In this document: positions 1-20,970 of the stretch, one piece after another
Position numbering within the stretch: position 1 is the first letter of the stretch
Layout of the letters: every line of letters starts with the position of its first letter
Origin: a virus
DNA: 20,970 nucleotides
IMG/VR virus record: IMGVR_UViG_3300003886_000363
Span: 1 to 20,970 of that record
Strand: one strand, 5' to 3'
Made by a program: the position numbers and the translations under genes
Notes under the pieces: generated by a model
What the model was told of the DNA's origin: nothing
The model's input: the letters and a program-made list of their open reading frames with translations, nothing else
The model's database searches: none

Positions 1-2
1 TG

Positions 3-224
3 GAGGCTTCAGGGATTAAAGAGGTTGAGGGGGGGCTGTTCATGCACCGGGCGGCAATCGTAAGGCACCTGCTTCGGGGAACGGACTGGGAGACCCAGAG
101 AATCGACAAGCTGCTCTTGCGGATCCCGGGCGCTCGCAGGTCGGCCAGGAGAATTAGCGGGAAGATGATGCGGGGCATTGTGATTCCGTCGCCAAGCACT
201 GATGCAAAAAGCGATGCGTTTTGA
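3..224 (+). CDS. C-terminal end of an unidentified protein, cut by the window edge
   Basis: The frame is open from the left edge to a TGA at 222-224, giving 73 residues without a stop. The visible part is basic, with an Arg-rich stretch around LLLRIPGARRSARRISGK followed by a short hydrophobic run (GIVIP). It has the feel of the small winged-helix-like end of a phage replication or primase/helicase protein, but this is an impression and not an identification. An ATG at 42 lies inside the frame, but the codons before it continue the same reading frame, so a gene entering from the left is more likely than a 60-residue gene. No function is assigned. Confidence 0.45.
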   Translation, partial: EASGIKEVEGGLFMHRAAIVRHLLRGTDWETQRIDKLLLRIPGARRSARRISGKMMRGIVIPSPSTDAKSDAF

Positions 225-540
225 TTCCGAAAAGTGTATCAGCCCATTCGGCTGTGAGTGACCAAGGAAGAAAAACTTTTTGAGCCAGAAAAGCAAGCGC
301 ATCAAGCGCATCAGGCAAAATCGATGAAAAAAAGAAAAAAACCCCTATATTATAAGAGAGAGAGAGAGATATGAGAGAAAGAGATATAGTGATGCGCTAG
401 TTTGCAAACATATACACTCACACCCCAATCCATCCCTCAAACAGATCCTAAAAGACCTCCCTATAGGTGTGTGTATATTCTTCTCCCAAAAGGCGCATCC
501 GCGCAGCATCCTAATTAGAACCCCCAGCAGAGGTATTCCA
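225..540. other. AT-rich gap with purine tract and inverted repeat
   Basis: There is no convincing gene in this 316-base gap. It contains an A-rich purine stretch (326-340), a perfect (AG)n run at about 355-369 continuing as GA-rich sequence to about 391, and the inverted repeat listed separately at 410-478. Base composition is clearly more AT-rich than the flanking genes. No promoter was convincing enough to call. The gap separates the unidentified protein on the left from the late region and is a plausible regulatory interval. Confidence 0.5.
410..478. repeat. Long imperfect inverted repeat upstream of the Cys-rich orphan
   Basis: ATATACA (410-416) pairs with TGTATAT (472-478), and after a CT bulge at 417-418, CACACC (419-424) pairs with GGTGTG (466-471). 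This gives 13 base pairs with a 41-nt loop. No T-run follows, so it is not an ordinary terminator. It could be a protein-binding site or an RNA structure in the leader of the gene at 541. Pairing was read by eye; function is unknown. Confidence 0.4.
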
Positions 541-912
541 ATGGACCTTCTTGGAACCGTCAAAACCCGCCAACCAGAGCCATCCTTCGAAGCCCTTGCT
601 CTCGATTGGCTGGGCGAATCTCTGACCGACCAATCCACCAGCCCACCCGACCCGCCACAGACACCCCCCGCTCCCTGCTCCTGCTTGTGCGTGTTCCACT
701 GGGTGTCGCTTGACGGCTCGGCCCACTGCTGCGATTGCCGGCCCATTCCGTCACGTCGGATGCTGGTCAGCCTTTGGGAAGCCGTGGCCAATCCCTGGCG
801 GTGGCAAACATGGCGTCCTGCCCACTGGGACCCGTTCGCGGACATTGATGAGCAGCGGCAGCAGCTAGCATCAGATCAGGCAGCAAAACAGGCAGTAAAC
901 GAGACATTCTGA
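541..912 (+). CDS. Cys-rich orphan protein just upstream of the putative late promoter
   Basis: This is a 123-residue protein of unrecognised family. The ATG at 541 is preferred over an upstream GTG in the same frame because CAGAGG sits about 8 nt before it. The middle of the protein has a Pro-rich stretch and then a cluster CSCLCVFHW...HCCDC that could bind zinc. A Trp-rich segment (WEAVANPWRWQTW) and a polar helical tail follow. The gene ends 8 nt before the -35 element of the putative late promoter. That is where lambdoid phages carry the Q antiterminator, which also uses Cys ligands. I see no sequence resemblance to Q, so this analogy is positional only. Confidence 0.55.
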   Translation: MDLLGTVKTRQPEPSFEALALDWLGESLTDQSTSPPDPPQTPPAPCSCLCVFHWVSLDGSAHCCDCRPIPSRRMLVSLWEAVANPWRWQTWRPAHWDPFADIDEQRQQLASDQAAKQAVNETF

Positions 913-920
913 AAACGCCC

Positions 921-950
921 TTGCAACAAACCGAGGTTTCGGCCTAAGAT
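921..950 (+). promoter_or_regulatory. Putative sigma70-type late promoter
   Basis: TTGCAA (921-926) and TAAGAT (945-950) are separated by 18 nt. Each matches the sigma70 consensus at 4 of 6 positions, so the call is moderate. It is the only sizeable non-coding gap directly before the long run of co-directional genes starting at 1084. Transcription would start near 957. Confidence 0.4.
928..939. promoter_or_regulatory. Small palindrome within the promoter spacer
   Basis: AAACC-GA-GGTTT is a perfect 5-bp inverted repeat located between the -35 and -10 elements, a usual place for an operator. It is short and could be chance. Confidence 0.25.
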
Positions 951-1000
951 ACTCCAATCAAGGCGACGGATATCGCCCCTAAAAATCAAAGCAAGCTCTT

Positions 1001-1062
1001 AGCATGGACATGCCGGGATGCTGAACGCAAGTTCGGTGCCTCAGTGTGTCCATGCTTTTTTT
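1001..1062 (+). terminator. Leader hairpin with GCAA tetraloop and seven-T tail (attenuator/terminator)
   Basis: AGCATGGACA (1001-1010) pairs perfectly with TGTCCATGCT (1047-1056), and the T-run 1056-1062 follows. Inside the loop is a second hairpin, GAAC-GCAA-GTTC (1023-1034), capped by a GNRA-type tetraloop. The structure lies about 45 nt after the predicted transcription start and ends 21 nt before the first gene at 1084. It therefore looks like a terminator that must be read through for late expression, or a structured regulatory leader. Confidence 0.6.
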
Positions 1063-1083
1063 ATTGCCTTAAGGGGGAACGCA

Positions 1084-1407
1084 ATGAAACTCGACGCCGA
1101 AAAACTGGTCAACCAAGCCGCCAATCTGCTTAGCAATTTTGAGCTGGTTGCCATTTTCATTCCCGAAAAGGGATTGCTGGGCAAAGTCAAAACCTTTTTG
1201 CAATTCGTTTCCGATCGAATCGACACGCAAGACGAACGCGATGCGGTGGTTCGATTCCTTCGGTTGCTGCCCGTGATGCAATCGACGGGAGACGGCACCA
1301 GCCCGATTGTCGGCTTGCCAGATTCGATGGTCGGCTGCGAGGACTGTGCCGTGGCAGTCCAGGCTCTTTGCGATGGCGATTGCTGCGGTGACGACTGCCA
1401 TGCGTAG
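1084..1407 (+). CDS. Small protein with Cys-rich C-terminus, first gene of the late operon
   Basis: This is a 107-residue protein of unrecognised family. The ATG at 1084 follows AAGGGGG at a good distance, which is better than the in-frame ATG at 1018 inside the leader hairpin. The N-terminal two thirds are predicted helical and amphipathic, with a hydrophobic patch (FELVAIFI) too short for a clear membrane span. The C-terminus ends CEDC...CDGDCCGDDCHA, six cysteines plus acidic residues, suggesting metal binding or a disulfide knot. It overlaps the next gene by 8 nt, so the two are likely co-translated. Confidence 0.6.
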   Translation: MKLDAEKLVNQAANLLSNFELVAIFIPEKGLLGKVKTFLQFVSDRIDTQDERDAVVRFLRLLPVMQSTGDGTSPIVGLPDSMVGCEDCAVAVQALCDGDCCGDDCHA

Positions 1408-1621
1408 GGGACTCGAAGCTCTTGAGCGCACTGAGCGCGAAATAAAAAGAGACGAACGCCGCAAGGAGCGACGTGAAAAGTTCCGCCGGGCGATGGATCG
1501 CCTAGCGGTTCTTGCAGGCACTTTGGGCGGTTACTTTTTTGGCACACGTAAAATTGGCTGGGTAATCGCGGCGGTGCTGGCTGCGATTGGTGCGGCAATT
1601 ATCTGGAAGGTCACGCGATGA
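1400..1621 (+). CDS. Small membrane protein with highly charged N-terminus
   Basis: From ATG 1400 the product has 73 residues. The first half is a very charged helix (RTEREIKRDERRKERREK), followed by two hydrophobic segments (about residues 34-47 and 53-69, the latter VIAAVLAAIGAAIIW). An in-frame ATG at 1373 would add nine residues. The ATG at 1400 is chosen because it overlaps the preceding stop and has GGTGA 8 nt upstream. The stop overlaps the desaturase start (ATGA at 1618). The size and topology would suit a holin, pinholin or accessory membrane protein, but a better holin candidate lies at 4855. No family was recognised. Confidence 0.6.
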   Translation: MRRGLEALERTEREIKRDERRKERREKFRRAMDRLAVLAGTLGGYFFGTRKIGWVIAAVLAAIGAAIIWKVTR

Positions 1622-2166
1622 CGACTGGCACTGCCTTGGCTTGCATTCTTGTTGCTGATTTTATTACCGGATTAGTGCATTGGATTGAGGACACTTATGG
1701 TGTGCCGTCGTGGCCGCTTATAGGTAAGTCGGTCATACAGCCGAACATTGAACACCACAAGAGGCCTGGTCTGATTGGTTCAATGGGTTCGTTTTTTGGC
1801 CGAAATTACCAGCCAGCATTGCTGGCGATCGCTGTTTCTCTCGGTTTTTACTTGACCGGAACATTGAATTGGCATGTCGCAGTTATTGCATTGGCTGCCA
1901 GCTTTGGAAATGAAATACACACATGGGCACACAGAAAAGACCCTGGGAAAATCGTTCGGTTCCTGCACTCCACGGCATTGGTGATGACGCCGCAGCAGCA
2001 CGCTCGCCACCACAGGCCCCCATATACCACGTATTTTTGTACGATAACTAATTTACTGAATCCGATCTTGGAGCTTATCTGGTTTTGGAAATCTGCCGAG
2101 TGGGTTCTGTCCACTGTGTTTGGCGTGACCGCAAATCGCATGACCAAGGAACGCGAATTCGTTTGA
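1618..2166 (+). CDS. CarF/TMEM189-family lipid desaturase (plasmanylethanolamine desaturase-like)
   Basis: This 182-residue protein matches the Lipid_desat family (bacterial CarF, eukaryotic Kua/TMEM189/PEDS1), a membrane di-metal enzyme that introduces the vinyl-ether double bond of plasmalogens. Visible signature elements are GLVHWIEDTYG (His21, Asp25), IEHHKRP (His46, His47), EIHTWAHR (His101, His105), and QQHARHHRPP followed by TYFCTITNLLNPILE (His128, 131, 132). Order and spacing are as I recall for human PEDS1. Hydrophobic segments at about 66-82 and 85-97 fit an integral membrane enzyme. It is shorter than cellular members (about 270-280 aa) because the N-terminal extension with extra membrane helices is missing, while the His core is intact. 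It overlaps the previous gene by ATGA. Family assignment is confident; the actual substrate in this phage and host is unknown. Confidence 0.88.
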   Translation: MTTGTALACILVADFITGLVHWIEDTYGVPSWPLIGKSVIQPNIEHHKRPGLIGSMGSFFGRNYQPALLAIAVSLGFYLTGTLNWHVAVIALAASFGNEIHTWAHRKDPGKIVRFLHSTALVMTPQQHARHHRPPYTTYFCTITNLLNPILELIWFWKSAEWVLSTVFGVTANRMTKEREFV

Positions 2167-2191
2167 GTTTTTTCAATCTAGGAGCCAAGTA

Positions 2192-2638
2192 ATGAGCCAA
2201 GCCAAAGCGATTCATGTATCAAAACGAACACTGGCCGGTGTCGCTGCCATTGCGCTGGTTGCCATCCTGGCTTACCGCGCGCCGGAGATCATCTTGGCGG
2301 CCAGGGGCACTGTAGCCCCTGTCGACGCGCCTGCCCCGACGGTTTCTATCGCGTCAACGGTCGAAGGCGATAGAGAGCGACAACAGCTTGCAGCGTATTG
2401 CGAGGCATGGTCGCAGGCGATGCCGCAGGTGGAAGACTTAGGTCAATTCCGCGCGGCGAGTAAGTCTGCGGATAGGGCGTTGCAAGAATCGAGCAAGCTA
2501 CCGGACCTTGCGGAGTTTGGCGAGGCCCTTCAAGCCCGAATCGAAACCGCGATTGGCGGCGAGCTTGATCCGTCACGCACTGATTTGCAGCCGATCGCCG
2601 ATGAGCTACTTCGCGTGGCAGAGGAGTTGCGAGAGTAA
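2192..2638 (+). CDS. Membrane-anchored helical protein of unknown function
   Basis: This 148-residue protein has a TAGGAG ribosome site about 9 nt before the ATG. Residues about 13-36 form one membrane anchor after a short basic N-terminus, predicting N-in topology. The rest is a polar, Ala/Glu-rich, probably helical domain outside the membrane. It sits directly before the papain-like peptidase, with the TAA and the next ATG sharing one base (TAATG). An inner-membrane spanin or a partner of the peptidase would fit this architecture and position, but no motif proves either. Confidence 0.6.
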   Translation: MSQAKAIHVSKRTLAGVAAIALVAILAYRAPEIILAARGTVAPVDAPAPTVSIASTVEGDRERQQLAAYCEAWSQAMPQVEDLGQFRAASKSADRALQESSKLPDLAEFGEALQARIETAIGGELDPSRTDLQPIADELLRVAEELRE

Positions 2639-3660
2639 TGTCCGGCCCAAAATTCCAATCATGGCAGCAGCCCGAAACCAGTTCGATTGCGGATATTATT
2701 CGCCAGTACGAACGTGGTTATCGGGGCTGCAAGTACGACCAAGAAGGATCGGAGCGGCTGGCGTCCTACGGCGCTGCTTGCGCTGAGGATGCTCTATCCA
2801 GCCTCGGATACCAGGATTCCGCTAAAGGCCAGTTGGTTATTCCATTCATCCACGTCGAAAAGGCCTATCCGCTGGCTTACCCAGGGCCAGGGCAGCAGCG
2901 CGGTAGTTGTGTTTCTCATTGCATGCGGAACGCGGCATTGATTACGATGGCCGGCGAGGTGGTGTCTGGCCTCCCCGATCCAATCAGCGGCAAACAGGAA
3001 GAGTTCCCCGAAGTCTCGCAAGTCGCCGAGAAGGCTGGCGTGCTGGCGATCGAGCCATCTTACCACCACCGCAATCATAGCGGAGACGGTTGGTGGTGCG
3101 AATCTTGTGCTGACGTGATGGTTCGCAAGACAGGTGCCGTTTTGAGGCAGGATTATGGCTTTGCGAATCTCGAAAAGCTCGACCCAGACTACGCCGGAAA
3201 ATTCTGGAAAGAATCACAAATACCGAAAGAGGTGCGAGACGCCTTTGACAACAACCGATTTTCCGACGCATCGAAAGTGACCGACCCCGGCGCAATCCGG
3301 GACTTGCTCGCACACGGCATCGGCATCGGTTCGTGTGGCAGCGAAGGATTTTCTAACGTCCGCGACGAAAACGGCGTCAGTAATCGCAAGGGCAACTGGG
3401 CTCACGCAATGGACATAATCGGTTCGGATGATCGACCAATCATCCACCGGAAATACGGTGAAATGCTTAAATTGCTTCAAAACTCTTGGGGCAAATGGAA
3501 TTCTGGACCTCGCCGGATATTGGGGACGGAAATCGACATCCCCGAAGGTTGCTTCTGGGTGCGATGGAGTGACATCAAGAGGCGTTCTTTCGTCGCGCTC
3601 GCCGGTCTCAATGGATGGGAACGAAAACTACTGCCAGATTTATCGAGAGGTTTTGTATGA
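2638..3660 (+). CDS. Papain-like (C1-type) cysteine peptidase
   Basis: This 340-residue protein carries the papain catalytic layout. QQRGSC (Gln86/87, Cys91) supplies the oxyanion Gln and the nucleophile, NWAHAMDIIG supplies His256, and LLQNSWGKW supplies Asn282 in the classic NSWG-x-W context. There is no signal peptide, so the product should stay in the cytoplasm or virion unless a holin releases it. No classical muralytic domain appears elsewhere in the window, so this peptidase occupies the endolysin position. A protein-cutting lysin would make sense if the host wall or surface layer is largely protein. That is inference; roles in virion maturation, host takeover or peptide cross-link cleavage remain open. 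The ATGA overlap with the next gene indicates one operon. Confidence 0.78.
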   Translation: MSGPKFQSWQQPETSSIADIIRQYERGYRGCKYDQEGSERLASYGAACAEDALSSLGYQDSAKGQLVIPFIHVEKAYPLAYPGPGQQRGSCVSHCMRNAALITMAGEVVSGLPDPISGKQEEFPEVSQVAEKAGVLAIEPSYHHRNHSGDGWWCESCADVMVRKTGAVLRQDYGFANLEKLDPDYAGKFWKESQIPKEVRDAFDNNRFSDASKVTDPGAIRDLLAHGIGIGSCGSEGFSNVRDENGVSNRKGNWAHAMDIIGSDDRPIIHRKYGEMLKLLQNSWGKWNSGPRRILGTEIDIPEGCFWVRWSDIKRRSFVALAGLNGWERKLLPDLSRGFV

Positions 3661-4433
3661 TGCGATTTCCATGGCCCTATGCCCTATCCGTTGCCGCTTC
3701 GATTACGATCGTCGCTTTTCTGCTTTCGCTTACAGGCTGTTCTAGTTCGCAGCCAACGCAAGATGACTACATGCCGGAGATTGCCGTTGCGATTGGTTTA
3801 TCGTCCGTACAGAAAACAGACGCACCAATTACGCCTTCCGATGAATGCGGCAACTGCGGTGGCACTGGCGTACTGGGTGACGGCACGATCGAAATGCCGT
3901 GCGGAGAATGTGGCGGCGACGGCATTTTGTCGGTCGCTGAATGCGATGACGGAATTTGCATACGGGCACCGGAAGAAAAAACCACCGAAGCCGAGGCGGA
4001 CGTTGCCGAGGATTTTATCTTGCCGACCGACGAAACTGCAAACGACGAATTGCCTGCAATCGTCGAGCCCATTGAGTCGGTCGAGCCTCCCAGCAGCGAC
4101 GTACCGCCTGCTTCGGTGGACAAACCTAAATGGATTCGCCAGACAACTATCCCGAAACAAGGCTTAGTCGTCGTGCATTACATGTTCGATGGATGCAAGC
4201 CGTGCGAGCGGATGGAAGAGAATGTGTTATCTGCGGATAGCGCAAAAGAGGCTTTGCGTGCGTTTGATTCGTGCATTGAATGGGACGTTCGCAAAAAGAG
4301 CGTTCCGGGTGTCGATTTTGTTCCAGCCGAGGCTATTTTCCTGGACGGCAAGCGTGTGTCTTTCGCCAGGGGATTCCCAACCGCCAGTGGCTATACTACG
4401 TGGCTTTCGCGCCACAATACAAAACGAAAGTAG
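3657..4433 (+). CDS. Lipoprotein with DnaJ-type CxxCGG motifs and a thioredoxin-like domain
   Basis: From ATG 3657 (ATGA overlap with the peptidase; CGAGAGG upstream) the product has 258 residues. Residues 1-28 are a lipoprotein signal ending in the lipobox LTGC with Cys28. Next come two DnaJ zinc-finger-like half repeats, CGNCGGTG (Cys64, 67) and CGECGGDG (Cys82, 85), half the usual four. An acidic Pro/Glu-rich linker (about 100-160) leads to a thioredoxin-like domain with VVVHYMFDGCKPCERM, active-site Cys180-Lys-Pro-Cys183. It should be membrane-tethered on the outside and may act in disulfide exchange or folding, perhaps on the Cys-rich proteins of this operon. The in-frame ATG at 3615 is rejected because it lies within the peptidase gene. 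Confidence 0.75.
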   Translation: MMRFPWPYALSVAASITIVAFLLSLTGCSSSQPTQDDYMPEIAVAIGLSSVQKTDAPITPSDECGNCGGTGVLGDGTIEMPCGECGGDGILSVAECDDGICIRAPEEKTTEAEADVAEDFILPTDETANDELPAIVEPIESVEPPSSDVPPASVDKPKWIRQTTIPKQGLVVVHYMFDGCKPCERMEENVLSADSAKEALRAFDSCIEWDVRKKSVPGVDFVPAEAIFLDGKRVSFARGFPTASGYTTWLSRHNTKRK

Positions 4434-4440
4434 GTGATCT

Positions 4441-4782
4441 TTGAAGTATTTGCTAAGCGCTGTTTGCTTTTTGGCAATCGCAATTGTTGCGGACGTTTCG
4501 GCGCATCGAAATATCGATGTTCCTTCGCAGCAAGAGGAAGAGAGTGAAGGCGATCAAGATGGCTGGATGCTGGCCATGAACAGCACTTCTCACGGCTCGC
4601 AAGGTTCGCAGGGTTCGTATCAACTGCACGGCGAGTCCCAAGGCTCGCATGGCACGTACGGAAGCGGCCCAGTTCGCCGGGTGTTTAAGCGACGTGCTGA
4701 GCGTCGTCAATCGCGTCGCCATGAACGGCAAGGTCGTTGGCAACATCGCCAACAGCATTCTAGTGGTGGTTCGGTAGGATAA
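4441..4782 (+). CDS. Secreted protein with Gly/Ser/His/Gln repeats and Arg-rich tail
   Basis: The start is TTG at 4441, with AGGTGATCT immediately before it matching the 16S anti-Shine-Dalgarno closely. The 113-residue product begins with a signal peptide (KYLLSAVCFLAIAIVADVSA). An acidic stretch (QQEEESEGDQD), short repeats (HGSQGSQGS, ESQGSHGTYGSG), and a strongly basic C-terminus (RRVFKRRAERRQSRRHERQ) follow. I recall similar His-Gly-Ser repeat proteins as common secreted proteins of Pirellulaceae, which supports the host guess but was not checked. It may coat or bind envelope polymers. A terminator-like hairpin follows directly. Confidence 0.6.
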   Translation: MKYLLSAVCFLAIAIVADVSAHRNIDVPSQQEEESEGDQDGWMLAMNSTSHGSQGSQGSYQLHGESQGSHGTYGSGPVRRVFKRRAERRQSRRHERQGRWQHRQQHSSGGSVG

Positions 4783-4788
4783 TCCTTC

Positions 4789-4842
4789 CCGCTGCTGGGC
4801 CGTGGGTTTGGACGCCCATTGCAAACGGCCCAGCGGTTTTTT
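4789..4842 (+). terminator. Intrinsic terminator-like hairpin ahead of the holin gene
   Basis: CTGGGCCG (4795-4802) pairs with CGGCCCAG (4826-4833). The stem is extended by CCG (4789-4791) with CGG (4834-4836) across a 3-nt bulge, and by TTT/AAA inside. Six Ts follow (4837-4842). The T-run runs straight into the AAGG ribosome site of the gene at 4855, so the hairpin may also control holin expression. Confidence 0.65.
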
Positions 4843-4854
4843 AAGGTCGGAAAA

Positions 4855-5181
4855 ATGTCGTCGCTAAAATCAATCACGCTTTTGGTCGCAACCTTTGTAG
4901 TTGTCCCTTCAGAATATATTTCTGATTTAGTCGGGATGTGCTTGGCTTTGCTTGGTGGAGCAGCAGCACAGATGCCCCAGATGGGGAAGCTGCCAGCCTT
5001 AGAGATTGCGGGCGAATTACTTGCTTCGGCTCTCGCCGGCTTTGTCGTCCACGCTGCTGCCTTGTCTTTTGAAAGCCCGCCAACGCAACGCATTGTTTTT
5101 GCTTCTTGCATTTGCGGGGGTTACTGCGGTGCTGAAACACTTCGGTACTTTTCTAAGGGGTTCCGCCGTGATAAAGACTGA
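4855..5181 (+). CDS. Probable holin
   Basis: From ATG 4855 (TAAGG about 8 nt upstream; an in-frame TTG at 4819 would start inside the terminator hairpin) the product has 108 residues. Three hydrophobic segments are visible at about 7-38, 48-72 and 79-93, and the tail is short and charged (KGFRRDKD). Small size, several membrane spans, a charged C-terminus and position in the late region are typical of phage holins (LydA-like type), which form membrane lesions that release cytoplasmic lysis enzymes. Holins share little sequence, so the call rests on architecture. Its last 14 nt overlap the PAS gene. Confidence 0.62.
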   Translation: MSSLKSITLLVATFVVVPSEYISDLVGMCLALLGGAAAQMPQMGKLPALEIAGELLASALAGFVVHAAALSFESPPTQRIVFASCICGGYCGAETLRYFSKGFRRDKD

Positions 5182-5611
5182 GCGACTACACCCGATATTG
5201 GTTTGGGTTGCGATCATATCGATCGTCGTCTTCGTGCCGGGCATGGCCGAGTCTTACTACACGTCGCACAAGGGCAAGCAGGACCGCAACAGACTGGTTC
5301 GGGCACTCACACAAACGCACATTGCTACGGTAGTTGCCGATGAGAAGATGGACATAATCCACCGCAACCCGAAGGCCGATGAGATTTTCGGCGTGTCCCT
5401 AGCGGGGAAGCGAATATGCGACCTAGTGCCGGAAGGGCATGGGGACGTTCACGCCGAGGGTGTCGAGCGATGGAAAGAAAAGGGTGGAGTTAGGGCAGAG
5501 CCAATCCATTGCAAAATAACCCTACCCGACGGAACAGAGCGCGACGTACAAATAGCCTTGTGGTCAACGCATTGCAATGGCGAAGTGATTTTTGTAGCGG
5601 AGATAAAGTAG
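5168..5611 (+). CDS. Membrane-anchored PAS-domain protein
   Basis: The start is GTG 5168, with AAGGGG 8 nt upstream; the longer frame from 5006 would lie inside the holin gene. The 147-residue product has one membrane span (about 9-25), a basic juxtamembrane stretch (HKGKQDRNR), then a PAS fold filling about residues 42-147. Visible PAS signatures are IATVVADEKMDIIHRNPKA, DEIFG, GKRICDLVPEGHGDVHAEG, and the late strand pair TLPDGTERDVQIAL. PAS domains sense redox state, oxygen, light or small ligands. There is no kinase, cyclase or other output domain, so the output must be through a partner. The 14-nt overlap with the holin gene suggests translational coupling and a holin-modulating role, which is inference. 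Confidence 0.75.
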   Translation: MIKTERLHPILVWVAIISIVVFVPGMAESYYTSHKGKQDRNRLVRALTQTHIATVVADEKMDIIHRNPKADEIFGVSLAGKRICDLVPEGHGDVHAEGVERWKEKGGVRAEPIHCKITLPDGTERDVQIALWSTHCNGEVIFVAEIK

Positions 5612-5612
5612 C

Positions 5613-8294
5613 ATGACACTAGCAGAAAAAAACGAGCTTCTACTCCTGAACTTATCGATGGACGAAACGTCGGGAGTCTTAGTTTCCGATTCGTCGACAA
5701 ACCGAAACGATGGGACAATGACGCCCGGTAACTTGCCGAGCGTAACCGGTGCAGATGGAAAACTTGGCCTGCGATTCAACGGCACGGACGAATACATTAA
5801 TATGGTGTTGCCCCCCGTGCCGGAAGATATTACCGCACTGACCATACTGGTCGATTTCAAGTTCGACGGTGGACCAGGAACTCGCCGAGTCATTCTTGAA
5901 ACCTCAGATAACTTTTCCCTGAGCATAGAGATAGGCACTGACCAAGACTTGAACGGAAGTTTTCGCCGGACTGGGGATGACTGCACCTTTAACGGCCCGG
6001 TCTTGGTTCAGGGCCAGCGATATAAAGTAGCGTTCGTCTATAATGGTCGGAGAATACGCGTTTATGTCGACGGTGTTTACGTCGGAAGGTCCAACGAAGG
6101 CGGTGGTGATTTGGAGTCGATGAACGGCTTGCATGTTGGCACTTTTCGCTCGGCAAATAACCGCTGGTTCGACGGCGTGATCTACGAAGTACAAATATAT
6201 CACAGCGAACTTACCGACAACGAGCTTGCCGAATACAGCGCTGGAAGCAGGAATGCCACGCTTGTCGACTACGCCATAGTCGGGGCAGCAACAAAAACAG
6301 GTGCAGTAGTCGCAGCAAAAACCAAAGTGATTTTGCCGACAAAGCTAGCCGTTTACGCCAACGAATCTCTGATTCTAGAGACAGCCGAAGTAACGCCAGA
6401 CGCTAATAATCGCGTCAAAATACCGATCACCGGCCTCGATCCGAACAAGAGATATACTGCAAGGATCATGCAGGGCGACCTAATCGACGTGCATAATGAC
6501 GTTGTATTTCGGACGCACCCCGAAGGGAACGCGAGCTTTACTTTCGCCACTTCTTCTTGTGCTTCCGGTGCGGATTTCCCCAATACAACTTCGACTTCTG
6601 ACCACCCGGTTTTTACGCACATTGCGAAAGCGGATCCGCTTTTCTTTGTCCACACGGGTGACCTGCATTACTTCGATATCGCGGTAAATAATATCTTGCT
6701 TTTCCTTGCGGCTTTTGATTCTGTAATGTCGAGCCGTAATCAGCGTGGCCTGTTTTCCATTTTGAGCTTGCTCTACATGTGGAGCGACCACGACTACGGT
6801 CCGAACAATTCTAATTCGTCTTCACCCTCCCGCCCTGCCGCTATTCAATCGTACCGCGACCTAGTACCTCACTTGCCTCTGCCAGACAGCGAGGGGATTT
6901 ACACAGACCAAATTATTGGCCGAGTTCATTTTATCTACACCGACGAACGGGCATATCGAGACACTTCTGCGGCTACAATTCTCGGCACGGTTCAGAAGCA
7001 ATGGCTCAAAGACACAATGTTAAACTCTTCGGCAGAGTTGTTTATCGTTTTCGTAGGCGTGCCGTGGATTGCACCATCAAACTTCAGCGACACGTGGGGC
7101 GGGATTGCAAACGCCGAGCGAACGGAGCTGGCAGACTTTTTCCAAGAGAATGGTTTCAATGGTAAGCTGCTTTTGGTGCATGGCGATGACCATGCTAGTG
7201 CTTATGACGACGGCACAAATAGCAATTACGCAACGAGCCCCGAAGGTAAAGGGCCGGCAGTGCTCTTGGCATCGTCTCTCGATTCCGCACCGATCATTGC
7301 GACCTACAGCGGGCCGTACAGCTCAGGAGCGAAGACGCTAGGACCCGGTCAATATAGCTTGGTTGGAATTCGAGACGACGGGGACAAAATAACAGTCACC
7401 TGCACCGGAGTTAAATTCGACGGCGTGACAGAATCGCAGACTTTTCAGCACAGCTTTTCCGTTGCGACAGAAGCCGACGTGGTGAGCGGCATTGTTGCCG
7501 ACCCTAACTTTGCGACTTTGTTTGCTGATTCGGCAGCGGCGAAGGTAATTGTCGACGACTGGACCCAAGGCGGGCGGCTGGATTTGATCGTTGATGAAGT
7601 GCTGGCTGATACTGCCGTGATGCCGGCAGCGGTTGACGCAGCTATTGCAAACAGGCTGGACGGTGTTGACCTAACGCAAGTAATCGCAGACGCAATAGCA
7701 ACCGATTGGGTGGCTGGCGATGCTTCCCCGATGGCAGTGGCCGCAGCTCTGGTAGCCAATCCGACGTTCGCCACGCTCGTTGCTGATGCGGCTGCTACTA
7801 AGGTGACCACAGACAAGCTCGACCCGCTGATTGAGCCGGGGGCTCCTGCGTTTACTGCGGTGGCTTTGGAGGGGGCTCCTACTGGGGGTGGAGGCAGTAC
7901 GGAAGGACTGGCAGAAGAAATTGTTGCGGCTATTGTTGCGGGCGAAACATTCATTCCAAACAACATGCACGTCTGGCAGTTAGCCCGCAGCACTACAGGA
8001 GTGATCGTGCGAGACAGCTTTGTAATCAAGAAAGCACCATCCGAAAAGCTTTTATGTTACGTCGACTTTTCTGCACTACTTGGCAAAGGCGAGGAGGTGA
8101 GCGAGATTTTATCGTTAGACGCATCCGGGGGAACAGTATCTGAAGTAGTTGCCAGCCGAGGGATACTTGGGAGGTTCGTCTTCGTCGAGCTCGAAGCAGG
8201 CGACGTCGGCGACAGGGCGATGGTTGATGTCATTGTTAAAACAACGCGGACGCAAGAGCTTGCCGCAACTGCGATGGCCCTCGACGTTGTCTGA
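5613..8294 (+). CDS. LamG / PhoD-like phosphoesterase / Ig-like fusion, putative enzymatic spike or fibre
   Basis: This is an 893-residue protein. Residues about 1-210 look like a LamG/concanavalin-type jelly roll (DETSGVLVSDSSTNRNDG, LRFNGTDEYI, VYVDGVYVG, FDGVIYEVQIY). A beta-rich FN3-like segment (about 210-300) precedes a PhoD-like metallophosphoesterase (about 300-605) with HTGDLHYFD (Asp350, His352), WSDHDYGPNNS (Asp392, His393, Asp394) and VHGDDHAS (Asp525/526, His527). Thus the metal-site motifs seem intact. Residues 622-745 contain two Ala/Asp-rich repeats. The last about 90 residues (FVIKKAPSEKLLCYVDFSALLGKGEEV onward, in parts) resemble the Ig-like domain found at the ends of phage fibre proteins. 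There is no signal peptide, consistent with virion assembly rather than secretion. It may bind surface glycans and cleave phosphate esters or phosphodiesters on the host surface. Confidence 0.72.
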   Translation: MTLAEKNELLLLNLSMDETSGVLVSDSSTNRNDGTMTPGNLPSVTGADGKLGLRFNGTDEYINMVLPPVPEDITALTILVDFKFDGGPGTRRVILETSDNFSLSIEIGTDQDLNGSFRRTGDDCTFNGPVLVQGQRYKVAFVYNGRRIRVYVDGVYVGRSNEGGGDLESMNGLHVGTFRSANNRWFDGVIYEVQIYHSELTDNELAEYSAGSRNATLVDYAIVGAATKTGAVVAAKTKVILPTKLAVYANESLILETAEVTPDANNRVKIPITGLDPNKRYTARIMQGDLIDVHNDVVFRTHPEGNASFTFATSSCASGADFPNTTSTSDHPVFTHIAKADPLFFVHTGDLHYFDIAVNNILLFLAAFDSVMSSRNQRGLFSILSLLYMWSDHDYGPNNSNSSSPSRPAAIQSYRDLVPHLPLPDSEGIYTDQIIGRVHFIYTDERAYRDTSAATILGTVQKQWLKDTMLNSSAELFIVFVGVPWIAPSNFSDTWGGIANAERTELADFFQENGFNGKLLLVHGDDHASAYDDGTNSNYATSPEGKGPAVLLASSLDSAPIIATYSGPYSSGAKTLGPGQYSLVGIRDDGDKITVTCTGVKFDGVTESQTFQHSFSVATEADVVSGIVADPNFATLFADSAAAKVIVDDWTQGGRLDLIVDEVLADTAVMPAAVDAAIANRLDGVDLTQVIADAIATDWVAGDASPMAVAAALVANPTFATLVADAAATKVTTDKLDPLIEPGAPAFTAVALEGAPTGGGGSTEGLAEEIVAAIVAGETFIPNNMHVWQLARSTTGVIVRDSFVIKKAPSEKLLCYVDFSALLGKGEEVSEILSLDASGGTVSEVVASRGILGRFVFVELEAGDVGDRAMVDVIVKTTRTQELAATAMALDVV

Positions 8295-8483
8295 TGGCGT
8301 TGATTATAGGCGATAAAAAAACTGCCTTTTTTTGAGTTGAAAAATCGGATTTTTTAGGGCGAAAAAACGGGGGTCGGTCGGGTCCTTTGAGGCACCCCCT
8401 GGCCCCTGGTTCGCGTTATTACCCGAACACTTTTTGCAGATAAGAATGAAAAAACAGCCTCTCACCTATGATTATTGGGATGA
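8295..8483. other. Intergenic region before the terminase genes; possible cos/packaging region
   Basis: This gap contains a weak terminator-like hairpin (8308-8333), an AT palindrome AAAAATC-G-GATTTTT (8340-8354), and a G/C-rich inverted repeat GGGGGT (8369-8374) with ACCCCC (8394-8399). A TATGAT at 8467-8472 could be a -10 element, but no good -35 lies 17 nt upstream. In lambda-type phages with GpA-family terminases, cos lies just upstream of the small terminase gene, so this is where it would be expected. No cos consensus can be recognised by eye. Confidence 0.35.
8308..8333 (+). terminator. Weak terminator after the spike gene
   Basis: AGGCG (8308-8312) pairs with TGCCT (8323-8327, one G-T pair) and is followed by a run of seven Ts (8327-8333). 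The stem is short and A-rich in the loop, so efficiency would be low. Confidence 0.4.
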
Positions 8484-9095
8484 ATGAAACCAAAACGCAA
8501 GGAACCGAAACAGACGCAGCTCGACGGGTCGTGTGCTCGCGTGCTGGCACTTCGCCCCCAGGTGTTTGACCGGGTGTCGATCAAAGCTTTGGTTGGCGAT
8601 CGAGTTGTCGCTTCGATGCCGCTGGTTGGTCAGGAATTCGGAGTTAGTGCTATCACGATCCGGCAGGGTTGGAAGGCCAACGGGATGCCAGGCGGCGACG
8701 GCAAGTACCGGCTGGTTGATATTTTAATTTGGCGAATGGAGCACAACAAGAAAAACGAGAAGTACACGAAGAGTCGCAGTGAAGGAAGCAGCAGGCTGAA
8801 AGAGATTGAGCTAGAGCGGGCGGAAGTTGCACTGGCTGCCGCCAAGTCGAATTACGAAGAGTCGGGCGGCCAGTTGGTTGCACGCGACCAAGTCAAGTCC
8901 GAGGTCAGTGCGATGCTCGCCGTGTTCAGCAAGACGCTACTGGACATACCAAGGTCTTTGACACCTTTGCTGCCGGAGAAATTTGTTTCTGCCGTGATAC
9001 CAGAACTCGAAAAACTGATTCGCCACGCACTCAAGGCATTGTCTGAAAAGTCACACCAAACCTATTTGAAAGAAGGAAAAAACGATGAGCTGTAG
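8484..9095 (+). CDS. Terminase small subunit (Nu1-like DNA-packaging protein)
   Basis: This is a 203-residue protein. Residues about 48-90 form a winged helix-turn-helix typical of Nu1-type subunits (VGQEFGVSAITIRQGW, then a Gly-rich turn and YRLVDILIWRMEH). A basic linker and a long helical segment (SSRLKEIELERAEVALAAAK) follow, the usual coiled region that mediates oligomerisation and contact with the large subunit. The C-terminal part matches the conserved helical end of this family (DIPRSLTPLLPEK). The small subunit recognises the packaging site on the phage genome. Position directly before the large terminase, with one orphan between, supports the call. It overlaps the next gene by 11 nt. 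Confidence 0.82.
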   Translation: MKPKRKEPKQTQLDGSCARVLALRPQVFDRVSIKALVGDRVVASMPLVGQEFGVSAITIRQGWKANGMPGGDGKYRLVDILIWRMEHNKKNEKYTKSRSEGSSRLKEIELERAEVALAAAKSNYEESGGQLVARDQVKSEVSAMLAVFSKTLLDIPRSLTPLLPEKFVSAVIPELEKLIRHALKALSEKSHQTYLKEGKNDEL

Positions 9096-9504
9096 CAAGA
9101 TATCGATTGCTGTTGGAGAGTCGGAGAAGCAAGTCAGTGTGTCCTTCTCCACTTCTGGATGTAACGATCAGTCACTTGAAGTTTCGATTGGCCCGGGCGT
9201 GACGCAAGAACTTGTCGCAATAATCAATCCGGATTTATTGCGGGCTTTGTTTGCGGTGTCCAGTGGCAATGCTCGTATTTCCTTTGGCGAAAAGTCCGTC
9301 GCTGTGATGCCGCGGATTCCGCTGTTCTGGTACGACGGAATAGGCACGCTTGCCGAAGATGCTATTTGTTCTGAGATTTGTTCGCTCAGTGTGTTTAATC
9401 CTGGCGATGAGTCCATTCTGTTTTCACTTCGCGCTTCGCATGTCTTTCCGGAAACGCCCGAAAGCAATTCGGAAGAGGAAGAAATCGAAAGCGAACCGGC
9501 CTAG
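9085..9504 (+). CDS. Hypothetical protein between the terminase genes
   Basis: This 139-residue protein has AAGGAAAA upstream and its start lies inside the end of the small terminase gene. The stop TAG shares its G with the GTG start of the large terminase, so the three genes are translationally coupled. It seems beta-rich (ISIAVGESEKQVSVSFSTSG, SLSVFNPGDESILFSLRAS), with a segment MPRIPLFWYDGIG in the middle and a very acidic tail (SEEEEIESEP). No family was recognised. Placement suggests a packaging accessory factor. Confidence 0.6.
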   Translation: MSCSKISIAVGESEKQVSVSFSTSGCNDQSLEVSIGPGVTQELVAIINPDLLRALFAVSSGNARISFGEKSVAVMPRIPLFWYDGIGTLAEDAICSEICSLSVFNPGDESILFSLRASHVFPETPESNSEEEEIESEPA

Positions 9505-11510
9505 TGGCCTTGTTGGGATACCAGCCTTCGGCCCTGTCGCATGACGTTCTGTCAGCCCTGAGTCCTCCAGGAAACGTCAGGACGTGGGATTGGATTTGCG
9601 AGAACGGAAGGATGCCGAACGGAAATCCGTTTGACGGCGATCGCGTCCCGTGGCTGGAGGGTGTGTGCGACGCTTATGACGATCCAGAGACTAGGACGGT
9701 TTCGCTTATGTGGGGCACTCGGCTTGGAAAAACGATCGGCGCTTTGCAAATCATGGCGTGCATGATGGCGACCGCTCCTATGCCAGGGCTGTTTACGTCC
9801 AGCACCCAGGGCCTGGTCAAGCGAACCGTCCGCAATAAAATCTATCCGATTCTACGCGCTGTCAGCGAGACTGCGTCACAGCTACCGTGTGAGCGATTGC
9901 AATCTTGGGAGCGAATCGCACTATCTAAATCGACGTGGAGTGTTGCGTGGTCGGGTTCGTCGACAACACTGGCCGACGTGGATGCGTTTTACGGACACGC
10001 AAACGAAATCGACAAGTTTGATTTCACGGAGCAGATGGGCGGCGAGGTGGGCGAAGGCGATCCGCTCGATCAATGGGACGAGCGATTCAAAGAGTACCCT
10101 GATTCCAAGCAAATCTATGAGTGCTCCCCGACCACGAAGCTACGCTCTCGCATCTACAAGAAACTTCAGCGCTCGAACAATTGTAGGTTCTGGGTGCCGT
10201 GCCCTGATTGCAAAAATCGGCAGGTGCTAAAGCTTGGCTCGGGTGATCCTAAGTCGGGCGGGCTTCTGTTTGACAAAACCACGGAAGGCACTCTGGACCT
10301 GGAGACTGCGAGATCGACTTCTCGTTACGTGTGTGAGCACTGTCGTAGGGAAATTTACGACGAGCACCGGTTCGCCATGATGCGAGCAGGCAAGTGGGCA
10401 CCGGAGGGTTGTTCAGTAAATCGGCGAGGCCGGCTTGTCGGCACGCCCGTTCGTCCTTCGCGTCACTGGGGCGGAAAGCTTTCGTCGCTTTACTCTTTGC
10501 AGCTTCGGTGGGGCGACATTGGCGCCAAGTTTGTCGAGGCCCAGGGCAATCGCCGTTCGCTCCAGATGTTCATCAACGGCTGGCTGGCGGACGTATGGGA
10601 GCCGTACCGCAGCAAGAGCGAACCGGAGAAAGTTGGCGAGCGTCTTGTAACGGACGTCGAGCCCGGAGTCATCCCTGAATGGGCGACCTGGGTCTTCAAT
10701 GGCGTTGACGTTCAAGAAGAGTGCTTGGTTTACGCGACGATCGCCGTGGGGCCTGGTGAGCGTATCGCGATTCTTGAAAAGGGAGTCCTTGATTCTTGGG
10801 AAGAGCTCAAGCAGGAAGTCATCAAGAGGAAGTTCGAGCACGAGGATGGTGGGGTTCCGCTCAGTGCAGCACTCACATTGATCGATAGTGCGCATCGAAC
10901 CAAAGAAGTCTACGATTTCTGCAAATCATTCAGAGGCAGCGGACATGTCGTGATGCCATGCAAGGGGGCTAACAACGACTGCAATGGCGAGGCCTACCAG
11001 AAGATCATTATCGGCGAGGGAACAAAGACAGGGTCCAAGGCGATGAAGCGATTGGCGCTGGAGGCACGCGGTTTGGTTCGCGTTCGAGTCAACCCGTTTC
11101 ACTACGAACCAATCATCCAACGTCAGATCGATCAGTTGTGCCCAGAAGATGACGGGTCGCTGAGCATTCCCGCCGGGTATGATGAAGATGAAAACTTCCT
11201 GTACCAACTCTGCAATGCTGCTATGTCGGCCGAGCCAAGCAAGGCAGAACCCGACAAGCACCTGTGGGTGAAGCGATGGGAGAATCGCGAAAATGATATT
11301 CGTGATTGCCTGAAATACGCTCGTTGCGCAGCAGACCTGAAGTTTCGCGGTGACTGGAACAAGGCGAATCGAAGGCAGGGGACGGTCGCGACGGTCGCAC
11401 CAAAAGCCGCCAAGGTCAGCGGATCCAGTGCCGGGGCTGGCGATCGAAAATCACGACGGACATCATTGCGGAAAAGAATGCAGCGACGCAGATCAGCACG
11501 GAGGTCGTAA
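9504..11510 (+). CDS. Terminase large subunit, GpA family
   Basis: This is a 668-residue protein starting at GTG 9504. The ATPase has a Walker A GTRLGKT (Gly71-Thr77) and a Walker B-like HANEIDKFD with the probable catalytic Glu168, followed by GEGDPLDQW and the YECSPTT coupling motif. A four-Cys insert typical of GpA proteins is present (CPDC 233-236, CEHC 277-280). The C-terminal nuclease domain shows FNGVDVQ (Asp402) and LTLIDSAHRTKEV (Asp461), expected metal ligands. A Lys/Arg-rich tail ends the protein. It translocates DNA into the prohead and cuts concatemers, in complex with the small subunit and portal. Length is close to that of lambda gpA. Confidence 0.93.
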   Translation: MALLGYQPSALSHDVLSALSPPGNVRTWDWICENGRMPNGNPFDGDRVPWLEGVCDAYDDPETRTVSLMWGTRLGKTIGALQIMACMMATAPMPGLFTSSTQGLVKRTVRNKIYPILRAVSETASQLPCERLQSWERIALSKSTWSVAWSGSSTTLADVDAFYGHANEIDKFDFTEQMGGEVGEGDPLDQWDERFKEYPDSKQIYECSPTTKLRSRIYKKLQRSNNCRFWVPCPDCKNRQVLKLGSGDPKSGGLLFDKTTEGTLDLETARSTSRYVCEHCRREIYDEHRFAMMRAGKWAPEGCSVNRRGRLVGTPVRPSRHWGGKLSSLYSLQLRWGDIGAKFVEAQGNRRSLQMFINGWLADVWEPYRSKSEPEKVGERLVTDVEPGVIPEWATWVFNGVDVQEECLVYATIAVGPGERIAILEKGVLDSWEELKQEVIKRKFEHEDGGVPLSAALTLIDSAHRTKEVYDFCKSFRGSGHVVMPCKGANNDCNGEAYQKIIIGEGTKTGSKAMKRLALEARGLVRVRVNPFHYEPIIQRQIDQLCPEDDGSLSIPAGYDEDENFLYQLCNAAMSAEPSKAEPDKHLWVKRWENRENDIRDCLKYARCAADLKFRGDWNKANRRQGTVATVAPKAAKVSGSSAGAGDRKSRRTSLRKRMQRRRSARRS

Positions 11511-11512
11511 AC

Positions 11513-11737
11513 ATGAACAGCGGAAATCCTTGCCCGTCTACTCCTGGTTGCACGGGCACGCTAGCAACCTATTGTACGGAAACCAAACCAAGCCTTGGCA
11601 TGCGCGTTCGTTATTTGCGATGCAATACGTGCGATCAAACGCCAAGCTCCGGCGGAACGGACTGGATCTCCCTGGACCTTGCGCCGCCACGATCTCGGCC
11701 GCGACGGATTTCCAGGAAGCGTAAGCCTAAAAAGTGA
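11513..11737 (+). CDS. Small zinc-ribbon-like protein
   Basis: This 74-residue protein has a strong ribosome site (GGAGGT) 8 nt before its ATG. Its Cys pattern CPSTPGC ... RYLRCNTCDQ is that of a zinc ribbon. The C-terminus is Arg/Lys/Pro-rich (RSRPRRISRKRKPKK) and may bind nucleic acid. It lies between the large terminase and the gpW-like gene, where small Zn-finger proteins are frequent in prophages. Its role is unknown. Confidence 0.65.
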   Translation: MNSGNPCPSTPGCTGTLATYCTETKPSLGMRVRYLRCNTCDQTPSSGGTDWISLDLAPPRSRPRRISRKRKPKK

Positions 11738-11753
11738 CTACCAGTAATGGTAG
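11738..11753 (+). other. Short hairpin with GTAA tetraloop
   Basis: CTACCA-GTAA-TGGTAG forms a perfect 6-bp stem with a GNRA-type loop in the 58-nt gap before the gpW-like gene. No T-run follows, so it may be an mRNA processing or stability element, or chance. Confidence 0.3.
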
Positions 11754-11795
11754 ATAGCCACGGTTTTCAGTCGACTTCTCCCCTACTCTTAGGGC

Positions 11796-12038
11796 ATGGC
11801 GAAAACAAAGATCACTGCCGACTTCGCATACACACCCGCAGAGCAACTGGCCATGTGGAACCAGGCGAGCATGGAGCTTGCGAGGTCGGGCGTGTCCCGA
11901 TCGGTTCATGGCCGAACGCTGACCGTCGCCAACGGCGCTGAAGTCCGTGAGATGATTAACCACTGGCAAGCCAAGGTGTCAATTTCGCAAGCGAGACCAG
12001 GTTCCAGAACAAACATCGCGAGGCACGCGAGGCGATAA
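11796..12038 (+). CDS. gpW-like head-tail joining protein
   Basis: This 80-residue protein has the gpW pattern: an N-terminal helix (TPAEQLAMWNQASMELARSG), a two-strand hairpin of the form VHGRTLTVANGAE, then a second helix (VREMINHWQAKVSISQA). gpW plugs the portal after DNA packaging so that tails can attach. In lambda the gene lies between the large terminase and portal genes, exactly as here. Its stop and the portal start share one base (TAATG). The ribosome site is weak (TTAGGG very near the ATG). Confidence 0.75.
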   Translation: MAKTKITADFAYTPAEQLAMWNQASMELARSGVSRSVHGRTLTVANGAEVREMINHWQAKVSISQARPGSRTNIARHARR

Positions 12039-13753
12039 TGGCGAGCAAAACCAAAAATCGAAACCGCCATAGCCGTCGATCGGGAGGCCGGTTGTCGCGT
12101 GCGGGCCATGCGATTCGAGGAGCGATTTCCAATTCCCTCGAAGCAACGATCGGAATCATATCGCCGGCTCGGGCGCTGCACAGGCAGCACCTAATCAAGC
12201 TCTCCGAGTACCTCGACAAACGACACGAAAACCGGATGAGCCGACTGGAGAGCGGAGAGTCGCTTTCTAGCGTTCATGCCAGTGGAAGTGGCGGATTCAA
12301 TTCTGCTCGAAACACACCGGATGCGCATAGCTGGCTCACGAGCCGGCTTTCCATCGACGCGGCCCTGGAGTACGACCTGGAGGAAATGCGATTCCGGTCT
12401 GACTCGGCTTATAAAAACTACGAACTGGCTCGCGCTCACGTCGAGCGACGAACGCAACGGGTGGTTGGTTGTGGCATCGGCATTCGCCCTGCTGTTCGCA
12501 AGTTGAAGGGCGTGCTGACCAAGTCCCAGGCAAAGGCGATCAACCGACAACTCAACGAGCACCTGGAAAGAATCCTGCCACGGATCGGGCATCACGGCGA
12601 GCCGTTTCATGTGATCCAGCGGTTGGTCCAGCGACACTGGGAGAAGGATGGCGAAGCGTTTGTTTTGTTCGGAGACAAGCCGGATGCGATGTCGCCCATC
12701 ACGCTCAAGATCGAAGTGATCCACCCGCAGCGAGTGATGACACCGCCGAACCAGAGCACCAACCCACTTGTGCGAATGGGTGTTGTCTACAACAGGCGTG
12801 GCGATGTGGTTGGTTATTTTGTTCGGTCCGTACATCCAGGCGACAACAAAATCTTCGTCGAGAAGTTCGACTTCATCCCGTCGAAATTCCAGAACGGCTT
12901 GCCGAGGATGTTGCATCTTTACGACAAGCTGGAGGCAGGCCAGTCGCGAGGATATCCGCATTTGCAAGTTGCCTTGCGCCGGCTGAAAAACTCCGAGGAA
13001 TACGAAGATGCAGAGATGGAGCGCAACCTAGTCGCTGCTTGTCACGCTGCATTTGTTACCACGGAAGCCAGCCCCGACCAGTTGGCCGAGTTGTACGGAA
13101 CAGAGTCGGACGCAGTCACCGGCCGTCGGTACGAAGATATCGAACCGGCCATGATTAAATACCTGAGCCCTCTGGAAAAAGTGGAGTTCAACAATCCCCC
13201 TGGCCCGCAGGGGAATTTTGTGCCGTACATCGAGCACCAAGGTCGCATGGCGGCTTCCGGCGTTGGATCGTCCTACGAAATGATGTCGGGAAACTGGAAG
13301 GGCCTGTCTTATTCGGCGGCCAAAGCAATCTGGAATGACGAGCAAATACCAATTGACTGCCGGCGCAAAGATTTGATCTCGTCGCTGTTGGTTCCAACTT
13401 ACCAGCATGTCGTGACTCGATGCGTGACAGGTCTTGATCTGGTCGGGATCGATCCGGTGTTCTACCGATCGGAGCCTTGGCATTTTTGGCGAGCCCGGTT
13501 TGTCGCACCGAAGAAATACTTACTCGATCCACAGCGTGAAGGCGCTGCGGATGAACGTGACGTTGCGAATGTTTTTGCTGTGGCATCGGACATTGTTGAG
13601 CAGGGCACCGGCGAAGACCGAAAAGATCGAGCAAGCCGTGGCATTGCTAACCCCGAGCCCCGAATGAGTGGCGGGACGAAGCTAGGCGATGAAAATCCCG
13701 AAGCCGCGGACCCCAACGCCGAGAGCGAGAAAGAGCTACAGGCCGCCGGATGA
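12038..13753 (+). CDS. Portal protein, lambda family
   Basis: This 571-residue protein matches lambda-type portals. The visible hallmarks are AYKNYELARAHVERRTQRVVGCGIGI near residue 125-150 (in parts), GVVYNRRGDVVGYFV in the middle, YPHLQVALRRLKNSEEYEDAE, and GVGSSYEMMSGNW followed by LSYSAAKAIWNDE, the region where family members read YSSxRA. The dodecameric portal is the DNA channel at one capsid vertex and binds the terminase and head-tail joiners. The N-terminus is basic and longer than the core needs. Its stop overlaps the protease start (ATGA). Confidence 0.92.
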   Translation: MASKTKNRNRHSRRSGGRLSRAGHAIRGAISNSLEATIGIISPARALHRQHLIKLSEYLDKRHENRMSRLESGESLSSVHASGSGGFNSARNTPDAHSWLTSRLSIDAALEYDLEEMRFRSDSAYKNYELARAHVERRTQRVVGCGIGIRPAVRKLKGVLTKSQAKAINRQLNEHLERILPRIGHHGEPFHVIQRLVQRHWEKDGEAFVLFGDKPDAMSPITLKIEVIHPQRVMTPPNQSTNPLVRMGVVYNRRGDVVGYFVRSVHPGDNKIFVEKFDFIPSKFQNGLPRMLHLYDKLEAGQSRGYPHLQVALRRLKNSEEYEDAEMERNLVAACHAAFVTTEASPDQLAELYGTESDAVTGRRYEDIEPAMIKYLSPLEKVEFNNPPGPQGNFVPYIEHQGRMAASGVGSSYEMMSGNWKGLSYSAAKAIWNDEQIPIDCRRKDLISSLLVPTYQHVVTRCVTGLDLVGIDPVFYRSEPWHFWRARFVAPKKYLLDPQREGAADERDVANVFAVASDIVEQGTGEDRKDRASRGIANPEPRMSGGTKLGDENPEAADPNAESEKELQAAG

Positions 13754-14979
13754 CTTCGATATCGACATTGCCGACAAGTGACTACCAGCACCTGCAAACG
13801 GTCGTTGGTTTGTCGCAGAATTCTCGAATAGACCGGGATCGCCACATTATATTTGGCGTTTCCATTTTGCAAAAAGGCGACCTCAATGACGACCGGCCTT
13901 GGATGATCGATAACGTGTCGATCAAACAAGTGGTTGATCTGGCAAAGTCTACCCCAAAAGGCCTGAAGTCTCGATTTACTCATCCCAACATGAGCAACGA
14001 CGGTCTTGGGAAGTTTATCGGAAGGCTTCGTAAACCTCGCGTGAGCCAAAGCGGCAACGATGCCTTGGCCGACTTGCACATGGCTCCGATCGCATTCAAG
14101 TCGTCAATCGAAGGAATGCAGCAGTCGATTGGTGATTACGTGCTGGACCTGGCCGAAAACGAACCTGATGTCTTTGGGATTTCCCTTGCGCCGAAGCTCG
14201 ACGAAGCAGCCATGGGGAAGCTTGAGAAATCCGGAAGTCGAACGCCGATGCGATTCCTGAAGCATCACGCAGGCGACGTGGTTGACCAACGAGCAGCGAC
14301 ACGCGGCGGTCTTTTCGGGGGCGTTGATTTGTCCATCGGGACGGCACCGCGGCTCGCGTCCGAATCACTTGACAAGCTATTTGCCGACGCTGACGAAATA
14401 GTTATCCGCCAACGAGTCGGTTCGTTTCTGAACACCTATTTGGAAAATCGTTTCCAACAAACTCCTGAAAAAACAAAGGAGGCTGAAATGCCCGAGTTGA
14501 CCATGAAGGACGTAACGGACGCGATTGACACCAGCAACAAATCCTTGCTGAGTGGCATCGACGACACAATCGCGAAGGCTATCCAAGGTGCTCTGACGGA
14601 CCCTGAGTCGGGTAAAAAGGAGGTCCCCAGTGATCTTTCCGATCAATTGCTGTCGCAGCAGAAAGAGGCGCAGGGCCTGACGGCACTCGCACAGTTGTGC
14701 GGACTGTCGAACAGCGATGAGCTTTTGACAGACTGGCTCGGCAAGCTAAGCGCTGGGTTCACGGTCGTCGACGCTAAGGCGCAACTTGGCGAGCTTGCCA
14801 TTAAGCATAACACGCTAACCGACGGCGATCCTACGCCGGACGACGGAGGTCTCGATCGAAAGCTGAGCGCTGCGTACGACGAACACACGAATCTCCACAA
14901 GGGCCTGGGCTTTACCAAGAAGGAATGGATCGCGTCCGCGAAGAAAGAGCTTTTGCGTCAAGCCGAGGACGCCGCGTAG
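13750..14979 (+). CDS. Capsid maturation protease fused to scaffold
   Basis: This is a 409-residue protein. The first about 240 residues look like a prohead serine protease: a beta-rich start (RDRHIIFGVSIL), KSRFTHPNMS with His78 as candidate catalytic His, ALADLHM (His110), and DVFGISLAP with Ser145 as candidate nucleophile. Residues 247-409 are polar, helical and Lys/Glu-rich, as scaffolds are. The arrangement is that of lambda gpC with nested Nu3: the full-length protein supplies the protease, and an internal start (14488) makes free scaffold. The four-base overlap with the portal gene suggests coupled translation. Confidence 0.82.
   Translation: MTSISTLPTSDYQHLQTVVGLSQNSRIDRDRHIIFGVSILQKGDLNDDRPWMIDNVSIKQVVDLAKSTPKGLKSRFTHPNMSNDGLGKFIGRLRKPRVSQSGNDALADLHMAPIAFKSSIEGMQQSIGDYVLDLAENEPDVFGISLAPKLDEAAMGKLEKSGSRTPMRFLKHHAGDVVDQRAATRGGLFGGVDLSIGTAPRLASESLDKLFADADEIVIRQRVGSFLNTYLENRFQQTPEKTKEAEMPELTMKDVTDAIDTSNKSLLSGIDDTIAKAIQGALTDPESGKKEVPSDLSDQLLSQQKEAQGLTALAQLCGLSNSDELLTDWLGKLSAGFTVVDAKAQLGELAIKHNTLTDGDPTPDDGGLDRKLSAAYDEHTNLHKGLGFTKKEWIASAKKELLRQAEDAA
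14475..14490 (+). promoter_or_regulatory. Internal Shine-Dalgarno and start codon for the nested scaffold
   Basis: AAAGGAGG (14475-14482) lies 5 nt before ATG 14488-14490, in the same frame as the protease. It is among the strongest ribosome sites in the window although it lies inside a coding region, which argues for a deliberate internal start. Confidence 0.75.
14488..14979 (+). CDS. Nested scaffold protein (in-frame internal start)
   Basis: Starting at Met247 of the protease-scaffold gene, this product would have 163 residues (beginning MPELTMKDVTDAIDTSNKS). It is helical and rich in charged residues, ending KKEWIASAKKELLRQAEDAA, where a basic helical end would bind the capsid protein. 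Lambda Nu3 is made the same way from within gene C. A separate start allows many scaffold copies per protease copy. Confidence 0.7.
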   Translation: MPELTMKDVTDAIDTSNKSLLSGIDDTIAKAIQGALTDPESGKKEVPSDLSDQLLSQQKEAQGLTALAQLCGLSNSDELLTDWLGKLSAGFTVVDAKAQLGELAIKHNTLTDGDPTPDDGGLDRKLSAAYDEHTNLHKGLGFTKKEWIASAKKELLRQAEDAA

Positions 14980-15002
14980 TCCTTGCTGGAGAAAAGTAAA
15001 AC

Positions 15003-15023
15003 CTAGATCGCAACTGCATCTAG
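15003..15023 (+). other. Small hairpin between scaffold and decoration genes
   Basis: CTAGAT (15003-15008) pairs with ATCTAG (15018-15023) around a 9-nt loop, in the 80-nt gap before the decoration gene. There is no T-run, so it is not an intrinsic terminator. It may be an RNA processing or stability element that sets the level of the abundant downstream capsid mRNAs. Confidence 0.3.
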
Positions 15024-15059
15024 CACGTTCATAAAACTCAAAACCGAGAGGTACTAAAA

Positions 15060-15464
15060 GTGGCTACTACTCAAAACCAATTGATCAATCGTGGCGATCG
15101 AGACCGGGCGGCCGTTCCCGTTCTCGCTGGTGCCGTAATCCCAACGGGCACGCTGTTTTTTGTCACAGCAGCCGGCTTTGCAACGAACGCGGCCACTGGC
15201 AATGTGCTAGGCGGCCTGGCTGTCCGAGGCGGGGACAACGCCTCCGGAGCCAGCGGAGACGTAACCGTCGAAGGCTGGCGAGCGGGGCAGTTTGTTCTGC
15301 CAGGCACAGGGTTCTCTCAAGCATCGGTTGGTGACAAAGTTTTCGCTGTCGACAATTACGCACTGACAACCACCGCCGGCTCGAACATCTACGCCGGAAA
15401 AGTAACCGAATTCGTTTCGGCCACCGAGGTCAAGTTCGATCTGGACGCACTGGCAGATGCCTAA
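15060..15464 (+). CDS. Head decoration / capsid cement protein
   Basis: This 134-residue protein starts at GTG 15060 (GAGAGGTAC upstream). It is rich in Ala, Gly, Thr and Val with a repeating beta-strand pattern (AVIPTGTLFFVTAAGF, GNVLGGLAVRGGDNASG, DVTVEGWRAGQFVLPG, VGDKVFAVDNYAL). This is like capsid cement proteins (DUF2190 type). It sits between scaffold and major capsid genes, where lambda has gpD. Such proteins bind the expanded capsid and stabilise it against DNA pressure. Confidence 0.7.
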   Translation: MATTQNQLINRGDRDRAAVPVLAGAVIPTGTLFFVTAAGFATNAATGNVLGGLAVRGGDNASGASGDVTVEGWRAGQFVLPGTGFSQASVGDKVFAVDNYALTTTAGSNIYAGKVTEFVSATEVKFDLDALADA

Positions 15465-15547
15465 GTTCGTCCGGGAGTTGTCGCACTAACACGTTGCGTT
15501 GAATCGCACTGCATTCCAAATCCACAAAGAACAAAGAGGTAACTACA

Positions 15548-16483
15548 ATGAGTCTCCAAACTGCTGCCTACCAAGCCGTGCAGCGCGATTTGACGTACAT
15601 GTTCGAGGACGCTGCCGAAGCGGCCACGCCCTATCACCCAGAACTGGCGATGATGATCCCAAGCACTTCGGCCGACGAGAAGTACGGCTGGCTTGGTGCA
15701 TCGCCTGGGATGCGAGAGTGGCTCGGGGCGCGCGAATTCAAGCAATTGCGAGCCGCAGACTACACGCTCAAAAACAAGCACTGGGAATCGTCCGAAGAGT
15801 TCGAGAAGAACGACGTTGATGATGACCGAGTCGGCGGATTCAAAACGCGAATTGGCAATCTTGCCGATGAGGCGGCCTATCATCCAGACGAATTGCTGTT
15901 TGACATCGCAAACGCTGGCAACACATTGCCTTGTTTTGACGGTCAATTCTTTTTCGACACGGATCACTTATGGGGTGATTCCGGCGTGCAGTCGAACGAC
16001 CTGTCGTTTGCCTCCGGTTCGCCCACATCCCCCACCCCAGCGGAATTCAAGGATTCGTTTCACGCTGCCTTGATCAATATGCTTGGCCTTAAAAACGACC
16101 AAGGCAAGTATTACATCCGACCTCGCGTCGGAAAGCTCGGCAGTCTGGTTTGTACTGTGCCTTTGAATATGTACGAGGCAGCAGCCAAGGCGTTTGAGCA
16201 AGTCGTGGTGGTTGAGGGCGGTGCGGGTGTTAGTAACTTCAGTCTGGAGCGACCAAAAATTGTTCCGGTCCAGTACATGCCTCAAGGGGCAAGCTGGAAC
16301 CTGTACTACACCGGCGGCCGACTCAAGCCGTTTATCTTCCAGGCCAGACAGCCGTTGTCGTTTGCCATGAAGGGCGCTGACGACATTGAGTTCAAAACGC
16401 TCAAGGCGATGACCGAAGCCCGATACAACATCGGCTTTGGTGCTTGGTTTGCCGCGGCGCGGAGCACGTTCACCGCAGGATAA
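15548..16483 (+). CDS. Major capsid protein, Mu gpT family
   Basis: This 311-residue protein matches the Mu-like gpT major head subunit. The characteristic run is YGWLGASPGMREWLGAREF (46-64), YTLKNKHWE (72-80), the acidic NDVDDDRVGGF (88-98), HPDELLFDIANAG (112-124), and CFDGQFFFDTDH (129-140). These follow the family pattern that I recall closely. The ribosome site is AAAGAGGTAAC. The protein builds the icosahedral shell, probably with an HK97 fold. A strong terminator follows 15 nt after the stop. Confidence 0.92.
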   Translation: MSLQTAAYQAVQRDLTYMFEDAAEAATPYHPELAMMIPSTSADEKYGWLGASPGMREWLGAREFKQLRAADYTLKNKHWESSEEFEKNDVDDDRVGGFKTRIGNLADEAAYHPDELLFDIANAGNTLPCFDGQFFFDTDHLWGDSGVQSNDLSFASGSPTSPTPAEFKDSFHAALINMLGLKNDQGKYYIRPRVGKLGSLVCTVPLNMYEAAAKAFEQVVVVEGGAGVSNFSLERPKIVPVQYMPQGASWNLYYTGGRLKPFIFQARQPLSFAMKGADDIEFKTLKAMTEARYNIGFGAWFAAARSTFTAG

Positions 16484-16497
16484 AAATCATCGCAACG

Positions 16498-16532
16498 GCT
16501 ACCTCGCTCACTGCGAGCGAGGTAGCTTTTTT
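16498..16532 (+). terminator. Strong intrinsic terminator after the major capsid gene
   Basis: GCTACCTCGCTC (16498-16509) pairs perfectly with GAGCGAGGTAGC (16515-16526) over a 5-nt loop, followed by six Ts (16527-16532). The 12-bp stem is the clearest terminator in the window. With no obvious promoter before the next gene at 16579, partial read-through would give much more capsid than tail mRNA. Confidence 0.9.
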
Positions 16533-16578
16533 CTAATCGCCCAGGCGTACAACCAATCAACTTTAACGAGGTGTAAAA

Positions 16579-17025
16579 ATGGCCAAGCAAACAGTCATGC
16601 TGCGGAGGAATTGGCCCGGCACGTTCAACCGATCGATCCGGGATAAGAACGGGAAAATCAAGAAGACTATTTCGTTCGAGCCTGGGGTTCCTGTTGATTT
16701 GACCGAAGCGGAACTCAAGGCTGTCTCTGGCGATATTGGAAACAGCTTGCAGTTGGTTGAGATTGATAAGGCTGGTGGTGCCAGGGTCGTTGTGAGCGAC
16801 AAAGAGCGAGAAGAAGCTACGCGACTGGCGGCTGAAAAAGACAAGGCAATCGAGTCTTTTCAGCAGCAGATCGCCGGCTTAGAAAAAGACTTAGCCGTCG
16901 CCGCCGAACTCGCTTCCAAGCAGCAAGAAGAGATTGCGAGCCAACTGGAAGTGATTGCCGAGTGGGAAGCGTTGGCCGACGAAGAAGACGGAGACGACGA
17001 CCCCAAGAGTGACGCGGCCGACTAG
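16579..17025 (+). CDS. FI-position protein with coiled coil and acidic tail
   Basis: This 148-residue protein has GAGGTG about 7 nt before the ATG. Its N-terminal half is probably beta-rich and basic (VMLRRNWPGTFNRSIRDKNG). Residues about 75-130 form a strong coiled coil (SDKEREEATRLAAEKDKAIE and onwards), and the last residues are acidic (DEEDGDDDPKSDAAD). It occupies the place of lambda FI, a packaging-stimulating protein that also has a charged helical region, but no sequence homology is claimed. Confidence 0.6.
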   Translation: MAKQTVMLRRNWPGTFNRSIRDKNGKIKKTISFEPGVPVDLTEAELKAVSGDIGNSLQLVEIDKAGGARVVVSDKEREEATRLAAEKDKAIESFQQQIAGLEKDLAVAAELASKQQEEIASQLEVIAEWEALADEEDGDDDPKSDAAD

Positions 17026-17066
17026 CATCCTGCTGTAGTCGCCACTGCAAAATGTGAGATTGATTT

Positions 17067-17456
17067 ATGGGAAGCTTTGTCGACGAACTGCTGGGCGATG
17101 ACTTCGATTGTCGATTCGACGACTTCAAAGAAGAAGTGGTGCGCAGAAAGCATGGGAATCCCAGGTACACCGAAAGTCTCTCGGCAATTGTTTCCCGCGA
17201 TTCCAGGACAGCAGGTAGCGACACGACTCGGGGCGGACTTGAGCAGAGTAGGAAGCGAGTCCAGGTAGAACGGAAGTGGTTGATCGAAGTTGCTGCGAGT
17301 CAAGAAATCAACAGCGATGACACCTTTGTCATTGGTGATCGAGTCTGGAAAATCCTAGGCGATTCGATTGGCAGCGACGGCGGCTCCAAGACCTACGTCC
17401 TGGTCGCACGCAATAGAGGCGTTAGCCGGTTCCCGAGTTTGAATTCAGGAGATTGA
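17067..17456 (+). CDS. Putative head-tail adaptor/connector
   Basis: This 129-residue protein has an acidic N-terminal helix (FVDELLGDDFDCRFDDF), a basic middle (SRKRVQVERKWLIEVAA), then a beta-rich end (DDTFVIGDRVWKILGDSIGS, KTYVLVARN). A compact barrel of the form DTFxIGDRxWxI followed by a final strand is usual in FII-like/stopper proteins, and the position after the FI-like gene fits. The start has a weak ribosome site. The call rests on layout and secondary-structure impression. Confidence 0.5.
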   Translation: MGSFVDELLGDDFDCRFDDFKEEVVRRKHGNPRYTESLSAIVSRDSRTAGSDTTRGGLEQSRKRVQVERKWLIEVAASQEINSDDTFVIGDRVWKILGDSIGSDGGSKTYVLVARNRGVSRFPSLNSGD

Positions 17457-17462
17457 CGCAGG

Positions 17463-18044
17463 ATGGCATTGGTTGTTTCCAACCTGAAATACTCGACGTT
17501 TGAGTATGCTCGCAATTTGCTTGCATCAGTGCCGACTCTCCTGGACGAAGTGTTTGGGGGCGTGAGTCCTTCGCAAGCTAAGGAGAAAATCTACTGGCTG
17601 GAGGCACTGGACTCAGGTGACGCAGAGGAACACGACATATACCCAGGCGACTCGGCGGACGAAAAGCCGGCGATAGAGCCAAGGCCGCGCGTGATCGTGG
17701 TAAGCAACGGGAGAAGCAGCCAGAGGATTGGCACTGGTGAGTGGAGTGGCACTGGTTCTCTTTGGTTTGTTTTTGAAATCCCTTCGCCCGCCGAGCACCT
17801 TGTCGATCCGGAAGTTGACGATTCAGAAACCCAACGGATTAAGGCGAGAAATCGAAAGGAATGGGGATCGGCGATTGCGTCTCGAATCGAGTCGGAATTG
17901 CAGGTGAATTCGGGGCGCAGCGATGGTGCATTGAATCCGTTCTTGAACATCAAGACCATTGAGCTTGCAGTTGAACCGGGAGATTCAGAAGAGGAGGAAA
18001 TAGAACAGTTCATTGCTTTTGCGCTTATTGTTGGATGGGAATAA
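17463..18044 (+). CDS. Putative tail terminator/completion protein
   Basis: This 193-residue protein has CAGGAG about 10 nt before ATG 17463. Alternating strands (RPRVIVVSNG, GSLWFVFEIP, IEQFIAFALIVGWE) and helices (RNRKEWGSAIASRIESEL) match the alpha/beta pattern of gpU-like tail terminators. There is an acidic stretch before the last strand (EEEEIEQ). It lies between the adaptor and the other tail gene, where lambda has Z and U. No motif proves the assignment. Confidence 0.45.
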   Translation: MALVVSNLKYSTFEYARNLLASVPTLLDEVFGGVSPSQAKEKIYWLEALDSGDAEEHDIYPGDSADEKPAIEPRPRVIVVSNGRSSQRIGTGEWSGTGSLWFVFEIPSPAEHLVDPEVDDSETQRIKARNRKEWGSAIASRIESELQVNSGRSDGALNPFLNIKTIELAVEPGDSEEEEIEQFIAFALIVGWE

Positions 18045-18056
18045 GGACACCGAAGC

Positions 18057-18614
18057 ATGACGCGAGTAGGCCCAATCGGCCCGTTGATTCCTCCGATGAT
18101 TTGGATCGTCGATGTTCCAACTCGCGCAGAAGATATTTCCAAGCGGCATCACAATCGAATCGTAAAAGAGGCACTCCGAAACACAATGGCGCGGTTTCAC
18201 GCCGAAAAGATTCCAGATCGATTTAAGCAAAGCGCGAGGCAGCGACTTGACCATGCACCTAGAAGCGAGCGGTACAAGCGATACAAGCGAAGGAAGTTTC
18301 GATCGACAATCGATCTGGTCAAAACAGGACGTACCCAGCGATGGATGACTAGGGCGTTTAAGTTGCGAGTCGGAGGCACGGCATCCGGCAACAACCTAAA
18401 GGCCAACTTGATTCTGACGTTTCCGTTCAAGGGCGGAAGTGGCCGTTTCAAAAAACGAACACACCAGGCGGTCAACATCGCCAACATGATTTTGGAAATT
18501 CAGCGTTTTGCAAATGAAGAACCAGCTATTTTGGCTGCATGGTTCAAAGAAGAATACATGAAGCTAGCCGATGAGTTTCGTTCAACTCGCAAGAGAATCA
18601 GAATACAAGGATAG
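18057..18614 (+). CDS. Putative tail completion / neck protein (gpZ- or gp10-like)
   Basis: This is a 185-residue, strongly basic protein with AAGGAC before the ATG. The sequence shows a helical RNTMARFHAEKIPDRFKQSA, a Lys/Arg-rich segment (RSERYKRYKRRKF), a central beta part (ANLILTFPF), and a final helical region. The 'HAEKIPDRFK...R.....YKRRK' style is common in minor tail/neck proteins of the gpZ and HK97 gp10 type. Such proteins join the tail tip or tube end to the head. Family identity is not certain. Confidence 0.5.
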   Translation: MTRVGPIGPLIPPMIWIVDVPTRAEDISKRHHNRIVKEALRNTMARFHAEKIPDRFKQSARQRLDHAPRSERYKRYKRRKFRSTIDLVKTGRTQRWMTRAFKLRVGGTASGNNLKANLILTFPFKGGSGRFKKRTHQAVNIANMILEIQRFANEEPAILAAWFKEEYMKLADEFRSTRKRIRIQG

Positions 18615-18626
18615 GCAAGGTCAATC

Positions 18627-19550
18627 ATGGGCAATCGATTCAGCATATATCCGGCCAGCTTTATTCACGCTGGCGGAACGCTTAACCTACCGCAGATGCG
18701 AAGCCAGAGCCTCAGGCGAAACGGCTCTTTCAATGCGATTCGCCCGGGCGGCTCGCTCGACAACAGCGCCTACATTCTGTCGACGGCGAACCCAACTTGC
18801 GGCATGTCAACAAGGGACTTGGCAACGGTCTTGTCGAGCGTGTCGATCACCAACGGGCTGTATTGCAACGGCGGACACGTGATGCGGTGGCAGAGGCGGT
18901 TGTCTGGCGGTGCATTCGACCCAACTCTGTCGCATACGACACAAACAACCCCACGCGGTTTCTTGAACATCGCGCAACTTGAAGTGGACATCGACAGCAC
19001 TACCGGTGCTGAGTGTGCGCTGGAGTACACTCCACTTTCTTTGGCGGGAGAAAATCCAGTCTCCACGGCTTCCGGTGTCGCGTTGGGTGGCGTTGCTCCG
19101 GCCTTCAACTCCGCTTACTACATGGGCGGTGCCTGGCTTGGTGCAGCGCAACTGACTGGCCTGATCCGGGCAAGGGTCGTGCCCGGCATCACGTACAGCG
19201 CTCGCCGTTCTGACGGAGGCGTGTTTCCGCGAGCAGACTGTTCGTCGATCGTGGCCCGAGATCCATCCATTCAGCTCGACTTCCTTAACGTCGCTATGAT
19301 TAGCACGACGCTCGGAAACTTTTTTGCTTCGGCCATGCCGGATAGCTTGAGCGTTTACTTTCGGGCTGGTGCCATTAGCAACGATGGCCGCGTCCCGACG
19401 TCTGTGGCGTCCCATACCAGAATCACCGCCTCGGCGGGAACCTGGGGGCCGGATGATGTTTCTGTGAGCGACGAAAGCGATGGTGTCGTGACGGTGTCGA
19501 TCATGCCTTCCCAGCCCCTGGCGATCAACTTGACCAGCTTGATTCCGTAG
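18627..19550 (+). CDS. Probable major tail tube protein
   Basis: This 307-residue protein has AAGG before its ATG. It is rich in Gly, Ser, Ala and Thr, with many short beta strands (AQLEVDIDSTTG, LIRARVVPGITYSA, SLSVYFRAGAISN) and an Ig-like end (DDVSVSDESDGVVTVSIMP). It stands immediately before the chaperone and tape measure genes, where the tail tube gene lies in siphophages. The C-terminal Ig-like segment recalls that of lambda gpV. Identification is by composition and context; no family motif was recognised. Confidence 0.55.
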   Translation: MGNRFSIYPASFIHAGGTLNLPQMRSQSLRRNGSFNAIRPGGSLDNSAYILSTANPTCGMSTRDLATVLSSVSITNGLYCNGGHVMRWQRRLSGGAFDPTLSHTTQTTPRGFLNIAQLEVDIDSTTGAECALEYTPLSLAGENPVSTASGVALGGVAPAFNSAYYMGGAWLGAAQLTGLIRARVVPGITYSARRSDGGVFPRADCSSIVARDPSIQLDFLNVAMISTTLGNFFASAMPDSLSVYFRAGAISNDGRVPTSVASHTRITASAGTWGPDDVSVSDESDGVVTVSIMPSQPLAINLTSLIP

Positions 19551-19565
19551 CGGAAAGATTGTTTG

Positions 19566-20294
19566 ATGATTGGTATTTACGTTCCAGGATCGCAAGCCTG
19601 CGACCAAGACGCCCTTCGTGCGATAGGTTGCAGCTCCCTGTTCGATGCCTTGGCCGCCCCAATGTTTGTCGATGCGGCGATCGAGGGTCCAGACGGCGGG
19701 ACCGGACGATTGGCTTACATCGACAGCCATGCGACTGGCAGTCGCCCCATCGTGACGGTGGACATGCAGACTCAGCAATGGAGCGAAGCTGCACGGTGCG
19801 GAGAATTGAAACGCGGTCGATACTGGCTTGGCGTTTGGTCGGATGCAAAACCTACGCCAATTGATTTGTGCCGTCCGACCACGTGCGATGGAACGCCCAT
19901 GGAGCTAGGCGACGGCAATGAGTGGGTCATCCCCATTGCGGATTTCCTGCCGAAGCGGCTCACGGTCGACAAAGACACAGGCAGCCAATGCGAAGTTGTG
20001 AAAGACGAATATCTCAAATTCACAAAGAGAGCGAACAGCCTGTTCGAGCACTTCTTGAGCGAAGGTTTTTTGAAGGCCGTGGATGAAGGGTTGGTTGCTC
20101 ATGTGCCCGAAGGACTTTCGTTTGCAAGCGACGCATTGGAGATCAACTACCGGGTCAATTGCGACCTGGTCGACCTGCTTGGTCTGGTAGGCCAGTACGA
20201 TGCGTTCGCCATCGCCGAGGCATCGACAGGCATCCAGATGATTCGTGCTGCGGCTCAAAAAAAAACGCTGCTATCGGAGATTTGCGCAGCCTAA
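19566..20294 (+). CDS. Tail assembly chaperone (gpG-like), frame-0 product
   Basis: The ATG at 19566 (GGAAAG 8 nt upstream) is preferred to the TTG one codon earlier. The 242-residue product is of mixed helix/strand type (EWVIPIADFLPKR, EYLKFTKRANSLFEHFLSEG). No strong family motif was recognised. It lies between the tail tube and tape measure genes and ends just after a nine-A run that allows a -1 shift, which is the defining arrangement of lambda G/GT-type chaperones. These keep the tape measure protein soluble and recruit tail tube subunits. Confidence 0.65.
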   Translation: MIGIYVPGSQACDQDALRAIGCSSLFDALAAPMFVDAAIEGPDGGTGRLAYIDSHATGSRPIVTVDMQTQQWSEAARCGELKRGRYWLGVWSDAKPTPIDLCRPTTCDGTPMELGDGNEWVIPIADFLPKRLTVDKDTGSQCEVVKDEYLKFTKRANSLFEHFLSEGFLKAVDEGLVAHVPEGLSFASDALEINYRVNCDLVDLLGLVGQYDAFAIAEASTGIQMIRAAAQKKTLLSEICAA

Positions 20295-20395
20295 ACGCGG
20301 AGCTTTATCGGCGAGGAATGCAAGGGTCAGGTTACTGTCCTACGCTGTTTGATATCGGCCACTTCGTTTACAGAGAGGAAAAGCGGAATGGCTAA
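19566..20395 (+). CDS. Tail assembly chaperone frameshift fusion (gpGT-like)
   Basis: If the ribosome slips back one base at 20258-20264, 233 residues of the frame-0 protein are joined to 43 residues of the -1 frame (starting NAAIGDLRSLNAELYRRG), giving about 276 residues. The extension is shorter than lambda T (about 144 residues) and contains CPTLFDIGHFVYREEK. It overlaps the tape measure start by 8 nt. A plain reading of this stretch would leave the -1 frame unexplained. Confidence 0.6.
20258..20264 (+). other. -1 ribosomal frameshift slippery site (A_AAA_AAA)
   Basis: Nine As run from 20257 to 20265, and in frame 0 the heptamer reads A_AAA_AAA, a canonical X_XXY_YYZ site. GCTGC (20267-20271) could pair with GCAGC (20286-20290) just downstream, but this stem is short and close. 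The -1 frame is open through the site to a TAA at 20393-20395. Confidence 0.7.
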
Positions 20396-20970
20396 AGAAG
20401 ATGTCAACATCAAGGTCAGTGCCAACGTCGCCGAAGCGATTCGCATGTGGCAGGCGATGGAGGAAGGCCCCAAGGGCATGGCCGACGAGCTGGATAAGCT
20501 TGGGCGCAAGGGCAAGAAATCCGCAAGCGGAATGTCTGGAGAGTTCAGCAAGCTTGTCGGCCAATGGGCATCGGTGGCCGCCGGCATCGTCGCCGCCAAA
20601 AAAGTCCTCACCCTTTACATCGAAGCCCAGGCCGAATCTCTTCGCATGACTCGCGATGCAACCGTCCCTGTGGATGAGTTGTCTCGGCGTTTGCAAGTGC
20701 AGTCGGCTACGAGCAACACGCAAGCAGAGGCCGCCAGGAAGGCGGTACTGGATACTGCTGTAAGGCGAGGCGTGAATCCTGGAGAAGCCTTCGGCCCCGC
20801 CACGCAGCTTGTGTCGTCGGGATTTGATGCTAACGAAGTCACGGAAGGTGGTGCGCTCGATGAATTCTTGAAGCTGCTGAGCGCCACGAACGCCACAGGC
20901 GAGAACGTCGATTCGTCCGAGCTTGCGAAAGCGTTAGTGCAGTTCCTCAAGGCCACCCAGCAGGAGTTTA
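20388..20970 (+). CDS. Tape measure protein, N-terminal part (cut by window edge)
   Basis: The ATG at 20388 has GAGAGG about 10 nt upstream. The 194 visible residues are open to the right edge. It starts AKEDVNIKVSANVAEAIRMW, is helical and rich in Ala, Lys and Glu, and has a hydrophobic segment (VGQWASVAAGIVAAKKVL). This is typical of tape measure N-termini. The protein sets tail length and is ejected with the DNA. Size and any later domains are unknown. Confidence 0.75.
   Translation, partial: MAKEDVNIKVSANVAEAIRMWQAMEEGPKGMADELDKLGRKGKKSASGMSGEFSKLVGQWASVAAGIVAAKKVLTLYIEAQAESLRMTRDATVPVDELSRRLQVQSATSNTQAEAARKAVLDTAVRRGVNPGEAFGPATQLVSSGFDANEVTEGGALDEFLKLLSATNATGENVDSSELAKALVQFLKATQQEF

Follow-up and report, generated by a model that had tools for sequence, protein, structure and literature searches.

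An intact open reading frame of 182 codons at positions 1618-2166 (+ strand) of the DNA analysed here, the whole 20,970 bases of one IMG/VR virus record and hereafter termed the window, raises the question of whether a phage can encode its own enzyme for the desaturation of host membrane lipids, and if so, of which kind. A preliminary description, made from the sequence alone, had taken the product for a plasmalogen-type lipid desaturase of the CarF/PEDS1 family encoded in a phage late operon. The phage origin of the window at this locus is borne out by genes for terminase subunits, a portal, a decoration protein, a major head protein and a tape-measure-like protein, and the desaturase gene is therefore phage-borne.

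With respect to family membership, the product matches Pfam Lipid_desat (PF10520) over positions 1-172 of the 175 in the profile (E = 3.6e-40, 138.3 bits, the Pfam gathering cut-off being 26.4 bits), as the description had expected. The active site was mapped by aligning 82 unique proteins and applying the mouse PEDS1 numbering (PMC8960569). All eight universal histidines (H21, H46, H47, H101, H105, H128, H131 and H132) are present with the published spacing, their mouse counterparts being H96, H121, H122, H187, H191, H215, H218 and H219 (PMC8960569), and D25 corresponds to the essential mouse D100; the eight histidines and the aspartate are in register, and vary little or not at all among 32 N-type ('PNxxHH') sequences. 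The claim that all histidine clusters of the family are present thus stands for the family-wide residues but fails for the ninth, PEDS1-specific histidine (mouse H131). The features concerned are:

1618..2166, + strand: Lipid_desat (PF10520) predicted membrane diiron desaturase, N-type ('PNxxHH'), 182 aa (Pfam 138 bits, AlphaFold pLDDT 96.3, tree)
1678..1692, + strand: H21 (first catalytic His, mouse H96) to D25 (essential Asp, mouse D100) (alignment)
1744..1758, + strand: NIEHH box, with N43 at the position of PEDS1/FAD4 Phe118 and H46, H47 equivalent to mouse H121, H122 (alignment)
1783..1785, + strand: Met56 at the PEDS1-diagnostic His131 position (alignment)
1918..1932, + strand: H101, H105, equivalent to mouse H187, H191 (alignment)
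1999..2013, + strand: H128, H131, H132, equivalent to mouse H215, H218, H219 (alignment)

The noted minimal length is likewise correct and is the usual one for the N-type branch (mostly 175-190 aa). PHROGs has no family for the protein, and no homologue was found in the plasmids searched.

In the alignment, both positions that distinguish PEDS1/CarF are changed, Phe118 to Asn43, which is invariant in N-type sequences, and His131 to Met56. His131 is essential in CarF, and reports of it are confined to homologues from metazoans, myxobacteria and Leptospira; plant and alphaproteobacterial homologues without this ninth histidine did not replace CarF (PMC9131029). Phe118 stacks on H187 in PEDS1 and is among the residues conserved in PEDS1 and FAD4, and its exchange for Ala lowers the activity of PEDS1 to about 6% (PMC8960569); asparagine at this site could therefore mean a different chemistry, e.g., hydroxylation, or a weak activity. 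The CarF equivalog model NF045946 is the sole NCBIfam match of the window protein, at 86 bits against a cut-off of 500; N-type proteins reach 62-91 bits with this model and controls having both Phe and His131 152-199, all of them below 500. A true plasmanylethanolamine (delta-1') desaturase, by which the phage would make vinyl-ether lipids, is thus unlikely despite the common Pfam family, the CarF match and the conserved histidines and aspartate, given the two missing residues, the lower model scores, the failed complementation by homologues lacking the ninth histidine, and a phylogenetic position apart from the sequences carrying Phe and His131 (see below). The data thus lend no support to plasmalogen synthesis by the phage enzyme, conceivable as it is, and the epithet 'plasmalogen-type' had to be given up. 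The only viral PEDS1-type copy found, with Phe and the ninth histidine, lies at L006:7965-8420 (LR756511.1, a 595-kb phage), and its residues make it a likelier phage plasmalogen enzyme than the window protein.

Of 65 representatives, 30 are viral and 35 cellular; 29 of the former and 14 of the latter have asparagine at the 118 site, whereas Phe together with His131 was seen in 12 cellular sequences and the 595-kb phage, counts that reflect a search pattern mostly built from N-type sequences and a partial sampling of cellular ones. In a tree of these 65 sequences, which is without named PEDS1, FAD4, animal or myxobacterial sequences and unsure in its long branches, the N-type sequences form one clade (98/92) apart from the PEDS1-like ones; the phylogeny foreseen in the preliminary description thus speaks against a plasmalogen enzyme. 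The clade includes 29 of the 30 viral representatives and within it three viral groups, one of 19 exclusively viral members (99/97), one containing the window together with a single long-branch cellular row (100/99), and one of Erythrobacter/Sphingomonadales phages (99/94). Judged from sequence, the window protein is a member of this N-type, a largely viral, uncharacterised and so far unnoticed branch of PF10520. In sampled cellular genomes the family is rare, matches over the cut-off being found in 3 of 190 genomes of the class of G001, 2 of 198 of the phylum of G003, and 4 of 149, 8 of 194 and 1 of 287 from the groups of G005, G007 and G004, respectively; chromosomal N-type genes (in Chitinophagaceae, Acidobacteriota and others) had no telling neighbours.

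Structure prediction, also proposed earlier, gave a confident AlphaFold model (pLDDT 96.3, pTM 0.89). A structure search of the PDB returned no good match, the top three all being Scs7p, a fatty-acid hydroxylase of the His-box diiron type, at non-significant E-values of 0.46-0.63 (probability 0.60 for the best two), and a sequence search of solved structures gave chance matches only. The top match in BFVD was the Harvfovirus Lipid_desat protein A0A3G5A308, which has the same fold (Foldseek E = 1.2e-6, TM 0.69) but belongs to a giant virus, is 220 aa long and is 23% identical. Harvfovirus has a eukaryotic host. The model contains fewer hydrophobic segments than the four transmembrane helices of CarF, and basic residues after its first helix would fit a cytoplasmic His cluster. 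The Scs7p matches, a secondary Pfam FA_hydroxylase match below the cut-off (E = 0.0043) and the altered second-shell residue N43 would be compatible with N-type proteins being lipid hydroxylases or other His-box oxygenases and not desaturases. This is nevertheless improbable, as FA_hydroxylase scores 17.9 bits against 138.3 for Lipid_desat, and as no PEDS1 or FAD4 structure turned up in the PDB, so that the match to Scs7p may only reflect a shared His-box fold.

The genes surrounding the desaturase gene are:

1084..1407, + strand: small protein whose gene opens the run (start codon ATG at 1084) and overlaps the one after it; no Pfam family over cut-off
1400..1621, + strand: basic protein of 73 aa with one TM segment, its gene sharing an ATGA with that of the desaturase; homologue in L145
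2192..2638, + strand: next gene downstream of the desaturase gene, encoding a single-TM protein with a weak homologue in L145, there without an intervening desaturase gene
2638..3660, + strand: papain-fold cysteine protease-like protein (Q86, C91, H256, N282), a recurring neighbour
3657..4433, + strand: lipoprotein with LTGC lipobox, a CxxCxGxG zinc-knuckle-like part and a weakly thioredoxin-like C-terminal part (CKPC)
4819..5181, + strand: holin-like membrane protein (weak; Pfam Phage_holin_3_3 E = 0.011, below cut-off)
5006..5611, + strand: TM and PAS-like protein (PAS matches below cut-off); a profile-similar protein lies near the desaturase gene of L010-L012

As had been described, the enzyme, a member of the CarF superfamily (PF10520) with an intact metal site, is encoded amid morphogenesis and lysis-side genes, and its start is coupled by an ATGA overlap (1618-1621) to the gene of a small membrane protein; the next small membrane protein begins 25 bases past its end. 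Its description as the third gene after a late promoter holds in so far as it is the third after a 171-nt gap (913-1083); a sigma-70 scan of 9 kb, however, found three sites, where 5.5 +/- 2.2 were expected, and none near 900-1080. Scans with Rfam and for tRNAs were empty. At the non-coding start of the contig lies a GA-rich low-complexity tract (354-390), and positions 5613-8294 encode a probable tail protein combining LamG and a PhoD-like phosphatase, similar phosphatases occurring in cyanophages and actinophages.

The product of 2638-3660 is a putative papain-fold (C1-like) peptidase by its sequence, with Gln, Cys, His and Asn in papain order and a Foldseek match to Xylellain (E = 2e-8). 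In its family, which is large in viral contigs, C91, H256 and N282 are invariant and Q86 is conserved to at least 90%, and members of it are neighbours of the desaturase in L010-L012 and L016 as well. In L012 (10531-12468), this neighbour has an intein-like insert at the catalytic Cys (TIGDC/FVAGTT...) that is absent from the closely related copy in L010. The syntenic locus L145 keeps the gene order of the window from the small basic protein through the next membrane protein and the protease to the lipoprotein, but lacks the desaturase, which is therefore an accessory and dispensable member of a conserved cassette.

The earlier statement that no phage example is known is incorrect, since homologues occur in Erythrobacter phage vB_EliS-L02, in the 595-kb phage and in well over 90 viral contigs. 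One alignment-based scan alone gave 94 such contigs, and other scans added more; 158 fetched loci, including two GenBank phage records but also some repeat fetches of one contig, collapse into 32 lineages at 80% identity, IMG/VR membership of short contigs being itself a prediction. As looked for in viral metagenomes, the gene often adjoins terminase, portal, tail or lysis genes: terminase lies directly downstream in L008 and L060, adaptor and neck genes adjoin it in L009, tail terminator and completion genes stand beside it in a Sphingomonadales prophage-like region (L110), and portal and PhoH genes are near it in vB_EliS-L02 (L005). A literature search found no paper linking PF10520 or plasmanylethanolamine desaturase to phage genes. 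In two distant viral lineages a related HAD-family hydrolase is encoded just upstream of the desaturase (L007:9495-9989 and L061:1260-1796), and the terminase large subunit of L013 (5494-8640) contains an apparent intein-like insert (EFACLEAGSLVETTNG...).

In one viral lineage, comprising relatives and not this phage, dN/dS has a median of 0.14 and a maximum of 0.30 over 98 pairs, by which the protein is under purifying selection in viral relatives. It is hence very improbable that the gene is a passenger without benefit, inserted recently from a host into a phage module: its absence between the same two neighbours in L145 would suit such an origin, but the constraint in viral relatives, the intact and coupled frame, and deep viral clades, one of them having 19 representatives and no cellular member (99/97), argue against it.

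In addition, thioredoxin-like genes recur near the desaturase. Of 12 Pfam Thioredoxin matches in the 32 whole records, four lie within 1.5 kb of it where 0.35 are expected (Poisson p about 5e-4, an optimistic value because the proximity was noticed first and tested afterwards), all four in relatives that belong to the window's group or stand nearest to it. A thioredoxin profile of our own matched in 8 of the 32 lineages, and the representative loci that were fetched contained no match at a greater distance from the desaturase. In the window itself the candidate is the lipoprotein at 3657-4433 (Thioredoxin_2 E = 0.012, below cut-off; E = 0.02 in another thioredoxin search). A 'thioredoxin' near the desaturase of L016 was rejected, the similarity lying in the zinc-knuckle part. 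In plants, PRXQ (peroxiredoxin Q) stimulates FAD4 and is needed for its activity in yeast (Horn 2020, as quoted in PMC12456178), so the neighbour is a possible echo of this pairing by analogy. That such a thiol-redox partner supports or regulates the desaturase, a reading that would elaborate the one preferred below and not exclude it, is doubtful, since beside the proximity and profile counts stand the post hoc p-value and the thioredoxins located far away, the only weakly thioredoxin-like copy in the window, and the 12 of 79 protease loci that carry a thioredoxin-like gene without a desaturase, so that this gene may belong to the cassette in general; moreover, the N-termini of the thioredoxins suggest export, whereas the His cluster of the desaturase should be cytoplasmic.

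Taken together, the best explanation, to which we give a probability of roughly two in three, is an N-type diiron desaturase altering host membrane lipid for the late phase of infection. It would be translated along with late and lysis-side phage genes and insert into the membrane so that the His cluster faces the cytoplasm. With O2, and with a reductant of the host as electron source, it would then place a double bond in one chain of a membrane lipid of the host. By likeness to characterised family members, in which the bond is placed at C1'-C2' (PEDS1) or C3-C4 (FAD4) (PMC8960569, PMC9131029), this double bond would probably be near the glycerol backbone, and the change might tune the envelope for assembly, holin action and lysis, or membrane integrity. 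The earlier proposals, that the membrane is readied for lysis, guarded against reactive oxygen or closed to superinfection, are likewise hypothetical. As a more tentative proposal, the N-type may be a virus-dominated branch of PF10520 with a chemistry of its own. Its product would be a phage-made unsaturated membrane lipid absent from uninfected hosts, and in some lineages a thioredoxin-fold protein from the same late cassette would serve the enzyme as a dedicated partner.

As to the host, matches of the major capsid protein, TerL, portal, PhoD and protease pointed to mixed distant phages and gave nothing usable, and a TerL search for close relatives of this phage returned one distant contig. 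In the related phage contig L002 a DUF1501 protein is encoded beside the desaturase (8452-9681). DUF1501 is typical of planctomycetes, and this one pointer suggests that the host is perhaps a member of the Planctomycetota.

Compared to known systems, the phage protein shares with CarF/PEDS1 (TMEM189) the PF10520 family and the eight catalytic histidines and aspartate of a predicted membrane diiron site, but lacks Phe118, His131 and the N-terminal region bearing the first TM helix. With FAD4, the plant PG 16:1 delta-3-trans desaturase, it shares PF10520 and the eight histidines, and FAD4 has PRXQ as thiol-redox partner much as many phage copies have a thioredoxin-like gene nearby; however, FAD4 is a chloroplast enzyme, and its conserved Phe is Asn43 in the phage protein. 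Lipid desaturases of cyanophages and pelagiphages (Roitman 2018, as cited in PMC11480375) and the viral FADs known from sea ice and from brine (PMC7300359), those from brine modelled on stearoyl-CoA desaturase, are likewise membrane desaturases of phages with a presumed effect on the lipids of the host, but have been described as fatty-acid or acyl-lipid desaturases and not as Lipid_desat. UIS25202.1 of vB_EliS-L02 is an N-type Lipid_desat protein, 40.6% identical and encoded beside the portal gene, yet it is annotated as hypothetical protein, and the main text of the phage's description (PMC9127768) contains neither 'desaturase' nor 'lipid'.

Descriptions of phage lipid desaturases have so far mainly concerned acyl-lipid enzymes, from cyanophages and from phages of polar habitats. 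The window protein is a predicted genuine phage lipid desaturase from a new, mostly viral subfamily, and selection retains this second desaturase family, which occurs in 32 viral lineages or more, although it goes by 'hypothetical' or is unannotated; labelling every PF10520 protein 'plasmanylethanolamine desaturase' would in turn mislead virome annotation. The phage enzyme probably edits host membrane lipid late in infection, which predicts a specific lipid change at that stage, and with Erythrobacter phage vB_EliS-L02 an isolated host-phage system exists in which such a change may be sought.

Follow-up and report, generated by a model that had tools for sequence, protein, structure and literature searches.

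A PAS gene overlaps a holin-like gene in a probable planctomycete phage fragment

The window analysed here is a 20,970-b virus fragment from IMG/VR and carries two tailed-phage markers, a gpA-type terminase and a Mu gpT-like capsid protein. Since the closest terminase among the genomes searched lies on a Planctomycetales contig (L083, 33%) and the papain-like gene of the window is common to prophage-like loci in Planctomycetota, the host of this phage is probably a planctomycete. A plus-strand gene at 4855–5181 encodes a LydA/holin superfamily III-like protein of 108 aa with two TM segments by hydropathy. The product matched the 'holin' profiles phrog_6384/785 (E 4–6e-5) and, below cut-off, Phage_holin_3_3 (PF16083, E 0.009), making it a likely but not certain holin. 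A survey of 392 Planctomycetota genomes for PF16083 returned nothing above cut-off.

The last 14 nt of the holin-like gene (5168–5181) are shared with a second plus-strand gene, here called TM-PAS, which encodes 147 aa at 5168–5611 and starts at a GTG. A Shine–Dalgarno-like TAAGGGG (5154–5160) stands 7 nt ahead of this start, and the overlap likely couples translation of TM-PAS to that of the holin-like gene. Downstream, the TM-PAS stop falls 1 nt ahead of ATG 5613, the start of a LamG and PhoD-like phosphatase fusion gene (5613–8294, plus strand) whose product is probably tail-associated and which forms the downstream border. Scored by the window's own codon usage, the TM-PAS frame ranked top among the six frames. 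The protein has a single transmembrane segment at residues 9–27 (5192–5248; mean KD hydropathy 2.41) and a PAS domain at residues 41–147 (5288–5608), running from A-beta (53–57) to I-beta (139–146), with no output domain after it. These results bear out the initial annotation of the locus, which had described a single membrane span plus a PAS-like domain lacking any output domain, translated from a GTG within the last 14 nt of the holin-like gene. Because two K/R residues precede the TM segment and four follow it, a cytoplasmic PAS domain is weakly favoured; the cytoplasm is where haem-PAS proteins work.

The protein adopts a predicted PAS fold of the FixL/DosP haem lineage

The initial annotation had also called the PAS-like domain complete and named an HMM search and structure prediction as checks, and both agreed with it. 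TIGR00229 (sensory_box) matched the TM-PAS protein at E 6.7e-8 and 32.7 bits, above its curated cut-off of 22.9 bits, and PAS models were the sole Pfam matches, all below gathering (E 0.003). An HMM iterated with Planctomycetota kinase PAS domains spans the full domain, a partly circular result given that the window sequence was the seed. A single-sequence AF2 model was too poor to use (pLDDT 40) and was discarded. With a five-row MSA of the window protein and four phage relatives, AF2 returned the complete order of PAS elements, with pLDDT about 75–89 across most of the PAS core and 56–61 at residues 91–110. In a Foldseek search of the PDB, DosP was the top match (E 7.6e-8), FG214 and FixL were close behind, and many PAS chains matched with a probability of 1.00. 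With VIA-align, the Z values for PAS chains reached 11.7 and came from several PAS classes, DosP scoring 10.9. As these scores are high across several classes, the models make the PAS fold secure, and the subclass is read from sequence.

Every phmmer match of the TM-PAS protein in the PDB was a DosP haem-PAS. A profile built from the five phage proteins matched FixL at 3e-24, FG214 at 7e-24 and DosP at 5e-16; the best 14 distinct sequences were all FixL/FG214/DosP haem-PAS, followed by a gap to 1e-6. By these searches, TM-PAS belongs to the FixL/DosP/FG214 haem-b PAS group, a more specific placement than the PAS domain of the initial annotation.

Alignments place His95 (codon 5450–5452) in the register of the haem proximal ligand, that is, DosP His77, FixL His200 and FG214 His156 (numbering partly from PMC4263535 and PMC13060918). 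Within the FixL/DosP PAS cluster, haem binding depends primarily on the F-alpha histidine, which about 60% of members have (PMC10468136). The F-alpha proximal histidine of FixL/DosP-type PAS domains is present in TM-PAS as His95 and invariant in the alignment, being kept in five of five FixL-type phage copies, four of which were found by a motif that contains it. Within an ungapped stretch, Arg101 (codon 5468–5470) falls in the register of FixL Arg206, a haem-propionate contact, and Arg109 keeps the register of DosP Arg91.

The pocket residues, which the initial annotation had singled out for inspection, were only in part those of the known sensors: the proximal His95 is kept, but in the register alignment the distal gas-binding residues of DosP (Met95/Arg97) or FixL (Arg220) are not. 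Ile113 and Cys115 take the places of Met95 and Arg97, and Cys115, at +20 from His95, is also in the Arg220 register. His114, at +19 (His114 and Cys115 codons, 5507–5512), aligns with the distal His175 of FG214 in a register made uncertain by a nearby two-residue gap; His175 and His156 are the haem ligands of FG214 (PMC13060918). Because the distal residues are unnecessary for haem binding, Ile113 and Cys115 count against a FixL-like O2 site and not against haem. We consider it fairly probable that TM-PAS binds haem b; the alignment does not support a FixL-like O2 site, and one may reasonably guess at a six-coordinate haem that switches with redox state.

TM-PAS therefore resembles FixL and DosP (EcDOS) in its PAS fold, in its best sequence and structure matches and in the proximal His register, but differs at the distal positions, has no kinase or phosphodiesterase output and is phage-encoded beside a holin. 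It likewise shares the haem-PAS lineage of the HTH-PAS redox switch FG214 (profile E 7e-24) and possibly its histidine at +19, whereas FG214 is a soluble transcription factor (PMC13060918).

FixL-type PAS genes occur among the lysis genes of other phages

No sequence relative of the window PAS turned up in the viral contigs, the cultured-phage records, 43 records of related phages, the Planctomycetota prophage loci or 13 further Planctomycetota loci searched; weak partial matches in L036, L037, L040 and L041 covered about residues 94–141 only. The closest relatives in the Planctomycetota genomes searched were PAS domains of large multi-domain proteins, including kinases, at no more than 36% identity. 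A canonical FixL-type PAS, taken from a host kinase, matched none of 50,697 phage records, and at that sensitivity this type is essentially absent from them. Because the window protein had no close relative in anything searched, we scanned 2.9 million viral contigs with a nucleotide pattern that encodes the F-alpha motif MPER[YF]RxxH. The scan gave 13 viral matches, four of them in PAS domains, each the sole PAS found on its contig.

For three of these four PAS genes, a recognised endolysin or holin is encoded no more than a few kb away, and the fourth (L308) lies among small membrane proteins, one of them weakly holin-like. In L315, the PAS start overlaps the stop of a VanY-type endolysin gene in ATGA, and the PAS gene is followed by an overlapping ORF for a tail-anchored coiled-coil protein (871–1089; weak XhlA match; phrog_1103, E 8e-5) and further TM ORFs. 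In L314, the PAS gene, an overlapping tail-anchored coiled-coil ORF (2793–3035) and a holin gene (phrog_9752, E 3e-7) follow one another, with a lysozyme-like ORF about 3 kb beyond. In L313, the gene for a 3-TM+PAS fusion sits in a series of small TM genes, with an Amidase_2 endolysin encoded about 3 kb upstream. L308 is the weakest case: no endolysin was recognised on it, and its PAS gene lies between small TM ORFs, the next of which overlaps it and encodes a tail-anchored protein of 122 aa with a sub-threshold match to Phage_holin_10 (E 0.0065). The PAS proteins of L308, L314 and L315 have no convincing TM segment of their own, and the overlapping tail-anchored proteins could serve as membrane anchor or partner of these soluble PAS domains.

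If PAS genes were placed uniformly, their proximity to lysis genes within a 7-kb lysis window would have p ~8e-5 for the four contigs and 5e-4 without L308, figures that we take as an indication and not a test because both the width of the lysis window and the neighbour calls were settled once the data had been seen. The initial annotation had proposed co-occurrence with holins elsewhere as a test; co-occurrence with lysis genes was found in unrelated phages, though in a small sample.

Two further features of these contigs were noted. The ORFs that overlap the PAS genes of L308 (2040–2408), L314 and L315 all encode coiled coils with a C-terminal TM segment, and phrog_1103, a family of unknown function, matches those of both L308 (E 0.015) and L315 (8e-5). 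In L313, 3450–4283 and 4795–5268 encode two 3-TM proteins of similar pattern; one ends in a PAS domain, the other, encoded upstream of it, has none, and the two possibly go back to duplication of a holin-like protein with gain of a PAS domain.

A structural parallel in Cellulophaga phages

A fold search of predicted viral structures (BFVD) recovered two Cellulophaga phage proteins; going by record and length, these are phi18:3 gp090 (172 aa) and phi19:1 gp108 (240 aa). In phi18:3, a multi-TM ORF and then the annotated endolysin gp092 come after gp090, and in phi19:1 the gene for gp108 overlaps the holin-like gp107 (weakly PF16083-like, E 0.049), with the lysozyme gp113 1.5 kb on. A homologue in phi38:2, gp11, overlaps an annotated L-alanoyl-D-glutamate peptidase (endolysin) gene, and one in Ingeline comes after a 2-TM holin-like ORF; the family is found across several phage families. 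Like TM-PAS, gp090, gp108 and gp11 combine an N-terminal basic/TM stretch with a PAS-like fold beside holin-like or endolysin genes. Unlike TM-PAS, they lack the MPERxxxxH motif, and, because the N-terminal side of the family is strongly basic, the PAS-like domain is probably periplasmic, at least in some members. As no sequence relation of these proteins or their holins to the window types was detected, homology was dropped in favour of a structural parallel. By these models, phages other than that of the window also carry a membrane-tethered PAS-like fold in a lysis module, with no homology implied.

A putative haem-PAS sensor of the lysis cassette

TM-PAS may be a membrane haem-PAS sensor of the lysis cassette that tunes when the neighbouring holin fires, a reading to which we give an even chance. 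The PAS domain, in the cytoplasm, would bind haem b, and a redox or ligand change at the haem (O2/NO/CO, or Fe3+/Fe2+) would alter the dimer state or shape of the domain. The altered state would be relayed through a short helix to the adjacent TM segment, changing how this segment meets the co-translated holin within the membrane and thereby holding back or releasing hole formation, by inhibition or promotion. The output is proposed to be a protein–protein contact because there is no enzymatic output domain. Direct gating of the holin, or an antiholin-like action, is a serious candidate to which we assign somewhat less than an even chance. Consistent with the sensor reading are the TM helix, the FixL/DosP-type PAS, His95, the overlap with the holin-like gene and the haem-type PAS genes among the lysis genes of unrelated phages; the motif matches are few, the neighbours were judged post hoc, some neighbour annotations are weak and the endolysin of the window was not recognised. 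More broadly, and more tentatively, several unrelated phage lineages may have independently placed haem-PAS or PAS-like sensors in their lysis cassettes, so that host oxygen or redox state gates holin firing, with the anchor in cis (the window, L313) or perhaps in trans (L308, L314, L315).

Alternatively, TM-PAS might be a second holin or a partner of the holin, its PAS domain binding no ligand and serving for dimerisation or as a scaffold that sets oligomer size, like the soluble domain of T4 holin T, with no sensing. Dimers are common among PAS folds, the histidine is missing from about 40% of the FixL/DosP cluster (PMC10468136), the distal haem residues are replaced in the window PAS, and the Cellulophaga proteins indicate that a PAS-like domain without the haem histidine of MPERxxxxH does occur in a lysis setting. 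The histidine is nevertheless present in all five FixL-type phage copies, even if four were retrieved through it, and we regard a ligand-free scaffold as rather unlikely.

Two explanations would detach the gene from lysis. As a moron, TM-PAS would pair its membrane PAS with the PAS of a host FixL-like kinase and blunt host oxygen or redox signalling, its place beside the holin reflecting incidental late expression. Its closest relatives in the Planctomycetota genomes searched, at no more than 36% identity, are indeed PAS domains of large multi-domain proteins, and phages do carry signalling proteins, such as VqmA of phage VP882 (PMC8284805); the repeated siting among lysis genes in unrelated phages (p ~8e-5, or 5e-4 without the weakest case, both post hoc) argues against it, and we judge it improbable. 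That TM-PAS is a neutral or decaying fragment of an acquired sensor kinase would fit the same low identity to kinase PAS domains and the failure to find relatives in the viral contigs, phage records and Planctomycetota loci. The frame is intact, however, has a Shine–Dalgarno sequence, scores as coding and is closely flanked by genes on either side, the motif residues are kept and other phages offer parallel cases, leaving this explanation very improbable.

Comparison with known lysis regulators

The initial annotation had suggested a sensory antiholin or lysis-timing regulator. Of that interpretation, the PAS fold, the membrane anchor, the absence of an output domain and the co-occurrence with lysis genes hold, but no similarity was found to LydB of phage P1, the one antiholin known with this gene arrangement. 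The layout recalls LydA/LydB of phage P1, in which a holin superfamily III-like gene is likewise followed by an overlapping gene for 147 aa. Neither protein has sequence similarity to its P1 counterpart, LydB and TM-PAS giving no alignment at E<=100; LydB has its own Pfam family, PF16084, which was not among the Pfam matches of TM-PAS, and has no TM segment (PMC9025707). A relationship to LydB was therefore rejected and the shared layout and length taken as coincidental, there being no similarity.

The antiholin RI and holin T of phage T4 offer a functional likeness, a soluble sensory or binding domain at the membrane that controls holin firing. RI, which is periplasmic and reports superinfection, establishes that such a domain can gate a holin, but no PAS is named in that account (PMC11413866). 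In phage VP882, VqmA likewise ties a phage-encoded PAS protein to the lysis decision; it is a PAS transcription factor for an autoinducer that acts on lysogeny/lysis (PMC8284805) and is not known as a holin neighbour. The open full-text papers searched included none that links PAS domains to holins or lysis cassettes. What is new here is the haem-PAS lineage with its ligand histidine, together with the finding that such genes recur among lysis genes.

How a phage times lysis has been worked out in detail for few model systems; in T4, superinfection is the known signal. Our results suggest, short of proof, that in some phages the physiology of the host sets the time of cell burst. If so, a gas/redox sensor fold in lysis modules would link lysis time to host respiration or oxygen and define a class of environment-sensing lysis timers, a single histidine would provide a testable molecular handle, and oxygen-dependent latent periods would be predicted in environmental phages.

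Other genes of the window

The papain-like (C1) protein encoded at 2638–3660 (plus strand) is named by no Pfam family and was recognised from its Cys91/His256/Asn282-SWG pattern as a candidate lytic peptidase. The gene is also found in Planctomycetota prophage-like loci (L083, L090 and others), and the protein is a possible endolysin or head/tail peptidase of these phages. Adjoining it, 3615–4433 encodes a lipoprotein-like, weakly thioredoxin-like protein with a zinc-finger-like stretch, CGNCGGTG; in L294 a similar gene also comes after the papain-like gene. A lipid desaturase (PF10520, E 4e-40) is encoded at 1618–2166 of this phage genome and might modify host membrane lipids. Finally, the product of 4441–4782 is secreted-like, is rich in His, Gly and Ser and weakly matches HxsA4, a His-Xaa-Ser repeat protein (NF038313, E 0.004).

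Follow-up and report, generated by a model that had tools for sequence, protein, structure and literature searches.

A LamG-PhoD fusion encoded just upstream of phage terminase genes is a probable virion fiber protein

Introduction

PhoD of Bacillus subtilis (structure 2YEQ, family PF09423) is an enzyme secreted with a signal peptide. Its metals are one Fe3+ and two Ca2+ ions, and it is inactivated by the substitutions C180A, D265A, N271A, N272A, and D436A and nearly inactivated by D207A and D266A (PMC4223295). Genes of the same enzyme family occur in soil phages, where they have been read as a means of phosphate acquisition: phage phoD is placed among phosphorus-acquisition genes in a 2024 study, in which one phage enzyme, PhoD22, was active in vitro (PMC10987575). 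In the announcement of Microbacterium phage Rowlf, the function in a phage of a purple-acid-phosphatase-like gene was called unknown (PMC12352085).

Other cultured phages also carry homologs. ORF22 of Thermobifida phage P1312, annotated as a phosphodiesterase (phrog_24476), directly follows tape measure and tail protein genes. The P1312 study predicted that ORF22 has a signal peptide and is secreted; in LC-MS/MS of purified virions its coverage entry is blank, and the same holds for several tail proteins of P1312 (PMC4569894). Dolichospermum phage Dfl-JY23, Nostoc phage YongM, and Anabaena phage Elbi encode PhoD homologs annotated as "alkaline phosphatase D" or "phosphatase," and a gene annotated "capsid fiber protein" comes next in two of these three cyanophages. 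Tail-associated lysins of enterococcal phages, directed at teichoic acid and other wall polymers, embody the concept of a tail enzyme that targets such a polymer (PMC10194240). A literature search returned no paper presenting phage PhoD as a tail enzyme; the family has been published mainly as a metabolic gene.

Here we analyze a viral record of 20,970 bases, referred to throughout as the window, that encodes a PhoD-type enzyme fused to a LamG domain.

Results and Discussion

Domain structure of the protein

A reading frame check of the window indicated an uninterrupted ORF of 893 codons that begins with ATG (Table 1). The sequence-only reading of this DNA had proposed a single protein with a jelly-roll-like N terminus, a PhoD enzyme, and an Ig-like fiber C terminus, and the first two domains and the single frame were borne out. 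Near the N terminus, the Pfam family LamG_3 (PF13385) was matched over nearly the full length of the profile (E value, 1.8e-14; 54.6 bits against a cutoff of 27.6), and the jelly roll around the match probably spans residues ~10 to 212. The AlphaFold model, built with 53 sequences, was of low confidence in this part because no relatives covered it; the support for LamG is the profile match. The PhoD family PF09423 was matched by residues 319 to 540 (E value, 1.5e-10; 41.2 bits against a cutoff of 27), and residues 211 to 620 were modeled mostly with pLDDT above 90. A fold search with the model returned B. subtilis PhoD as the top solved structure (2YEQ; Z score, 35.4 over 380 residues at 2.6 A, model residues 215 to 618), followed by plant purple acid phosphatases. 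As the 2YEQ alignment begins at residue 215, it includes the Ig-like N-terminal domain of PhoD.

Table 1. Features of the LamG-PhoD protein and of its surroundings, in window coordinates
Feature	Coordinates	Strand	Evidence
Holin-like gene upstream of the 893-aa ORF	4819..5181	+	phrog_6384 (E 6e-05), phrog_785
LamG-PhoD fiber-type protein, 893 aa	5613..8294	+	ORF; Pfam and PHROG matches
LamG (concanavalin A-like) domain, aa 58-205	5784..6227	+	Pfam PF13385; PHROG matches to virion structural and tail proteins
Ig-like PhoD N-terminal domain, aa ~213-305	6249..6527	+	AlphaFold pLDDT >90; 2YEQ alignment from aa 215
PhoD/purple-acid-phosphatase-fold catalytic domain, aa ~306-620	6528..7472	+	PF09423; 2YEQ structural match
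GDLHY metal motif (D350, Y353), aa 349-353	6657..6671	+	D350 and Y353 invariant in 53 viral relatives
WSDHDYGPNN metal motif; S391 for calcium-ligand Asp, N398/N399 kept	6780..6809	+	Alignment to 2YEQ; PMC4223295
GDDH metal motif (D525, H527), aa 524-527	7182..7193	+	D525 and H527 invariant in viral relatives
Stalk/linker, helical, low complexity, aa ~621-799	7473..8009	+	Sequence; low-confidence model
C-terminal beta-sandwich, possible fiber-tail adaptor (Gp77-like, weak)	8010..8291	+	Subthreshold PF23148; low-confidence models
Terminase small subunit (terS), marks the gene slot	8484..9095	+	phrog_57 (E 5e-16)
Terminase large subunit (terL)	9504..11510	+	phrog_15 (E 7e-94)
Portal, head protease-like, decoration, and major head protein genes	12038..16483	+	phrog_21, phrog_1731, phrog_371; synteny with viral contig L104

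Downstream of the enzyme, residues 621 to 799 were predicted to be partly helical with low model confidence, and one linker segment, KVTTDKLD...FTAVALEGAPTGGGGS, recurs in otherwise unrelated viral proteins (L100, L102, and L103). Residues 800 to 893 matched the Gp77 family PF23148 below threshold (18 to 20 bits against 27; E value, 0.001 to 0.004), and both the AlphaFold and the single-sequence models of the region were beta-rich and sandwich-like at low confidence. These matches and models weakly suggest the proposed Ig-like fiber C terminus, whereas the well-supported Ig-like domain is the one at the N terminus of PhoD. A search of viral contigs with the whole protein as a single-sequence query found no close relatives, and neither the C-terminal region alone nor the N-terminal LamG region alone found relatives among phages. 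Matches of the C-terminal region in viral contigs fell mainly in the linker.

Active site

Among the viral relatives, PhoD is best conserved at its ligand residues, and D350, Y353, W390, H393, D394, D525, and H527 are invariant in all 53. Residues of the B. subtilis enzyme were related to the phage protein by sequence alignment to 2YEQ, with chain numbers converted to precursor numbers by an offset of 56 derived from the mature range, 57 to 583 (PMC4223295). Equivalents of the metal ligands are retained at C316, D350, D392, N398, N399, and D525, the assignment of N398 and N399 requiring a one-residue gap in the alignment; Y353 and H527 of the motifs are kept as well. Within WSDHDYG (residues 390 to 396), Ser391 aligns with Asp265 of B. 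subtilis PhoD, a ligand of the calcium site. The motifs GDLHY, WSDHDYG, and GDDH are thus all present as first described, but the second carries serine in place of a calcium-ligand aspartate, which qualifies the claim that the motifs are intact.

The serine could indicate a fiber in which PhoD binds but has little or no catalytic activity, the enzyme fold having been reused for receptor binding, and the motif has decayed further in the homologs of Larnav and Hortus1 (YSDND and YSDTD). We consider such a weak or dead module unlikely, as every other mapped ligand is present and no part of the domain is better conserved than the ligand residues. Moreover, position 391 is aspartate in 49 of the 53 viral relatives and serine in 4, including the 893-residue protein, and the other viral homologs with serine there retain most of the remaining ligands (L043 and L075) or all of them (L039). 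Because the other mapped ligands are kept and Ser391 occupies the D265 position, catalysis by the protein is predicted to be likely, though it is not assured.

PhoD homologs among phages

Phage enzymes of this type had been expected to be unusual, and the counts contradict that expectation. Relatives of PhoD were found by tblastn in 63 phage records, a two-pattern scan placed the subfamily in at least 77 viral contigs, and PhoD is already covered by three PHROG families, of which one is named phosphodiesterase and another hydrolase. In a phylogeny, the 893-residue protein grouped weakly (80/75) with a mostly viral cluster, on a long branch.

The fusion shares with B. subtilis PhoD the fold, the Ig-like N-terminal domain, and metal motifs of the Fe/Ca type, but it differs in having no signal peptide, in the added LamG domain and stalk, and in Ser391. 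P1312 ORF22 is 31% identical over 42% of the query, but there PhoD is N-terminal and is followed by a CBM_4_9-like domain, LamG is absent, and the host is an actinobacterium. The cyanophage homologs, which are 29 to 36% identical, also differ in having PhoD at the N terminus, another C-terminal extension, and no LamG match in Pfam. The cyanophage C termini had looked LamG-like by eye, a candidate likeness to which Pfam gave no support. We regard the LamG-PhoD architecture as a further variation on phage PhoD, itself a common, known, and functionally undescribed class.

The gene slot upstream of terS

The ATG of the LamG-PhoD ORF lies one base beyond the stop codon of the upstream ORF, and the gene lies between a holin-like gene and terS, all three on the same strand. 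The ORF between the holin-like gene and the fiber gene (5006-5611) encodes a hydrophobic segment and has weak PAS-domain matches. The right-hand part of the window is a head module with the small and large terminase subunits, portal, decoration protein, and major head protein, and the window stops short of any recognized tail module. Relatives of the terminase, sought in bacterial genomes as a clue to the host, were not found there.

The major head protein identified 80 viral relatives with up to 51% identity. PhoD was present in none of 36 records of head-gene relatives (0/36), and so direct orthology cannot test this gene; the slot upstream of terS can nevertheless be compared in those relatives whose sequence extends far enough ahead of terS. 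L138 and L141, apparently near-copies from a single lineage, encode LamG proteins just upstream of terS (profile E values, 9e-18 and 4e-13), and in L112 and L142 the position is taken by proteins with GSVTGSV repeats, which we read as fiber-like. A gene of about 120 to 140 codons separates terS from the LamG or GSVTGSV-repeat genes in these relatives. By BLAST, the LamG domain of the 893-residue protein does not resemble that of L138, and the two have only family and slot in common. Nor does the 139-residue ORF at 9085 of the window resemble the 120-residue ORF that precedes terS in L138. The slot before terS thus appears to hold fiber-like genes with exchangeable domains, a pattern that is suggestive rather than statistical at four records and about three lineages. 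Seven contigs of related phages (L114, L120, L121, L124, L128, L139, and L140) start ~60 to 100 bases from the ORF just before terL, and these starts may mark a physical genome end.

Neighbors and fusion partners of viral PhoD

An ORF survey suggested a repeated order around viral PhoD loci: a long ORF, one or two shorter ORFs, and PhoD. Sampled neighbors matched tape measure, Dit/minor tail, and virion structural families, and tail-protein, minor-tail, and tail-fiber families recur across the 53-member PhoD set. When seven tape measure proteins served as seeds for iterative phmmer searching, a tape-measure-like gene was found two to five ORFs upstream of PhoD, on the same strand, in 32 of 77 viral loci, a set that includes a few near-duplicates. 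PhoD is fused to tail-fiber families in L054 and L065, and in L030 a single frame (6806-9559), cut by the contig end, joins PhoD to a tail tubular domain of the T7 gp11 type. The homologs of Streptomyces phage Larnav and Microbacterium phage A3Wally are exceptions that lie outside tail modules.

An enzyme of the lysis or release stage, made in the cytosol beside the holin and set free at lysis to detach virions from surface polymers or debris, would suit a window that lacks recognized tail genes and in which a same-strand holin-like gene lies not far upstream. Such a role seems very improbable given that relatives fill the same slot with fiber-like genes and that homologs are found in tail modules and tail fusions.

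Export

A simple hydrophobicity heuristic detected no signal peptide in the 893-residue protein, the N terminus of which is not hydrophobic, in agreement with the sequence-only reading. The same heuristic flagged signal peptides in 3 of 76 viral PhoD homologs versus 5 of 11 bacterial relatives, and several actinobacterial relatives have long frames with evident membrane segments ahead of PhoD. Three actinobacterial long frames of the same subfamily (L089, L090, and L091) combine membrane segments with a C-terminal PhoD. An enzyme of extracellular type without an export signal fits a component of the virion.

The gene could also be an auxiliary metabolic one whose product, an alkaline phosphatase synthesized in the infected cell, frees phosphate for host and phage; the literature classes phage phoD genes in this way, and one of them was active in vitro (PMC10987575). 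PhoD enzymes act outside the cytoplasm, however, and this one has no signal peptide. Further, LamG and stalk domains answer no obvious metabolic need, the homologs belong to tail modules or have tail domains joined to them, the gene itself occupies a fiber slot, and the main text of PMC10987575 never uses the word "tail." With no signal peptide, a fused LamG domain and stalk, and a position in the fiber slot, the protein does not resemble an exported, nonstructural metabolic enzyme, and we regard a metabolic role as distinctly unlikely.

A putative fiber enzyme

The lack of an export signal, the slot upstream of terS, and the homologs within or fused to tail genes of many phages give good support to the earlier suggestion of a phage fiber carrying a PhoD enzyme. 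We conclude that the 893-residue protein is probably a virion fiber or spike protein with LamG and PhoD domains, which plausibly binds and hydrolyzes a phosphodiester surface polymer. The in vitro activity of one phage PhoD (PMC10987575) counts in favor. Points against are the blank virion coverage entry of the homologous P1312 ORF22, Ser391 at the place of an essential ligand, the subthreshold adaptor match, the lack of PhoD in the 36 head-gene relatives, a window that ends ahead of any recognized tail module, and the homologs outside tail modules. The domain content, the PhoD fold, the missing signal peptide, the fiber slot, and the tail association of homologs are computational results; we infer that the protein is incorporated into the virion and is active despite Ser391, and we likewise infer its substrate and the sequence of steps during adsorption, as follows. 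The LamG domain would probably bind a ligand and the PhoD-fold domain would probably hydrolyze phosphodiesters, both being carried on the helical stalk, the terminal beta-sandwich of which may dock to the tail. During adsorption, the fiber would bind and then cleave a phosphate-containing polymer or lipid head group of the host surface, and cleavage would clear the way to the receptor.

More broadly, we lean toward the view that many phage "phoD" genes, including this one, are genes for tail enzymes of the virion. With their PhoD/purple-acid-phosphatase fold, these enzymes would hydrolyze phosphodiester surface polymers during adsorption and would form a widespread, functionally undescribed class counted as phosphorus-acquisition genes in the virome literature. 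We offer this re-reading of the phage phoD literature as a hypothesis. Should phage PhoDs prove to be tail enzymes, tallies that treat phage phoD as a phosphorus-cycling gene would have to be re-read, and a PhoD-fold, phosphodiester-cleaving class would be added to the glycan lyases and hydrolases of tailspikes. Homologs in cultured phages (P1312, Rowlf, and the cyanophages) make the question of a tail enzyme testable.

Other genes in the window

Three further ORFs lie to the left of the holin-like gene. The product of ORF 1618-2166 is a phage-encoded protein with a lipid desaturase domain (PF10520; E value, 3.6e-40), and its likeness to plasmanylethanolamine desaturase falls under the NCBIfam cutoff. 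ORF 3615-4433 encodes a lipoprotein-like product with CxxCxG repeats resembling those of the DnaJ zinc finger and a weakly thioredoxin-like CKPC region. The 340-residue product of ORF 2638-3660 has what by eye look like the Cys, His, and Asn motifs of papain-like proteins (SCVSHC, NWAHAM, and QNSWGKWN). Pfam, NCBIfam, and PHROG gave it no significant family assignment, yet its relatives are encoded in 322 viral contig stretches.
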